The notes below the pieces were generated by a model. That model saw only the letters and a list, made by a program, of their open reading frames with translations, was not told the origin of the DNA and ran no database searches. Shown here one piece after another: positions 1-64,000 of a stretch of 64,000 nucleotides of DNA (position 1 is its first letter; each line of letters opens with the position of its first letter). Source of the DNA: Actinoallomurus spadix (lineage in GTDB: Bacteria; Actinomycetota; Actinomycetes; Streptosporangiales; Streptosporangiaceae); assembly GCF_024055725.1 (NCBI RefSeq), contig NZ_JAMXMX010000004.1, positions 124,001 to 188,000 on the forward strand. Direction: 5' to 3'. The position numbers were made by a program, and so were the translations under genes.

Positions 1-1503
1 TGGGCGCAGGTCTCCGTTCCGAGTGCCCCGGGCGGCGGCGGCTTCGGCATCGCGGCCATCCCGTCAGGCTTCCTGATCGCCCGCGAGGCGAAGGACAAGA
101 GCGGTCGCTTCGCCGCCGTCTACTCCTCCGCGGACGCCGCGCGATGGACGTCGGCCGGAGAGATCCGCGTACCCGGGTATGCCCGGCTGCTGCGTTTCAC
201 CGGTTCCCCGCAGGGCGTCGCGGCCCTGGCGGCCGCCGGCCGCAAGGCCGCGCTCGTGCACAGTGCCGATGGCCGGAGCTGGCAGAGCTCCGGTGACGTG
301 CCGCTCCCGACCGGGCGGGTCCCCGCCGAGGTCACGCAGACGCCTGGTGTCACCGTCCTCGTCGGCCGGGACAACACCGGATCGGACGCGGACGCGATGA
401 TGGTCGTACGGGACACCCAGGGACAGGACGTCCAGGTGCCCGCGATCGCCGGAGGAACGCAGCCGGACCGCACGGTGAACGCCATCGCCCCGGCGAACGG
501 TCATCTGGTCGCGGTCGGCAGCACGAACGGTGACGCTGCCGAGTGGCTCTCGGCGGATGGCCGTACCTGGCAGCGCGCGCGGACCGTCTCGCGGGAAGGC
601 AGGCAGCGCCTGACGGCGGTCGCCTCCGGCAACGCCGGCCTGCTCGCGGTCGGCTTCGACGGCACGGCTCCACGTCGTCCCCTGGTCCTCACCTCCCGGG
701 ACGGAACGAACTGGCAGTCCGCCGACGGCGCCGGTGTCTTCAAACCGTCCGGGAAGGCCGCGCTCACCACCTCCGCGGCGGCGATGGGCCCGGCGGGTTA
801 CGTCGTCGTGGGAGAGGACGGCTTCTCGGCCGTCACGTGGTTCTCAGCCGATCTGAAGTCCTGGCAGCGCGGGAAGGCACCGGAGAAGAAGGCACTGGAG
901 GGCACCCGGAACACCGGGCGGTGGATGCGTGATGTGGCGGCGGGGCCGTTCGGGTATGTCGCCGTCGGCGGGCTGAACGACCCGGGGACGCACAGCGACC
1001 GGCCGGGCCGCCCCGCCGCCTGGACATCCGCGGACGGTCGCACGTGGACGTTGCGACAGCTTCCCCTGCCGGCCGGGACGGTGGAGGCCTGGTTCGACCA
1101 CGTCGCGGCGAAGGGCTCCGTGCTCGTCGCGACCGGTACGGCGACCGCGCCCTCCGGGCCTCAGGCGTTCGCGTTCCTGTCCGCCGATGGCGGGCGCACC
1201 TGGCAGCAGACCCCGCTGACCGATGCGACGACGAACACGGCGGTCACGGCCACCGCGGCGACACCGAGGGGATTCGTGATCGCGGGAACCGCGGGCCGGC
1301 CCGGGGCGACCGATGTCATGCTGTGGTCGTCGGGAGACGGCAGGACGTGGACATCGGCCCGGCCCAAGGGCACGGGGCTGTCCGGAAAGGGAGATCAGAA
1401 ACTGAACGGTCTGACCGCTGTCGGCTCCGATCTGCTCGGGCTCGGCGCCACCTCCGACCACACCGGCGGACAGCCGACCCTCTGGCGCCGCCCCTTGCCG
1501 TAG
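1..1503 (+). CDS. Secreted or surface beta-propeller protein with BNR-like repeats (5' end outside window)
   Basis: The reading frame is open from the first base of the window, so the N-terminus is missing; about 500 residues are present. The visible protein is built from repeats that each end in a short motif of the type SADGRTW, SRDGTNW or SSGDGRTW; I count about eight copies spaced 50-60 residues apart. This is the pattern of BNR/Asp-box blades in sialidase-like and WD-like propellers. No membrane segment is visible in the part present. The next gene starts 18 bases downstream on the same strand and is also a propeller protein, so they are probably co-transcribed. Both lie beside a polysaccharide export and galactan cluster, which suggests a surface role, but no substrate can be named. 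Catalytic residues of true sialidases are not recognisable here. Confidence 0.75.
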   Translation, partial: WAQVSVPSAPGGGGFGIAAIPSGFLIAREAKDKSGRFAAVYSSADAARWTSAGEIRVPGYARLLRFTGSPQGVAALAAAGRKAALVHSADGRSWQSSGDVPLPTGRVPAEVTQTPGVTVLVGRDNTGSDADAMMVVRDTQGQDVQVPAIAGGTQPDRTVNAIAPANGHLVAVGSTNGDAAEWLSADGRTWQRARTVSREGRQRLTAVASGNAGLLAVGFDGTAPRRPLVLTSRDGTNWQSADGAGVFKPSGKAALTTSAAAMGPAGYVVVGEDGFSAVTWFSADLKSWQRGKAPEKKALEGTRNTGRWMRDVAAGPFGYVAVGGLNDPGTHSDRPGRPAAWTSADGRTWTLRQLPLPAGTVEAWFDHVAAKGSVLVATGTATAPSGPQAFAFLSADGGRTWQQTPLTDATTNTAVTATAATPRGFVIAGTAGRPGATDVMLWSSGDGRTWTSARPKGTGLSGKGDQKLNGLTAVGSDLLGLGATSDHTGGQPTLWRRPLP

Positions 1504-1521
1504 AGCGGCACGGCGACCGAG

Positions 1522-2751
1522 ATGCTCTCGACCCGCGCCTTTCTGAAGGGGCTGATCGCCTCTTATTGCGCCGTCGTGGTCGCAGGGGTGATCATCCTCG
1601 TCGACTCCACCCTCGGCGCGCGAGGGCCTGGCCCCGGGCCGGTGATGCGGCCGTCCGCACCCGGTAAGGGTTTGGAGCTCGGCGTCGTCAAGAGGCTGAC
1701 CGACCGGGTGTCGTTGTACCCACGGGCGGTACGGCTGGCGCACTCCGGGTCGTACAACGGACGGATCATCGTCTCGGTCGTCTCGCACGACGGCCGGGAA
1801 GGCACCGGGGAAATCTTCGAGAGCGCGGACGGCGGCGCGACGTTCGCCCACCTCGCCACCATCGCCGACCCGCGGGCCGCCGGCGGCAGGGGCCTGTGCT
1901 GTGGGACGCTCTTCGAGGTGCCCCGGCGGACGGGCCGGACCGCGGAGGGGACCCTCTTGTGGGCGGCCTCGGTCGGTCAGAGCGCACGGCCGCGTGCCAT
2001 GGCGCTGCGGGTCTGGCGGAGCGACGACCATGGGCGCACGTGGACGTACCTGTCGAGCTGTGCCACGACGAGGAGCTCCCGCGGGCTGTGGGAGCCCGAA
2101 CTGTCCGTCGACTCCACCGGTCGCCTGGTCTGTCACTTCTCCGACGAGACTCAGCGTGGGCACAGTCAGGTCCTCGCGCGGGTCTACTCCACGGACGGTG
2201 GATACAGCTGGCGCGGCAAGGCGAACACGGTCGTCGGCCGCTCGTCCGCCGACCGTCCCGGGATGGCGGTGGTCCGCGAACTGCCCTACGGCGTCTACGT
2301 CATGAGCTACGAGGTCTGCAGCACGCCAGGTTCGCTCCGGTGCGCCGTCCACGTCCGGACCTCGTCTGACGGGTGGAAGTGGAACGGCCCGGACTACGTG
2401 CCGGAGTCGGTGCGGCAGGCACACTTCGAGCATGCCCCGACCATCGCGTGGGCGCCGGGGCCGGGGATGTTCGGCCGGCTGTTCCTGATCGGCCAGGTCC
2501 TCGTCCTGGGCAGCGGCGAGGTGGCGTCGCCGAGCGGTGATGTGCTGCTCACCAACGACCAGCGCGGCGGCGGCACCTGGTCCGAGACCTCCGCGCCCCT
2601 CGACACGCCGGTTCCCGCCCGGGACGCGTGCTCGAACTACAGCTCCGCCCTGCTGCCGTCCGCGGACGGCGACAGCCTGCTGGAGATCGGGACCCGCTAC
2701 GACACGGACGGCGTGTGCCGCGCCTACTTCGCGACCGCCGGACTGCGTTAG
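1522..2751 (+). CDS. Membrane-anchored sialidase-like (BNR repeat) protein
   Basis: This protein of 409 residues has one N-terminal hydrophobic segment (about residues 8-30, including GLIASYCAVVVAGVIILV), acting as signal anchor or uncleaved signal. It is followed by an extracellular propeller with Asp-box motifs SADGGATF, SDDHGRTW, STDGGYSW and SSDGWKW. These are typical of exo-alpha-sialidase-like folds. Several Cys residues (CCG, SSCAT, CSTPGSLRC, DACS) could form disulfides outside the cell. The ATG follows the upstream propeller gene by 18 bases, suggesting an operon. The 3' end converges on the ABC exporter gene and lies next to a short tandem repeat. The fold assignment is firm; hydrolase activity is not, because the Arg triad and Tyr/Glu pair of sialidases cannot be placed by eye. 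Confidence 0.75.
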   Translation: MLSTRAFLKGLIASYCAVVVAGVIILVDSTLGARGPGPGPVMRPSAPGKGLELGVVKRLTDRVSLYPRAVRLAHSGSYNGRIIVSVVSHDGREGTGEIFESADGGATFAHLATIADPRAAGGRGLCCGTLFEVPRRTGRTAEGTLLWAASVGQSARPRAMALRVWRSDDHGRTWTYLSSCATTRSSRGLWEPELSVDSTGRLVCHFSDETQRGHSQVLARVYSTDGGYSWRGKANTVVGRSSADRPGMAVVRELPYGVYVMSYEVCSTPGSLRCAVHVRTSSDGWKWNGPDYVPESVRQAHFEHAPTIAWAPGPGMFGRLFLIGQVLVLGSGEVASPSGDVLLTNDQRGGGTWSETSAPLDTPVPARDACSNYSSALLPSADGDSLLEIGTRYDTDGVCRAYFATAGLR

Positions 2752-2820
2752 CCGGACCGGTCCCGCGGCGGGGGTCACCGCACCGCCGGACCGGCCCCGC
2801 GGCGGCGGGATCACCGCGCC
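2751..2820. repeat. Two imperfect tandem copies of a 34-36 bp GC-rich unit between convergent genes
   Basis: The unit starting GCCGGACCGG occurs at 2751-2784 and again at 2785-2820, with a few substitutions and a two-base insertion. The first copy begins at the last base of the sialidase-like stop codon; the second contains the stop codon of the ABC ATPase on the other strand. It may serve as a bidirectional termination region, since each copy contains the self-complementary core CCGCGG. Confidence 0.6.
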
Positions 2821-3626
2821 GTGGGATTCGCCCCTCCCGTGCGGACCGCCTCGTCGGACCGGGCCTCCCGGCGGGCGCGTTCCCGGCGGGCACGTTCCTG
2901 GTCGTCCGCCGGAGGGACCATCAGGTCGACGGCGTCGTAGATGTTCCCGTCGAACACCAGGCGGCCCTGGCGGAGGACGAGGCCCCGGCCGCACAGCCTC
3001 TCGAGCGTCCCCGTGTCGTGGGCGACGATGACCAGGGTGCGCCCCGCCGCGTGGTGCTCCCGGATGCGGGCCAGGCATTTCTTCTGGAACGGCGCGTCGC
3101 CGACGGCGAGGGCCTCGTCGATGAGGAAGACGTCCGGGTCGGTGTGCACGGCGATGGAGAAGCCCAGCCGCATGAACATGCCCGAGGAGTAGAACTTCAC
3201 CTGCGTGTCGAGGAAGCGCTCGATCTCGGCGAAGTCGACGATCGAGTCGAAGGCCCGCTCGGTCCCGCGACGGCTCATCCCGAGGATCGCCGCGTTGAGG
3301 TAGATGTTCTCCCGCCCCGTGAGGTCGGGGTGGAGGCCCGCGCCGACCTCGATCAGACCCGCCACCGTGCCGCGGACGCGGACCGACCCCGAGTCCGGCC
3401 GCATGACCCCGGAGATGAGCTTGAGCAGGGTGCTCTTGCCCGACCCGTTCAGGCCCATCAGCGCCACCGCGTCACCCTGTTCGATGGTGAAGGAGACGTC
3501 GTCCAGCGCGGTGAACCGCTCCGCCAGGCTCTGACGCCGCGCCGCCCGCACGGTCATCTCCTTGATGGAGTGGGCGTGGCGCAGCGTGAAGCGTTTACTG
3601 ACGGACTCGACGACGACGGCTTCCAC
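2811..3626 (-). CDS. wzt: ABC transporter ATP-binding protein, Wzt-type polysaccharide (galactan) exporter
   Basis: A 271-residue nucleotide-binding subunit that would power export of a lipid-linked glycan across the membrane with the adjacent permease. Walker A is GLNGSGKST (about 58-66), the signature is the atypical YSSGM (146-150) typical of Wzt/TagH proteins, Walker B is VFLIDE (166-171) and the H-loop histidine is near 203. It lacks the extra C-terminal carbohydrate-binding domain of O-antigen Wzt proteins, as do the short mycobacterial homologues. The GTG start at 3626 lies two bases after the permease stop and has an AGGAG ribosome site inside the end of the permease gene, so the two are translationally linked. 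Location next to glfT2, glf and glfT1 suggests a galactan substrate, as for Rv3781/Rv3783 of Mycobacterium. A teichoic acid exporter (TagH) is the main alternative. Confidence 0.9.
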   Translation of the reverse strand: MEAVVVESVSKRFTLRHAHSIKEMTVRAARRQSLAERFTALDDVSFTIEQGDAVALMGLNGSGKSTLLKLISGVMRPDSGSVRVRGTVAGLIEVGAGLHPDLTGRENIYLNAAILGMSRRGTERAFDSIVDFAEIERFLDTQVKFYSSGMFMRLGFSIAVHTDPDVFLIDEALAVGDAPFQKKCLARIREHHAAGRTLVIVAHDTGTLERLCGRGLVLRQGRLVFDGNIYDAVDLMVPPADDQERARRERARREARSDEAVRTGGANPTAR

Positions 3627-3628
3627 GT

Positions 3629-4504
3629 CTACAGCTCCTGGGCGAATCGCCACTGTACGCGGCGGAACACGGCCTGACCGATGATCAGCAGAAGGACGGC
3701 GGCGGCGAGGGCCACCAGGCCGCGCGTGGTCAGGTGGTCGGGGAACCGCTGGTCTCCCGGCCGGAAGGGACGCCCCGTGGCGGGCCACCAGAAGGCCCGC
3801 TGGAACAGCGATACGGCGACGGTCAGCGGATTGGCCAGATAAATCTGCAGGCCCAGCGCGCTGGCGGATGCCTTGACCGCCGTCCATCGGTAGATCATCG
3901 GGGTGGTCCAGGGGATGACGAGGGCGAGGATGTCGACGACCTGGCCGAAGTCGCGGAAGAAGACGTTGAGGGTGGAGAACAGCAGGCCCAGGGCCAGTGC
4001 GAGGACCACGACGATGGCCAGGCCGAGTGCCGCCGACCCGAGGGCCAGCGTCGACGGGGACCATCCGGCCAGTACGGCGCCGACGAGCAGGATCACCAGC
4101 GCGGGGACCATCTGCACGAGGGAGACGAGCATCGACGCGGTCGGGAAGACCTCACGCGGTAGGTAGACCTTCTGCACCAACGCCCGATTGCCGATGACCG
4201 ACCAGGTGGAGGTGATCAGCGTCTCGGTGAAGAAGTTGACCAGGACCATCCCGGAGAACAGATAGACGGGAAAGGCCGGGACGGTCTTCGTCATCCTCAG
4301 GAAGATGCCGACGACGAAGTAGTAGACGCAGAAGTTGACCGCCGGCCGGACGTACGACCAGCCGAGCCCCAGCAACGACCCTTGATATCGCCGGCGAAGC
4401 TCCCGCCGCACGACCAGCCGGAGCAGATAACGCCGGCGCGCGACCTCGATGAGGCCGCCGCCGCGGCCGGGCGCGACCAGGGGCGGGACGACGTCCGTGG
4501 CCAT
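3629..4504 (-). CDS. wzm: ABC-2 type permease, Wzm-type polysaccharide (galactan) exporter
   Basis: A 291-residue integral membrane protein with about six membrane segments and the N-terminal amphipathic region ending VVRRELRRRYQGSLLGLGWSYVRP, cut here to its family hallmark RRRYQGSLLGLGW, which is conserved in Wzm/TagG/RfbA permeases. It forms the channel through which the Wzt ATPase moves a lipid-linked polymer outward. It is the first gene of a two-gene operon, with the ATPase starting two bases after its stop. The upstream 131 bases to the divergent sulfotransferase-like gene must hold promoters for both. Context with galactofuranosyltransferases makes export of a galactan the most likely role. 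Confidence 0.9.
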   Translation of the reverse strand: MATDVVPPLVAPGRGGGLIEVARRRYLLRLVVRRELRRRYQGSLLGLGWSYVRPAVNFCVYYFVVGIFLRMTKTVPAFPVYLFSGMVLVNFFTETLITSTWSVIGNRALVQKVYLPREVFPTASMLVSLVQMVPALVILLVGAVLAGWSPSTLALGSAALGLAIVVVLALALGLLFSTLNVFFRDFGQVVDILALVIPWTTPMIYRWTAVKASASALGLQIYLANPLTVAVSLFQRAFWWPATGRPFRPGDQRFPDHLTTRGLVALAAAVLLLIIGQAVFRRVQWRFAQEL

Positions 4505-4635
4505 GACCGCCCTGACACCTCACGCCGCATCTCGGTTGAATCCCGTCATCACACCGTGAATCGGATGATCGGGAAAGTGCGTCGCTAAGATACCCGAAGA
4601 TCATCGGAGCTCGGATGACGCTGGAGACGGTGTAG

Positions 4636-6024
4636 TTGGACGAAACCGACCGCCCCATGGCGGGGTTGGACCGCGCCGCCGAGCCTCTGAACCGGCCCGT
4701 CACCTACCTCCACATCGGTGCTCCGAAGAGCGGAACGACCTACCTGCAGAGCCTGCTGTGGAACAACCGGGACGCGCTTCGCGAGGACGGCGTCCTCTAC
4801 CCCGGCCCGCATTACCTCTCACACACGCACGCCGCGCTCGACCTGCAGCGCACGCGGTTCGCCGGCTACGCGGATCCGGCCGTCCCCGGCGCCTGGGACC
4901 GCCTGGTCGATGAGGTCCGGGCCTGGAACGGCACCACGATCATCTCCCAGGAGCTGTTCAGTCCGGCACGGCCGGACGCGATCGAGCGCGCGATGGCCTC
5001 GCTCGCCTTCTCCGACGTGCACCTCGTGTACACCGCGCGCGACCTCGTCCGCCAGGCGCCCGCCGCCTGGCAGGAGGACATCAAGAACCGGCACACCATC
5101 ACCTTCGAGGAGTTCATGGCGGCCCTCCGCGCCCCCGCGGAGGAGATGCATCCCCTCGGCGTCGGGTTCTGGCGCATGCAGGACGCCGCCGAGGTCCTGG
5201 AGCGCTGGGGAGCCGGCCTGAGGCCGGGTCACATTCACCTGATCACGATTCCGCGCGAGCGCGAGCGCGCACGCCGAAGCCCGCTGTGGGAGCGCTTCTG
5301 CCAGGTCACCGGCCTGGCACCGGAACGCTACGACACGACGCGCGCGACCCCGAACCCCTCGCTGGGCGCCGACGAGGCGAACCTGCTGCGCCGGCTCAAC
5401 CTGGCCCTGGGTGAGGACCTCCGGTGGCCGCTGTACAACCGGTGCGTGACCGGGCTGCTCGCCGTCGACACCCTCCCGCACCGCCCGGAGCGCCGGCCCA
5501 TCGTCCTGACCGGCCCCGACCGGGACTGGATGCGCGACCAGTGCGTGCGAATCGTCGGTGCCCTCCGTGAGCGGGAGTACGACGTCGTCGGGGACCTCGA
5601 CGATCTGGTGCCGCCCGTATCCCCCGGCGAGCCCGCCGCGGCGGAGACCGGCGGGCCGGAGGGGCCCTCGCCCGTACGGCCGGACGAACCGTCTGAGACC
5701 GCGATGCTGGACTCGGCGGTCGTGTCGATGGTGGCCCTCCTCGGCCGGCTGCAGAAGTGGCGCGACGAGGCCGACCACCTCCAGCGGGTGAACGCCGAGC
5801 TCAGCGCCGAAGGGGAGACGCTGCGCGCCGAGCGGAGCGCACTGCTGGCCGAGCGGGAGGCGCTGCGGGCCGAGATCGCGGCGCAGCGGGAGATTCTGGC
5901 CAAGCCGGCCACGAAGCTCTTCGTCCGGCGGCTCAGCGAGAAGAACCGGGCCGTGATGCGTGCCCGGATCATCTACTGGAACGTCGTCGAGGGCCTGCGC
6001 AGGGTGCGCCGCCGCGCGTCCTGA
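4636..6024 (+). CDS. Sulfotransferase-like P-loop protein with C-terminal coiled coil
   Basis: A protein of up to 462 residues. Near the N-terminus it has TYLHIGAPKSGTTYLQSLL, whose PKSGTTYLQ is the 5'-phosphosulfate-binding loop of PAPS-dependent sulfotransferases. Around residue 135, VHLVYTARDLVRQ fits the 3'-phosphate-binding segment. A variable acidic/Pro-rich linker (about 330-350) is followed by a heptad-rich coiled coil (about 365-430) rich in Ala, Glu and Arg, then a basic tail. The start shown is TTG at 4636; an in-frame ATG at 4657 is an equally good choice. It is divergent from the exporter permease and ends 23 bases before the convergent glfT2. It could sulfate the exported glycan or a glycolipid, but neither acceptor nor activity is shown by the sequence. 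Confidence 0.75.
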   Translation: MDETDRPMAGLDRAAEPLNRPVTYLHIGAPKSGTTYLQSLLWNNRDALREDGVLYPGPHYLSHTHAALDLQRTRFAGYADPAVPGAWDRLVDEVRAWNGTTIISQELFSPARPDAIERAMASLAFSDVHLVYTARDLVRQAPAAWQEDIKNRHTITFEEFMAALRAPAEEMHPLGVGFWRMQDAAEVLERWGAGLRPGHIHLITIPRERERARRSPLWERFCQVTGLAPERYDTTRATPNPSLGADEANLLRRLNLALGEDLRWPLYNRCVTGLLAVDTLPHRPERRPIVLTGPDRDWMRDQCVRIVGALREREYDVVGDLDDLVPPVSPGEPAAAETGGPEGPSPVRPDEPSETAMLDSAVVSMVALLGRLQKWRDEADHLQRVNAELSAEGETLRAERSALLAEREALRAEIAAQREILAKPATKLFVRRLSEKNRAVMRARIIYWNVVEGLRRVRRRAS

Positions 6025-6047
6025 GCGCTCCCGCCCCGGCTCCCGCC

Positions 6048-9923
<3,876 letters not shown>

Positions 9924-10025
9924 GCGTCCGTCTCGGTATGGAGGGGAAGGCGTCGCGGCCAATGGGGCGGGATGCATCTTATGCTACTTTTGCGGGCTTC
10001 ATTGACATGTCCAACTGTGCGATAG

Positions 10026-10931
10026 GTGAGGTGTCAGCTGAAAGACGCCCAAATCGCCGCCGTGGTTGTCACGCACGACCGACGAGATCTGCTGACCGAG
10101 GCGCTGACCGCCCTCACCGGGCAGACCCGCCCGCCGGACACCATCGTGGTCGTCGACAACGCCTCGGCCGACGGAACCGCCCGGCTCGTCCGCGACCGGT
10201 TCCCGGCCGTCCGCCTGCTGGAACTGCCCCGCAACACCGGTGGGGCCGGGGGTTTCGCCACCGGGATCGCCCACGCCCTCGGCACGGGAGCGGACGCGCT
10301 CTGGCTCCTGGACGACGACACGGTGCCCGAGCCGGGCGCCCTGGCCGCCCTCCTGGCGGCGCGCGACCGGGGCCGGGACGGCGACGGACGGCCGCCCGCG
10401 CTCGTCGCCGGCCGCGTCGTCTGGACCGACGGCCGCGACCATCCGATGAACACCCCCCGGTCCCGGCCGTCGGCCGTGCCGGGCTGCGCCCGGATCCGCT
10501 CGGCGTCCTTCGTGTCGGTTCTCGTCGACGCCGCGGCCGTACGGGAGCGCGGCCTGCCGATCGCCGACTACTTCCTGTGGAACGACGACTTCGAGTTCAC
10601 GCTCCGGCTGCTGCGCGGGCGCACCGGCCTGCTCTGCCGGGACAGCGTCGCCGTGCACAAGACCGCCTCCCCCGCGTTCGATCCGGGCCGGCGGTTCTTC
10701 TACGAGGTGCGCAACAAGGTCTGGCTGTTCACCCGCAGCCGCTGCCTCGGCCCGGGCGAACGCCTGCTCTACGCCGGCGCGACGGCCCGCCGCTGGGCCC
10801 GTACGCTCGCCGGCTCCGCCGACCGGGCCGCGCTCGTACGGGCGCTGGGCCGGGGACTGTGGGCGGGCCTTCGCTCCGGTCCCCGGCCCAACGAGGCCGT
10901 CCTCACCGACACGGATTCTGCGCCGCGTTGA
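10026..10931 (+). CDS. glfT1: Galactofuranosyltransferase GlfT1-like (galactan initiation)
   Basis: A 301-residue GT2 enzyme of the same size as mycobacterial GlfT1 (Rv3782, about 304). The N-terminus AAVVVTHDRRDLLTEALTAL is followed by QTRPPDTIVVVDN and RNTGGAGGFATGI, close to the GlfT1 pattern as I remember it. The metal-binding DDD is at 96-98 (WLLDDDT), and WNDDFEFTLRL near residue 185 supplies the catalytic acidic pair. GlfT1 adds the first two galactofuranose residues to the lipid-linked linker before GlfT2 extends. The start used is GTG at 10026; no strong ribosome site is visible. The gene runs divergently from the glf operon across about 100 bases, and its last 29 bases overlap the convergent LCP gene. 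Confidence 0.82.
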   Translation: MRCQLKDAQIAAVVVTHDRRDLLTEALTALTGQTRPPDTIVVVDNASADGTARLVRDRFPAVRLLELPRNTGGAGGFATGIAHALGTGADALWLLDDDTVPEPGALAALLAARDRGRDGDGRPPALVAGRVVWTDGRDHPMNTPRSRPSAVPGCARIRSASFVSVLVDAAAVRERGLPIADYFLWNDDFEFTLRLLRGRTGLLCRDSVAVHKTASPAFDPGRRFFYEVRNKVWLFTRSRCLGPGERLLYAGATARRWARTLAGSADRAALVRALGRGLWAGLRSGPRPNEAVLTDTDSAPR

Positions 10932-12510
10932 TCTCCCCGTGGACCTTCGGGATGTCCGGCGCCTTCACCTGAACGCCCTCGGGGCCCACGACCAGCGAGA
11001 CGGTGCCCGGCGCCACGGTGTTGTCGGCGGCGATGACCACGCCCGGCACGGCGACCGCCAAGGCGTCGGCGAAGCGCTCGGCTCCCGGTCCGAACAGGAT
11101 CCTGGTCTGCGGCTGCGCCGGACCCTTCGCCGCCGTCACGTGGAAGCCCTGGCTTTTGAGGTCCCGCACGGCCTTCTTCGGCGCGTTCACCGCGGTGACC
11201 TTGACCGCGCCGGGCTTCGGCGCCGCCGGCTTGGACGGCTCCGGCTTGGGCGCGGGCAGGTCATCGTCCCTGCGGATCGCCTCGAACAGCGGACCGGCCT
11301 GGGCCATGTCCCACTGCACCCGGTTGGGGTCCCTGGGGTAGGTCTGCGTCGGCACGGTGACGAACCGCACGGTGCCCGCGCTCATCCCCTTCAGGCTGGT
11401 GGCGAGCTTCCTCATCGCGGACACGCTGAAGTCGTCGTCGGTGGAAATCGCCTTCGTCACGGCGTTCAGGAACCGGTACGCCCGGGTCGGGTCGGTCAGC
11501 ATGGCCTGACTCGTGGCCTTGTGCACCACCGAGGCCATGAACTTCTGCTGCCGCTGGATGCGCTCCAGGTCCGATCCGTCGCCGATCCCGTAGCGTGTCC
11601 GGACGTACCCCAGCGCGTCGTTGCCCTTGACGACCTGACGGCCGGCCTTCAGCGACAGGTCGGCGCGCGGGTCGTTCACCGCCTGCGGCACGCAGATCTC
11701 CACCCCGCCCAGCGCGTCGACCACCCGCTTGAACCCGGCGAAGTCGATCTTGACGTAGTGGTCGATGTGGATGTCGGTGTCCGCCTCGATCATCTTCCAC
11801 GTGCAGGTCGCCCCGGCGTAGGCGAACGCGGCGTTCAGCATGCCGAAGAAGGCGGGCACCGTGCCGCCCTTCTTCTTCCTGCACTCCGGGACGTGCACCA
11901 TGGAGTCCCGGGGGAAGCTGATCGCCACCGCGCGGTCCCGATTCGGCGACAGGTGGAGCAGGATCGTCGTGTCCGACCGCTCCCCGCTGATGTCCGGCGA
12001 CCAGTACTGGTGGTTCTCCCCGTCCCGGGAGTCCGAGCCGAGCAGCAGGATGTTCATCGACTTGTTCAGCTTCGGCGGGCGGTTCGTGCCCAGCTGCACG
12101 CGGTCGACGTGCTCCTTCGTGATGTTGCCCTGCAGCTTCTCGTAGAGGCCGAACGCCGTGCCGCCCGCCGCGACGAGCAGGAGCGCCACGCCGGCCGCGA
12201 CCCAGCGCAGGACCCGCCTCCGGCGGCGGCGCACGGGCTCCGCCGGAGCCGGTGGCGCCTTCTCCGCGGACCCGTCGCCGGACGGATCGGCCCCCTCATC
12301 CTGTCGTGTCTCCGCCGCCGGCGTCTCGTCCCCCGGCTTCCCGGAGTCCGGCTCCCCGGAGTCCGGCTCCCCGGAGTCCGGCTCCCCGGAGTCCGGCTTC
12401 CCGGACCCCGGCCCCTCGGAGTCCGGCTTTCCAGAGTCCGGCCCCTCGGAGTCCGGCGCCTTCGGCGACGCCTTGTCCGGCGTCACGTCCTCAGCGTCGT
12501 TGTCGGCCAT
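10903..12510 (-). CDS. LytR-CpsA-Psr (LCP) family glycan-to-peptidoglycan ligase with LytR_C domain
   Basis: A 535-residue type II membrane protein. A long acidic cytoplasmic tail (1-90) made of Ser/Gly/Glu/Pro/Asp repeats precedes an RRRRRR patch and one membrane helix (about 102-121). The extracellular LCP domain (about 150-390) keeps the phosphate-binding arginines and acidic residues in LLLGSDSRDG, RSDTTILLHL, SFPRDS, YVRTRYGIGDGSDLERIQRQQ. A LytR_C domain follows (about 430-520). LCP enzymes move lipid-linked glycans onto peptidoglycan; Lcp1 does this for arabinogalactan in mycobacteria. Its place at the end of the galactan block fits wall attachment of the galactan, though teichoic acid is possible. 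The 3' end overlaps glfT1 by 29 bases on opposite strands. Confidence 0.93.
   Translation of the reverse strand: MADNDAEDVTPDKASPKAPDSEGPDSGKPDSEGPGSGKPDSGEPDSGEPDSGEPDSGKPGDETPAAETRQDEGADPSGDGSAEKAPPAPAEPVRRRRRRVLRWVAAGVALLLVAAGGTAFGLYEKLQGNITKEHVDRVQLGTNRPPKLNKSMNILLLGSDSRDGENHQYWSPDISGERSDTTILLHLSPNRDRAVAISFPRDSMVHVPECRKKKGGTVPAFFGMLNAAFAYAGATCTWKMIEADTDIHIDHYVKIDFAGFKRVVDALGGVEICVPQAVNDPRADLSLKAGRQVVKGNDALGYVRTRYGIGDGSDLERIQRQQKFMASVVHKATSQAMLTDPTRAYRFLNAVTKAISTDDDFSVSAMRKLATSLKGMSAGTVRFVTVPTQTYPRDPNRVQWDMAQAGPLFEAIRRDDDLPAPKPEPSKPAAPKPGAVKVTAVNAPKKAVRDLKSQGFHVTAAKGPAQPQTRILFGPGAERFADALAVAVPGVVIAADNTVAPGTVSLVVGPEGVQVKAPDIPKVHGEINAAQNPCR
12343..12402. repeat. 15-bp tandem repeat encoding the acidic tail of the LCP protein
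   Basis: Four head-to-tail copies of GGAGTCCGGCTCCCC (the fourth with one change) lie at 12343-12402, flanked by decayed copies to about 12457. On the minus strand they encode a five-residue Gly-Glu-Pro-Asp-Ser unit. Copy number is likely to vary between strains by slippage, changing the length of the cytoplasmic tail without shifting frame. Confidence 0.85.
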
Positions 12511-12601
12511 TCCACCTCATCGATCCGTTGCGCGGCATGCCGCGCGAGTCCCTGCCCCGTTAGACGCACGCCGAAGTACATCAGATGACAAAGACGGCTT
12601 T

Positions 12602-12616
12602 TGACCGATTAGGTCA
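12602..12616. promoter_or_regulatory. Inverted repeat TGACC-N5-GGTCA upstream of the LCP gene
   Basis: TGACC at 12602-12606 and GGTCA at 12612-12616 are perfect arms in a locally AT-richer stretch about 92 bases upstream of the LCP start. GATTAGG is also directly repeated at 12607 and 12617. It ends just after the DMT transporter stop codon region. It could be an operator or part of the LCP promoter; no regulator is known. Confidence 0.3.
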
Positions 12617-12618
12617 GA

Positions 12619-13548
12619 TTAGGCGCGTTCGCGCGCGGAGGGCACCAGCGCCGCGCCCGCCCGCTCCTCCACCGCCTCGTGGCGCGGGAACAACACGAGC
12701 GCCGCCCCGGCCAGCACGAACGCCGCGAGCCGCAGCGCGACCAGCAGGCGGTCGGACGGCCACGGCTCCTTGTACAGCAGCGCGCCGAGGATGACGAGCT
12801 GGGTCTTGGCGGTCACCGTGAGCACGGACACCACGATCGACATGCGGCAGCGCTGCAGGCCGATCTGCAGCTGTGCCAGGCCGAGCGCCGCCATCCCCAC
12901 GGCGACGTACGGATACGGCGTGCCGTAGGCCGCGGCCGCGAGCCCGTGCGCGTTGTAGACCGCGGCCACCCCCTTGAGGGCCAGTTCGGAGACGCCCAGG
13001 CTGACCCCGCACCCGATCCCGTGCGCGATGCCGGCCAGTGGCCGCGCGTGCCGGCCGAACGTCCGGATGTCGCCGCCCACGAGGACCGCCACCCCGATCA
13101 GGATCCCGGGGACGACGACGGCCATCAGGGTGAGCGGCCCGGCGACCGCGCTGGTCAGCACCTCGTGCCGGCCGTTCGACGCGCCGACCATCGCGGTCGC
13201 CAGGCCGAACAGGCCGACGCAGGCCCACTCCCGGCCGGTGAGCCGCTCGCCGAAGAAGACGCCGGCGTAGAAGAGGACGAACAGGAGGCTGGCGGCGAAG
13301 ATCGGCTGGGCGAGGCTCAGCGGGAGCATCGTCAGCGCCTTGACCTGGGTGGCCACGCCGGCCAGCACGATCACCAGGCCGGACAGCCACAGCCAGTTCG
13401 TGTAGGTGTACTGCAGGAGGCGGAGCGGGCGGGTGCCGCGGAGCTCGGGCATGCGGTTCGCGGCGACGCGGAAGACGATGAAGCCCAGGTAGTAGATGAG
13501 GGTCGCCATCAGCGCCAGGACGGCGCCCCTGACGTCGGATCCGCCCAT
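12619..13548 (-). CDS. DMT-superfamily (EamA-like) membrane transporter
   Basis: A 309-residue protein with about nine to ten hydrophobic segments arranged as two half-repeats, as in drug/metabolite transporters. Typical elements include the first helix ALMATLIYYLGFIVFRVAAN, LPLSLAQPIFAASLLFVLFYAG and a late ILGALLYKEPWPSDR loop similar to the GExxT loop of EamA proteins. The C-terminal tail is short and charged. The substrate cannot be told. It stands alone between the LCP gene and an aldo/keto reductase, all on the minus strand, with a 140-base gap upstream. Confidence 0.75.
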   Translation of the reverse strand: MGGSDVRGAVLALMATLIYYLGFIVFRVAANRMPELRGTRPLRLLQYTYTNWLWLSGLVIVLAGVATQVKALTMLPLSLAQPIFAASLLFVLFYAGVFFGERLTGREWACVGLFGLATAMVGASNGRHEVLTSAVAGPLTLMAVVVPGILIGVAVLVGGDIRTFGRHARPLAGIAHGIGCGVSLGVSELALKGVAAVYNAHGLAAAAYGTPYPYVAVGMAALGLAQLQIGLQRCRMSIVVSVLTVTAKTQLVILGALLYKEPWPSDRLLVALRLAAFVLAGAALVLFPRHEAVEERAGAALVPSARERA

Positions 13549-13688
13549 GCACCGAGCCTTTCGTCCCGCCGTCGTGACACCCGTTCATCGCTCCAAGTGC
13601 CACGACTGTCGCGGATAGCGATCATCGCGTCAATAGCCATGTTCGCCGATATAGGCCGGTCTCGTATGGTGTTTCGGCGATTACCGCG

Positions 13689-14627
13689 TTATGTCCAGGG
13701 CAGGGTGGCGCGCTCCTTCCAGTAATCCCCCGGCGGGGTGGCGAGGGCGCCGAGCGCGGCCAGGTCGTCCTCGCCCAGCCGTACGCGCGCGGCGGCGAGG
13801 TTGGACGTCAGCTGCGCGACGCTCACCGCGCCGGTCAGCACGGTGTCCGCCCACGGGTTGGCGAGCACGGCGGCGAGCGCGACCGCGTCCGTGCCCACCC
13901 CGTGCGCCGCCGCGACCTGCCGTACCGCCGCGGGAGGCTCGACCGCGAGCCGGCCGTTGGCCAGCCCCTCCTTCACGAGCACGTGCAGACCGCGGGCGTG
14001 GGCCTCGGCGAGCGCGCCGCCCGCCGACGGCTCCAGGACGTTCCAGGTCGACTGGACGGCCGCGAACAGGGGCCGCCCGTCCACCTCGAGGTCGAGCGCG
14101 CGCCGTACCGTCTCGGCCTGGGCGGGGCCGGACGTGGAGAAGCCGACCCGTACGCCCTCCGCGGCGAGCCCGGCCAGGGCCCGCTGCAGGGCGGCGTCGG
14201 CGAACACCGGCCCGTCCGCCATCAGCGAGTGGATCTGGTACACCGCCAGGCGGTCGCCGAGCAGCGCCCGGCTCCGCGCCACCTGGTCCCGGAACCTCGC
14301 CAGGGAGTGCTCCTTGACCTCGTGCACGTCCGCGTCCAGGCGCCACTCGCCGACGTAGGCGTACCCCCACTTGCTGGAGACGGTCACGTCACGGTGCCCC
14401 CGATCGTCCAGCCAGCCGGCCAGGAACTCCTCGGCCAGCCCGTACGAGCGGGCGGCGTCGGCCCAGCGGATCCCCTCGTCGTACGCCGCGTCCAGCACCC
14501 GCCAGGCGGCCGCCCGCATCGCCTCCACCGTCCGCTCGGCGGGCAGCGCGCCGTCACGGCCGAGGTTGATGTACGCCGGTCGCCCCAGGGCGGCCAGCCC
14601 GAGCCCCATCCTCCCGATCACGGTCAT
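13689..14627 (-). CDS. Aldo/keto reductase
   Basis: A 312-residue TIM-barrel oxidoreductase. The catalytic tetrad is visible: Asp and Tyr in WADAARSYGLAEEFL, Lys in VSSKWGYAY and His in AVYQIHSL. The C-terminal NADPH-binding region contains the TVLTGAVSVAQLTSNL segment. The ATG at 14627 (MTVIGRMGLGLAALGRP) is preferred because upstream sequence in the same frame is low-complexity and unlike the family. It is divergent from the adenylate cyclase gene with about 115 bases between. The substrate is unknown; the family reduces aldehydes and ketones or oxidises sugar-like alcohols (some relatives are galactose dehydrogenases). Confidence 0.88.
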   Translation of the reverse strand: MTVIGRMGLGLAALGRPAYINLGRDGALPAERTVEAMRAAAWRVLDAAYDEGIRWADAARSYGLAEEFLAGWLDDRGHRDVTVSSKWGYAYVGEWRLDADVHEVKEHSLARFRDQVARSRALLGDRLAVYQIHSLMADGPVFADAALQRALAGLAAEGVRVGFSTSGPAQAETVRRALDLEVDGRPLFAAVQSTWNVLEPSAGGALAEAHARGLHVLVKEGLANGRLAVEPPAAVRQVAAAHGVGTDAVALAAVLANPWADTVLTGAVSVAQLTSNLAAARVRLGEDDLAALGALATPPGDYWKERATLPWT

Positions 14628-14742
14628 GGGACCTACCGTCCCACGATGCCGTCCACCGGTCCCGGCCGCCCTCCGGCCCGGACCGCCCCGGCGATCGGTC
14701 ACACTGGTCTTCCACGGATGCGCGGGAGGAGGCAGTCGGGCG

Positions 14743-16344
14743 GTGGCCGCCAGGGCGTTGACGAAGAAGGGGTTCCACGGGCGGCTGGACGGGCCGCCGG
14801 GTGCCTCACGCGCGATGCTGGAACGCCGTACCCGCCGGCTGCTCATGGTCGCGGTCGGCGGCGCGAACCTCGCCGGCGCGCTGTTCGTCCTGCTGTTCTC
14901 GACGTTCGTGATGCCGGATCCGCCGGGGATCGCCGACCACGCGCACGTCCGGCTCGTCAACCTCCTGGTCTTCTGCGCCTACCTCCTGTTCGGCGCGCCG
15001 ATCGGCGTCGCCTGGGGGATGTGGCTCTTCCGCCCGGTGCGCACGTTCGCCCGGCACGAGCACGACCCGACCGAGAAGGAACGGCGCGGTGTGCTGCGCG
15101 GCCCCCTGCGGCTGCTGACCATGCAGGGGACGCTGTGGGGGCTGGGCGCGGTCGGCTGGGCCGTGATCGACGCGCCGTACTCCGGCCTGCTCGCCCTGAA
15201 GGTCGGCATGATCACGGCGCTGGGCGGGGTCACCACCTGCGCGATCGTGTACCTGGTCACCGAGCGCCTGCTGCGGCCCATCGCGGCGGTGGTGATGGCG
15301 TCCGGGCCGGCGCAGTACGACGCGTGGTTCGGCATCACGCCGCGCGCCATGCTCGCGTGGGCGCTCGGCAGCGCCGTGCCGGTCCTCGGTCTCATCGCCG
15401 CGGCGGTCGCGGCGCTGGTCGTCGACGGCATGTCCCTGACCCAGCTGGCCGGCACCATCCTCGTGCTCGGCGGCGTCGCCCTGCTCGTCGGGGCCCAGGT
15501 GACCTACATCGCCGCGCGCTCGATCGCCGACCCGGTCCGGTCCGTACGCGAGGGGTTGGCGCGGGTCGAGCGCGGCGACCTGCGGGCGTCGGTCCCGGTC
15601 TATGACGCGAGCGAGCTCGGGAGGCTGCAGGCCGGGTTCAACCACATGGCGGCGGGGCTGCGGGAGAACGAGCGGCTGCGGGACCTGTTCGGCCGGCACG
15701 TCGGGGAGGACGTCGCCCGGCACGCGCTCGAGCACGGCGTCGTGCTGGGCGGGGAGCTGCGCGACGCGGCCGTCTTCTTCGTCGACCTGCAGGGCTCGAC
15801 GCACCTGGCCGCGACGCGGCCGCCCGGCGAGGTCGTCGGCCTGCTCAACGCCTACTTCGGCGTCGTCGTCGACGTGGTGGCCCGGCACGGCGGCCTGATC
15901 AACAAGTTCCAGGGCGACGCGGCCCTCGCCGTCTTCGGCGTGCCCGAGCGGCTCGAGGACCCGGCCGGCCAGGCCCTGGCCGCCGCCCGTGAGCTGACGC
16001 GCCGCCTGCGCGCGGAGCTCCCCCAGCTCGTCGCCGGGATCGGCGTCTCGGCCGGACCGGTCGTGGCCGGGCACATCGGCGCGGAGCAGCGGCTGGAGTA
16101 CACCGTGATCGGAGATCCGGTCAACGAGGCCGCGCGGCTCAGCGACCTCGCCAAGACCGCCCCCGACCGGGTCCTCGCGTCGGGCAGGGTCGTCGAGACC
16201 GCCGGGCCGGCCGAGGCCGCGCACTGGCGGCTCGGCAGCGCCGTGACGCTGCGCGGCCGCACCAGCCGGACCCGTCTGGCCGCGCCGTTCCGGCGGCCGC
16301 CGCCCAGCGGCATCGACCGGGTGATCAACCGCCTCCGCCGGTGA
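14743..16344 (+). CDS. Membrane class III adenylate cyclase with HAMP domain
   Basis: A protein of 533 residues from the GTG at 14743, chosen because GGAGGAGG lies about ten bases upstream; an in-frame ATG at 14815 would remove 24 residues. About six membrane helices (25-270) precede a HAMP linker (ADPVRSVREGLARVERGDL) and a C-terminal cyclase domain. Catalytic residues are complete: metal-binding Asp348 (FFVDLQGST) and Asp392, adenine-specifying Lys388 (NKFQGD) and Asp458 (IGDPVNEAAR), and transition-state Asn461 and Arg465. This is the architecture of the mycobacterial Rv1318c/Rv3645 group, making cAMP in the cytoplasm in response to an unknown membrane signal. A terminator hairpin lies 20 bases after the stop. 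Confidence 0.9.
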   Translation: MAARALTKKGFHGRLDGPPGASRAMLERRTRRLLMVAVGGANLAGALFVLLFSTFVMPDPPGIADHAHVRLVNLLVFCAYLLFGAPIGVAWGMWLFRPVRTFARHEHDPTEKERRGVLRGPLRLLTMQGTLWGLGAVGWAVIDAPYSGLLALKVGMITALGGVTTCAIVYLVTERLLRPIAAVVMASGPAQYDAWFGITPRAMLAWALGSAVPVLGLIAAAVAALVVDGMSLTQLAGTILVLGGVALLVGAQVTYIAARSIADPVRSVREGLARVERGDLRASVPVYDASELGRLQAGFNHMAAGLRENERLRDLFGRHVGEDVARHALEHGVVLGGELRDAAVFFVDLQGSTHLAATRPPGEVVGLLNAYFGVVVDVVARHGGLINKFQGDAALAVFGVPERLEDPAGQALAAARELTRRLRAELPQLVAGIGVSAGPVVAGHIGAEQRLEYTVIGDPVNEAARLSDLAKTAPDRVLASGRVVETAGPAEAAHWRLGSAVTLRGRTSRTRLAAPFRRPPPSGIDRVINRLRR

Positions 16345-16363
16345 CGAGGCGCCGGCCCGGATT

Positions 16364-16384
16364 CCGGGCCTTTCCCGGTGTCTC
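16364..16384 (+). terminator. Hairpin terminator after the adenylate cyclase
   Basis: GGCCCGG (16364-16370) pairs with CCGGGCC (16374-16380) across a three-base loop and is followed by TTT. It sits between the cyclase stop and the HAD gene on the same strand and so separates the two transcripts. Confidence 0.65.
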
Positions 16385-16437
16385 ACGGGGTGATCCCGGC
16401 TGGTTAAACGTCGTGGTCATGCGGGATATTTGGTCGC

Positions 16438-17241
16438 ATGACTGAGCGCAAGCCGATCAACTGCTGGTTGACGGACATGGACGGCGTGCTGGTGCACGAG
16501 GGTCAGCCCGTGCCCGGGGCCAAGGAGTTCCTCTCCCGGCTCAAGGAGGCGGGCAAGCCGTTCCTCGTGCTGACCAACAACTCGATCTACACGCCGAGGG
16601 ATCTGCACGTGCGGCTCCGGAACGCCGGACTCGACGTGCCCATCGAGTCGATCTACACGTCCGCGCTGGCCACCGCGCAGTTCCTCAACGACCAGCGCCC
16701 GGGCGGTTCCGCGTACGTGCTGGGCGAGGCCGGCCTGACGACCGCCCTGCACCAGATCGGGTACGTCCTGACCGACCTGGACCCCGACTACGTCGTCCTA
16801 GGCGAGACCCGGACGTACAGCTTCACCGCGATCACGACGGCGATCCGCCTGATCGACAAGGGCGCGCGGTTCATCGCCACCAACCCCGACCCGATCGGCC
16901 CGTCCAACGAGGGCTCGCTGCCGGCCACCGGCGCGGTCGCCGCGCTGATCACCAAGGCGACGGGGGTCGAACCGTACTTCGTCGGCAAGCCGAACCCGCT
17001 GATGATGCGCAACGCCCTGAACACGGTGGGCGGTCACTCCGAGGAGACCGCCATGATCGGTGACCGGATGGACACCGACGTGGTGTCCGGCATGGAGGCC
17101 GGCCTGTACACGATCCTCGTGCTGACCGGGGTGACCTCCCAGGGCGAGATCGAGCGCTATCCCTTCCGGCCGCAGCGGGTCGCCGACTCGATCGCCGACC
17201 TGGTGGACATGGTCGACCTGCCGGACCTGGCCACGGGCTGA
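16438..17241 (+). CDS. HAD-IIA family phosphatase (NagD-like)
   Basis: A 267-residue haloacid dehalogenase-superfamily hydrolase with a C2-type cap. Motif I is [12 protein letters not shown] with nucleophile Asp13 and acid/base Asp15; motif II is VLTNNS; the late Lys lies in [11 protein letters not shown] and motif IV is IGDRMDTDV. This layout is that of NagD-type sugar- or nucleotide-phosphate phosphatases. The physiological substrate is not evident. The gene has its own promoter region after the cyclase terminator. Its last 85 bases overlap the convergent apbE-like gene, so one end may be over-extended in nature. Confidence 0.9.
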
Positions 17242-18005
17242 CCCGGGGTGCCGACACCGGGGGCCTCGGTGCGCAGACCGGAGGTCGCCCAGGATCGCCC
17301 GTCGAGTCCGATGACGTACGCCTCGTACCCGGTGAGGCCCTCGATCCAGTCAAGGGCGGCCTCCCCCATCACGAAGGCCGTGGTCGCGTAGGCGTCGGCG
17401 AGGGTGACGCTCGGCCCGACGACGGTCACCGCGGCGAGGCCGTCCGCGGGCCGTCCGGTGCGCGGGTCGAGGATGTGCGCTCCGCGTTCGGCGGTCCCGG
17501 AGGTCGCCACGGCCATGTCGCGCCCGGCGACGACCGTCGCGACCGTGCCGGGGCGCAGGGGATCGGCGATGCCCACCCGCCACGGGCGGCCCGGTCCGGG
17601 GCCGCCGGACAGCTGGATGTCGCCGCCCCCGTTGACGTGGTGGTTGAGCGAGCCGGCCGCGCGCAGCATGCTCCCGGCGCGTTCGATCGCCCAGCCCTTG
17701 ACCACGCCGGACGGGTCGAGCGACCCGCCGGCGCAGGCGCTGAAGCAGCCGCCCGTGGCCTCGGTGAGCCGGTCGCACAGGGCGAGGATCTCCCCCACCT
17801 CGGGCGCGCAGTCGCCCACCTCCGCCTCACCGCGCGCGAGCCGGCCGATGTCGCTGTCCGGCCGGTACGTCGAGAAGGTGGCGTCCACCCAGTGCAGCCA
17901 GGCGATGGTCTCGTCGAGCGCGCCGTCACGGGGGTACGGCTCGCGCAGGTCGAAGGAGAAGACCGTTCCCATGCACGGCTCGGCGTGCCGCAGCGCCGCC
18001 GTCAC
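17157..18005 (-). CDS. apbE: FAD:protein FMN transferase (ApbE/Ftp family)
   Basis: A 282-residue enzyme that transfers FMN from FAD onto a Thr/Ser of an exported flavoprotein. Family features are MGTVFSFDL near the N-terminus, a [14 protein letters not shown] segment, [44 protein letters not shown] and the metal-site [13 protein letters not shown]. No signal peptide is visible, so it may act in the cytoplasm or be exported otherwise. Its GTG start overlaps the stop of the FMN-binding protein gene (GTGA), which is its obvious substrate. The C-terminal 30 residues are low complexity and overlap the HAD gene on the other strand. Confidence 0.9.
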
Positions 18006-18514
18006 TTGCCGGCCTTGTCGAGCGCGCTCTGCAGCGACCGGATGTAGCCCTCGCTGGTGTAGGTGGCGCCGGACACCGTGTCGATCTGCGCGCTCTGCGC
18101 CGACAGGGTCTCCTGGTGGAGCTGCGGCACGGCGAAGTTGTTGATCTCCAGGTCGCGGCGGTTGTCGCTCGGCAGCTGGAGCGCCTGGACCTTGGTGATC
18201 TTCCCGTCCTTGAGCGTGACCTGCACCTGGACGGGGCCCCAGCGCGTGTCGATGGTGTCCCCGGTGACGGTCCGGGTCGTGGACTTCGACGTCTGGCCGC
18301 TCCCGGTCCCGCTCCCGTCGCCCGTGCCGGAGCCCGCGGTCGGGCCGCTGCTCGCGCTCGGCGCCGGAGCCGCCGCGCCACCGTCCGTACCCGAACCCGT
18401 GCCCAGCGTCGCTCCGGCGGCGGCGCCGCCGCTCGGCGCCGACTGCGTCTTGAAGCTCAGCAGCAGGACCAGCCCGGCGACGGTCCCGACGATGGTGAGG
18501 ATCGCCCTCTTCAT
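18002..18514 (-). CDS. Exported FMN-binding domain protein (ApbE substrate)
   Basis: A 170-residue protein with an N-terminal signal anchor (about 4-22), a long Gly/Ser/Ala/Pro-rich linker (25-80) and an FMN-binding domain (about 82-168). The flavinylation site is DTVSGATYTSEGY, so FMN is predicted to be attached by a phosphoester to Thr151. Such proteins carry electrons outside the membrane, often to quinone-independent or metal acceptors. The genes before and after encode a ferric reductase-like membrane flavoprotein and ApbE, giving donor, carrier and maturation enzyme in one operon. Confidence 0.9.
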   Translation of the reverse strand: MKRAILTIVGTVAGLVLLLSFKTQSAPSGGAAAGATLGTGSGTDGGAAAPAPSASSGPTAGSGTGDGSGTGSGQTSKSTTRTVTGDTIDTRWGPVQVQVTLKDGKITKVQALQLPSDNRRDLEINNFAVPQLHQETLSAQSAQIDTVSGATYTSEGYIRSLQSALDKAGK

Positions 18515-18535
18515 GTGCTCTTATCCCCCTGGATC

Positions 18536-19906
18536 TCAGAACTCGAAAGACTCGTGGTGGATGCGGCGCCGGGGCACGCCCGCCTGGTGGAGGGCCGCCT
18601 TCGCGGCGTTCGCCATGCCGTCCGGGCCGCAGACGTAGACGTCGTGGGCGCTCAGGTCCGGCAGGATGCGCGTGAGGACCTGCGGTGACAGCGGGTCCCC
18701 GCCGAGGTCCCGGCGCGAGCCGACCAGGTAGTGCAGGGCCGCGCCGCGCGCCTCCGCGATCTGGCGGAGCTCCTCCTGGAAGACGACGTCGGACCAGTCG
18801 GTGGCCCGGTAGACGAGCGTAAGGTCGCCGGGACTTCCCGGAAGGGTCTCGAACAGCGCGCGGACGGGGGTGATGCCGACCCCGCCGGCCAGCAGCAGCA
18901 CCTTCCGCTGCCGGCGCCGTCCCGCGGTGAACGCGCCGTACGGGCCCTCGGCGAACACGCGCGTCCCGGGCCGCAGCCGCGACAGCGCGCCGCTGTGCTC
19001 CCCGAAGGTCTTCACCGTGACGCGGAGCATGTCCGGCCTGGCCGGGGCCGACAGCGAGTACGGGTTCGAGGCCCACCACAGGTCGCGGGTGAGGAACCGC
19101 CAGCGGAAGAACTGGCCCGGCTCGGCCCGCAGTTCGTCCAGGTGACGGCCGCGGACCCACACCGAGACGACGCCGGGGCCCTCGCGGTACACCCCCTCGA
19201 CGCGCATCCGGTGCCGGAACGCCCGCCAGACCGGCACCGTGAACCGGAACCAGACGAGGAGCGCGCCGACGAAGACGTACAACGCGGACCACAGGACGCG
19301 GGCGGGCAGGCTGTCCATGAAGTCGGCGCCCGTCGCGAACTGGTGGCTGAACGCCAGCGCGATCGCCAGATAGGTGTAGAAGTGCAGGTAGTACCACGTC
19401 TCGTAGCGCATCCGGCGGCGTGCGGCGCGGGCGGAGACGATGCCCACGCCGACGAAGAGCAGGGCCGCGACGGTCGCCATGAGCACGTCCGGATAGCTCA
19501 GCAGCAGCGTCTTGGCCTGGTGGACCGGGTCGGTGTGCGCCGTGACGGCGTACCCCCAGGTGATCAGCAGGGCGTGCGCCACGACGAGCCAGACCATGTA
19601 CCGGCCGCCCATCGCGTGCCACCGCGCGAGGCGGTCCGTGCCGACCCCGCGCTCGAGCGCCGGGATCCGGGCCATGAGGGCGACGAGGACGACGGCCGCG
19701 AAGCCGGCCAGCAGCCCGGTGATGCGTCCCGCGTTGGTGAGCCAGTCGCCGAAGCCGGAGACGGCCGGAGTGTCATGCCACCACAGCCCGATCACCGCGG
19801 CCGCCCCCAGGCCGATCGGAACCAGCACGTGCTCTGGCCGGGCACGGACCGGCTGCCGGCCGGCCGGTGGCCTCCGCACCATGGCCCGTTCGTCGAGAGT
19901 GGTCAC
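18536..19906 (-). CDS. Ferric reductase-like membrane flavocytochrome (FAD/NAD-binding)
   Basis: A 456-residue protein with six membrane helices (about 30-225) carrying heme-ligand type histidines (RWHAMGGRYM, VVAHALLITW, LHFYTYLAIALAFSH), then a ferredoxin-reductase domain. The FAD site is WASNPYSLS and the NAD(P) site is LLLAGGVGITPVRAL, with VYVCGPDGM near the end. It would take electrons from NAD(P)H in the cytoplasm and pass them across the membrane, probably to the FMN-binding protein encoded 21 bases downstream. It is first in the operon and divergent from the two-component system gene pair, which probably regulates it. Confidence 0.88.
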   Translation of the reverse strand: MTTLDERAMVRRPPAGRQPVRARPEHVLVPIGLGAAAVIGLWWHDTPAVSGFGDWLTNAGRITGLLAGFAAVVLVALMARIPALERGVGTDRLARWHAMGGRYMVWLVVAHALLITWGYAVTAHTDPVHQAKTLLLSYPDVLMATVAALLFVGVGIVSARAARRRMRYETWYYLHFYTYLAIALAFSHQFATGADFMDSLPARVLWSALYVFVGALLVWFRFTVPVWRAFRHRMRVEGVYREGPGVVSVWVRGRHLDELRAEPGQFFRWRFLTRDLWWASNPYSLSAPARPDMLRVTVKTFGEHSGALSRLRPGTRVFAEGPYGAFTAGRRRQRKVLLLAGGVGITPVRALFETLPGSPGDLTLVYRATDWSDVVFQEELRQIAEARGAALHYLVGSRRDLGGDPLSPQVLTRILPDLSAHDVYVCGPDGMANAAKAALHQAGVPRRRIHHESFEF

Positions 19907-19963
19907 AGGTCGTCCCCCCGTATGATTTGGGTCGTTCGGATGCTTACTTTCGGACCCGAAGCT

Positions 19964-20058
19964 GAACGTTCCTTCTGAACGACTTGTGCACCCCCGCTGA
20001 GACCGCGCCTGACCTGCGCGAATGAGGAACGCTCAGAGGAAACTCTCAGCGAACGTTC
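19964..20058. promoter_or_regulatory. Operator-like palindromes and CTCAG repeats between the redox operon and the response regulator
   Basis: The palindrome GAACGTTC occurs twice, at 19964-19971 and 20051-20058. Between them CTCAG appears at 20032-20036 and 20045-20049, within GGAACGCTCAGA and GGAAACTCTCAG; CTGAG, the complement, occurs at 19997 and 20062. Repeats of this kind in a 180-base divergent region beside an OmpR-family regulator are likely binding sites for it. CTCAG repeats are also described for the mycobacterial MprA regulator. Confidence 0.5.
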
Positions 20059-20088
20059 AACCTGAGCAGAACTGCGGGAGCAGCGTAG

Positions 20089-20850
20089 GTGACGATGAGC
20101 GAACCCCGACCCCCCGGCGCACCGCCCGCCCGGCACCCCTTGATGACGCGCCCCGACGGTTCGCCCGTACGCGTGCTCGTGGTCGACGACGAGCCGAGCC
20201 TCGCCGAGGTCCTCGCCAGTGTCCTGCGGTTCGAGGGCTGGGAGGTCATGACCGCCGGTGCCGGCGCCGAGGCGGTGAAGGCGGGCCGTGACTTCCGGCC
20301 CGACGCCGTCCTGCTCGACGTGATGCTCCCCGACTTCGACGGCCTGGAGGTCATGCGCCGGCTGCGCACGGACAACCCGGACGTCTGCGTCCTGTTCCTG
20401 ACCGCGCGGGACGCCGTCGAGGACCGCGTCGCGGGCATCACCGCCGGCGGCGACGACTACGTCACCAAGCCGTTCAGCCTGGAAGAGGTGCTGGCCCGCC
20501 TACGCGGCCTGCTCCGGCGCTCCGGACTGGCCCGCGCGCAGGGCGGTGAGGCTCTCGCGGTCGGCGACCTCACCCTCGACGAGGGCTCACGTGAGGTCCG
20601 GCGCGGCGGCGACCTGATCGAGCTGACGGCCACCGAGTTCGAGCTGCTGCGCTACTTCATGCGCAACCCCCGCCGGGTGCTGTCCAAGCCGCAGATTCTC
20701 GACCGCGTGTGGAACTACGACTTCGGCGGCCAGGCGCACGTCGTCGAGCTGTACGTCAGCTACCTGCGCAAGAAGATCGACGCCGGGCGCGAACCGATGA
20801 TCCACACCGTGCGCGGCGTCGGCTACGTCCTGCGACCCCCCGCCTCATGA
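20089..20850 (+). CDS. OmpR/PhoB-family response regulator
   Basis: A 253-residue regulator from GTG 20089, which has GGGAG eight bases upstream (ATG at 20095 is also possible). The receiver domain (about 27-140) has the acidic pair in VVDDEPS, phosphoacceptor Asp77 (LLDVMLPD), Thr in LTARD and Lys127 (TKPFS). The C-terminal winged helix (about 155-250) ends in the typical VELYVSYLRKKIDAG and IHTVRGVGYVLR. Its stop overlaps the kinase start (ATGA), so the pair is coupled. The divergent ferric reductase operon and the repeats between them make that operon the likely target. Confidence 0.93.
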   Translation: MTMSEPRPPGAPPARHPLMTRPDGSPVRVLVVDDEPSLAEVLASVLRFEGWEVMTAGAGAEAVKAGRDFRPDAVLLDVMLPDFDGLEVMRRLRTDNPDVCVLFLTARDAVEDRVAGITAGGDDYVTKPFSLEEVLARLRGLLRRSGLARAQGGEALAVGDLTLDEGSREVRRGGDLIELTATEFELLRYFMRNPRRVLSKPQILDRVWNYDFGGQAHVVELYVSYLRKKIDAGREPMIHTVRGVGYVLRPPAS

Positions 20851-22343
20851 CCGCCCCCCGCCACGGCGTCTCCCGGCGCCGGCTCCGCCTGCCACCGGCC
20901 CGTATCCGGGTCCGCACGCTGCGCGGCAGGCTGATCGCCGGGTCGCTCCTGCTGTTCACGCTCGCCTGCACGGTCGTCGGGGTCGCCACGAGCCTCTCCC
21001 TGCAGCGTTTCCTCATCGGCCGGCTCGATCAGCAGCTCCAGGAGGCCAAGGGCCGGTACGCCATCAGCCTGGAGCACACGGAGCAGGACGAGCACTTCGA
21101 CCGGGTGAAGGGCCAGGCGGTCGGCACGTTCGGCGCCCGCCTGGCCGGCGGCCGGGTCACGCAGTGCGGCGTCGTACGGGACGACGGCGGCACGCTGGAC
21201 CTGCCGCCGGAGGACCGGGCGCGGCTGGAGGCGCTGTCGCCCGACGGCCGGCCACGGACGGTCGAGCTGGAGTCCCTCGGCAGGTACCGGCTCATGGCCG
21301 GCCACGGCGAGGACCGCGACGTCCTGGTCACCGGGCTGCCGATGCACGGCGTCGACGAGACGGTGGGCCGGCTCCTCGTGATCGAGATCTCGGTGTTCAT
21401 CGTCGTCCTGACCGTCGGCGGGGTCGCCGGCGCCACGCTGGTACGGCTCGCCCTGCGCCCGCTGCGCCGCGTCGCCGCGACCGCCACCCACGTCTCCGAG
21501 CTGCCGCTGGCGAGCGGGGAGGTCGCGCTGCCGGCGCGCGTGCCGGAGACCGAGCCCGGAACCGAGGTCGGGCAGGTCGGCACGGCCTTCAACCACATGC
21601 TGGAACACGTCGAGTCGGCGCTCGCGCAACGACAGGCCAGTGAGGACAGGCTGCGGCGGTTCATCGCCGACGCCAGCCACGAGCTGCGCACGCCGCTGGC
21701 GAGCATCCGCAGCCACGCCGAGCTGGCCCGCCGGGACCCCGGCGAGACCGGCCCGCGGGTCGACCACGCGCTGCGCCGGATCGAGGCGGAGTCGGCGCGG
21801 ATGGGGCACCTGGTCGACGACCTGCTCCTGCTCGCGCGGCTCGACGCCGGGCGCCCGCTCGCGAACGAACCGGTCGACCTGACGCGCCTCGCGATCGACA
21901 CCACCAGCGACGCGCGGGCCGCCGGCCCCGACCACCACTGGGCCCTGGACCTTCCGGAGGATCCGGTCACGGTGTACGGGGACGAGTTCCGGCTCCATCA
22001 GGTCATCGGGAACCTCCTGACCAACGCCCGCACCCACACCCCGCCGGGCACGAACGTCACCGTGCGCGTCGCCGCAGCCGACCATGGCCGGACGGTCCTG
22101 CTCGAGGTGATCGACGATGGCCCCGGCGTCCCCGCCGACCTGCGCGGTGACGTCTTCGAACGCTTCGTACGGGGCGACGGCTCACGGTCGCGCAAGGCCG
22201 GTGGCAGCGGGCTGGGGCTGGCGATCGTGTCCGCCGTCGTCCAGGCCCACGGCGGGTCGACGTCGCTCGTCGGCGGGCCGGGGCGGACGTGCTTCCGGAT
22301 CCGGCTGCCGGTCGGAGCGCCCGGCGAGGAGCCGCGGGACTGA
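20847..22343 (+). CDS. Membrane sensor histidine kinase
   Basis: A 498-residue kinase with membrane helices at about 30-50 and 176-200 enclosing an extracellular sensor of about 125 residues, then HAMP (200-262), a HisKA domain with phosphorylated His278 (ADASHELRTPLAS) and an ATPase domain with NLLTNARTHTP, DDGPGVP and GGSGLGLAIV. The ATG overlaps the response regulator stop by four bases. The extracellular sensor has one Cys and no recognised fold. It resembles the TrcS/MprB-like class common in actinobacteria. The signal may be envelope redox state or metal, suggested only by the neighbouring operon. Confidence 0.93.
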   Translation: MTAPRHGVSRRRLRLPPARIRVRTLRGRLIAGSLLLFTLACTVVGVATSLSLQRFLIGRLDQQLQEAKGRYAISLEHTEQDEHFDRVKGQAVGTFGARLAGGRVTQCGVVRDDGGTLDLPPEDRARLEALSPDGRPRTVELESLGRYRLMAGHGEDRDVLVTGLPMHGVDETVGRLLVIEISVFIVVLTVGGVAGATLVRLALRPLRRVAATATHVSELPLASGEVALPARVPETEPGTEVGQVGTAFNHMLEHVESALAQRQASEDRLRRFIADASHELRTPLASIRSHAELARRDPGETGPRVDHALRRIEAESARMGHLVDDLLLLARLDAGRPLANEPVDLTRLAIDTTSDARAAGPDHHWALDLPEDPVTVYGDEFRLHQVIGNLLTNARTHTPPGTNVTVRVAAADHGRTVLLEVIDDGPGVPADLRGDVFERFVRGDGSRSRKAGGSGLGLAIVSAVVQAHGGSTSLVGGPGRTCFRIRLPVGAPGEEPRD

Positions 22344-22376
22344 GATCCGCTCCGGCACGCGGTCCCAGATGGACGG

Positions 22377-23234
22377 TCAGGGGCGGGCGCGTACGACGGC
22401 GACCGGGCAGGCGGAGTGATGGATCACGCCGTGACTCACCGAGCCGAGGTGCAGGCCGAGGCGGCCCCCGCCGTTCGCGCGGACGCCGACGACGAGCAGG
22501 TCCGCGCGGGCGGAGCGCGCGATGAGTTCGCCGACCGTGTGCCCCACGACCGCCTGCTCGACGACCCTGACCTCGGGATACCTGTCCCGCCAGGGCGCGA
22601 GCGCGCCGACCAGGAGCGTCGCCGCGGCCGCAGCCGCGTCGTGGATCGCGTCCGGGTAGGAGGCCGTGAGCGCGGCGGACGGCGCCGGCGCGACGTGCAC
22701 CGCCCGCACCCACGCGCCCCGCAGGTGCGCCGTCTCGAAGGCGTACTGCAGCGCGAGGGCGGACTCTCCGGACCGGTCGACTCCGACGACGACCTCGCCG
22801 CGGGTCTCGCCCGTCTCGCCCCGGACGATCACCACCGGGCCGGGAGCGTGGCCCGCCACCTTCAACCCGGTCGACCCGAGCAGCAGAGCCGCGAGGCCCC
22901 CGAGGCCGCGGTTGCCGACCACGGTCTCGTACGCGCCGAAGGCCGCCTGGCGGAGCGCCTCGGACGGGGTCTCCTCGACGAGCTCGGTGGTGACCTCGAT
23001 GCCCGGCCCGGCCTTCGCGGCGAGGTCGGCGGCTTCGGTGAGGACGCGGGCCGCGTCCTCTGCGCGGGATTCGCCCAGGCCGGGAGCCGGGTGGAACGGC
23101 ACGTCGTAAGGCCAGCGTTCGACGGCGTGCAGCACGTGGAGCGGGCGACCGGTCCGTACCGCCTCCTCCGCCGCCCACTCGACCGCGAGACCGGCGCGGG
23201 GTGAGCCGTCCGTTCCGACGACGATCGGCCTCAT
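22377..23234 (-). CDS. Tandem-domain universal stress protein
   Basis: A 285-residue protein with two UspA domains (about 1-142 and 148-285). Each has the ATP-binding pattern: VVGTDGSPRAG plus GNRGLGGLAALLLGST in the first, VVGVDRSGES plus GVRANGGGRLGLHLGSVSH in the second. Mycobacterial tandem Usp proteins of this form are members of the DosR dormancy regulon. The ATG at 23234 has GGAG eight bases upstream. A DosR-box-like palindrome lies at 23343-23356, 109 bases upstream, within the end of the kinase gene. It is the last gene of a same-strand run phosphoketolase - acetate kinase - kinase - Usp. Confidence 0.92.
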   Translation of the reverse strand: MRPIVVGTDGSPRAGLAVEWAAEEAVRTGRPLHVLHAVERWPYDVPFHPAPGLGESRAEDAARVLTEAADLAAKAGPGIEVTTELVEETPSEALRQAAFGAYETVVGNRGLGGLAALLLGSTGLKVAGHAPGPVVIVRGETGETRGEVVVGVDRSGESALALQYAFETAHLRGAWVRAVHVAPAPSAALTASYPDAIHDAAAAAATLLVGALAPWRDRYPEVRVVEQAVVGHTVGELIARSARADLLVVGVRANGGGRLGLHLGSVSHGVIHHSACPVAVVRARP

Positions 23235-23316
23235 GGGGATCTCCTCTGCGAGCGGGTGTTCCCGGCCGGCCACGTTCGTCACGTGAGCGTCACGGGGTCT
23301 GTTCACGCCTCCAGGA

Positions 23317-24969
23317 TCATCGTCCGCCGGAACCGGCCGGAAGGGACCAAGGTCCCCGTACCACTCGCCGCTCGGCCGGACTTCCCTCCGGGCCCGCGTG
23401 CGCGGGCACGCGCCATTCCAGGACGCTGCCGCCGCGCTCCCCCGGTCCGACGCGGAAGGAGCCGCCGAGCCGTTCGGCCCGTTCGGCGAGGTTGCGCAGG
23501 CCGCTCCGGCGTCCGCCCGGCCGGATTCCGATCCCGTCGTCGGCGACCCGTACGACCAGGTCGTCGGCCACGCTCACGGTCACGCTCACCCGGCGGGCCC
23601 GGGCGTGCCGCGCGGCGTTGGAGAGCGCCTCCGCCAGCACGGCCGTGACCTGGGTGGCCACCCCGTCGTCCACCACCAGGTCCAGGGGGCCGTCCAGCCG
23701 GACCTCCGGGGAGAACCCGAGCGTCTCCTCCGCCCGGTCGGTCACGCGCCGGATCCGCGCGCGCAGCCCGTGCTCGGCCGGCGCCTCCTGGAGGGCGAAG
23801 ATCGTCGAGCGGATCTGGCGGATCGTGTCGTCCAGGTCGTCGACCGCGCGCTGGACGCGGACGGCCACGTCCCGCCGTTCGGCCGTCTGGGCGGCGCCCA
23901 TCAGCGTCATGGCCGTCGCGAACAGTCGCTGGATGACGGTGTCGTGCAGGTCCTTGGCGATCCGGCCCCGCTCCTCCAGCAGCAGGAGCCGCTCGGTGTC
24001 GCGGCGCCGGTCGGCGAGTTCGAGCGCGACCGCCGCCTGGGCGGCGAACGCCTCGAGCAACCGGCGGGCGGACCGCCCGAACGCGGGCCCGCCCCGCGGG
24101 TTGCCCACCGACAGGACGCCGCGCGCGGCCGCATCCGAGCCCAGGGGGACGATCAGCACCGGTCCGATCGGGTCCGGGAGGCGGATCCCGGCGGCGCGCA
24201 GGTACTCGTCCGCGTCGGCCAGGACGACGGACCGGCCGCTCCGGTGGACCCGGCCGGCGACGGCGTCGCCGGCGCGGAGCCGCATGCCGCGGAGCGCGTC
24301 GGCGTACCGGCCGGCGGTGGCCTCGACGACGAGTTCGCCGCCGTCGGCCAGGAGCACGCCGGCGGTGGCGGCGGAGCAGATCTCCCGGGCGCGTTCGGCG
24401 ACCAGCTCGAGCACCTCCTCCGGCTCGGTGCCGGACAGCAACGACGCCGAGACCTCGGCCGACGCCTGGAGCCAGCGCTCCCGCCGCCGGGCCTCCTCGT
24501 ACAGCCGGGCGTTCTCGATGGCCACGCCCGCCGCGACGGCGAGGGCGGTGACGATGTTCTCGTCGTTCTCGTCGAAGTCCCCGCCGTCGTTCCTGCCGGT
24601 GAGCTCCAGCGTGCCGAACACCGCGTCGCGGACCCGTACCGGCACGCTGAGCGACCGGCCGGGCGGCGGGCCGGCGCCGGGACCGCCCACGGCCACGAGC
24701 CGCCCGAGCCGGTCGTCCTCCCCGATCACTCTCAGGGCGCACCGGCGGGCGCCGGCGAGCGCGGCCGCCGCCTCGACGATCCGCCGCAGCACACCGTCGA
24801 GGTCGAGATCGCTCTCGATGGTCACGACCGCCTCCACCAGCGCGTGCACGCGGTCACGTGTGGTGAGCACGGCGGCCAGCCGCGTCTGCAGCTCGGCGAG
24901 CAGCTCATCGAGCCGCAAGTGCGGCAGGAGGCCGGAACCGTCCCGTCCCGGCAAGGTGTCGGAAGGCAT
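23317..24969 (-). CDS. DevS/DosS-like GAF-GAF sensor histidine kinase lacking the heme-ligand region
   Basis: A 550-residue soluble kinase of the NarL-partner class: GAF domain 1 (about 50-160), GAF domain 2 (about 178-320), dimerisation helix with phosphorylated His342 (IAKDLHDTVIQRLF) and a short ATPase domain (ALSNAARHARA, VADDGIGI, GLRNLAERAERLGG). The order and the link IENARLYEEARRRE between GAF domains are those of DosS/DosT. GAF 1 contains no histidine at all, and the loop that carries the proximal heme His in DosS is missing, so heme-based oxygen sensing looks unlikely. The ATG at 24969 is chosen for its GGGGGAGG site. No response regulator is adjacent. An in-frame extension to 25050 is possible. 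Confidence 0.87.
   Translation of the reverse strand: MPSDTLPGRDGSGLLPHLRLDELLAELQTRLAAVLTTRDRVHALVEAVVTIESDLDLDGVLRRIVEAAAALAGARRCALRVIGEDDRLGRLVAVGGPGAGPPPGRSLSVPVRVRDAVFGTLELTGRNDGGDFDENDENIVTALAVAAGVAIENARLYEEARRRERWLQASAEVSASLLSGTEPEEVLELVAERAREICSAATAGVLLADGGELVVEATAGRYADALRGMRLRAGDAVAGRVHRSGRSVVLADADEYLRAAGIRLPDPIGPVLIVPLGSDAAARGVLSVGNPRGGPAFGRSARRLLEAFAAQAAVALELADRRRDTERLLLLEERGRIAKDLHDTVIQRLFATAMTLMGAAQTAERRDVAVRVQRAVDDLDDTIRQIRSTIFALQEAPAEHGLRARIRRVTDRAEETLGFSPEVRLDGPLDLVVDDGVATQVTAVLAEALSNAARHARARRVSVTVSVADDLVVRVADDGIGIRPGGRRSGLRNLAERAERLGGSFRVGPGERGGSVLEWRVPAHAGPEGSPAERRVVRGPWSLPAGSGGR
23343..23356. promoter_or_regulatory. DosR-box-like palindrome upstream of the universal stress protein
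   Basis: GGGACCAAGGTCCC has six-base perfect arms around AA and matches the core of the DosR/DevR box (GGGAC-N4-GTCCC). It lies inside the 3' end of the kinase gene, 109 bases upstream of the Usp start. The identical 14-mer occurs again at 28604-28617. Confidence 0.6.
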
Positions 24970-25055
24970 GGCAGCGAGAACCTCCCCCGTCAGGCCGCTG
25001 CCCTGGGCCCGCTTGTTCACAGTATGGAACACCGGGTCGCCTGGGTGCACGCCGG

Positions 25056-26117
25056 CTACCTGGACGCCGCCCCGAGTACCGCGCGCGTTCCCGCCGCGAC
25101 CTCGAGGTCCTCCCGCGCCGTCACGACGAGGGAGCGGACCGCCGCCCCCGGGGCTCCGATGTCCGCGTCACCGCGGGCGGCGGCATTGCGGACCGGGTCG
25201 ATCCGTACGCCCAGGAAGCCGAGTCCGTCCGCCGCGCGCCGCCTGATCTCGGGCGCGTGCTCGCCGACGCCGCCGGTGAAGACCAGGACGTCGAGCCCGC
25301 CCATGGCCGCGGTCATCTCCGCGATCAGGCCGCGCAGCCGGTGCACGTAGACCTCCAGCGCGAGCGTCGCGTCGGCGTCGTCGCGGGCGAGGATCTGCCG
25401 CATGTCCGGGGTGCCGGCCAGGGCCAGCAGGCCGGACTCGTGCTCCAGCACCTCGGCGAGCTCGTCGATGGCGACGCCCTCGTGCTGCTGCAGCCACAGC
25501 AGCAGGCCCGGGTCGACGCTGCCGGACCGGGTCGCCATCACCAGACCTTCGAGCGGGGTGAACCCCATGGTGGTGTCGACCGAGCGGCCGCCGGCCACCG
25601 CGCACAGCGACGCCCCGGCGCCCAGGTGGCAGACGACGATCCGCAGCGCCGCCGGGTCGGCGCCCAGCAGCTCCCCGGTCCGCCGTGTCGCGTACGCGTG
25701 GGACAGGCCGTGGAAGCCGTAGCGGCGCAGGCCGTACTTCTCCCGCCACGAGGCGGGCAGGGCGTACGTCGCGGCGGCGGCCGGCAGCCCGGCGTGGAAG
25801 GCGGTGTCGAAGCAGGCCACCTCCGGGACGCCGGGCAGCACCGCCCGTACGGCGTCGATGCCGTGCAGCGACTTCGGCTGGTGCAGCGGGGCCAGGTCGA
25901 CCAGGGCCCGCAGCCGCCGCTCGACGTCGTCGTCGATCAGCACGGGCTGGGTGAACTCCCGGCCGCCGTGGACGATCCGGTGGCCGATCGCGTCGGGCGC
26001 GGGCAGGTCCGCGAGCTCGTCCAGGCTCCCGGGCCTGGCCAGCACGGTGTCGCCGGCGTCCAGCAGGCTCAGCTTCAGACTGCTGGACCCGGCGTTTACC
26101 ACGAGCACCCTGCTCAT
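25056..26117 (-). CDS. ackA: Acetate kinase
   Basis: A 353-residue sugar-kinase-fold enzyme converting acetyl phosphate and ADP to acetate and ATP. Conserved elements are [31 protein letters not shown] (catalytic Asp), [42 protein letters not shown] and [14 protein letters not shown]. It is shorter than E. coli AckA (400) but like other actinobacterial forms paired with phosphoketolase. The ATG overlaps the phosphoketolase stop by four bases (ATGA), so acetyl phosphate from that enzyme is turned into ATP by its translational partner. Confidence 0.95.
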
Positions 26118-28474
26118 GAGAGCCTGCCGTGCGGCCACGCCCAGTTCGCCACCTCGGGCAGGTCCTCGCCGTGCTCCCGGGTGTACGCCCGGGCCCGGAG
26201 ACGCTGGTCGATCATCTGCTGGCGCACGTACGCGCCCCGCCCGCCGAGCTGCGGAAGCCGGTCGATGACGTCCATCACGAGGTGGAAGCGGTCCAGGTCG
26301 TTCATCATGACCATGTCGAACGGCGTGGTCGTGGTGCCCTCCTCCTTGTACCCGCGGACGTGCAGGTGGTGGTGGCCGTGCCGCCGGTAGGTGAGCCGGT
26401 GGATGAGGTACGGGTATCCGTGGAAGGCGAAGATCACCGGCTTGTCGGTGGTGAACACCGAGTCGTACTCCGCGTCGGACATCCCGTGGGGGTGCTCGGT
26501 GTCGGGCTCCAGCCGCATCAGGTCGACGACGTTGACCACCCGGACCCGCAGCTCGGGGAAGTGCTCGCGGAGCAGGTCGGCGGCGGCGAGCGTCTCCAGG
26601 GTGGGGATGTCGCCGGCGCAGGCGAGGACGACGTCCGGGTCACCGCCGGAGTCCGTGCTCGCCCAGTCCCAGATGCCGATGCCCCGGGCGCAGTGCGCCA
26701 CCGCCTCCTCCATCGACAGCCAGTTCAGGGCCGGCTGCTTGCCGGCGACGACGACGTTGACGTAGTCGCGGGAGCGCAGGCAGTGGTCGGCCACCGACAG
26801 CAGGGTGTTGGCGTCCGGCGGCAGGTAGACCCGGACGGTCTCGGACTTCTTGTTCACCACGACGTCGAGGAAGCCGGGGTCCTGGTGGGTGAAGCCGTTG
26901 TGGTCCTGGCGCCAGACGTGCGAGCTGAGCAGGTAGTTCAGGGACGCGATCGGCTGCCGCCACGGCAGGCGCCGGGTGACGTACAGCCACTTGGCGTGCT
27001 GGTTGAACATCGAGTCGACGATGTGGACGAACGCCTCGTAGCTGTTGAACAGCCCGTGGCGTCCGGTGAGCAGGTAGCCCTCCAGCCAGCCCTGGCACAG
27101 GTGCTCGCTCAGCACCTCCATGACCCGGCCGTGCGGGGCCAGGTGCTCATCCGTGGGCAGGCGCTCGGCCTCCCAGACCCGGTCGGTCTCCTCGAACACG
27201 GCCGCCAGGCGGTTCGACGCGGTCTCGTCCGGCCCCATGATCCGGAAGTTGTCGGCGTTGTCGGCGATCACGTCGCGCAGGAAGCCGCCCAGCACGCGCG
27301 TCGCCTCGCTGTAGCCCGTCCCCGGCTTGTCGACGGGCACGGCGTACTCGCGGAAGTCCCGCAGGTCGAGGTCGCGCAGCAGCACGCCGCCGTTGGCGTG
27401 CGGGTTCGCGCTCATGCGCCGCTCGCCCTCGGGCGGCAGCGCCCGCAGCTCGGCGACCGGCCGGCCGGCCTCGTCGAACAGCTCCTCCGGACGGTAGGAG
27501 CGCAGCCACGCCTCCAGCGCGGCCAGGTGCTCCGGGTCCTCCCGCACGCGGCCGAGCGGCACCTGGTGGGCCCGCCACGTGCCCTCGACGGGCACCCCGT
27601 CGACCTCGCGCGGGCCGGTCCAGCCCTTCGGCGTCCGCAGCACGATCATCGGCCAGCGGGGGCGCTCCGTCGAGCCGCCCTCGCGCGCCGCCGTCTGGAT
27701 ACGGGCGATGTCGTCCAGGGCGTCGTCCAGGGCGCCGGCGAGCTGCCGGTGCACGTCGGCGGGCTCGTCGCCGCTCACGATGATCGGCCGGTGGCCGTAC
27801 CCCTCCAGCAGCGCCACCAGCTCGGGCTCCGGGATGCGGGCGAGCACGGTCGGGTTGGCGATCTTGTAGCCGTTCAGGTGCAGGATCGGCAGCACCGCGC
27901 CGTCGGCCGCCGGGTCGATGAACTTGGTGGAGTGCCAGCTCGTCGCCAGCGGCCCCGTCTCCGCCTCACCGTCGCCGACGATGCAGGCGACGACCAGGTC
28001 CGGATTGTCGAACGCCGCCCCGTACGCGTGGGCGAGGGAGTATCCGAGCTCGCCGCCCTCGTGGATCGAGCCGGGCGTCTCGGGCGCGACGTGGCTGGGC
28101 ACGCCGCCGGGGAAGGAGAACTGCCGGAACAGCCGGGCCATGCCCTCCTCGTCCTGTGACACCGCCGGATAGACCTCGCTGTAGGTACCCTCGAGCCAGG
28201 CGTTCGCGACCGCTGCGGGACCGCCGTGCCCGGGGCCCATGATGTAGATCATGTCCAGGTCGCGTCGCTTGATGACGCGGTTGAGGTGGACGTAGCACAG
28301 GTTCAGGCCGGGCGACGTCCCCCAGTGGCCCAGCAGCCGGGGCTTGATGTCGTCCCGGGTCAGCGGCTCCCGCAGCAGCGGATTCGCACGCAGGTAGATC
28401 TGCCCGACCGACAGGTAGTTCGCGGCCCGCCAGTACGCGTCGATCCGGCGCAGTTCGTCGTCCGCCAAGGTCAT
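26114..28474 (-). CDS. xfp: Phosphoketolase (xylulose-5-phosphate/fructose-6-phosphate)
   Basis: A 786-residue thiamine diphosphate enzyme of normal length that splits xylulose 5-phosphate (or fructose 6-phosphate) to acetyl phosphate and an aldose phosphate. Hallmarks are [68 protein letters not shown] (ThDP-Mg site), [23 protein letters not shown] and the C-terminal [15 protein letters not shown]. With acetate kinase directly behind it, it forms a route that makes ATP without oxygen or pyruvate. Two DosR-like palindromes lie 130-196 bases upstream in the divergent region. Confidence 0.96.
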
Positions 28475-28603
28475 GACGCGATCTCCTCGATCGATAGGCG
28501 TCGTCGGGCCGCTGGCCCTACCCGCGCGCCCTTCGATGAATCGCGCGGGCCGGTCCGCCGCCCTGGGACCCTCATCGGATCATGGTCCGCGCGCGCTCCT
28601 GCA

Positions 28604-28617
28604 GGGACCAAGGTCCC
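28604..28617. promoter_or_regulatory. DosR-box-like palindrome in the xfp / flavoprotein divergent region
   Basis: GGGACCAAGGTCCC, identical to the copy at 23343-23356. It lies 130 bases upstream of the phosphoketolase start and 141 bases upstream of the PNPOx-like gene start, so it could serve both. Confidence 0.62.
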
Positions 28618-28656
28618 CCGGCGGGCGGACGTACGCCGCGGGCCGTACCGTCCCCG

Positions 28657-28670
28657 CGGACGAAGGTCCC
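28657..28670. promoter_or_regulatory. Second, imperfect DosR-box-like site in the divergent region
   Basis: CGGACGAAGGTCCC matches the 14-mer at 28604 in 12 positions. It starts 53 bases (about five helical turns) from the first site and ends 87 bases before the PNPOx-like start. DosR-regulated promoters often have paired boxes of unequal quality. Confidence 0.45.
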
Positions 28671-28757
28671 GGATCGGGGGACTCCGGCGGAGAAGGACCG
28701 TCGGACGCGGGACGTTAGCCCCTGCCCGCCCGCCCCCGGCGGCAGCAGCATCGAGGT

Positions 28758-29186
28758 ATGCGCTTCGACACGAACGGGCTGGAGATCCTCGACCGCGAGG
28801 AGTGCCTCGCCCTCATGGCATCCGTGCCGGTCGGCCGGGTCGTCTTCACCGACCGGGCCCTGCCCGCGATCCAGCCGGTGAACTTCGTGCTGCACGGCGA
28901 TGACGTGATCATCGCGACCTCGGCCGGTTCCAAGCTGGCCGCGGCCACGGCGGGCACGATCGTCGCCTTCGAGGCCGACGCCTTCGACGCCGGCGACGAG
29001 GCGGGCTGGTCCGTCACGGTCGTCGGGCAGGCGCGGGCGGTCCGTGACTCCGGGGAGCTGCGCCGGCTGTCCCTGCTGCCGCTCGACCCGTGGATTCCCG
29101 GGCGGCACGACCACTTCATCCGCATCCGGAGCGACGTCATCAGCGGGCGGCGGATCCATCCGACGATGGTGGAGGCGAGACCATGA
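28758..29186 (+). CDS. Pyridoxamine 5'-phosphate oxidase-like flavin/F420-binding protein
   Basis: A 142-residue single-domain split-barrel protein with LDREECLALMASVPVGRVVFT, AIQPVNFVLHGDDVIIATSAGSKL (shown in part as PVNFVLHGDD) and GWSVTVVGQARAV, the usual pattern of the PNPOx-like family found in hypoxia-linked clusters of mycobacteria and Streptomyces. It probably binds FMN or F420; substrate unknown. The stop overlaps the start of the CBS-domain gene (ATGA), so the two form an operon divergent from phosphoketolase and preceded by two DosR-like sites. Confidence 0.85.
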   Translation: MRFDTNGLEILDREECLALMASVPVGRVVFTDRALPAIQPVNFVLHGDDVIIATSAGSKLAAATAGTIVAFEADAFDAGDEAGWSVTVVGQARAVRDSGELRRLSLLPLDPWIPGRHDHFIRIRSDVISGRRIHPTMVEARP

Positions 29187-29689
29187 CCGGGACGCTGGAG
29201 GAACGGCCGGTGGGCGAGGCCATGTCGGCCGACGTGCTCGCCGTCACCGAGGACGAGTCGGCGCTGCTGACGTGGGAGCTGATGCGACAGGGCGGCTACC
29301 ACCACGTGCCCGTACTGCGCGACGACGGGAGCCTCGTCGGCGTCCTGGACGCCGAGACGCTGGCCGCCGCCTGGGACAGCGGCGGTCCCGACCGGATGCG
29401 CAAACCCGTCGGAACCCTCGTCGGCCACCACCCGCCGGGGCACGTACGCCCGCAGGACTCCGTCGCCACGGCCGCGCGGGCGATGCTCGCCGCCGGGACC
29501 GACGTCGTCCCGGTCCTCGACGACGACGGGCGGCTGTCGGGACTGTTCACGGCGTGGGACCTGATCGCCCTGGCCGCCGGCGCGCACCCGCGTACCCGGG
29601 CGGGGCACGTCACCGCGCCGCCGCTCTACCGCATCGAGCCGGTGGTGCCCAGACGGCACCCGGAGGGCAGCGCGATCCCGCCGAGCTGA
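29183..29689 (+). CDS. Two-CBS-domain protein
   Basis: A 168-residue cytoplasmic protein made of two CBS domains (about 8-65 and 75-130): VGEAMSADVLAVTEDES with HHVPVLRDDGSLVGVLDAETL, then VRPQDSVATAARAMLAAGTDVVPVLDDDGRLSGLFTAWDL, quoted here in parts. Paired CBS modules bind adenine nucleotides and act as energy-state sensors; the DosR-regulated Hrp1 is a known relative in layout. The C-terminal 35 residues are basic and Pro-rich. The start overlaps the preceding stop by four bases. Confidence 0.87.
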   Translation: MTGTLEERPVGEAMSADVLAVTEDESALLTWELMRQGGYHHVPVLRDDGSLVGVLDAETLAAAWDSGGPDRMRKPVGTLVGHHPPGHVRPQDSVATAARAMLAAGTDVVPVLDDDGRLSGLFTAWDLIALAAGAHPRTRAGHVTAPPLYRIEPVVPRRHPEGSAIPPS

Positions 29690-29718
29690 CCACCGGGCCG
29701 GCACGCTGGTTCCGCGCG

Positions 29719-30555
29719 CTACAGCCGGCGCCAGCGGGCCTCGCAGAAGGAGTACAGGCCGAACACGACCAGGCCGAACGCGACCAGGACCAGCAGCCAC
29801 GGGCCCACCGCGGTGGACGCGAACTCACGCAGCGTCCCGTCGACGCCCCTGGCCTTGCCCGGGTCGTAGGTGACGCCGGCGTAGCCGAGGAAGACTCCGG
29901 CGGCGGCGAACACCAGTGCCCGTGTGGAGCGGCCCACCATGCCGAGCGCCTCGACGACCCTGCGGACCCGGACGCTCATCTGCTCGGTCTTGAGCTGCTT
30001 CTCGAAGTTGCGGCGCAGCGCGCCCACCGCGATCCCGATGCCGCCGGCGACGAAGCCGATCCCGACGAGCAGGACGAGCCACCGGCCCGCCGGGAGGTCG
30101 TGCATCGCCTTCGCGGTGAAGTCCTTGGACTTCTTGTCGCTGGACCCCGGTCCGCCGGCGCCGACGTTGAACGCCACGGTGGTGGCGCACACCGCCGTGT
30201 AGAACACGCCGCGCGCCAGGGAGGCCAGGCGCTTGCCGACCTTGTGCCCATCCGGCCCCGACTGACCCAGGAGTGCCTCGCTGAAGCGCCACAGGGCGAG
30301 GCCCGCGAAGCCGGCCGCCAGCAGCCAAAGGATCACGGTGCCGCCGGAGGTCTTCGCGACCGTCTGCAGGGCCCCCTGCCGGTCCGCCTGCTGCCCGCCC
30401 TTACCGAAGGCGATCTTGATCGCGAGGTACCCCACCAGGAGGTAGATGACGCCGCGGGCGGCGAGGCCGCTCCGGGCGAGAAGCTGGAACGGCGTGCTGT
30501 TGGACGCGCGGCGGCCGGCCGCCTGTACGTGTGCGCTCTGCACGGTCATAGCCAC
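29719..30555 (-). CDS. DUF1206 membrane protein
   Basis: A 278-residue protein with about six membrane helices arranged as three similar helical hairpins, each starting with a motif like ARSGLAARGVIYLLVGYLA, LASLARGVFYTAVCATT or VGRSTRALVFAAAGVFL. This is the DUF1206 pattern. Function is unknown. The ATG is at the end of an AGGTGG-type site. It converges on the CBS gene with 29 bases between stops, and is downstream of the esterase gene on the same strand. Confidence 0.85.
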   Translation of the reverse strand: MAMTVQSAHVQAAGRRASNSTPFQLLARSGLAARGVIYLLVGYLAIKIAFGKGGQQADRQGALQTVAKTSGGTVILWLLAAGFAGLALWRFSEALLGQSGPDGHKVGKRLASLARGVFYTAVCATTVAFNVGAGGPGSSDKKSKDFTAKAMHDLPAGRWLVLLVGIGFVAGGIGIAVGALRRNFEKQLKTEQMSVRVRRVVEALGMVGRSTRALVFAAAGVFLGYAGVTYDPGKARGVDGTLREFASTAVGPWLLVLVAFGLVVFGLYSFCEARWRRL

Positions 30556-30653
30556 CTCCGGGATCGGCCGCGGAGATGCCCTGTCCGCATGAGCTCAAAC
30601 CTGGTGACCGGCCGCGCGCCCTGGGGGACCGTCGCCTGCGGTCGCCCGGTGGG

Positions 30654-31640
30654 TCAGGCCGCCTGTTCGGCGGCGTCGAGGCCGGCCGCGGTGCGGATGA
30701 AGTCGGCCGCCTCCCGTACCGCCGCCCGCGCCTCGGGGAACAACCGGTTGAACAGCTGGAACACGTGGATCTGGCCGGGCCAGACCTGGAGCCGGCAGCT
30801 GTTCCCGGAGGCGGTCAGCGCCTCGGCGAGCCGTTCGGCCTCACCGCGCAGGACCTCCTGCCCCGCCACCTGGATGAGGAACGGCGGCAGCTGGAGGCCG
30901 GCGCAGTCGAGCAGGGTCAGGCGCGGGTCGGACCAGTCGTTGTGGTCGCCGACGTACAACCGGCCGAAGTGACGCGCCAGCGCGGGGCTGATGAACGGGT
31001 CGCGGTACTCCCGGTCGCTGAGCACCGACAGCTCGCAGCTGAGGTCGACCCAGGGCGAGAACAGCACGACGCCACCGGGCACCGGCAGTCCGGACCGGCA
31101 CGCCTCGCCGACGGTGGCGGCGGCGAGATGCCCTCCGGAGGAGTCGCCGGCGATGACGATCCGGGACGGCGGCAGTTCGGTGAGGAGCCACCGGTAGGCC
31201 GCCAGGGCGTCCTCGAGCGCCGCGGGGAACGGATGCTCGGGAGCCAGGCGGTAGCTCGGCGCCAGGACCGGCAGTCCGGTGTCGGCCGCGAGCCGGCTCG
31301 TGAGCGTCCGGTGCGTCCGCGGCGAGCAGAACGCGTACCCGCCCCCGTGCAGGTACAGGATCGCGCCCTTGCGCTGTTCGGGGGGCCGGACCCATTCCCC
31401 GGTGACCGGGGCGCCCGCCGTGCGGGCCAGGTCCTCGACCCGCACTCCGGGATCGGGTCGTAGCAGGCGGGTGCCGTGTTCGAGCGCCATGCGGAGCACC
31501 GTGAGGGAGACGAAGCGTCCGTTGAGGCGGTCGACCATGGGCCGCCAGCCGAGGCTCAGGGCACGTGCGAGCGCCCTGGCCTGGCGGCTGGGAGCGACGA
31601 TGTCGGCGAATCCGGCGGGAAGGTCGTCGTAAGAGGTCAC
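30654..31640 (-). CDS. Alpha/beta hydrolase of the hormone-sensitive lipase family
   Basis: A 328-residue esterase. The oxyanion motif is ILYLHGGGYAFCSP (HGGG), the nucleophile elbow is IAGDSSGGHLAAA (GDSSGG), the acid is in the NDWSDPRLTL or later VAGQEVL region and the His in WPGQIHVFQLF. This matches family IV bacterial esterases (LipN, NlhH-like), which cleave short acyl esters in the cytoplasm. The GTG at 31640 (VTSYDDLPAGF) is the best start by similarity; no good ribosome site is seen and the frame is open upstream. Confidence 0.88.
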   Translation of the reverse strand: MTSYDDLPAGFADIVAPSRQARALARALSLGWRPMVDRLNGRFVSLTVLRMALEHGTRLLRPDPGVRVEDLARTAGAPVTGEWVRPPEQRKGAILYLHGGGYAFCSPRTHRTLTSRLAADTGLPVLAPSYRLAPEHPFPAALEDALAAYRWLLTELPPSRIVIAGDSSGGHLAAATVGEACRSGLPVPGGVVLFSPWVDLSCELSVLSDREYRDPFISPALARHFGRLYVGDHNDWSDPRLTLLDCAGLQLPPFLIQVAGQEVLRGEAERLAEALTASGNSCRLQVWPGQIHVFQLFNRLFPEARAAVREAADFIRTAAGLDAAEQAA

Positions 31641-31909
31641 GCGACACCACCGGCGGGTATCGAACGGCCCGGCTCCGACGCCCGGCCGCAGGGGGGATTT
31701 TGTGTCATTACTGCGCCTCGGTGTACTTGTCTGGAGGAACCACCTCGATCGTCCCTCCGCCCCTGTGACCCGCGATACGGGGGAATCCCCCCTTGGGATA
31801 CCTGCTTCTCCCCGCTCCCGGGCCGCGGGTATCTCCCCACGGAGAGATCCGGTGACGCAGTGTGACCAGATCCGCGCGGCGGTCCCGCCCGTTCGGTGAC
31901 GGTCCGTCG

Positions 31910-33460
31910 TCAGCGCCCGGCGTGATCCGGGAGACGGGAGAGCAGTGCCCGCTTGTCGAACTTGCCGCTGGCGGCGACCGGCGCCTCGGGGATCACCGTG
32001 ATCGTCTTGGGCACGCTCGCGGCGCCGAGCCGGTCCCGCACCGCCCGCGCCAGCGTGCCGAGGTCCGGGGCCCGGTCGCCGGCGGGCACCACGAACGCGT
32101 GGATCGCCTCGCCGGTCCCCTCGTCCGGCGTACCGACGACGTACGCCTGGTCCACGTCCGGGTCCTCCGCGAGGACGGCCTCGATCGGACCCGCGTAGCA
32201 GACCTCGGCGTTCACGATGATCACCTCCCGGGTACGCCCGACGAGATGCAGCAGGCCCCGGTCGTCGAGCCGGCCGAGGTCCCGGGTGCGCAGCATGCCG
32301 TCCCGCAGCACCTCGGCCGTCTGGTCCGGATCGCCCCAGTACCCGCACATCACGGACGGGGTCCGCAGCCACACCTCCCCGGTCTCCCCCACTCCGACCG
32401 GGCGTCCCTGCTCGTCCCGTACCTCGAGATCGACGAACGACAGCGGCCGGCCCACCGAGGTCAGGACGTCGGCCGGCCCCTCGTCGATCATCTCCGGCGT
32501 CAGCACCGAGATCAGGCCCGCCTCGCTCTGCCCGTACCCCTGGTACACCACCGGGCCGAGACGCTCGACGGCCTCCGCGAGCCGCCTCGGACTCACCGGC
32601 GACCCGGACACCATGACGGCGCGCAGGCTGCCCGTGTCGACCGGCTCCTCGCGCAGGATGTCGAGCATCTGGTACAACCGCGGCACCGTCATGATCGTCC
32701 CGGTGATGCGGTGACGTTCGATGGCGTACGGGAACAGCGGACGCGTGTCGGCCGGGTCCAGGATCACCCCGGTGCCGCCCGCGATCAGCGTCAGCGAGGT
32801 GAAGTGCATGACCGCCGCGCTGGCCAGCGTGCCGAAGACCAGGCCGCGTTCGAAGCCGTGCGCCAGCCGGACCAGCTCCGGCGTCCACGTCGCGGGGTTG
32901 TACGCCCAGTCCGCGGTGAGGGCCCGGTAGGTCATCGCGCAGCCCTTGGGCCGTCCGGTGCTGCCGCTGGTGTACGTCAGCCGGCCCACGTCACCGGCGC
33001 GTCCCCGTACGGTCAGTGGCTCGTCCGCCGCGCCGGTGAGCAGGTCCTTCGCGGCCGGGCACTCCCCCAGCGAGAGCACCGGCCGCGCGCCGGCCGCCGC
33101 GATCAGCTCCGGCGTCACGGAGGGCCTGTCGACCAGGACCGCCTCGATGTCGGCGCTGAGGATCGCGGCGAGCCGCTCGGCGGTGTACCCCGGTGGCACG
33201 CCCACGACGCGGCAGCCCAGCGCGTGCGCGGCGATGTGCGCGGCGTACGCCTCCGGCGTGACGGTCGTCACCAGCGCGATCCCCTGGCCGGGTCCCAGCC
33301 CGGCGGCGGCCAGGGCGGACGCCAGCCGCCGGACGGTCTCCAGCAGCGCGCTCCGCGTGACCGTACGGTCCCCGCACTCGAAGGCCGGCCGCTCCGAGGC
33401 CCCTGCCAGCGCGTCCAGCAGGGTCTGGGGGAAGATCGCGTCGTCTGGCCTGTCCTGCAT
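31910..33460 (-). CDS. ANL-superfamily acyl-AMP ligase (acyl-CoA synthetase-like)
   Basis: A 516-residue adenylate-forming enzyme. Core motifs are TYTSGSTGRPKG (P-loop, A3), YGQSEAG (A5), GYWGDPDQT, TRDLGRLDDRGLLHLVGRTREVI (A7-A8, quoted in parts) and the catalytic Lys in ASGKFDKRAL (A10). It activates a carboxylic acid as acyl-AMP, then probably transfers it to CoA; the acid is unknown. There is no carrier domain. It is divergent from a LarA-family gene with 135 bases between, including a CTCAG direct repeat. Confidence 0.88.
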   Translation of the reverse strand: MQDRPDDAIFPQTLLDALAGASERPAFECGDRTVTRSALLETVRRLASALAAAGLGPGQGIALVTTVTPEAYAAHIAAHALGCRVVGVPPGYTAERLAAILSADIEAVLVDRPSVTPELIAAAGARPVLSLGECPAAKDLLTGAADEPLTVRGRAGDVGRLTYTSGSTGRPKGCAMTYRALTADWAYNPATWTPELVRLAHGFERGLVFGTLASAAVMHFTSLTLIAGGTGVILDPADTRPLFPYAIERHRITGTIMTVPRLYQMLDILREEPVDTGSLRAVMVSGSPVSPRRLAEAVERLGPVVYQGYGQSEAGLISVLTPEMIDEGPADVLTSVGRPLSFVDLEVRDEQGRPVGVGETGEVWLRTPSVMCGYWGDPDQTAEVLRDGMLRTRDLGRLDDRGLLHLVGRTREVIIVNAEVCYAGPIEAVLAEDPDVDQAYVVGTPDEGTGEAIHAFVVPAGDRAPDLGTLARAVRDRLGAASVPKTITVIPEAPVAASGKFDKRALLSRLPDHAGR

Positions 33461-33514
33461 CGTCGCCTCGCTGCGGTCGACTCGTCCGACGCGCAGGAGA
33501 CTAGGCCGGTCCTC

Positions 33515-33530
33515 CTCAGAGCATTCTCAG
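33515..33530. promoter_or_regulatory. Direct repeat CTCAG with 11-bp spacing in the ligase/LarA divergent region
   Basis: CTCAG at 33515-33519 and 33526-33530, followed by AACG. The same half-sites with nearby AACG occur at 20032-20058 beside the OmpR-family regulator, so a shared regulator is possible. A spacing of 11 bases is one helical turn. Confidence 0.35.
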
Positions 33531-33595
33531 AACGACGGCCGCGGTGAGATGGTCGTGCCGCAGGCACGGCGCAGGCAACGGGAAGGAAGAAGATC

Positions 33596-34870
<1,275 letters not shown>

Positions 34871-35187
34871 GACAAACGCGACCTGTCACAGAAACGTACG
34901 CTGCGCGGTCTCTGTCAGCGGGACTGGCCGTCGCGGCCGTCACCGCCCAGTTCGCGCACCACATCGCAGACGGGCGTGCCCGCGAGAGCGTCCTCGCCGC
35001 GTCCAACGGGGTCCGCGGAGCGCTGGAGAAGGCCGAGATCGGCCGCCCGCTCAGTCATCATCGCCGTACGACCTCACGGCGTCACCCGTCGCGATCTGCT
35101 ACACCGTGGCCATCCCGACCGCGCAGTCCGGATCGGACGATGCCGCTCACCGGCGAACGCGGCGGAGACGGCGCGGCGGCAGGACAC
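34871..35187. other. Non-coding stretch with coding-like but broken sequence
   Basis: No intact gene is evident. Positions 34917-35060 read on the plus strand as AGLAVAAVTAQFAHHIADG and a plausible helical continuation, but there is no start codon or ribosome site. The reading becomes low-complexity after 35060 unless the frame is shifted. It may be a decayed gene fragment or chance in GC-rich DNA. The chitinase terminator begins at 35188. Confidence 0.35.
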
Positions 35188-35220
35188 GAGGGCCGCTCCC
35201 TGTGACGGGGAACGGCCCTC
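35188..35220 (-). terminator. Terminator of the chitinase gene
   Basis: GAGGGCCGCTCCC (35188-35200) pairs with GGGAACGGCCCTC (35208-35220) with one mismatch and a seven-base loop. It lies 25 bases beyond the chitinase stop in the direction of its transcription. No T-run follows. Confidence 0.65.
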
Positions 35221-35244
35221 GAAACCGCGCGGCCTACGGCGTGG

Positions 35245-36480
35245 TCAGCCGCATGGGCCCTGGTCGGCCCACACGTCGGCCTTTCCGGGCGTCTCGCCCT
35301 GGGTCCACCACCGGGCCTTCCACGTGTGCGACGCGTACGTGACCAGGTTCCCGCCGGTGTAGACCGCGGACGCGCTCCAGGCCGGCGCCGAGCAGGAACC
35401 GGGCGCGGGCGGGGTCGGCGTCGGGATCGGCACCGTGGGCGAGGCGCCGAACCTCGCCGTGTAGCGGGTGAAGTCCCAGGCCGACTGCGCCACGCTGGAG
35501 CAGGTTCCCGAGGTACGCCCGCCGTTGTCCGGAGGGCTGCACTGCCGGTCCCGGTTGACCGACCAGAAGGTGTACCGCGAGAGTTTGTGCGAGGTGACGT
35601 AGTCGAGCACGGCCTGGAAGTCGGACTGGGTGAAGATCTCACCGCTGTCGGACCGGCCGTTCATCATCGACACGCCCTCGTGCGCGTACGCGGTCACGGA
35701 GTCCCAGCCGAAGGTGCTCATCAGCGTGTTGTGGAAGCCCTCCAGCGCGCTGATCTGCGACGTGGACCCGTTGAAGCCCCCGTCGAAGGGCATGATCGCG
35801 TAGTTGGCGGGAGTGAATCCCTGGCTCTTTGACTCGGCCAGGAGCTGCTTGCCGAACCAGCCCGTGCCCTCACCGCCGGTCGTGCCGGCCGTCGTCACCG
35901 AGACGTACAGACCCGGGTTGTTCTGCTGCAGGATCTTCGCCGCGCCGATCTCATTGTGGATCGCCGCCGCGTTCTCGTACTCCGGCTCCTCCAGGTCGAG
36001 GTCGATCGCCTTCAGCGCGTACCTGCTGATCACCTGCTGGTACGCCGCGGCGGTCGATGCCGGATCAGCGCATGCCTGGCCGAGCTTGGTGCCGTTGTAG
36101 CCACCGGCCGACACGGTCACGTCGCCGTCCGCCGCACGGATGCCGTTGATGACCGACGCGGCCTGCGCGTCGGAGGTGAGTTCGTGGGTGCCGTCCCAGG
36201 TCGGCCGGCAGCCTCCGCCGTTCGGCGCGAGGATGAAGGCGAGCTGGAAGGTCTTCTGGCCGGTCGCGCTCATCACCGGCCCCAGGTCCGGCGGGTCGTT
36301 GTCGAACGGCATCACGTACGGCGCGGCGCCGTACCAGTTGCCGCCGAGTGCCGCGGCCGGGCTCGTGGCCGCGGCACTGACCCCGGTGACGGCCGCGGCC
36401 GTCCCAAGCGCCGCCGCCACCGCGGCGATCGCGGCGACGAGCCCTTGCCTGCGGCCGGGCATGCCCGTTCTCCATCGCAT
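35245..36480 (-). CDS. Secreted GH18 chitinase with C-terminal CBM5/12 chitin-binding module
   Basis: A 411-residue exported enzyme. The ATG at 36480 has AGGAG and begins a signal peptide (basic start, hydrophobic 14-36, Ala-rich cleavage region). The catalytic barrel (about 45-335) has the SAGGY strand (VTVSAGGYNGT) and the active-site strand AIDLDLEEPE. This fits DxDxE with Glu as acid; the first Asp of the longer DxxDxDxE form is Lys here, as in some ChiC/ChiD-like enzymes. A Pro/Thr linker leads to a 45-residue chitin-binding module (WSASAVYTGGNLVTY, HTWKARWWTQGETPG, quoted in parts). A candidate DasR site lies about 90 bases upstream. Confidence 0.9.
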   Translation of the reverse strand: MRWRTGMPGRRQGLVAAIAAVAAALGTAAAVTGVSAAATSPAAALGGNWYGAAPYVMPFDNDPPDLGPVMSATGQKTFQLAFILAPNGGGCRPTWDGTHELTSDAQAASVINGIRAADGDVTVSAGGYNGTKLGQACADPASTAAAYQQVISRYALKAIDLDLEEPEYENAAAIHNEIGAAKILQQNNPGLYVSVTTAGTTGGEGTGWFGKQLLAESKSQGFTPANYAIMPFDGGFNGSTSQISALEGFHNTLMSTFGWDSVTAYAHEGVSMMNGRSDSGEIFTQSDFQAVLDYVTSHKLSRYTFWSVNRDRQCSPPDNGGRTSGTCSSVAQSAWDFTRYTARFGASPTVPIPTPTPPAPGSCSAPAWSASAVYTGGNLVTYASHTWKARWWTQGETPGKADVWADQGPCG

Positions 36481-37024
36481 GTCGCTTCTCCTTCGGGGGT
36501 CGACGCACGGCCAGCGGCCGCACGTCTTGGCGGGGGATGGGAAGCTCAGCAATCTTTTAGGAAAGTTTCCAGTCTGGACTTGCCTCGGAGGATACTCGAT
36601 GAACGCGTCCCCGGGGAGACCCTGATCGGCATTGAGGACCTCAGAGCCTGAGGCCGTCGGGAAGAACGGGCACCGGCCCTCTGCGATCAGCGCGGAGTGG
36701 GACGGCACGGCCCGCCCGTGAGCCGCCTCACCAGTCTCCCGGGCGGCCAGATCGGCGCGTAACCGTCAGAAGGGGCGCCAGGGGGTGCCGTCGCCAGAGG
36801 CCGTTTCGCCTCAGTAGAGATTTCCCGGCTGAGTAGACGACCCTCTGCGCGACGCCCCCACCCACGTCGCGCTTTCAGAGCATCGCCGAGCGGACATGCT
36901 CGTCCTGAGAGGCCGCGGTACGACCGGAGGGCCGGGGCGGGCGCGTCCACCATCACCGTCGCGCGAGCCGCCCGTCCGTCTCAGGCCGAACCGGACACCC
37001 GGTGGGTGCCCGCCTTCAGCGCGT
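36481..37024. other. Gene-free region upstream of the chitinase
   Basis: No convincing gene on either strand in 544 bases. It holds the chitinase ribosome site and 5' leader, an AT-richer stretch (36550-36590) with a dre-like site, and a small hairpin CCTCAG-agc-CTGAGG at 36639-36653. The rest shows open frames only of low-complexity type without ribosome sites. Confidence 0.6.
36568..36583. promoter_or_regulatory. Candidate DasR-like (dre) element upstream of the chitinase
   Basis: The core AGTCTGGACT (36571-36580) is an imperfect palindrome that matches seven of ten positions of the dre core GGTCTAGACC, which binds DasR and controls chitinase genes by GlcNAc in Streptomyces. It is 91 bases upstream of the ATG. 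Directly beside it is a second palindrome, GGAAAGTTTCC (36560-36570). Outer positions match the dre consensus poorly. Confidence 0.35.
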
Positions 37025-37060
37025 GTCCCCTCAGGCGGCATTCGTGCCTGCTGAGGGGAC
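37025..37060 (-). terminator. Hairpin after the small secreted protein gene
   Basis: GTCCCCTCAG (37025-37034) pairs perfectly with CTGAGGGGAC (37051-37060) over a 16-base loop, 36 bases past the stop of the gene at 37096. No T-run follows, as is common in GC-rich actinomycetes. Confidence 0.6.
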
Positions 37061-37095
37061 GGCGTCCAACGCGACGGGGAGGCGGCGTCCCCCGG

Positions 37096-37554
37096 CTATT
37101 TGCACTTGATGGCGGCGCTGTACCACTTGTTCGTGTGGCCCTTGTACGTGTCCTGCCACCACGTCGCGACCGTCGCGTACCCCTTGGGACACTTGTATCC
37201 GGAGAAGGCGACCTTCTTCGCGCCGGAGCTCTTCTTCAGCGTCTTCAGCTTGCCCGGCGTCCCATCGGCCTTGTACGGCAGAACCCCCAGTGTGCCCTTG
37301 ACCTTCTTGTCGTTGGTCATCCAGCTCTCGAGCTTGCCGCCGCCGATCCGCTTGATGCAGACGTAGAGCTTCTTCCGCGGCGGAAAATTCCGGCAGTACT
37401 TCTTCTGCACGACGACTACCGACGTTACCGGGGCGGCGGCCGCGGAGACGGCCGGAGCCTTCGTGCCCGTCTCAGCGGAGGCGACCGGAGCGGCGAGCCC
37501 CGCGATCGACGCGATGGCTCCGGCGGCGATGATCGTACGAACCACTGATTTCAA
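37096..37554 (-). CDS. Small secreted basic protein with four cysteines
   Basis: A 152-residue protein with a clear signal peptide (hydrophobic 6-24, cleavage probably after ASA at about 27). After a short Ala/Val-rich pro-region, the mature part of about 100 residues is Lys-rich and has exactly four Cys, in KKYCRNF, YVCIKR, YKCPKG and IKCK, suggesting two disulfides. No family is recognised. It ends in Cys-Lys. Possible roles include an enzyme inhibitor, an antimicrobial or a spore-surface protein, but nothing in the sequence decides. It stands alone, with its own terminator. Confidence 0.75.
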   Translation of the reverse strand: MKSVVRTIIAAGAIASIAGLAAPVASAETGTKAPAVSAAAAPVTSVVVVQKKYCRNFPPRKKLYVCIKRIGGGKLESWMTNDKKVKGTLGVLPYKADGTPGKLKTLKKSSGAKKVAFSGYKCPKGYATVATWWQDTYKGHTNKWYSAAIKCK

Positions 37555-37737
37555 TCTTCATCCGTTTTCTCTCGGGATGCGCTGTCAGTGGCAACGTAGT
37601 GATCCGCCCCGGCCCTGCGACAGGACTCCAAGACCCAACTTCCGGCGTCCTCGTTGGGCCCCAGGACCCATCCCCGACGCGAGAGGAGCCGAGCTATCGG
37701 GTCGCAGCGCCCGTCTCCCGGACCGCCCCTACACAGC

Positions 37738-37769
37738 GAAAAAGGGTCCCGGATGATCTCCGGAACCCT
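37738..37769 (-). terminator. Rho-independent terminator of tRNA-Val
   Basis: Read on the minus strand, AGGGTTCCGGA (37769-37759) pairs with TCCGGGACCCT (37753-37743) with one mismatch, followed by a run of T at 37743-37738. This is a canonical terminator 24 bases after the tRNA. Confidence 0.85.
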
Positions 37770-37792
37770 CTCTGACCTGCTCTCACACTGGG

Positions 37793-37864
37793 TGGGCGAT
37801 ACTGGGTTCGAACCAGTGACCTCTTCGGTGTGAACGAAGCGCTCTCCCACTGAGCTAATCGCCC
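37793..37864 (-). tRNA. tRNA-Val (anticodon CAC)
   Basis: Read on the minus strand, the acceptor arms are GGGCGAT and ATCGCCC, the D-arm has TAGCTCAGTGGGAGAGC, the anticodon stem-loop is CTTCG-TTCACAC-CGAAG with anticodon CAC, and the T-arm is CTGGTTCGAACCCAG. CCA is not fully encoded. It lies alone in a gene gap and has a strong terminator. Confidence 0.97.
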
Positions 37865-37927
37865 CAGGCGGATCAGCCCGCCGCGGAAAAGACTAGCGCA
37901 TCTCCCGCCCTCTTCGCGCATCGGCGA

Positions 37928-38296
37928 TCAGAGCTTCGACGGGAGGTTTAGGCCGAAGGCGTGGAGGTAGGCCACGATCGCGGCGGCGACGATGACGCCG
38001 GCGCAGATGGCCAGGAGCTGGTTCCGGCGCCGTACCCGTGGGTCGAGGGCCTTCTCCTTCGCTTTGCTCGCCGTTTGCTTCGCGGAGGTGAGGGCACGTT
38101 GCGCCCAGGCGAACTCGGTCGCCAGGATGGCAAAGCCTACGAAGATCGCTGCCCATCCCGGGCCCGGCAGCGCCAGCATGGCGACACCCGCCGCGAGGAC
38201 CGTGACGCCCACGGTGAACACGGCGAGCCGCCACATGTTGTTCAGCAGGGGACGGGCGCGGATGCGCTCCCGCCAGTCGCTCAGCGTCTCCCTCAT
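37928..38296 (-). CDS. PGPGW-family (TIGR02611) small membrane protein
   Basis: A 122-residue protein with two adjacent membrane helices around the signature MLALPGPGWAAIFVGFAILATEF (the core being LPGPGW), a charged middle part (QTASKAKEKALDPRVRRRNQ) and a third helix at the C-terminus. This is the putative transmembrane PGPGW family, common in actinobacteria and of unknown function. It is upstream of and reads toward tRNA-Val, and is divergent from ssgB. Confidence 0.85.
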   Translation of the reverse strand: MRETLSDWRERIRARPLLNNMWRLAVFTVGVTVLAAGVAMLALPGPGWAAIFVGFAILATEFAWAQRALTSAKQTASKAKEKALDPRVRRRNQLLAICAGVIVAAAIVAYLHAFGLNLPSKL

Positions 38297-38501
38297 GGGA
38301 CCGACCCTAGGTCACTTCGCTTCCACGCAGGTCAGAGCGGGTATCTAGACCGGTGAGGTAGGTCACATGACGTACGGGGGGCGGAATGTTCTTAGGACTT
38401 TTGGCAGTTACGCGTCACAGAGCCAGGGGGACACCCGTTGGAGGGAGCGAGGTCCTCACCGAGAAACCCGCGATGCGGGACTGACGCCTGAAGGATGACC
38501 G

Positions 38502-38924
38502 ATGAACAGCAGCAGCACCACTGCCTCCGCCGAGGTCGGCCTTCGGCTCCTCGTCCCGGACAGGACGATCATCCCGCTGCTTGCGACGTTGGACTACTCC
38601 GCTGATGACCCTTATGCGATACGTGTGGCGTTCCATGTGGGGAACGAGGCACCGGTGGAGTGGATCTTTGCTCGTGAGCTGCTGACCGTCGGCATTGTGC
38701 GCAAGGTCGGCAGGGGTGACGTGCGGGTGTGGCCGGCGGAGAAGAGCGGCGAGCGGATATTGAACCTGACGCTGTCATCGCCGTTCGGACGGGCACATTT
38801 CGAGGTACCGCTGACGCCCCTCACGGACTTCCTTGACCGGACGTATGAGATCGTTCCTGCCGGCCGGGAAGCTGACTTCATCGACATTGAAGCCGAACTG
38901 GACGACCTCCTCTGGCACATCTGA
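38502..38924 (+). CDS. ssgB: SsgB-like sporulation and cell-division regulator
   Basis: A 142-residue SsgA-like (SALP) protein of normal length. Family pattern is seen in VGLRLLVPDRTIIPLLATLDYSADDPYAIRVAFHVG (quoted in part as DPYAIRVAFHVG), VEWIFARELLTVG, GDVRVWP, LNLTLSSPFGRAHFEVP and the acidic C-terminus FIDIEAELDDLLWHI. SsgB helps place FtsZ at sporulation septa in aerial hyphae and marks morphologically complex actinomycetes. It is preceded by about 205 bases without a gene, including GGGTATC at 38339, which resembles a stress-sigma -10 element. A 17-bp-stem terminator follows. Confidence 0.93.
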   Translation: MNSSSTTASAEVGLRLLVPDRTIIPLLATLDYSADDPYAIRVAFHVGNEAPVEWIFARELLTVGIVRKVGRGDVRVWPAEKSGERILNLTLSSPFGRAHFEVPLTPLTDFLDRTYEIVPAGREADFIDIEAELDDLLWHI

Positions 38925-38939
38925 ACCCCCGGCATTGAC

Positions 38940-39001
38940 CGTACGGCCCCGCACCAGGCGCCTCCCAGCGCTGGCCCACACCCATGGTGCGGGGCCGTAC
39001 G
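38940..39001. terminator. Bidirectional terminator between ssgB and the aminotransferase gene
   Basis: A perfect 17-base inverted repeat: the arm starting CGTACGGCCCCGCACCA (38940-38956) pairs with the arm at 38985-39001 over a 28-base loop that itself contains CAGCGCTG. Both flanking genes end toward it (stops at 38924 and 39006), so it serves both. Confidence 0.85.
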
Positions 39002-39005
39002 CCTG

Positions 39006-39860
39006 TCACGGGTCGAGGTCGGCGGCGCCGCGCTCGGCGAAGACCTCGATCGCCTTACGGGTGACGGGGCCCGGGGCGGCGGGGAAGACCTTGCCGTCGA
39101 CGGCGCGGATCGGCTGGATGTCGCGGGTCGTGGAGGTGAGGAACGCCTCGTCGGCGGCGCCGAACTCCTCCAGCGGCAGGTCCTCCTCCTCACCGCCGCA
39201 CCATTCCAGTACGAGCGCCCGGGTCACTCCCGCGAGGCAGCCGGAGGACAGCGGCGGGGTGGTCAGCCGCCCGTCGCGGACGACGAAGACGTTGGAGCCG
39301 GTGCCCTCGCAGAGGTTCCCGGCGAGATTCCCGAAGATCGCCTCCGCGCCGCCGTGCTCGTGGGCGTAGGCGAGGGCCTTGGCGTTGTCGCCGTACGAGG
39401 TGGTCTTGAGGCCGGAGAGGGCGCCGCGCTCGTTGCGCGGCCAGGGCACGACCGAGACGTCGGCGGCCGGCGGGAACGGCGTCTGCTCGGCGACCGCGAC
39501 GATCGCCGTGGCGCCCTCCGCGCCGCGGTCGGAACCGAGCGGGCCGACGCCGCTGGTGTAGGTGATCCGGATGCGGGCCAGGTCCCACGACGGCGCCGCG
39601 GCCAGGACGGCCAGCGTGCCCCGGCGGATGGCGTCCAGGTCGGGCTCGGGCAGGCCGAGACCGGTCGCGGAGACGGCGAGCCGCCGCAGGTGGCGGGTCA
39701 GGGCGAAGGCCTCTCCGCGTACGGCCTTGACCGTCTCGAACACGCCGTCGCCGACGAGAATGCCGTGATCGAAGACCGACACCCGCGCGTTCTCCGGGGC
39801 GTGCAGTTCTCCGTTGATCCAGACCGGGACGTTCCCGGTCTGGGAGCTGAGCTCGACCAC
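39006..39860 (-). CDS. Class IV PLP aminotransferase (aminodeoxychorismate lyase / branched-chain type)
   Basis: A 284-residue fold-type IV PLP enzyme. Landmarks are VWINGELHAPENARVSVFDHGILVGDGVFETVKA (core DHGILVGDGVFET), RHLRRL, the PLP Lys in GLKTTSYGDNAKAL, the Glu of NLCEGTGSNVFVV and the late FLTSTTRDIQPI. It could be PabC (4-amino-4-deoxychorismate lyase, folate route) or a small branched-chain or D-amino acid aminotransferase; no folate neighbours settle this. The GTG at 39860 is used because it follows a GGAGAGG site and similarity starts there; an upstream extension to 39977 is basic and low complexity. Confidence 0.85.
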   Translation of the reverse strand: MVELSSQTGNVPVWINGELHAPENARVSVFDHGILVGDGVFETVKAVRGEAFALTRHLRRLAVSATGLGLPEPDLDAIRRGTLAVLAAAPSWDLARIRITYTSGVGPLGSDRGAEGATAIVAVAEQTPFPPAADVSVVPWPRNERGALSGLKTTSYGDNAKALAYAHEHGGAEAIFGNLAGNLCEGTGSNVFVVRDGRLTTPPLSSGCLAGVTRALVLEWCGGEEEDLPLEEFGAADEAFLTSTTRDIQPIRAVDGKVFPAAPGPVTRKAIEVFAERGAADLDP

Positions 39861-40174
39861 CGTGAAGCCACCTCTCCGTGCCGGGCGCCGCGGCCCGGTC
39901 CTCCCTGCTCGGCCGCCGGGCCCGAACACCCCCGGCCACCCCCACACTACGACCCGTGCGCGCCTGCTTCGAGCCAATAAACGCGGACGTCACGCGCCGG
40001 CCGTACGGCTCCGGCCGCCGCCGGGGAGGTCCCGTGGGAACGCCGGGAGCCGTCACCGCGTCGAACGACGACGGATCAACCCGGACCGACTCAGCGATCA
40101 GCCAGGAACCAGGCATTACCATCGACACGACTCATTCCCGCATCTCCAGCCGTCCCGATGAATAAGAGACTCAG
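39861..40174. other. Divergent promoter region of the aminotransferase and kinase genes
   Basis: No gene is seen in 314 bases. Near the kinase start, ATG at 40158 opens a six-codon frame (MNKRLR) whose stop overlaps the kinase ATG, but it has no ribosome site and may be chance. The stretch 40085-40150 is less GC-rich and probably holds the kinase promoter. Confidence 0.5.
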
Positions 40175-41974
40175 ATGAACGACCAGGTGCCCGGTTACCG
40201 CATCCTGGAGCGGGTGGGCGAGGGCGGGTTCAGCGTCGTCTACCGCGCCCTGCAGGAGCGTCTGAATCGCGTCGTCGCCTTGAAGGTGCTGTCCGTCGAG
40301 GACGTCGACGACGACACGATGCGCCGGTTCGAGCGCGAGTGCCAGATCACCGGACGGCTCACCGGCCACCCGAACGTCGTCACCGTCCTCGACACCGGCA
40401 TGACGAGCGGCGGGCGTCCGTTCATCGCGATGGACTACTTCGAGCGGGGGTCGTTGCGGGACCGGCTGTCGCGCGAGGGGCCGCTCCCCCTGCAGGACGT
40501 CCTGCGGGCCGGCGTGAAGATCGCCGGCGCCCTGGCCGCCACGCATGAGGCCGGGGTGCTGCACCGCGACGTCAAGCCGCAGAACATCCTGGTCTCCAAG
40601 TACGGCGAGCCGGCGCTCGCGGACTTCGGCATCGCCCGGCTGGCCGGTTCGTCGGAGGTGACGCACACGACCGCGTTCACGCCGCACCACGCGGCGCCGG
40701 AGGTCGTCAACGGCGAGCAGCCGGGAGTGACCGCGGACGTCTACTCGCTGGCCTCGAGCATGTACCAGCTGCTGGCGGGCGGCCCGGCGTTCAAGTCGAC
40801 GGGATCGTCCAACGGCATCGGCGCGCTGATGATGCGCATCCTCAACGAGCCCCCGCCCCCGATCCAGCGCCAGGACGTTCCGCAGCAGGTCTACGACGTC
40901 ATCGCCAAGGCGATGGCGAAGACCCCGGCCCAGCGGTACCCCAGCGCTGTCGAGTTCGCGGGCCGGTTGCAGCAGTTGCAGGCCGAGCTCGGGCTTCCGG
41001 TGACGGAGCCGGCGGGCAGCGACTCGATCACGGCGCCGCCCGCCCCGACCCCGTACATCCCGGAGCAGGACCATTCCGGGCTGACCGGTCCCGGCTTCGA
41101 ACTGCTGGCCCGGCAGTACGCTCCGCCGCACCTGCCGGCGGCGCATCCGGACGCCGCCGGCCCGGCGGCCGGCCCGGCGCCCGCCTCGCCGCCCGCGGCC
41201 GCTCCGAGGCCCGCGCCGCCCCGGGCGCCGGACGCCGGTCCCAGCCGCGCGCCGAGTGCCGGTGCCCCTCAGGCGGCGAGCAGCGGACCGGCCCGCACAC
41301 CGGGCCCCGGCCCCACCGGCGCGTTCGACGCCGGTCGCGCCGGCGGACGGGGCGCCGGACCCGTCCAGGGTGCGGGGCAGCGCCCGCCGGTCCCCGTGCC
41401 GCGTCCCCGTGAGGCGACGCCGCGGACGCTGCCGGAGACCGCCGACCCCCTGGACCTGGCGCGCGTGGGCGGAGGCGACCGTAAGGGCCGTCCGGGCGCC
41501 GTCGTGGCCGGTGTGCTGGCCGGTGTGGTGGTGATAGCGGGCGCCGGCATCGGCGGGTTCCTGCTGTTCGGGAACACCGGAGACGGCACGAAGGACAAGC
41601 CGACACCGACGCCGACCGCGCCGCAGACGCACGCCTCGTCCGCTCCCGTGGCGGTCCCGTCTCAGGTGATGATCGCCGCGACCCCGCGCGACCTGCGCGC
41701 GACGGACAAGGGGCAGATCGTGGTCCTGCGCTGGAAGCTCGCCAAGAACAACAACTACCCGATCTGGGTGCAGCAGTCCGACGGCTCGCCCACCCAGGCC
41801 CCTCCGCAGGCGCTGCCACCGCGTTCCACGACGATGACCGTCTCCGGCCTGGACGCCCGGAAGGGGTACTGCTTCACGGTCGGCGCGCTGGTCGCTCTCG
41901 GGCAGAGCGACGGGCAGTCCGCGACGATCGCGTGGTCCAAGCCCAAGTGCATCCGGGGTGCCACGGCCCACTGA
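40175..41974 (+). CDS. Membrane Ser/Thr protein kinase with extracellular fibronectin-like domain
   Basis: A 599-residue PknB-type kinase. The kinase domain (about 8-270) is complete: glycine loop GEGGFSVVYRA, Lys37 (VALKVL), HRDVKPQN with Asp132, ADFGIA with Asp150, and AAPEV. A long Pro/Ala-rich linker (about 300-440) leads to one membrane helix (about 443-465). The extracellular part (about 490-599) has a fibronectin type III-like pattern (LRATDKGQIVVLRWKLA, quoted in part as IVVLRWKLA) and two Cys near the end (YCFTVGAL, KCIRG) but no PASTA domains. It converges on the transglutaminase-like operon 25 bases away and may sense envelope state. Confidence 0.92.
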   Translation: MNDQVPGYRILERVGEGGFSVVYRALQERLNRVVALKVLSVEDVDDDTMRRFERECQITGRLTGHPNVVTVLDTGMTSGGRPFIAMDYFERGSLRDRLSREGPLPLQDVLRAGVKIAGALAATHEAGVLHRDVKPQNILVSKYGEPALADFGIARLAGSSEVTHTTAFTPHHAAPEVVNGEQPGVTADVYSLASSMYQLLAGGPAFKSTGSSNGIGALMMRILNEPPPPIQRQDVPQQVYDVIAKAMAKTPAQRYPSAVEFAGRLQQLQAELGLPVTEPAGSDSITAPPAPTPYIPEQDHSGLTGPGFELLARQYAPPHLPAAHPDAAGPAAGPAPASPPAAAPRPAPPRAPDAGPSRAPSAGAPQAASSGPARTPGPGPTGAFDAGRAGGRGAGPVQGAGQRPPVPVPRPREATPRTLPETADPLDLARVGGGDRKGRPGAVVAGVLAGVVVIAGAGIGGFLLFGNTGDGTKDKPTPTPTAPQTHASSAPVAVPSQVMIAATPRDLRATDKGQIVVLRWKLAKNNNYPIWVQQSDGSPTQAPPQALPPRSTTMTVSGLDARKGYCFTVGALVALGQSDGQSATIAWSKPKCIRGATAH

Positions 41975-41998
41975 CGTGTCGGCCGCGCCCGTCAGTGG

Positions 41999-44200
41999 TC
42001 AGCGCGGGCGCAGCGAGCGGGGGTGCAGGCGGCGGGCCAGGCGTCGCCGGAGGCCCGCCGTCCGCCGGACGAGCCGGCGGATCTCCTCCGTGTGCCGCCA
42101 GGCGGCCTCGGCCGTGTCCGGTCCGGGCGGCGTCGCGGCGTACCGTGACCGGTTCACGAGGTCGGCGAGGGGACGCAGGTGCGCTTCGGCCCCGGGGACC
42201 CGTTCGGCGCCGAAACCGGCCACCTCGTGGGCGGTCAGGGCGGTCACGGCGGGCAGGCCGACCGCGCCCAGCGCCTCGCGGGTCTGCTCCCAGGCCCCGG
42301 TGATCCGCGCGGCGGGGGTGGCGCCGCCGCGTCTGCGCCGGCGCCGCAGCACCGGGACGATGAGGACGCCGGCGAGGTACGCCGCCGGCAGGAGCGGGAC
42401 CGCCGCCACCCCGTACACCCACGGCGGTGTCGGTGACGTCTTGTGGGCGGGCCGGGCCGGGGCCTTGGGCGCCGGCGCGCCGTGCTTGCCGGATCCGCCG
42501 TTGTCCTTCTTGTGGGCCGCCGCGCTCTTCTGCGCCGCCTCCAGTTTCTGCTGTGTCTCCCCCGCCGGCACCGAGTCCGGTTTCTTCGACGCTCCGGTCT
42601 CCTCGGGCGTGGGGAAGAACGGCACCCAGCCGATCTCGGCGAAGGCGACCTCGGGCCAGACGAGCACGTCGCCGGAGCGGACCTGCCAGGAGCCGTTCCC
42701 GCCGACGCCCGGCCGGAAGCCGACGACGACGCGCGCCGGGAGCCCGATCGAGCGCGCCAGGACGGCGTACGCGGTGGCGAACTGCTCGGAGGTGCCGCGT
42801 TTGGACGTGCCGAGGAAGTAGCGCAGCTGCGCGTACGTGTGGCCGGGCAGGCCGGTCACGTCGTACCTGGCGGCGGTGCGGAGGTAGTCCGCGAGCTTCG
42901 CGGCGCGCTGGAACGCCGTGTCCTGGTCCTTGGTGATCGCCTGGGCGAGGCGGCGGAACGCGGGTACCTCGGCGGTCTTCGCGGTGGTGCCAGGCGACTC
43001 CGGGAGGCCGGAGGCGGCCTGGGCCTCGGCGTCCCGGGCGGGCTGGGCGTCCGCGAGCCGGGCGGCGTCGTAGTCGGGCACCATCGAGGTGACGGTGTAC
43101 GCCTGCCCGGACCGCAGCGGCCGCCCCGCGGTCAGCACGCCGCTGCCGGGGTCGGTCGCCACCGCCAGGCCCTGCACCGTCCGTGGCCGGTCGGCGGCGG
43201 GCACCCAGACGCCGGGCAGCTCCTGGACGGTGAACCGCTGGACGACGCGCGTGCGGTGGACGCGCGGGTCCTCCGGGATGCGGCTGCCGGCCGGTACGAA
43301 CCGCGCGCCGGAGGTCCACGTGACGCCGTCGAAGCGGTCCAGGACGGCGAGGCGCCAGTCTTCGGGCGCGTCGGCGCGTACGGTGAACATCTGCTGGTCC
43401 GGGGTCTGCAGCCAGGCCGACACCCGGTCGAGGGGGCTGATGCTGTCCCGCTGCTGCGGCGGCGGGGCCTTGACCGTCGCCCGCGGGTCGTACGCCTCGC
43501 CCCTCATGGGCAGGTACGGTCCGACGGCCGCGCCGAGCAGCCCGATCGCGGCGGCGGCCGGGAGCCCGGCGATCAGCCACAGCGGCCGGCCGCCGCTCCG
43601 TACGATCGTGAGCGCGCCGACGAGCCCGGCGAGCCCGGCGGCGACGGGAAGGTTCGAGCCGGGGCCGTTGACGCCGAGGAGCAGGGCCACGCAGAAGACG
43701 GCCACCGCGGGCAGCGCCGGCGCCGCCTTCGTCTCGGTCCGCACGGCCAGTTCGGCCCCGCCGAAGGCCGCGAGCCAGACGAGCGCGTGCGGCAGGACGA
43801 GGAGCTCGGGCCGGCCGGGGGCGGGCAGCAGTGAGGTGAGTGTGCCCTTCCAGGAGTCGCGCAGCGCGCCGCCCACCACGGTGAAGTCGCCGTGGAACAG
43901 CGTCAGCCCGGCGATGAGCGTCCAGGCCGCCGCGGTGGCGAGCACCGAGATCCACAGCGGCCAGGTCCGGCGGCGCGGCCAGGACAGCAGCGCCACGAGC
44001 ACCACCGGGGCGACGGCCGCGACCGTGATGACGGGCACGAGGTCCCCGAACGCGAACACCCGGTGGAACGCCAGGCCGCCGGCGCCGGCCAGCGCGATCA
44101 CGATGACGAGCGCGGTGACGAGCCGTACGCGCAGGACCCGCCGGGGCGCGGGCGGCGCGTCCGTGGCCGGTTCCGGGGGCGCCGCCGCCGTCGTGGTCAT
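41999..44200 (-). CDS. TgpA-like membrane protein with a degenerate transglutaminase domain
   Basis: A 733-residue protein: about seven N-terminal membrane helices (25-240, DUF3488-like), an extracellular transglutaminase-fold domain (about 265-560), a basic Pro/Ala/Lys-rich linker, another helix (about 605-627) and a cytoplasmic tail with DUF4129-like features. The fold is clear from EQFATAYAVLARSIGLPARVVVGF. The catalytic Cys is Ser471 (GTSEQFA), the His of the usual HAWPEV is Leu513 (VLVWPEV) and the third acidic position before PTP is Phe529 (VPFFPTP). It is therefore probably a binding or structural domain. The ATG overlaps the DUF58 gene stop; it is the last gene of a MoxR operon. Confidence 0.88.
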   Translation of the reverse strand: MTTTAAAPPEPATDAPPAPRRVLRVRLVTALVIVIALAGAGGLAFHRVFAFGDLVPVITVAAVAPVVLVALLSWPRRRTWPLWISVLATAAAWTLIAGLTLFHGDFTVVGGALRDSWKGTLTSLLPAPGRPELLVLPHALVWLAAFGGAELAVRTETKAAPALPAVAVFCVALLLGVNGPGSNLPVAAGLAGLVGALTIVRSGGRPLWLIAGLPAAAAIGLLGAAVGPYLPMRGEAYDPRATVKAPPPQQRDSISPLDRVSAWLQTPDQQMFTVRADAPEDWRLAVLDRFDGVTWTSGARFVPAGSRIPEDPRVHRTRVVQRFTVQELPGVWVPAADRPRTVQGLAVATDPGSGVLTAGRPLRSGQAYTVTSMVPDYDAARLADAQPARDAEAQAASGLPESPGTTAKTAEVPAFRRLAQAITKDQDTAFQRAAKLADYLRTAARYDVTGLPGHTYAQLRYFLGTSKRGTSEQFATAYAVLARSIGLPARVVVGFRPGVGGNGSWQVRSGDVLVWPEVAFAEIGWVPFFPTPEETGASKKPDSVPAGETQQKLEAAQKSAAAHKKDNGGSGKHGAPAPKAPARPAHKTSPTPPWVYGVAAVPLLPAAYLAGVLIVPVLRRRRRRGGATPAARITGAWEQTREALGAVGLPAVTALTAHEVAGFGAERVPGAEAHLRPLADLVNRSRYAATPPGPDTAEAAWRHTEEIRRLVRRTAGLRRRLARRLHPRSLRPR

Positions 44201-45324
44201 CGCGTCGTGCCCTTCCACGCCGCCTGCAGCTCCGCCAGGCCGGAGATCTCGACCAGGGCGACGCCGGGCAGGCGCGGGCCGGGGGCGTCGGGCCGCACGC
44301 GTACGCACACCACGCGGTCGAACCGCCGGCGCAGCGTCCCGGCGCCGGCCACGTCTCCGTGCCCGCCCGTGACGAGCACGAGCGCCCCGCCCGCCCGTAC
44401 GCGCCGCGCGACCTCGACCGCGCCGTGCGCGACGTCCGTACGGGACAGCCCGGCCAGCCGGTCGAGGATCTCCTCCACGTCGTGGGCGCCGCCGCGGGTC
44501 TCCACGAGCGGCCCGTCCGCGGTGAGGACGCGGACCGGGAAGTTCATGCGCGCCGCGCCGGCCGCCACGGACGCCGCCGCGTCCACGGCCAGCTCGAAGT
44601 CGTCCGCGTCGGCGTAGGCGGCCGCGGCCGTGTCGACGACGACCGTCGTCTGCGGCATGCTCGCGTCGACGAGCTGGCGGACCATGAGCGTGCCGGTACG
44701 GGCGCTCGACCGCCAGTGGATGTGGCGCAGGTCGTCGCCGACGACGTACTCGCGCAGCGCGTGGAACGTCACCGTGCCCGCCGGCGCGGTGTCCGACGTG
44801 GGCCCCTCCAGGTGGTGGTTCCGCCCGGAGGGCAGGAGCGGCAGGGCGACGGTGTGCGGGCGGACCAGGAGACTGCGCGGCTCGCCGTACTCCCGGACCC
44901 GCCGGGCCAGCCCGAACGGGTCGGCGCGGACCAGCCGCAGCGGTCCCACCGGGATCTGCCCGCGCCGGTCGGTGGGCAGCGGGTAGCGGACCGTCTCGGC
45001 CGTTCCCCGGCGCAACACGGGCACCCGGACCTCGATCCGCCCGCCGCCGCACGCGTCGTACGCCCGCATCCCCGCGCGGCGCACCCGGCCGGTGTTGGTG
45101 ACGTGCAGGACGCCGGTGGCGGGCTCGCCGCGCGCGACGCGGTTCGGTGTGACCTCCCGTACGACGGTGAGGCGCGGCCGCGGCAGCGTCCACAGCACCG
45201 CCGTCACGACGGCGACGAAGCCGCCGACGGCGAGGGCGACCGGTTCCGGGTAGCCGAGCAGGGCACCGGCGGCGTACAGCACCGCCGAGGCCGCGGCGAC
45301 CCCCCAGCCGACGGGCGTGAGCAC
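44197..45324 (-). CDS. DUF58 domain protein of the MoxR system
   Basis: A 375-residue protein with two N-terminal membrane helices (about 5-45) and a cytoplasmic DUF58 domain whose signature is DLRHIHWRSSARTGTLMVRQ, followed by a von Willebrand A-like fold (TTVVVDTAAAAYADADD as its first strand and metal region). DUF58 proteins are constant partners of MoxR ATPases and are thought to take part in assembly or folding of exported complexes. GTG start, one base after the MoxR stop; its own stop overlaps the transglutaminase-like gene start. Confidence 0.9.
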   Translation of the reverse strand: MLTPVGWGVAAASAVLYAAGALLGYPEPVALAVGGFVAVVTAVLWTLPRPRLTVVREVTPNRVARGEPATGVLHVTNTGRVRRAGMRAYDACGGGRIEVRVPVLRRGTAETVRYPLPTDRRGQIPVGPLRLVRADPFGLARRVREYGEPRSLLVRPHTVALPLLPSGRNHHLEGPTSDTAPAGTVTFHALREYVVGDDLRHIHWRSSARTGTLMVRQLVDASMPQTTVVVDTAAAAYADADDFELAVDAAASVAAGAARMNFPVRVLTADGPLVETRGGAHDVEEILDRLAGLSRTDVAHGAVEVARRVRAGGALVLVTGGHGDVAGAGTLRRRFDRVVCVRVRPDAPGPRLPGVALVEISGLAELQAAWKGTTR

Positions 45325-45325
45325 C

Positions 45326-46315
45326 TCAGACCCCGGTGGACTGCGGCACCGGCACCTGCGACAGGGCCTCGGCGACGAGGTCCGTGGCGGTACGGCCGCG
45401 CAGCTCCGCCTCCGGCGTCAGCATGAGCCGGTGGGCGATGACGTGGGCCGCGAGGCCCTTCACGTCCTCGGGGACGGCGAAGGACCGGCCGGCCGCCGCG
45501 GCCCGCACGCGCACGGCCCGCAGCAGCGCGAGGCTCGCGCGGGGGCTGGCCCCCAGGCGGATGTCGGGATGCCCGCGCGTCATCGCGACGACCTGCACGA
45601 GGTAGTCGTAAAGCGGAGGCGCGACGTGGATACGGCCCGCGAAGTCGATCATGTTCTTGATGTCGGCCCCGCCGGCGACCTTCGGCAACTGGTCGATCAG
45701 CGGCCCGGTCGGCGTGCCGGCCAGCACGGCGACCTCCGAGGCGTGGTCGGGGTACCCCATCGAGATCTTCATGAGGAACCGGTCGAGCTGCGCCTCCGGC
45801 AGCGGGTACGTGCCGTCCATGTCGACCGGGTTCTGCGTCGCGATCACCATGAACGGCCGGGGCACCAGATGCGGCTGCCCGTCCACGGTCACCCGCCGTT
45901 CCTCCATGACCTCCAGCAGCGCCGACTGGGTCTTCGGCGAACCCCGGTTGATCTCGTCCGCGACCACGATGTTCGCGAAGATCGGCCCGGGATGGAACTC
46001 GAACCGGTTGTTCGACTGGTTGAAGATCGACACGCCGGTGACGTCGGACGGCAGCAGGTCGGGCGTGAACTGGATCCGCGTCCAGCGCGCGTCGACGCTC
46101 GCCGCGAGCGTACGGGCCAGGGTGGTCTTGCCGACTCCCGGCACGTCCTCCAGCAGCAGGTGCCCCTCACTGAGCAGGCACAGCAGCGCCAGCTCGACGT
46201 TCTCCCGCTTGCCGCGGATGACCCGCTCGATGTTGCCCGCCAGCGCCCCGAACAACTGCGCGAAGCGTCCAGCCAGGGCGTCCGCGTCGGACGCCCCGTG
46301 AATCTCGGCCGTCAT
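45326..46315 (-). CDS. MoxR-family AAA+ ATPase
   Basis: A 329-residue ATPase. Walker A is EDVPGVGKTTLA (Lys63), the MoxR signature region is RIQFTPDLLPSDVTG, Walker B is NIVVADEINR, followed by the ALLEVMEERRVTVDG sensor region and the arginine segment LPEAQLDRFLMK. MoxR proteins act as chaperone-like ATPases with DUF58/VWA partners. Its ATG shares one base with the stop of the preceding fibronectin-type gene (TGATG). The four genes at 41999-48519 thus form one coupled operon. Confidence 0.95.
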   Translation of the reverse strand: MTAEIHGASDADALAGRFAQLFGALAGNIERVIRGKRENVELALLCLLSEGHLLLEDVPGVGKTTLARTLAASVDARWTRIQFTPDLLPSDVTGVSIFNQSNNRFEFHPGPIFANIVVADEINRGSPKTQSALLEVMEERRVTVDGQPHLVPRPFMVIATQNPVDMDGTYPLPEAQLDRFLMKISMGYPDHASEVAVLAGTPTGPLIDQLPKVAGGADIKNMIDFAGRIHVAPPLYDYLVQVVAMTRGHPDIRLGASPRASLALLRAVRVRAAAAGRSFAVPEDVKGLAAHVIAHRLMLTPEAELRGRTATDLVAEALSQVPVPQSTGV

Positions 46316-48519
46316 CAGCCGGCACACTCCCAGATGGTCGGCCCGGCGAGCTCCTGCCACGGTGTGTGCGGCGTGTTCGGCAGATAACCGATCATGTACC
46401 CGACGTGCCCGTTGTGCGTGATGTGGTCGTACAGCTTGCCGCTGAACGCCGCCTTGCCGTTCGGGTGGTTGTACTGCGTCCCGATCTTCTGGCAGTCCAC
46501 CTTCACCTTCTGGGTGTTAGCGTTCTTGATCTCCTCGACGAGAGTGCTCTTCGAGCTCGCCTGCGACCACACGTAGCTGACGTCGGTCGGGTTGCCGCCG
46601 TTGTGGATGCCGTACGTCCGCACCGGGCCCCTGAGCGCCCTGGTCGCGCTGCCGGTCTTGCCGCCGGCGCCGTTGGAGGCGGTCACCCGGATCGTGTACG
46701 AGCCGTTCTTCCAGATGCTCGGGATCGTCACCGACGTGCCGGAGATGCCGTCCTTGGTGTACGACTTCGGGCCCGTCACCTGGAGCCGGTAGGTCACGCC
46801 CTTGGCGTTCGGCGGAGCCTGCCAGCCGATCCTGGCGCCCTGCGCGGTGCCGGTGCCCGTGATGCCGCTCGGCGCGTCGGGCTGCGTGCAGGACAGAGTC
46901 GGGTCGGACTGGTCCGACTCGATCTCCGACTCGTGGTCGCCGTTCTGGTACGTCGCCGCGACCGCGAAGACGTACTCGGTGCCGCAGGTTCCGCCCCTCA
47001 CGGTGAACGTGTAGTCCGGTCCGTCCGCGGGGATCCTGGCGGGCGTCGCGGTCAGGCCCGCGGGCAGGACGATCTTGTAGCCGGTCGCCTTCCCGCCGCC
47101 TCCAGGCTGGAAGTCCACCTTGATGCTCCCGTCCGGCTGCGCGGCCGCGCGCAGGTTGGTCGGCTTGTTCGGCGGCGTGACCTTGGGCGCCTCCGTCTTG
47201 GGCGGCGGCGGCGTCTTGGGCGGCTTGATCGACGGCTTGTGCGACCTCGGGCGGGGCGAGTGGGTCGGGATGCGCGGGACCGGAGGCGCCGACGTCGGCA
47301 CCGGCGGCGCCGGCGCGTTCGAGGTCGGCTGGTTGTTGTCCTGGTTGTTGTCCTGGCCCTGGTCGTCGCCCTTCGGGATCGGGTTCTCAGGGCCGCCGGG
47401 CACCTTACCGGTGTACTTCTGCACCGGCTTGTGCGCGCCGGACCCGTCGACCACCACGGCCTTGGGGCTGTCAGGGTTGTTCACCCAGAGCAGGCCGTCC
47501 TTGACGAACGCCTCCAGCGGACCGGGCCGCCCGCTGACCGGCACCTGCGAGGCCATCCGGTTCGTCGCCGAGTCGTACACGAGGAGGCTGCCCGAGCTCT
47601 GGTCCGGGATGTAGACCCGCTGGCCGAGGACCTGCGGGGTCATGAGCTTGTGCTCCGGCAGCTGCAGCGAGACGCTGCTCACCGACCCGCTGCCCGCGTT
47701 GATCACGATCAGCGACTTGCCGGCCAGCAGCGGGACGAGCTGCCCCTCCGTGCTGGTCGGCGGCGCGGTGACGTGGCCCTTGCCGAGCTGCGCCACGATC
47801 GAGGGCAGCTTGACCTTCACCCGGATGCCCCCGTCGCCGAGGACGAGGCTCTCCGCCGTGGTGAAGTCCGTGACGACGGCGGCCCCGCCCGCGATCGTCA
47901 GCGCGAGGTCGTCACCGGCCCGCCCGACCCCGACCGGCTGCCCCGGCCGGCCGCTCAGCACCGAGGCCGCCTGCCCGTTGGTGGGCACCGGCACCCACAG
48001 CGTCGACTTCGCGTCGATGGCGGCCGCGCCGAGGGGCCCGGTCAGGCTGACCGGGTCGCCGGCCGTGGCCAGCGTCATCGGGTCCAGGCGCTGCACGTTG
48101 CCCTTCATCTGGTCGAGCGCGTACGCGGCGCCGGACCCGGACACGACCTGCATGCCGGCGGCACCGCGGTACGAGACGCCCTGGACGACGTTGAGATGCG
48201 CGGGATCGACGCGGCTGACCACGCCGGTCGTCTCGTCGACGATGAGGACGACGCCGCCCTGCTGGATCACCCGCATCGTGTGACCGGCCGTACCCGACAG
48301 GGTCACCTTGCCGTCGACCTTGCCCGACAGGCCGTTGACGTGGACGAGCTCGCCCTTCTTGGAGGACGTCAGCCAGCCGCCGACATCGGCGAGGTGGTAC
48401 TTCGCACTGGCCATCCCGACACCGAAGACCACCGCGGCCGCGCACAACACCCCGACCGCGCCGATCGCGATCAACCCGGTCAGTCGATCACGACGGAAGA
48501 ATCTGCGCTCCCCGCTCAC
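46315..48519 (-). CDS. Large membrane-anchored protein with propeller and fibronectin III domains
   Basis: A 734-residue protein from the GTG at 48519, chosen for its GGAGG ribosome site. One membrane helix (about 14-37) follows a short basic cytoplasmic start. The extracellular part begins with a repeat region of about 330 residues that reads like a six-bladed propeller (repeated VDETTGVVSRVDP-like strands). It then has a Gln/Asn/Pro-rich low-complexity linker (QDNNQDNNQ and Pro/Ser/Lys), two fibronectin type III domains (PNKPTNLRAAAQPDGSIKV and PDAPSGITGTGTAQGARIGW, each under 20 residues) and a Cys-containing C-terminal domain ending WECAG. It leads the MoxR-DUF58-transglutaminase-like operon and is probably the surface component that system handles. 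Confidence 0.82.
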   Translation of the reverse strand: MSGERRFFRRDRLTGLIAIGAVGVLCAAAVVFGVGMASAKYHLADVGGWLTSSKKGELVHVNGLSGKVDGKVTLSGTAGHTMRVIQQGGVVLIVDETTGVVSRVDPAHLNVVQGVSYRGAAGMQVVSGSGAAYALDQMKGNVQRLDPMTLATAGDPVSLTGPLGAAAIDAKSTLWVPVPTNGQAASVLSGRPGQPVGVGRAGDDLALTIAGGAAVVTDFTTAESLVLGDGGIRVKVKLPSIVAQLGKGHVTAPPTSTEGQLVPLLAGKSLIVINAGSGSVSSVSLQLPEHKLMTPQVLGQRVYIPDQSSGSLLVYDSATNRMASQVPVSGRPGPLEAFVKDGLLWVNNPDSPKAVVVDGSGAHKPVQKYTGKVPGGPENPIPKGDDQGQDNNQDNNQPTSNAPAPPVPTSAPPVPRIPTHSPRPRSHKPSIKPPKTPPPPKTEAPKVTPPNKPTNLRAAAQPDGSIKVDFQPGGGGKATGYKIVLPAGLTATPARIPADGPDYTFTVRGGTCGTEYVFAVAATYQNGDHESEIESDQSDPTLSCTQPDAPSGITGTGTAQGARIGWQAPPNAKGVTYRLQVTGPKSYTKDGISGTSVTIPSIWKNGSYTIRVTASNGAGGKTGSATRALRGPVRTYGIHNGGNPTDVSYVWSQASSKSTLVEEIKNANTQKVKVDCQKIGTQYNHPNGKAAFSGKLYDHITHNGHVGYMIGYLPNTPHTPWQELAGPTIWECAG

Positions 48520-48723
48520 CGCTTCGTCACCCCTCCGCGCCTGATCGTCGCTGCGACGCAGGCGCCACCTTAATGCGTCCGGGCGTCTCAAACCCGGCCA
48601 GTGCGGGATATTCGGACGCAACGGCGCTCTCAATGGTTCCAATGGGGAGAGGATGAATCGCCGCTCGAAGCCGGGACCAGGCCCATCAGCCGGGTTGGAA
48701 CCGGTCAGTCAGCACGGAACCGG

Positions 48724-49443
48724 TCAGCCGAGGACGCAACCGAAGACGTCGGCCAGCCGGCCCCGGCCCAGCTCCGTCACGAACAGCGCCCGCCGCGCCG
48801 GCCCGCGCGTGAACCAGCCGTCCCCGATCATCCGGTCCGTGAGCGCCGCGCCGAGAGCGCCGTTGAGATGCGGACGGCGCTCGGTCCAGTCCAGGCAGTG
48901 CCCCGCGAACCTCCGGCGCGCCCGCCGCACGCCGGCGACGTCCACGCCGATCGACGCCAGCTGCCGCTCCCCCTTGTCGGTCACCTCGTACGCGGAGGCC
49001 GCGGGATCGTCGAACGACGAATCGACCGCCTCGAGGAGATCGCGGCTCAGCAGCGCCTCGAACAGCGCCGCGCCGGCGCGGCCCGCCAGGTGGTCATAAC
49101 AGGTACGGGCCTCCTGCAGGGCGTGCGCCTGCCGCGACTGGCGGAGGCTGCGGACCTCGACGTCCGGGCTGATCCGGCTGATCGCCTCGATCACCGCGGC
49201 CACCTCGGCGCTCTTCAGGCGGTAGTAGCGATGCCGGCCCTGGCGCACGACGGTCACGAGATCGCCGTCCAGCAGCTTGGCCAGGTGCGAACTGGCCGTC
49301 GCCGCGCTCACCCCCGCCGTCCTGGCCAGCTCCCCCGCGGCGAGCGGACGCCCGTCGAGCAGGGCCGTCAGCATCGACGCGCGGGTGCGGTCCGCCAGCA
49401 GCGCGGCCACCGGCGCGATGTCGGAGTCGTACGGTGCTCGCAT
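48724..49443 (-). CDS. ArsR-family winged-helix transcriptional regulator
   Basis: A 239-residue protein. The N-terminal winged helix (about 8-80) has SDIAPVAALLADRTRASML, a recognition helix in VSAATASSHLAKLLDGDLV and the wing RQGRHRYYRLKS, typical of ArsR/HTH_20 regulators. The C-terminal half has no metal-binding CxC site and no recognised ligand domain; several Cys are scattered. The ATG at 49443 is 34 bases from a 14-base palindrome that is probably its own operator. The extension upstream of the ATG is not family-like. Confidence 0.88.
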   Translation of the reverse strand: MRAPYDSDIAPVAALLADRTRASMLTALLDGRPLAAGELARTAGVSAATASSHLAKLLDGDLVTVVRQGRHRYYRLKSAEVAAVIEAISRISPDVEVRSLRQSRQAHALQEARTCYDHLAGRAGAALFEALLSRDLLEAVDSSFDDPAASAYEVTDKGERQLASIGVDVAGVRRARRRFAGHCLDWTERRPHLNGALGAALTDRMIGDGWFTRGPARRALFVTELGRGRLADVFGCVLG

Positions 49444-49476
49444 GCCCCCGACGGTACGCCGGACACGCTTCGACGG

Positions 49477-49490
49477 GCATCTAAAGATGC
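49477..49490. promoter_or_regulatory. Palindromic operator candidate for the ArsR-family gene
   Basis: GCATCTAAAGATGC is a perfect palindrome around AA, 34 bases upstream of the ArsR-family start and upstream of the tRNA cluster. It is a likely autoregulatory site. Confidence 0.55.
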
Positions 49491-49582
49491 TGGTGACGTG
49501 GGCCGGGCCATTCGAGTTGGGGGTTGGGCCGGGCATCCGCTAGTGTTTACCCCGTTGCCGAGGGGGGAAGCCCCCGAGACAC

Positions 49583-49655
49583 GCGGACGTGGCTCAGTTG
49601 GTAGAGCATCACCTTGCCAAGGTGAGGGTCGCGGGTTCGAATCCCGTCGTCCGCT
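49583..49655 (+). tRNA. tRNA-Gly (anticodon GCC)
   Basis: Acceptor arms GCGGACG and CGTCCGC, D-arm with GGCTCAGTTGGTAGAGC, anticodon stem-loop CACCT-TGCC-AAGGTG giving GCC, T-arm GCGGGTTCGAATCCCGT. CCA is not encoded. First of three tRNAs in a row. Confidence 0.97.
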
Positions 49656-49685
49656 CGGAGGAGAGGCCTCCCCAGGGCCTCACTC

Positions 49686-49756
49686 GGTGGAGTGGCCGAG
49701 AGGCGAGGCAACGGCCTGCAAAGCCGTGTACACGGGTTCAAATCCCGTCTCCACCT
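49686..49756 (+). tRNA. tRNA-Cys (anticodon GCA)
   Basis: Acceptor arms GGTGGAG and CTCCACC, anticodon stem-loop ACGGC-CTGCAAA-GCCGT with anticodon GCA, T-arm ACGGGTTCAAATCCCGT. It begins 30 bases after tRNA-Gly. Confidence 0.96.
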
Positions 49757-49779
49757 CTGAAGCACACTCTGCTTCGCGA

Positions 49780-49851
49780 GGGCGATTAGCTCAGTGGGAG
49801 AGCGCTACCTTGACACGGTAGAGGTCACTGGTTCAATCCCAGTATCGCCCA
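49780..49851 (+). tRNA. tRNA-Val (anticodon GAC), probable integration site
   Basis: Acceptor arms GGGCGAT and ATCGCCC, anticodon stem-loop CTACC-TTGACAC-GGTAG with anticodon GAC, T-arm CTGGTTCAATCCCAG. CCA is encoded at 49852-49854. An integrase remnant lies about 220 bases downstream, so the 3' half of this tRNA is the likely attachment site of a past element. Confidence 0.97.
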
Positions 49852-49858
49852 CCATGTT

Positions 49859-49895
49859 AATGCAGGTCCGGCCATGTGCCTGGCCTGCATTTTGG
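49859..49895 (+). terminator. Terminator of the tRNA cluster
   Basis: AATGCAGG (49859-49866) pairs with CCTGCATT (49884-49891), with an inner CCA/TGG extension, and is followed by a T-rich run (TTTTGGTTTCT). It sits just after tRNA-Val. Confidence 0.75.
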
Positions 49896-50076
49896 TTTCT
49901 GGTGCTAACGATGGGCCGGAATCGGGAGCAGATCGGGGGCAGGGTGCTCCACAGCTGATCGGGACTACCCATTCGGTAGGTCGGGGTCGGTACTTCTCGG
50001 GGGTCGGGGTCATCGGGACCAGGGCTCCCGATGATGCTCCCGGCCGTGTTCCCCCTCGGCGCGAGATGGGTCGAGG

Positions 50077-50415
50077 TCACGATGATTGGGCCCGGCGGGC
50101 GGTCAAGGTGGTCCACCGTTCCTGCAGACGGTTCCGCAGGTTCTGCCGCATGGGGTCGGTGACGTGGCTGTAGACGCCGGCGATGCCGGGCATCCGGTGT
50201 CCCATCCGCTCGTATTTGAGGGCGTCTTCGATGCCGAGTTCATCCAGGACGGTCTTGTGGGGATGGCGCAGGCCGTGGAAGACCGCCCCAGGCAGGATGG
50301 GCGGCCATTTGCGGGCGGTGTCGCCGTCACAGGCGGGCCGCCACAGGCGGCGGGCGAAGTTGGATCGCCGATGCCAGTGACCACCCGCCACGCTCACGGC
50401 GCCGCCTATGCCCAC
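50077..50415 (-). pseudogene. C-terminal remnant of a tyrosine-recombinase integrase
   Basis: The 112-codon frame matches only the end of a tyrosine integrase: RRSNFARRLWRPACDGD, the active-site FHGLRHPHKTVLDELGI (His and Arg), RMGHRMPGIAGVYSHVT with the second His and the nucleophile Tyr. A full integrase has about 400 residues; the N-terminal DNA-binding and core domains are absent, and the frame is broken just upstream. Canonical HxLRHTHAT is HGLRHPHKT here. It points toward the tRNA-Val gene 220 bases away, the normal arrangement for actinomycete integrative elements. The gap 49896-50076 has no gene and may include the old attachment region. Confidence 0.82.
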
Positions 50416-50790
50416 CAGCGGTCCTCACAAGGGGAACGTGGGCCGAGGCAGTGGCTCCATGCCCCCAGCCGCATTTCCGGACGCCGGCCGACGGGCCGGC
50501 GCGGGCATCCCTCTTGGCGGCTCTGAACGCTTCGGGGGGCCAATCGGCAATCGCAGGGTGGGAGGCGAGGCAGGAGGAGGGCCATGACGTCCGACGCGGA
50601 ACCGATCGGAAGATCGTCGGCCGGCGCGACAGGGAAGCCTGTCTCGGCCGGCGCGGCAGGGGAACCCACCGCGCCGGCCCAGGGGCAGGCGGCCCGATGG
50701 TCGACGTGAGCGTGCTCCGCCTGCCTCCCACCCTTCTCGCCGATTAGACGACCGAGGGCAGCCCACGCTGACCTGAGGACAAGGAGCTCC
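50416..50790. other. Region between integrase remnant and subtilase gene
   Basis: No established gene in 375 bases. It may be left-over element DNA. It contains one short frame with a strong ribosome site (50584-50709, listed separately) and a direct repeat of GGCCGGCGCG at 50620 and 50650. The last 80 bases hold the subtilase leader with AAGGAG before its ATG. Confidence 0.5.
50584..50709 (+). CDS. Possible 41-residue peptide upstream of the subtilase
   Basis: An ATG preceded closely by AGGAGGAGGG opens a 41-codon frame beginning MTSDAEPIGRSS and ending GQAARWST. The middle has two similar units, SAGATGKPV and SAGAAGEPT. No signal peptide or known family. It ends 81 bases before the subtilase start on the same strand. 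The good ribosome site is the only real support; it may be chance in a decayed region. Confidence 0.3.
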   Translation: MTSDAEPIGRSSAGATGKPVSAGAAGEPTAPAQGQAARWST

Positions 50791-53700
50791 ATGCGTCCCA
50801 GAAGATCCCTGTCGGCCGCCGCGATCCTGCTGCTCGCGGCCGGTCTCGCCCAGGCTCGCCCGGCCGCCGCGGCCACGGTGGCCCCGGCCGCCGGTGGCGA
50901 CGGGCGGACCGCCACGCTCATCAGCGGGGACCGGGTCACTCTGACTCGGGACGGCGGCGTCAGCGTCGTCCCCGGCCCCGGCCGAGCGAAGATCCCCATG
51001 TTGACCAGCACGGTGTCCGGCCATGTGCGAGTGGTTCCGGCCGACGCGGTGCCGCTCTTGCGGGCGAAGCGGCTCGACCCGCGTCTGTTCGACGTCACCG
51101 GGCTGCTCGCCGATGGGTACAACGACCGGCGCGCCGACCTGCCGATCATCGCCTCCACCGACAGCGGCGTCACCGGTACGGTCGTGCACCGGATGACCAG
51201 CGTCAAGGCCACCGCCGTGCACACCCGCAAGCGGGACCTCGGCAGGCTGTGGTCCAGGGTGACCCGCAAGGGTGCGACCGGCAAGGTCTGGCTGGACGCG
51301 ATCGGCCACTTCACCGGGGCCGAGGGCGTCCAGCAGATCGGCGCCCCGGACGCCTGGCACGCCGGCCTGACCGGCAAGGGGATCACCGTCGGGCTGATCG
51401 ACAGCGGCGTCGACGTCACCCACCCTGACCTGGCCGGCCGCGTGGCCGCCCAGGTCGACTTCACGCCGGTGGCCGACGGTGGCGAGCCCACCAGCGGCGA
51501 CGTGCACGACGTGGAGGGGCACGGCACGAACGTCGCCTCCGTCCTCGCGGGCAACGGGGCCGCTTCGGGCGGCCGTTACCGGGGCGTGGCTCCGGACGCC
51601 ACGATCGTCTCCGCCAAGGTCGGCGACGGGGAACCGACTGAATCAGCCGTGATCGCCGGCATGGAGTGGGCGGCCGGCACGGAGCACGCCGCGGTCGTCA
51701 ACATCAGCCTCGCATTCGCCGACGCCCCGGGCGACGACCCGCTCGAGTCCACCCTGAACAACCTGAGCGAGCAGTACGGGACGCTGTTCGTGGTCGGGGC
51801 GGGCAACGACGGCGATAACGGCGCCAACCCGAACGGCGCCGACGACTACGACGTCGCATCACCGTCCACGGCCGATGACGCGCTCAGCGTGGGCGCGGTC
51901 GACCACGACGACCGACTGGCCGCCTTCTCCAACCGTGGTCCGCGCCCCGGCGACAACGCCATCAAGCCCGAGATCACCGCGCCCGGTGTCGACGTCACCG
52001 TCGCCCGCAGCGCCGACTCGTCCGGCACCGGCCCCTACCGCAGCGGGGTGTGGGGGACGTCCGAGGCCGCACCGCATGTGGCCGGCAGCGCCGCCCTGCT
52101 CAAGCAGAAGCACCCGGACTGGACCGGTGCCATGCTGAAGGCCGCGTTGATGGGGACGGCCCGGCCTGCCCAGGGCGTCGGGGTGTTCGCCCAGGGCGCC
52201 GGCCGCGTCGACGTGGCCGGCGCGCTCGCCGACCCGGTGCTGGCCGACCCGCCCAGCCTGAGCATGGGCACCGCGACGTATCCGCACACCGACGACACTG
52301 CGCTCACCAAGGCGGTCACCTACCGCAATCCCGGCACCACCGCGCAGACGCTCCGCCTGGCCTTGACCGTGGACGGGCCGAACATGACGGCCACGTCCGG
52401 GCTGTTCAGCCTGAGCACGTCAACGCTGACCGTCCCGGCCGGCGGCAGTGCCCAGGTCAAGGTCACGGCCGCCGCCTCCACCGCGGCACCGAACGGGCCG
52501 TACTCCGGGCAGCTGACCGCCACCACCGCCGACGGCACGAAGGTGACCACACCGGTCGGGCTCATCCGGGAGGCCGCCACCCACACTCTGACGCTGCACC
52601 ACCTCGGCGCCGACGGTCAGCCGACGGCGGAGTACTACACCACCGTCGTCGGCCTGGACACCCCATACGAGTACGACTCCCTCTTCCACTACGACCGGAA
52701 CTACGGCAGCGACTTCACCATCAGTGTCCCCGAAGGGCACTACGCGATCGTCTCGCAGATGTTCTCGGCGCTACCGAACGAGACCTACGTGGCCCGGCCG
52801 AACCTCACCGTGGACACGGACACCGACCTCACGCTTGACGAGCGGGCCGGGCAGCCGGTCCGGGTCAGCGTGCCGACGGCCGGCGCGGTCCGCTCGGACA
52901 GCGCCGTCGAGGTCGGCATCCGCAACGGCAGCAACAGCTGGGTGACGGTCGGCGGTAGCAGCAACGAATCGATCCAGATGCGCACGGCCCAGATCGGCGG
53001 GTCCGGCGACAGCGACGCCTTCGTCTCGGAGATCCGGACGGCGTTCAGCGACGGATCGGATCCGAGCGCTTACGCCTACCAACTCGCCTGGTACCGGCCC
53101 GGAACGCTGCCCACCGGCTTCACCGAGTCCGTCACCGCGGATCAGCTCGCCGTGGACAGGACCTCCGCCCGCGCGCAGGCCCCGGCCGGCACGACCATCA
53201 TGCAGTCGGCGCCGACCGTACCCGGTTATCCGCTGAGCCCCGTCTACACGAGCACGCCACTGGCGGCGACCCGCTACTTCAACACCGACGGCGGCATCAG
53301 CTGGACCTCGCAGGCGTACCAGTACTCGGAGGACTCCGCCGACTACTACACCGTCACCACGACCGGCCCGCCGACGGCCTACCAGGCCGGAAGGAGCTAC
53401 ACGTCCACCTGGAACGCCCCGATCATCGCACCGTGCCCGACCACCGGCGGTGGATGGACCGGCGACCAGCTCACCGTGCGGGTGGGCCCGTACTGCGACA
53501 GCGCCGGAAACGCCGGCTACGTCGACCAGGCCACCGCCGCCGGTACGACCACCCTCTACCGTGACGGCAAAGAGGTCGCCACCTCCGACGTGCCCGGCCA
53601 CGCGCGGTTCACCGCACAGCCGACCGCGGGCGCCTACCGGCTCAACGTCGACTCCACCCGCGCGGCCTCGTTCGGCCTGTCTACCCACGTCACGGCGGAC

Positions 53701-54024
53701 TGGACGTTCACCGACCCGGCCGCCGCCGCGCACCTCACGGCGATCCGGATGGCGCCGGCCCTGGACGCCACCGGCACCGCACCCGCCGGCCGTGCCTTCA
53801 CCGTCCCGATCATCGCCGCCGCCACTGCCGTGACCATGCAGGTCTCCTACGACGACGGCGCCACCTGGCAGTCGGCCACGGTGACCCGCACCGGCACCGG
53901 TGCCTTCCGCGCCACGATCCGCCATCCGGCCGCTTCCGGGTACGTGTCCCTGAAGGTCCACGCCACCGGCGGCACCGCCACCCTCACCGAGACGATCGCG
54001 CACGCGTACCGGATCGGTTCGTGA
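50791..54024 (+). CDS. Large secreted subtilisin-like serine protease (S8)
   Basis: A 1077-residue exported protease. A signal peptide (hydrophobic 8-22, Ala-rich cleavage at about 28) and a propeptide (about 30-180) precede the catalytic domain (about 185-480). The triad is Asp204 (VGLIDSGVDVTH), His244 (EGHGTNVAS) and Ser424 (GVWGTSEAAPHVAG), with oxyanion Asn339 (VVGAGNDGD). The usual GTSMA is GTSEA, with Glu in place of Met next to the nucleophile. About 600 C-terminal residues form beta-rich domains, the first Ig-like (VTYRNPGTTAQTLRLAL), without a sorting signal. It is alone, with a strong terminator four bases after its stop. Confidence 0.93.
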   Translation: MRPRRSLSAAAILLLAAGLAQARPAAAATVAPAAGGDGRTATLISGDRVTLTRDGGVSVVPGPGRAKIPMLTSTVSGHVRVVPADAVPLLRAKRLDPRLFDVTGLLADGYNDRRADLPIIASTDSGVTGTVVHRMTSVKATAVHTRKRDLGRLWSRVTRKGATGKVWLDAIGHFTGAEGVQQIGAPDAWHAGLTGKGITVGLIDSGVDVTHPDLAGRVAAQVDFTPVADGGEPTSGDVHDVEGHGTNVASVLAGNGAASGGRYRGVAPDATIVSAKVGDGEPTESAVIAGMEWAAGTEHAAVVNISLAFADAPGDDPLESTLNNLSEQYGTLFVVGAGNDGDNGANPNGADDYDVASPSTADDALSVGAVDHDDRLAAFSNRGPRPGDNAIKPEITAPGVDVTVARSADSSGTGPYRSGVWGTSEAAPHVAGSAALLKQKHPDWTGAMLKAALMGTARPAQGVGVFAQGAGRVDVAGALADPVLADPPSLSMGTATYPHTDDTALTKAVTYRNPGTTAQTLRLALTVDGPNMTATSGLFSLSTSTLTVPAGGSAQVKVTAAASTAAPNGPYSGQLTATTADGTKVTTPVGLIREAATHTLTLHHLGADGQPTAEYYTTVVGLDTPYEYDSLFHYDRNYGSDFTISVPEGHYAIVSQMFSALPNETYVARPNLTVDTDTDLTLDERAGQPVRVSVPTAGAVRSDSAVEVGIRNGSNSWVTVGGSSNESIQMRTAQIGGSGDSDAFVSEIRTAFSDGSDPSAYAYQLAWYRPGTLPTGFTESVTADQLAVDRTSARAQAPAGTTIMQSAPTVPGYPLSPVYTSTPLAATRYFNTDGGISWTSQAYQYSEDSADYYTVTTTGPPTAYQAGRSYTSTWNAPIIAPCPTTGGGWTGDQLTVRVGPYCDSAGNAGYVDQATAAGTTTLYRDGKEVATSDVPGHARFTAQPTAGAYRLNVDSTRAASFGLSTHVTADWTFTDPAAAAHLTAIRMAPALDATGTAPAGRAFTVPIIAAATAVTMQVSYDDGATWQSATVTRTGTGAFRATIRHPAASGYVSLKVHATGGTATLTETIAHAYRIGS

Positions 54025-54027
54025 CGG

Positions 54028-54069
54028 ACGGCCCCCCTGGTCAGGCGAGTCCCAGGCCAGGGGGGCCGT
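54028..54069 (+). terminator. Terminator of the subtilase gene
   Basis: ACGGCCCCCCTGG (54028-54040) and CCAGGGGGGCCGT (54057-54069) form a perfect 13-base stem with a 16-base loop, starting four bases after the stop codon. No T-run follows. Confidence 0.8.
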
Positions 54070-54304
54070 TGACCCGGTGCGGATCGAGCGTCCGATCGAA
54101 GGCTGATCGGCAGGGGACCGGTTCGCTCCACGTCCGCCGCGAGAAGCCAGACCACGGCGCCCAAGCGGCGACCGAGTCCGTGTGACACCCGAAAACTGCC
54201 CGGCGGAATCGGCCGAAGTTGTCGGATCCGGGCCGCGTCGTTCGTGGGAAGGGTGAGAGGCCGCCCATCAGGGGCGCTGCCGCGACCACGGGAGATGCCG
54301 ACCG

Positions 54305-55129
54305 ATGTCGCACCCACTGGCCAAGGTCCACCGCATGTTCGAGCTCGTCGAGCCGATCGCCACCGTCACCTTCTCCGAGGTGCCCAACGAGGCGTTCCTG
54401 GCCCTCGGCATGCGCAACTACTGGGACGGATACTTCGCGGGCCGGGCCGCGCCGCTGGGGCCGGCACCGGCCGAGGTGGTGCACGCGGTCTTCTACAACT
54501 TCGCCGACGGCGAGGTGGCGCGCCACATCCCGTGGGTCTGGGGGAAGATCACCCCGCAGGAGGCGATCGCCGTGCGCGAGCGGGGCAGCGCCGCCGCCCT
54601 GCGGCAGCTGATCGGGGAACTCGCCGACTCCCCCGCTCTGGTGCGGGTCGCCGACCTCGCCACCCGAGCGGGGGTCAGCGCGCCGATCGAGGGCCGAGCG
54701 CTGTACGCCGGGCTCCGGGCGCTTGCGGTGCCCGAGGAGCCGGTGGCCAGGCTCTGGCACGCGGCGACGCTGCTGCGCGAACACCGCGGGGACGGCCACA
54801 ACGCCGCCCTCCTCGCCCACGGCATCGGCGGCACCGAGGCCCACGTCCTCCTCGCTCTCTCCCTCGGAATGAGGCCGGAGGAGTTCGGCCGGATCCACCA
54901 CCTGCCCAGGGCACGGCTGGCCGCCGTCGTCGACGGGCTGCGCGACCGAGGTCTCATGGACGCCGCCGGCGGGTTCACCGACGCCGGCCGGGAGACCAAA
55001 GAGAGGATCGAGGCCCTTACCGACGAACTGGCGGCGCCGGCGTACGACGTGCTCAGCGCGGACGAGCTCGACGAGCTGGCCGCCGGGCTCGAGCCGTTCG
55101 CAGCCGCGGTGAAGGCCGCCGACGACTGA
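54305..55129 (+). CDS. SCO6745-family protein with MarR-like C-terminal region
   Basis: A 274-residue protein. The N-terminal part has the family pattern MRNYWDGYFAGRAAPLG, VVHAVFYNFADGEVARHIPW and ARLWHAATLLREHRGDGHNA (shown in pieces below 20). The C-terminal 100 residues (LLALSLGMRPEEFGRI, LAAVVDGLRDRGLMDAAGGFTDAGRE) read like a winged-helix domain that classifies new and fully replaced states as in MarR proteins, but without a clear DNA-recognition helix. Known as a conserved actinobacterial hypothetical. It is a single gene. Possible role as a heme-free or ligand-binding regulator is only a guess. Confidence 0.7.
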   Translation: MSHPLAKVHRMFELVEPIATVTFSEVPNEAFLALGMRNYWDGYFAGRAAPLGPAPAEVVHAVFYNFADGEVARHIPWVWGKITPQEAIAVRERGSAAALRQLIGELADSPALVRVADLATRAGVSAPIEGRALYAGLRALAVPEEPVARLWHAATLLREHRGDGHNAALLAHGIGGTEAHVLLALSLGMRPEEFGRIHHLPRARLAAVVDGLRDRGLMDAAGGFTDAGRETKERIEALTDELAAPAYDVLSADELDELAAGLEPFAAAVKAADD

Positions 55130-55262
55130 GCGGGCGCATGCGGGCGACGGCCACGACCCGGATGGAGGCCTCAACGTCGAAGTGGCCTTCCACTGACCAT
55201 ACGTTCCCTCACCACCGAACCTCGGCACTCAATGCGGGAACCGCCGGCTTGTCGTGCCTCGG

Positions 55263-56432
55263 TCAGGCCGTCGCAGTTCCTGCGCGCAGGGGCGAAACGA
55301 TCTGTGCTGGATCATCCAGCCAGACCCGCTGGCCGTCCGGCGTGACCGTCAATCCGAAGCGGGTCACGTCCGGCCGGTCCGCTCCGGCCCACCAGCGGTA
55401 GGCGGCTTCGACCTCCTGCCACAGTGCGCGTGGGCCACCCTGCAAGACGTCCCATTCCGTGCAGCAGTCGCACCAGAACACCGCGGCCCAGGAGGCGTCC
55501 GTGAGCCCGTAGACCATCAGCGTCGTGGCGTCGCCGTCGACGCTGACCGTGCGGCGTGCGTCCGGCACGCGCAGGCCGATCGCCCAGTCCGCGGCGAGCA
55601 GCTCGTCACGGGCGATGGCGGTGCTGGACTCGCGGGCGTCGTCCGGCCACACCCCGCCCGGCAGGTACCGCTCTGGGTCGATGCGGTCGCCGCGCTGATC
55701 GCGGAGCTTCATGAACCCGGCGGGCCCGGTGAACCGGCCGATCGCCGCGCCGTCCACGGTGACCGTGAGCTGGGCGATCGCATCTGACTGGGAGTAGGGC
55801 GTGCCCCACGGCGTGACGATCAGCCCGCCGGGGCGGGTCTGGGCGATCCACGCCGCCGGGATCCGCCGGGCGCACGCGGTTGCCAGGACCCGGTCGTACG
55901 GCGCACCGGCCGGCCGGCCGTTCGCGCCGTCGCCGGTGACGACCGTCGGGCGCCACCGGGCGGCCCACAACGCCTTCCGCGCGGCGTGGGCGAGGGCGGC
56001 GTCGACCTCGACCGAGGTGACGCGGTCCGCGCCGAGCCGCGCGGACAGCAGGCCCGCGCACCAGCCCGTGCCGGTCCCGACCTCCAGGACCCGGGCGCCG
56101 TCGACGACGGCCAGGTCCCGGAACATCGAGGCCACCATCGTCGGCATCGAACTGGAGCTGGTCGGCTCCTCCCCCGCGCCGGGCCCGATGTGGTGTCCGT
56201 CGTCCCACTGGGTGACGATCGGGACGTCGCTGTCCGCCCACAGCTGCCACGCGATGGGGTCGGCGTCCCGATCGACCGTGATGTATCCCTCGCCGGTGAG
56301 CGGCCACATCACGGCCGGGAGGAACCGGTCACGTGGGACGGCCTCGAACGCGGCCCGCCAGTCCGGTGTCATCGCGCCGGCGTCGAGCAGCTCTTGGTGA
56401 AGCCGCTGCCGACGCGTGCCGGTGGCGGTCAC
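55263..56432 (-). CDS. PIMT-like methyltransferase coupled to a small peptide gene
   Basis: A 389-residue SAM-dependent methyltransferase of the protein-L-isoaspartate O-methyltransferase fold. After an N-terminal helix region (DWRAAFEAVPRDRFLP) it has VTQWDDG, EEPTSSSSMPTMVASM, SAM motif I VLEVGTGTGWCAGLLSA, VEVDAAL and PYDRVLATACARRIPAAW. The C-terminal extension of about 150 residues ends RFGLTVTPDGQRVWLDDP. From memory this layout matches the methyltransferases of actinobacterial graspetide and lanthipeptide loci, which methylate a peptide Asp to form aspartimide. No ATP-grasp or lanthionine enzyme is nearby. Its GTG start overlaps the stop of a 33-residue peptide gene, which is thus the candidate substrate. 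Confidence 0.83.
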   Translation of the reverse strand: MTATGTRRQRLHQELLDAGAMTPDWRAAFEAVPRDRFLPAVMWPLTGEGYITVDRDADPIAWQLWADSDVPIVTQWDDGHHIGPGAGEEPTSSSSMPTMVASMFRDLAVVDGARVLEVGTGTGWCAGLLSARLGADRVTSVEVDAALAHAARKALWAARWRPTVVTGDGANGRPAGAPYDRVLATACARRIPAAWIAQTRPGGLIVTPWGTPYSQSDAIAQLTVTVDGAAIGRFTGPAGFMKLRDQRGDRIDPERYLPGGVWPDDARESSTAIARDELLAADWAIGLRVPDARRTVSVDGDATTLMVYGLTDASWAAVFWCDCCTEWDVLQGGPRALWQEVEAAYRWWAGADRPDVTRFGLTVTPDGQRVWLDDPAQIVSPLRAGTATA

Positions 56433-56530
56433 TTCTTCGGCTTCGGCGGAGGCGGCGGGGTGCCCTTGCCATCCGGCGTGGGCTGGTCGTTCGGGTGCGG
56501 CGGCGGGTCCGGTCGGGAGTGCTTTCCCAT
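56429..56530 (-). CDS. 33-residue Pro-rich peptide with an Asp-Gly site (candidate methyltransferase substrate)
   Basis: ATG at 56530 follows AGGAAAGGGG by seven bases. The 33-residue product starts MGKHSRPDPPPHPND and continues QPTPDGKGTPPPPPKPKK. Twelve to thirteen residues are Pro; there are three Asp (8, 15, 20), and Asp20-Gly21 is the sequence most prone to aspartimide and isoaspartate formation. There is no Cys, no signal peptide and no helix. The stop TGA overlaps the methyltransferase GTG (GTGA), so both are made from one coupled message. I recognise no family. It may be a modified-peptide precursor or a short partner protein of the methyltransferase. Confidence 0.65.
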   Translation of the reverse strand: MGKHSRPDPPPHPNDQPTPDGKGTPPPPPKPKK

Positions 56531-56578
56531 GCTGGTTCCCCTTTCCTGAGATGAACGGTAATCCGTTGGCCGGAGATT

Positions 56579-56764
56579 TCATCTCCGCGCCGTGCGCCCA
56601 CGTCTGTCGGCCGGCGCGCTCCGCTGAGCGAGGAGCTTCCGCGGCTTAGCGGGATAGCGCGCGACGAGGTCGGCCAGTTCGTCGAGCTTCTGCTCGTACG
56701 TCTCACCGACCGTCGGCGCGTTCAGCGCCTCCATGAGTCCGGCGTACTCTCCTTCGAAACTCAC
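56579..56764 (-). CDS. 61-residue basic protein coupled to the RsbW-like ATPase gene
   Basis: GTG at 56764 overlaps the ATPase stop (GTGA). The product starts MSFEGEYAGLMEALNAPTV, has a predicted helix (ETYEQKLDELADLVARYPA) and a strongly basic C-terminus (KPRKLLAQRSAPADRRGRTARR, quoted to show type). An internal ATG (residue 11) with AAGGAG upstream is an alternative start. No known family. It is the second gene of the four-gene minus-strand operon ATPase - 61-residue protein - Pro-rich peptide - methyltransferase; 48 bases separate it from the peptide gene. Confidence 0.6.
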   Translation of the reverse strand: MSFEGEYAGLMEALNAPTVGETYEQKLDELADLVARYPAKPRKLLAQRSAPADRRGRTARR

Positions 56765-57288
56765 GTCGGAACTCCGATCCGCCGCAGCTCGTCGGCGGTC
56801 AAGGTGACGCCGGGCGCGGCTACGACGACGTGGATGGTCTTGCCGTGCTCGCGGTAGATCGGCCAGCGCGCAGTAGCCGCGCCGTCGATGATGTGCAGAC
56901 CCCGGCCGTTCTCGGCCTCCAGGCCACCCACCGCGGCGGCGGGCAGCGGCCGATGGTCCGGGTCGGTGGCCGCGACGTACACCCAGCGGTTCGTGGCGGC
57001 CACGTCCAGGCGGACCGGCCATGAGTCGTACGGCCAGTCGCGCATGGCGCGGGCCGCGTTGACGGCGTTCGTGAGCAGCTCGGAGACGAGCAGCCGGACC
57101 AGATAGAGGTAATCGTCATCGAGGGTGTACCCGCCGACCACGTCCCGGGCGAACCGGCGACCCTTGGCGACGGAGGCGGGCTCGGCGCGTAGCGCGATCC
57201 ACGACGGCCGGCGTGGGCTGGTCGGCATGACGGGCGTCACGACGGTGGGGGCGGCGCGGTCGGCGATGACCGCTGGATCAGGTGTCAC
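56761..57288 (-). CDS. RsbW/anti-sigma-like ATP-binding protein (HATPase_c_2)
   Basis: A 175-residue single-domain GHKL ATPase. It has the N-box LLVSELLTNAVNAAR, the G1-type EAENGRGLHIIDGAA and the strand pattern of anti-sigma/serine kinase folds, but it lacks some Asp of true RsbW, as do many actinomycete paralogues. Such proteins occur beside WhiJ-type XRE regulators and DUF397 proteins in abaA/whiJ loci of Streptomyces and modulate development or antibiotic production. It is the first gene of the minus-strand operon and stands opposite the XRE gene; a promoter TTGCGA-N17-CATGAT lies 72 bases upstream. Confidence 0.88.
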   Translation of the reverse strand: MTPDPAVIADRAAPTVVTPVMPTSPRRPSWIALRAEPASVAKGRRFARDVVGGYTLDDDYLYLVRLLVSELLTNAVNAARAMRDWPYDSWPVRLDVAATNRWVYVAATDPDHRPLPAAAVGGLEAENGRGLHIIDGAATARWPIYREHGKTIHVVVAAPGVTLTADELRRIGVPT

Positions 57289-57359
57289 AGGGAATCAACT
57301 CCCCTGGTCAGAGGCGCTCGGCTGGCTAGGCCGGGCATGAGCGGCTAGGTACGGGCCTC

Positions 57360-57388
57360 ATCATGCTTGGTAACTATCAAACTCGCAA
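57360..57388 (-). promoter_or_regulatory. Promoter for the ATPase-peptide-methyltransferase operon
   Basis: On the minus strand TTGCGA (57388-57383), 17 bases, CATGAT (57365-57360). The predicted start lies about 65 bases before the ATPase ATG. It sits in the same AT-rich island as the opposing XRE promoter, so binding there could control both. Confidence 0.5.
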
Positions 57389-57397
57389 TACTAATCT

Positions 57398-57426
57398 TTG
57401 ACACTGCGTAGTTAGTTCCCTATGTC
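57398..57426 (+). promoter_or_regulatory. Sigma-70-type promoter of the XRE/DUF5753 regulator
   Basis: TTGACA (57398-57403), a 17-base spacer and TATGTC (57421-57426), close to consensus and rare in this GC-rich window. The in-frame ATG at 57422 falls inside the -10 box, so translation must start further on, supporting ATG 57497. AACTA and TAGTT repeats around it may be an operator. Confidence 0.65.
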
Positions 57427-57496
57427 TGGATCACACGCCGTGATGAAGTCCTCTACGATCGCCTCACCGAGCCGCCCTGACCCTGCGGAGACGCCC

Positions 57497-58342
57497 ATGC
57501 CCGACCGGCAGAGCCCTACTGTGCGCCGACGCCGCCTCTCCCAGCGCCTGCGCCAGCTCCGTGAGGCCGCCGAACTACCGAGCACCGAAGTCGCCAAGCG
57601 ACTGGAATGGTCGCCGGGCAAACTGACCCGCCTCGAGCGGAACGAGGGCAAGCGACCCGACCCGCGTGACGTCCGCGACCTATGCGAGGTTTACGGCGTC
57701 GGTGAGGACGAGCGGAAGCACCTCGAGCAGCTCGCCCGCGACGGTCGCAAGCGCGGCTGGTGGGACCCGTACGACAAGATGCTCCCCGAGGCCACCACGA
57801 CGTTCATCGGCCTGGAAGCGGAGGCCGCCAGCGTCCTGATCTTCGAGCCGCTCACCGTTCCCGGCCTCCTGCAGACGCCGGAGTACGCGGCCGCCATCTT
57901 CCGCGGCGGCGCCGCGACCCTGACCGACGAGCAGGTCCAGGCCCGCATCGACATCCGCACGCGACGCCAGCAGGCCCTGTATGAGGATCCGGCGCTGGAG
58001 GTCATCGCCGTCATCGACGAGGCCGTGCTACGTCGTACGGTCGGCGGCCCGGACGTGATGCGCGCTCAGCTCGAACACCTGCGCCAGGTCGCCCAGCTCC
58101 CGAACGTCACCGTCCAGGTCATCCCATTCGACGCCGGCGCGCACGCGGGCATGTCCAGCTCGTTCAACATCCTGCAGTTCCCCGAGCCCGGCGACCTCGA
58201 CGCCGTGTTCGTCGACCTGGTCGCGGGCGAGATGTTCATCGAGGAGCCCGCGGAGGTGAAGCGGTACCACACGGCCTTCCTGAATCTGGTCGGCGCAGCG
58301 GCAAACCCAACGAATACGCTGAAGATACTCACCGACCGGTGA
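57497..58342 (+). CDS. XRE-family regulator with DUF5753 domain (WhiJ/Scr1 type)
   Basis: A 281-residue DNA-binding protein. The N-terminal helix-turn-helix (about 10-70) is RRRLSQRLRQLREAAELPSTEVAKRLEWSPGKLTRLERNEGK (core STEVAKRLEWSPGKLTRLE). The DUF5753 domain (about 95-270) has GLEAEAASVLIFEPLTVPGLLQTPEYAAA (core EPLTVPGLLQTPEYA), then TRRQQAL, LRRTVGGPDVMRAQLEHL and VQVIPF. ATG 57497 has GGAG seven bases upstream and a promoter ends at 57426. It precedes a DUF397 gene by 27 bases and faces an RsbW-like gene, the standard WhiJ-locus set. Confidence 0.92.
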   Translation: MPDRQSPTVRRRRLSQRLRQLREAAELPSTEVAKRLEWSPGKLTRLERNEGKRPDPRDVRDLCEVYGVGEDERKHLEQLARDGRKRGWWDPYDKMLPEATTTFIGLEAEAASVLIFEPLTVPGLLQTPEYAAAIFRGGAATLTDEQVQARIDIRTRRQQALYEDPALEVIAVIDEAVLRRTVGGPDVMRAQLEHLRQVAQLPNVTVQVIPFDAGAHAGMSSSFNILQFPEPGDLDAVFVDLVAGEMFIEEPAEVKRYHTAFLNLVGAAANPTNTLKILTDR

Positions 58343-58369
58343 GAGCAGACCCAGTAGGAAGCCGCACCT

Positions 58370-58483
58370 ATGCCAACGCCCCACGACCTGTCCGACGCCG
58401 CTTGGAGGAAGAGCCGGATCAGCAGCCAGAACGGCGCGTGCGTCGAGGTCGCGACGCTGACCGAGCGCTCCGCCGAGGAGTAG
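58370..58483 (+). CDS. Shortened DUF397 protein (BldB/AbaA-like partner)
   Basis: A 37-residue product from ATG 58370 with AGGAAG upstream. It begins MPTPHDLSDAAWRKSRIS and contains QNGACVEVATL, the first half of the DUF397 pattern (DLS-AWRKS-S--G--CVEVA). Normal members have about 60-70 residues and continue with a VRDSK-D--GP--F---EW segment, which is absent in all frames downstream. It is either a natural short form or a truncated relic. It lies directly after the XRE regulator, its usual partner. Confidence 0.65.
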   Translation: MPTPHDLSDAAWRKSRISSQNGACVEVATLTERSAEE

Positions 58484-58511
58484 CCCGGAGAAGAAGAAGG
58501 GCCCCGGCGAT

Positions 58512-58985
58512 CTACTTCCCGCAGCCACCTCTTGCCCGCCGGTCGGCCGCCATCCGCTGGATGGTCTTCGTGCGGTAGTCCTTCATCGACTCCGTCGTCG
58601 GCCTGAACCGCCAGTGGCCGCCCTCGTAGGCGAACTGGTAGCTCATTACGGCGATGCCCATGCGGCTCACCCGGACGTGTGCCGCGTGGGCACTGTCCAT
58701 CGTGACCCGCTAAATCTCGAAGCGGACGCCCTGCGCGATCTCCGGGCACAACGTGAACAGCTTTACGTAGTTCGCACGCGAGATTGCCCGCTTCCCCGCG
58801 GCCGTCCATAGGTCCCACGCCGCCCCGTAGTCGCCCGCCGCGTAAGAGTCGAACTCCTCGGTCGCCACGGCGCGTACGGCCGCCTCAGTGCGCGGCTCCG
58901 CAGCCGGAATCGGGGGACCGTCACCGGTGGGGCGCGGCGGCCCGCATGTTCTGCCGGAATCGGCCCGGTGAGACGCCGTACTCAC
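58512..58985 (-). pseudogene. NTF2-like domain gene broken by an in-frame stop
   Basis: Two frames in register read as one protein: the first ends CPEIAQGVRFEI, then TAG at 58712-58710, and the same frame continues RVTMDSAHAAHVRVSRMG and on to YEGGHWRFRPTTESMKDY. Joined, they give an NTF2-like domain (EEFDSYAAGDYGAAWDLWT at the start) typical of small exported actinobacterial proteins. The 5' end has no signal peptide and overlaps the 3' end of the AraC gene by 65 bases, so the start is also lost. A single substitution in a Glu, Gln or Lys codon explains the stop. Confidence 0.7.
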
Positions 58986-59862
58986 GTCGGAAGGCGTTCG
59001 CGAACGCGAACTCCGACGAGTAGCCGACCTGCCGGGCGATCGCCGCCAGCGGCGCCGAGGTCTCGCGCAGCAGGCGGGCGCCGAGGGTGAGGCGCCAGCC
59101 GGTCAGGTAGGTCGCCGGCGGTTTGCCGACCAGGTCGGTGAACCGCCGGACGAAGGTCGTACGGGACATGCCCGCGATCTCGCTCAGCCGCTGCACCGTC
59201 CACTGGCCGTCCGGCGCGTCGTGGATCGTACGCAGCGCCGCGGCGATCCCCGGGTCGGTGATCGCGGGCCATGGCTCATCGCCGGACTGCTCCTGCCAGT
59301 GACGGAGCGCGTGGACGAGCGTGAGGTCGACCAGCGCGGACCGGGTCGCGTCGTCGCCCGGCCGGGTCTCGGACACGTCGTCGCCGAGCAGGGCCGTCAG
59401 TGACCGGAGCTGCGGGTGGCGTTCGTAGTCCGGCGAGATCGCGATGACGTCCGGGAGCGCACGGAGGAACTGATGGACCTTGCCGCCGTCCAGGTGGTAG
59501 GACCCGCAGAGGAACTCGAAGTCGGACGGGCCGGGGCGCGGCGGCTCGGGGCCCATGCTCGCCACCGGCAGCGCGCCGAGCGCGCACGGCGCGTGACTGA
59601 GCCCGTGCTCGGTGCCGTACGGGACGAGCACGACGTCACCCGGCCCCAGCGCGATCGACTCGCCGCCTCTCAGGATCAGCCAGCCGGTGCCGCTGAGCAC
59701 GAGGTGGAACCCGATGCCCGCGAAGGACGGATAGCGGGCGCCCCACGCCCCGGACTCCGCGATCCGGCGGGCGTAGGCGTTCCCGGCACGGACGGTGCCG
59801 ATCACCTCGCTGATCATGTCCATGTACGGATCGTAGGCCCGCACACCGTCTCGGAACGGCAC
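58921..59862 (-). CDS. AraC-family regulator with N-terminal cupin domain
   Basis: A 313-residue regulator. The cupin sensor (about 15-140) has GIGFHLVLSGTGWLILRGG and LGPGDVVLVPYGTEHGLSH. The C-terminal AraC domain (about 205-305) has WTVQRLSEIAGMSRTTFVRRF and LAAIARQVGYSSEFAFANAFRREYGVSPGRFR (core VGYSSEFAFANAFRREYG). It is like the AraC_binding/CupS group that responds to small hydrophobic ligands. The start is GTG 59862; ATG 59823 (MDMISEV) is an alternative. It is divergent, across about 60 bases, from the flavoprotein gene it probably controls. Confidence 0.88.
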   Translation of the reverse strand: MPFRDGVRAYDPYMDMISEVIGTVRAGNAYARRIAESGAWGARYPSFAGIGFHLVLSGTGWLILRGGESIALGPGDVVLVPYGTEHGLSHAPCALGALPVASMGPEPPRPGPSDFEFLCGSYHLDGGKVHQFLRALPDVIAISPDYERHPQLRSLTALLGDDVSETRPGDDATRSALVDLTLVHALRHWQEQSGDEPWPAITDPGIAAALRTIHDAPDGQWTVQRLSEIAGMSRTTFVRRFTDLVGKPPATYLTGWRLTLGARLLRETSAPLAAIARQVGYSSEFAFANAFRREYGVSPGRFRQNMRAAAPHR

Positions 59863-59923
59863 GTACGCGTATGCGCCTGGGCCGTTCGGGCATGGTCACC
59901 GGCGGCCGCGACTGGTTGGCTCG

Positions 59924-61030
59924 ATGGACGTGACAGCCGACACCATCGCTCCCGACCAGGCCCGCATCCTTCTCGAGAACGCCGAGAAGACCGAGCAGCA
60001 GGATCGCCCGACCGCCGACAGCCTCGACGTGGTCCGCCGTCACGGCGGGTTCGCCCTCAGGACGCCCGAGCGGTCCGGCGGGGCCTGGGCCGACGCCGGC
60101 ACCGTCGCCCGCCACCTGGCGGACGTGGGCCGGTACTGCCCGTCCACCGCCTGGATCGCCGGTACCTGCGCGACCGGCAAGACCTTCGCCGAGGACGCCT
60201 TCCGCGGCGCGGTACCGGCCGACTTCCACGCCGACCCGGACGCGCTGGCGTGCGGGTCGGGCCGGCCGGAGGGCATCGGAACACCCGAGCCGGGCGGTAT
60301 CCGGATCAACGGCCGCTGGCCGTACGTCTCCGGCTGCGAGGACGCGGCCTGGGCCGGGCTCGGGTTGATCGTCGACGGCGTGTACTCGTTCGCGCTGATC
60401 CCCATGGCCGACCTGACCGTCGAACGGACCTGGCACTCCGCCGGCATGCGCGGCACCGGCAGCAACACCGTCGTCGCCCGGGACCTGCTCGTGCCGGCGG
60501 AGTGGGTGAGCCCGGCCGGGCCGCCGGCCCCCGGCGCCCTGGTGTTCTACGGGATCACGGTCCTCGCACCGGTGGTCGGCGCGGCGCGCGGCGCGCTCGA
60601 CGTCGTGCACGCGCTGTTCGCCTCGGATCGCAAGCCGTTCATGACGGCGTACGCGCGGATGGGTGACTCACCGGCGGCCCGGCACTGGCTGGCCGAGGCG
60701 ACGCTGCTCGTGGACCGCGCCGAACGCACCATGCTCGCCGCCGCGCGGACCGTCGACGCGGGCGACGTCTCGGCGGCCGAGCGCGCCCGGCTGGAGATGG
60801 ACCTGTCGTACGCCGCCCGCGACTGCCGGGCCGCCGTGGAGCTGATGCTGGACCTGCACGGGCCGAGCGGCTTCGCCACGAGCAACGCGTTGCAGCGGTA
60901 CTGGCGGGACATCGCGGTCGGCGGCCGCCACCCGCACCTGCGGACCTACATCGCGGCGGAGGGCTACGGCCAGGCCCTCACCGCCGAGAGCCGACCCGGG
61001 GCGTCGGCCGGCGGCGGCGTCCTCATCTGA
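59924..61030 (+). CDS. Acyl-CoA dehydrogenase-fold flavin-dependent monooxygenase-like protein
   Basis: A 368-residue protein of the HsaA/DszC group. The N-terminal helical part has VVRRHGGFALRTPERSGGAW and the middle beta domain GGIRINGRWPYVSGCEDAAW, where the GRWPYVSG strand is characteristic of group D flavin monooxygenases. The C-terminal helices include RAAVELMLDLHGPSGFATSNALQRYWRDIAVGGRHPHL (core LQRYWRDI), the conserved flavin-contact segment. It lacks the catalytic Glu context of true acyl-CoA dehydrogenases. The substrate is unknown. It probably needs a separate flavin reductase, not in the window. Confidence 0.85.
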   Translation: MDVTADTIAPDQARILLENAEKTEQQDRPTADSLDVVRRHGGFALRTPERSGGAWADAGTVARHLADVGRYCPSTAWIAGTCATGKTFAEDAFRGAVPADFHADPDALACGSGRPEGIGTPEPGGIRINGRWPYVSGCEDAAWAGLGLIVDGVYSFALIPMADLTVERTWHSAGMRGTGSNTVVARDLLVPAEWVSPAGPPAPGALVFYGITVLAPVVGAARGALDVVHALFASDRKPFMTAYARMGDSPAARHWLAEATLLVDRAERTMLAAARTVDAGDVSAAERARLEMDLSYAARDCRAAVELMLDLHGPSGFATSNALQRYWRDIAVGGRHPHLRTYIAAEGYGQALTAESRPGASAGGGVLI

Positions 61031-61053
61031 GGCCGGGGGCATTCGGGCCTCGG

Positions 61054-62100
61054 CTACGAGCGGCTGCGGTTCAGCTGCGCGAGCTCCCCCAGACCGAGCT
61101 GCTGCGAGAGCATCCGGTAGGGGTACAACTCCGGCGGCGGCGTGTGCGCGGCCAGCCGCGTGTGCTCCGCCTCCGTCAGCGTGACGTCCGTCGCGCCGAG
61201 CAGGTCCTCGAGCTGGGTGAAGGTGCGGGGGCCGACGATCGGCGCGACGACGCCCTCGACGCCGAGGAGCCAGGCGAGCGCGACCTGCGCGATCGTCGCA
61301 CCCTTCTCGCGCGCGATCGCTTCGGCCTCATCGACCGCGCGGAAGTTGCGCTCGATCGCGCGGCGGTGGCGCGCCTCCTCGAGATCGTCCCCGGCACCGG
61401 CCATCCGCGAGCCCGCCGGTGGTTCGGTGTCGCGGGAGTACTTCCCGGTCAGGAAGCCGGCCCCGAGCGGCCCCCACGGGATCACGCCGATGCCGGCGGC
61501 GCGGCAGAACGGCAGGATTTCCACCTCGATCGAGCGCTCCACCAGCGAGTACTGCGGCTGCAGTGAGACGAACGGCGCCCAGCCGTTGCGCTCCTGCAGC
61601 CCGACCGCCCAGGCGAGCAGCCACGCCGGGAAGTTCGAGGCGCCGAGCGCCCGTACCTTGCCCGCGCGTACGAGCCCGTCGAGCGCCTCGAGCGTGTCCT
61701 CGAGCGGCGTGCCGGGGTCCGGCGCGTGGACCTGATAGAGGTCGATCACGTCGATGCCCATCCGCCTCAGGCTCGCGTCGCACGCCGCGCGCACCCGGTC
61801 GGGGGCGAGGCCCTCCCCGGGCGGGTCGGAGACCGGCATGCCGACCTTCGTGGCCACGACGACCTCATCCCGGTGCGCGGCCAGCCACGGCGCGAGCGTG
61901 CGCTCGGACTCTCCGTCGCCGTACACGTCCGCGGTGTCGAGGAAGTTGCCGCCGGCCTCGTGGTAGCGGTCCAGCATCCGGTGCGCCTCGTCGCGCGGTG
62001 TCCGGCCGCCCATGAGCATCGTGCCGAGGCTGAGCCGCGTCACCTGGAGCGGGCCAAGGGTCATGGTGCCCATCGGGGATGTCGCCTTCTGCGGTGTCAT
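61054..62100 (-). CDS. Aldo/keto reductase (second copy type)
   Basis: A protein of up to 348 residues. The tetrad is Asp and Tyr in FLDTADVYGDGESE, Lys in VVATKVGMP and His in LYQVHAPD; the NADPH end has VVAPIVGPRTFTQLEDLLGA. It resembles the AKR11/YajO-like group acting on aldehydes. Start shown is ATG 62100; ATG 62073 or 62064 would fit the family length equally well, and AGAAGG is near 62073. It converges on the monooxygenase gene. A perfect inverted repeat 28 bases upstream suggests local control. Confidence 0.88.
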   Translation of the reverse strand: MTPQKATSPMGTMTLGPLQVTRLSLGTMLMGGRTPRDEAHRMLDRYHEAGGNFLDTADVYGDGESERTLAPWLAAHRDEVVVATKVGMPVSDPPGEGLAPDRVRAACDASLRRMGIDVIDLYQVHAPDPGTPLEDTLEALDGLVRAGKVRALGASNFPAWLLAWAVGLQERNGWAPFVSLQPQYSLVERSIEVEILPFCRAAGIGVIPWGPLGAGFLTGKYSRDTEPPAGSRMAGAGDDLEEARHRRAIERNFRAVDEAEAIAREKGATIAQVALAWLLGVEGVVAPIVGPRTFTQLEDLLGATDVTLTEAEHTRLAAHTPPPELYPYRMLSQQLGLGELAQLNRSRS

Positions 62101-62127
62101 GCCGGAGAGGTTATGGATCGGCCGTTC

Positions 62128-62142
62128 ATGCGTCCAACGCAT
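62128..62142. promoter_or_regulatory. Inverted repeat ATGCGT-CCA-ACGCAT upstream of the aldo/keto reductase
   Basis: Perfect six-base arms around CCA, 28 bases before the reductase ATG and next to the AT-rich ATAGATATTG, a probable promoter element. It is a likely repressor site, perhaps of an HxlR/MarR-type protein not in the window. Confidence 0.5.
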
Positions 62143-62298
62143 AGATATTGCACTCGCCTGGTCGGCGAGCCGACGTGCGGCTCCGCCGATGTTGGCCGGA
62201 TCCGGCCACGGTCCCGTCCGGGCCGGGCTCCGCTCCGAATGACCCGTGCAGCAGGTGCTCAGGGGAGCACCGGAGGGATCACCGGAGGAAGCAGCGAA

Positions 62299-63858
62299 AT
62301 GCCAGCATCCGCATCGGCCCGGGTCCGGGCCTCCGTGCTCCTGGCCGTGGGCGTCGCCCTGGCCGGCGGCGGGCTCACCGGTCTCGCCCCCGGTCAGGCC
62401 ACGGCCAGCAGCCATCGCGAGGCGCCGCTCATCTCGGGGCAGCCGCAGTACGACAACACCGACGTCTACGCCTTCGTCAGCCCGGACCGGCCGGACAGCA
62501 CCACGCTGATCGCCGACTGGATCCCGTTCGAGGACCCCTCGGGCGGGCCGAACTTCTACAAGTTCGCCACCGACGCCCGCTACGACATCAACGTCGACAG
62601 TGACGGAAACGCGCAGGCCGACTACACGTTCCGGTGGACGTTCACCGACCGCTACCGCAGCGGTGACACCTTCCTCTACAACACCGGCCCGGTGAAGAGC
62701 CTGTCCGATCCCAACCTCAACTTCCTCCAGACGTACGACCTCACCTTGATCAAGCGCTCGAACGGCACGGCCGTCTCGGAGCAGAGACTCGCCACCAACG
62801 TCCCGGTCGCGCCGTCCAACGTCGGCAAGGCGTCGATGCCGGACTACGCGTCGCTGCGGCAGCAGGCCGTGCACCCGCTGACCGGCGGCCCCGGCGGCTG
62901 GGCGAACGGCGGCCAGGTCTTCGCCGGGCAGGCCGACGATCCGTTCTTCCTTGACCTGCGCGTCTTCGACCTGCTGTACGGCGGGAACCTGTCCGAGGTC
63001 GGCAACGACACGCTGCGCGGCTACAACGTGAACAGCGTGGCGCTGCAGGTGCCGACGAAGATGCTGTCGGCCGGATCGCACATCATCGGCGTCTGGTCGG
63101 ACACGCAGCGGCGTGGCGCGAGCGGCTGGTACACCCAGGTCTCGCGCCTCGGGATGCCGCTGGTCAACGAGGTCGTCATTCCCCTGAAGGACAAGGACAG
63201 GTTCAACGCCTCGGTCCCGTGGAACAACGCGCGGTTCGGCAGGTACGTCACCGACCCGGAGCTGCCCAGGCTCATCCAAAAGGTCTACGGCATCCCGGCG
63301 CCCGCCGCGCCGCGCAAGGACCTCGTCCAGGTCTTCCTGACCGGGGTGCCCGGCCTGAACCAGCCGCCGAACGTCCGCCCGGCCGAGATGCTGCGCCTCA
63401 ACACCTCGATCCCGCCCGCCAAGCGGCCCGACCGGCTCGGCGTCCTCGCGGGTGACAAGGCCGGCTTCCCGAATGGCCGCCGCCTGGGCGACGACGTGGT
63501 CGACGCCTCGCTGCAGGTCGTCGAGGGCAGGCTGCTCGGCGCCAAGACGAACCTGGGCGACGGAGTGGACGCGAACGACCAGGCGTTCGGCACGTCCTTC
63601 CCGTACCTGGCGCTGCCGAGCTCGGGCTCGTCGGTCAAGAACGCCTCGGTCAAGGGCTCCTCGGCCGGCGGCACCGCGACCGGCGGCAACCCGACGGGCC
63701 GTGTGACGCCGTTGAACGCCGGCCCGGTCGCCGACAAGGAGCCGGTCCGCGGCTCGTCGCCGCTCCTGCCGATCGCCGCGATCGGCGCGGGCGCGCTCTT
63801 CCTCGGCGGCAGCGGTGCCCTCTGGTGGCGGCGCCGGCGCCCGTCCCGATCCCTCTGA
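62299..63858 (+). CDS. DUF4331 exported surface protein with C-terminal anchor
   Basis: A 519-residue protein from ATG 62299, with GGAGGAAG upstream. A signal peptide (hydrophobic about 11-28, cleavage near ATA-SSHREAP) starts the mature protein at SSHREAPLISG, the DUF4331 signature, followed by YDNTDVYAFVSPDRPD and further family blocks (GWANGGQVFAGQADDPFFLD, LPRLIQKVYGI, RRLGDDVVDASLQV). A Gly/Ser/Thr-rich stalk leads to a membrane helix (about 488-508) and an RRRR tail, like a sortase-type anchor but with no LPXTG. Function is unknown. A terminator hairpin follows, then another exported gene. Confidence 0.9.
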   Translation: MPASASARVRASVLLAVGVALAGGGLTGLAPGQATASSHREAPLISGQPQYDNTDVYAFVSPDRPDSTTLIADWIPFEDPSGGPNFYKFATDARYDINVDSDGNAQADYTFRWTFTDRYRSGDTFLYNTGPVKSLSDPNLNFLQTYDLTLIKRSNGTAVSEQRLATNVPVAPSNVGKASMPDYASLRQQAVHPLTGGPGGWANGGQVFAGQADDPFFLDLRVFDLLYGGNLSEVGNDTLRGYNVNSVALQVPTKMLSAGSHIIGVWSDTQRRGASGWYTQVSRLGMPLVNEVVIPLKDKDRFNASVPWNNARFGRYVTDPELPRLIQKVYGIPAPAAPRKDLVQVFLTGVPGLNQPPNVRPAEMLRLNTSIPPAKRPDRLGVLAGDKAGFPNGRRLGDDVVDASLQVVEGRLLGAKTNLGDGVDANDQAFGTSFPYLALPSSGSSVKNASVKGSSAGGTATGGNPTGRVTPLNAGPVADKEPVRGSSPLLPIAAIGAGALFLGGSGALWWRRRRPSRSL

Positions 63859-63871
63859 TCCCGGCCGGCCG

Positions 63872-63898
63872 GCCCGGCCGCGCCACCCGCGGCCGGGC
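63872..63898 (+). terminator. Hairpin after the DUF4331 gene
   Basis: GCCCGGCCGCG (63872-63882) pairs perfectly with CGCGGCCGGGC (63888-63898) over a five-base loop. It lies between the stop and the next gene's ribosome site and may attenuate rather than end transcription. Confidence 0.6.
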
Positions 63899-63922
63899 AA
63901 CCCACCTCGGAGGTTGGACGCC

Positions 63923-64000
63923 ATGCGAGCGAAGATCCGGCGACCGGCGTACGCCCTGGTCACGATGGGGCTGGCCGTGGGCCTGACGCTGGCCGCCACG
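63923..64000 (+). CDS. Start of an exported protein (cut by window end)
   Basis: ATG 63923 follows GGAGG by nine bases. The 26 visible codons read MRAKIRRPAYALVTMGLAVG and a further hydrophobic stretch, a signal peptide or first membrane helix. It is 64 bases after the DUF4331 gene on the same strand, so they may be co-expressed. Nothing more can be said from the fragment. Confidence 0.7.
   Translation, partial: MRAKIRRPAYALVTMGLAVGLTLAAT

Follow-up and report, generated by a model that had tools for sequence, protein, structure and literature searches.

A short proline-rich peptide gene coupled to a PIMT-like methyltransferase in Actinoallomurus spadix: a probable type I pamtide locus with WhiJ/BldB-type neighbours

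The window, a 64,000-nucleotide stretch of the Actinoallomurus spadix genome, carries on its minus strand a series of four frames (a HATPase_c_2 gene, a 61-residue frame, a 33-residue peptide gene and a methyltransferase gene) of which the first two and the last two each share a GTGA, with an XRE-type regulator and a short DUF397 frame on the opposite strand. Features that are listed here without a named match or alignment were read directly from the sequence:

58370-58483, plus strand: DUF397 (BldB-like) frame of 37 aa (PF04149, 1.3e-6)
57422-58342, plus strand: XRE/DUF5753 regulator, WhiJ-like, divergent (PF19054, 2e-57; HTH_31)
57288-56761, minus strand: HATPase_c_2 protein, AbaA/RsbW-like (PF13581, 3.3e-10, 40.5 bits, cut-off 27.4)
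56764-56579, minus strand: basic frame of 61 aa, in GTGA overlap with the ATPase stop
56530-56429, minus strand: putative precursor peptide of 33 aa
56471..56473, minus strand: codon of Asp20, the residue predicted from its alignment column to be modified
56429..56432, minus strand: GTGA overlap of the peptide TGA with the methyltransferase GTG
56432-55263, minus strand: PIMT-like (PAMT) methyltransferase of 389 aa with a C-terminal extension (PF01135, TIGR04188, tree)

The peptide, MGKHSRPDPPPHPNDQPTPDGKGTPPPPPKPKK, is preceded by an RBS-like AAAGGGGA about 8-14 nt 5' of its ATG, starts with MGKH and ends in a basic KPKK, the charge over its last 12 residues being +4. By count, it holds 13 Pro, 3 Asp and 3 Gly among its 33 residues and no Cys, and its sole Asp-Gly is D20-G21, within PTPDG; a first-pass annotation of this DNA had described just such a Pro-rich, Cys-free chain with a single Asp-Gly, a ribosome site and a stop overlapping the methyltransferase start, and each of these features can be read from the letters. 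Scans of positions 55000-57600 returned no promoter-like and no terminator-like signal. In the methyltransferase, the PCMT domain occupies residues 92-229 (PF01135, 3.6e-26) and is followed by a further 160 residues, bearing out the long C-terminal extension that had been proposed; this C-terminal domain is acidic, with a net charge of -10. Matches to solved structures, 1dl5 among them, were to protein-L-isoaspartate O-methyltransferases and covered the core only, and the catalytic-core columns that are invariant across 13 aligned enzymes are all kept. A predicted structure of the enzyme, built on a two-row alignment, had a mean pLDDT of 32.3 and was set aside. No other RiPP maturation enzyme, ATP-grasp included, was recognised by Pfam in 15 nearby frames, which form part of the frames of the window, agreeing with the earlier statement that neither an ATP-grasp nor a lanthionine enzyme is encoded nearby.

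Of the 345 genomes that represent the order, 328 hold a match to the window enzyme at E ≤0.001, a count that includes distant PIMT-type matches and for which few candidates per genome were scored. As relatives we used 80 fetched loci (L035-L114) and 30 loci from one genus (L116-L145), 110 in total. Because the 80 were picked from match lists, mostly by rank among the matches listed, they are similarity-selected and mutually related; three listed places in the ranked stretch were left out (G126:C262, G241:C49 and G269:C44), and three other places in the window's own genome are included (L071, L095 and L096). A scan of genome contigs for further orthologues returned one locus only, L115 from Streptosporangium violaceochromogenes, which is the same place as L035 and was dropped as a copy, so that close named orthologues are lacking. 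The nearest enzymes are 56-57% identical, and none exceeds about 57% among the matches listed.

Candidate peptides were defined as frames of 22-75 codons that are rich in P/G/D/K/H/E, contain at least one Asp and end at the enzyme start; since an Asp was thus a selection criterion, its mere presence is no result. Such frames precede 91 of the 110 related enzymes, compared with 69 of 943 other frame starts, and when an MGxH-like start is added the figures become 82 of 110 and 20 of 943, the control starts being a mechanical set from the same loci (at least 200 aa, both strands) and not all genes. The short Pro-rich frame that the first-pass annotation expected ahead of PIMT-like homologues is therefore a recurrent feature. 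The 19 loci without a candidate include L140 and L145, where an ATP-grasp gene lies directly upstream, L084 with a partial enzyme, L096 with a distant one, and L123, whose peptide is present but Asp-free. Apparent remnants of precursors were also seen: one is interrupted by an internal stop (L100), two end after nine residues (L065 and L093), and at L079, L086 and L092 only a GGGxHEK-like end is left, in all six cases beside open methyltransferase frames. The pairing is strong and not universal, and the enzyme seems sometimes to outlive its precursor.

A midpoint-rooted tree built by quick search from 110 enzymes, with SH-aLRT support only and L084 left out, places the window enzyme within a set of 31 with support of 100. 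Among its 30 clade relatives, 26 pass the peptide motif test and L068 shows the same start by eye, giving 27 of 30 with a peptide; L072 has a chance-looking frame only, and no peptide precedes the enzymes of L054 and L056. Besides the present pair, the genome of the window carries two more, on contigs C66 (L071) and C14 (L095), three in all. Outside the order, a candidate peptide was found at 8 of 13 loci and none at the other 5.

To follow Asp20, we aligned the window peptide with those of 35 relatives that have a candidate peptide and an enzyme at least 46.5% identical, the doubtful L077 and L089 included. Its column holds Asp in 32 of the 36 aligned peptides, or 31 of the 35 relatives, and in 23 of the 24 aligned clade members (counted by eye; the exception is L058). 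Because the conserved column contains Asp20, the first-pass annotation had chosen the right residue, but its conserved Asp-Gly holds for the Asp alone, the Gly not being obligatory: the next residue may be G, T, S, K, H or others, and in Pro-rich members P-x-P-D comes before G, T, S or K. Beyond the order, PSPDG or PTPDG appears at 4 of the 13 loci (L150, L151, L152 and L155), alongside four other candidate peptides.

The ends of the peptides are conserved in a different way. A GxHEK-like C-terminal end occurs in 56 of the relatives' 91 peptides, where the window peptide has KPKK instead; L064 and L151 likewise keep PxPDG and have no GxHEK. Two Streptosporangium genomes carry several parallel pairs (L035-L044), four in S. 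violaceochromogenes (G315) and five in G310, in which the ends are similar (MGDHEGKP... and ...GKHEKP) and the middle varies; judging from these sequences, a variable core seems to be flanked by recognition ends that stay fixed.

Pairs of this layout have been described as imiditides, the original paper on which is reportedly that of Cao et al. in JACS, 2023. Lee et al. 2023 (PMC10787088) define pamtides as clusters of two genes, one for the precursor and one for a PAMT, that lack the primary enzymes of other RiPP classes; imiditides correspond to type I pamtides, and 1414 pamtides of type I and 125 of type II have been counted (Zhu and Link 2026, PMC13001092). As there described, the type I pairs NmaA-NmaM of Nonomuraea maritima and SpaA-SpaM of Streptomyces sparsogenes share with the window a precursor beside a PIMT homologue with a C-terminal domain, the precursor being linear, Cys-free and rich in Pro, Gly, Asp and Lys, with a conserved Asp and a basic C-terminal end. 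The published type I set averages 17.3% Gly, 16.8% Pro and 10.2% Asp at a length of about 45 (PMC10787088), and the 91 peptides of our relatives come to 17.2% Gly, 16.1% Pro and 10.1% Asp with a mean length of 39. Compared by description, the window peptide is shorter at 33 residues, with more Pro and less Gly, and has no GxHEK-like end.

The 2026 review ascribes to this class charge-based recognition, a DEDGD loop in NmaM, an Asp-His site in NmaA and a WXXXGXP motif, the last being present in most of the enzymes and no defining trait (PMC13001092). Among 31 enzymes inspected, L121, L126 and L137 have a DEDGD loop, and the peptide of L137 contains Asp-His, which links the search to the kind of the founding member, NmaA-NmaM. 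At the WXXXGXP position the window enzyme reads WWAGADRP, keeping W and P and replacing Gly by Asp; this WxxxDxP form is present in 18 of 106 enzymes and WxxxGxP in 87. Four sequence features of type I (an extension of more than 100 aa, an adjacent precursor, a Gly/Pro/Asp-rich chain with a highly conserved Asp near Pro or Gly, and no other RiPP primary enzyme nearby) are found here, the last within the 15 frames scanned. The class also has conserved charged residues at the ends of its precursors, where the window peptide shows MGKH and KPKK but no GxHEK-like end, and its products carry aspartimide or isoAsp as their sole modification. Type II pamtides, or cysimiditides, have the same enzyme type and two-gene layout, but need a Zn-binding CXXCXGXG pair, and the window peptide has no Cys.

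The pair thus very probably encodes a type I pamtide, or imiditide, with the methyltransferase as its sole tailoring enzyme and a chemistry that we assign by analogy; on sequence grounds it is a new example of the published class with small variations. Because the pair recurs and the Asp is conserved among relatives, the sequence tests that the first-pass annotation had set (a short Pro-rich frame before the homologues and a conserved Asp in it) were passed by an ordinary member: the proposed minimal system of one linear substrate and one PIMT homologue agrees with the published pamtides (PMC13001092, PMC10787088), but is not new, given the number of type I pairs already known. Features that speak against a pamtide are the WWAGADRP motif, the lack of a GxHEK-like end, the Gly-poor peptide, the 19 of 110 loci without a peptide and the lack of charge covariation given below.

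By analogy with SpaA-SpaM and NmaA-NmaM, the coupled enzyme probably rewires one aspartate of the peptide. The 33-residue product would serve as a linear precursor that coupled translation brings together with its enzyme, the acidic C-terminal domain holding the basic peptide end; the PIMT homologue would then methylate the Asp20 side chain in a SAM-dependent reaction, and the methyl ester would collapse spontaneously to an aspartimide and hydrolyse largely to isoaspartate. SpaM acting on linear SpaA gave species of +14 and -18 Da (PMC10787088). A simple charge code is opposed by the lack of covariation, across 88 pairs, between the charge of the C-terminal 12 residues of the peptide and that of the enzyme loop (rho 0.11, p 0.31), and whole peptide and C-terminal domain do not covary either (rho -0.17, p 0.11). 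The N-terminal 12 residues gave rho -0.23 with the loop (p 0.03) and -0.25 with the domain (p 0.02), in six tests that are uncorrected and ignore kinship. This comparison omits L084, L096, L140, L144 and L145 and the doubtful peptides of L072, L077, L089 and L118.

We weighed three other explanations. Decay of a pamtide locus, with either the precursor or the enzyme defunct, is unlikely: the C-terminus of the window peptide is unusual, the adjoining DUF397 frame is short and several relatives (e.g., L065, L093 and L100) hold precursor remnants, but both window frames are open, the RBS-like site, MGKH start, PTPDG and basic end are in place, the invariant catalytic-core columns are retained, and PxPDG stands without GxHEK in L064 and L151 too. 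In a second reading, which is very unlikely, the enzyme is of the graspetide type and in reality acts on a cross-linked peptide that is made elsewhere, and the short peptide frame is there incidentally. The best curated family of the window enzyme is TIGR04188 (293.7 bits, 2.3e-87), the methyltransferase family of ATP-grasp (graspetide) systems that it shares with the Group 13 graspetide loci (graspimiditides), and in 2 of the 110 relatives (L140 and L145) the gene directly upstream of the enzyme is an ATP-grasp gene. However, the score lies under the cut-off of 380, as does that of L048 (320.1), which has a pamtide-like peptide; the 15 frames scanned hold no ATP-grasp, unlike Group 13 loci; L140 and L145 fall outside the window's set of 31; and the pairing with a peptide is conserved (82 of 110). 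A general isoaspartate-repair PIMT, with the peptide frame as a leader merely tuning translation, is just as improbable: there is a PCMT domain, and a coupling leader would equally fit the stop-start overlap, but the repair model TIGR00080 gives 77.5 bits against a cut-off of 159.05, the enzyme has its 160-residue extension, and what is conserved in the peptides is residues (the MGxH start and the Asp column) beyond a mere frame.

Apart from its neighbourhood, the locus is one more pamtide example, unusually Pro-rich and 33 residues long. In the first-pass annotation an RsbW-like ATPase and a basic protein of 61 residues lead the pair, and neither stood up as a conserved part of it. Among 342 genomes the 61-aa protein turned up in 4, one of them its own; direct search found relatives of the ATPase at 2 of 80 loci, and an iterated profile found them at 19 of 80, against 4 of 59 random regions. 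The remaining neighbours are the divergent XRE gene, whose match to NCBIfam NF058600 begins at residue 31 so that its true start may be internal, and the 37-aa DUF397 frame, BldB presumably being of the DUF397 type. The PF04149 match of this frame covers only positions 1-25 of 55, and the frame may be truncated.

In Streptomyces venezuelae, bldB paralogues have paralogues of whiJ (XRE) and often of abaA (HATPase_c) as neighbours, abaA and iosA are transcribed much more strongly once BldB is lost, and WhiJ9 activates iosA from a shared intergenic region (PMC10294661). Measured against these whiJ-bldB-abaA loci as there described, the window has an XRE regulator, a HATPase gene and a candidate DUF397-type frame side by side, the first two being divergent neighbours with PF19054 and PF13581 over their cut-offs; it differs in the pamtide pair that follows the HATPase gene and in the shortness of the DUF397 frame. 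WhiJ9-like direct repeats were not found in 57270-57510, where there is one 8-nt direct repeat pair only.

Because DUF5753 and DUF397 genes are so numerous (the window's genome gives 55 and 64 matches, and a set of 25 genomes gives 932 and 1141), the 80 loci were set against a control of 59 random regions, each of 9.1 kb, from contigs of the same genomes. By iterated profile, XRE genes occur at 40 of the 80 loci and in 2 of the 59 control regions (Fisher p 3.7e-10); the corresponding counts are 27 and 1 for DUF397 (p 7e-7), 19 and 4 for HATPase (p 0.01) and 13 and 1 for all three together (p 0.004). These p-values assume independent loci, an assumption that does not hold. XRE and DUF397 stand together at 27 loci, spread over at least 8 genera, and in 1 random region. 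With the window's proteins as sole queries, the counts were 30 and 1 for XRE, 9 and 0 for DUF397 and 2 and 0 for HATPase, and a first neighbour count, built differently, gave XRE at 42, DUF397 at 26, HATPase at 21 and all three at 15 of the 80. Figures are lower in the window's own clade (XRE 11, DUF397 6 and HATPase 5 of 30), and the only two of its members where all three genes occur, L054 and L056, are peptide-less.

Type I pamtide pairs might form a recurrent output arm of WhiJ-BldB-AbaA loci, activated in a WhiJ-like manner and yielding an isoAsp peptide that is developmental and not antibiotic, a proposal that we regard as tentative and rather doubtful. Under it, a WhiJ-like protein would turn on the ATPase-peptide-methyltransferase operon during differentiation, and the isoAsp peptide could be a signal, a timer running on slow aspartimide hydrolysis, or a partner of the ATPase. 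The lower clade figures, the peptide-less L054 and L056 and the lack of WhiJ9-like repeats weaken it. The link of WhiJ/BldB-type genes with pamtide pairs may be unreported: in a literature search that subscription papers mostly lay outside, nothing joined pamtides and WhiJ, and PIMT and DUF397 met only in a paper that places DUF397/DUF5753 genes near graspetide groups 11 and 13 (PMC13097080). The enrichment of such neighbours offers a route toward the function of the class, the linking of these peptides to function being named the bigger challenge in the 2026 review (PMC13001092).

Some smaller observations concern the surroundings of the pairs. At L056 the methyltransferase start is reached straight from a HATPase frame (about -400 to 0 relative to that start), with no peptide between them and XRE and DUF397 genes opposite. 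Just past the window pair, on the plus strand, lie an SCO6745-family protein (54305-55129) and a large subtilase (PF00082, 50791-54024); a role of the subtilase in trimming the peptide is speculative. At L006, around positions 849-1106 and close to a pamtide pair, short translations (PRARGDGP) are repeated, which by eye we take to suggest a CRISPR-like array.
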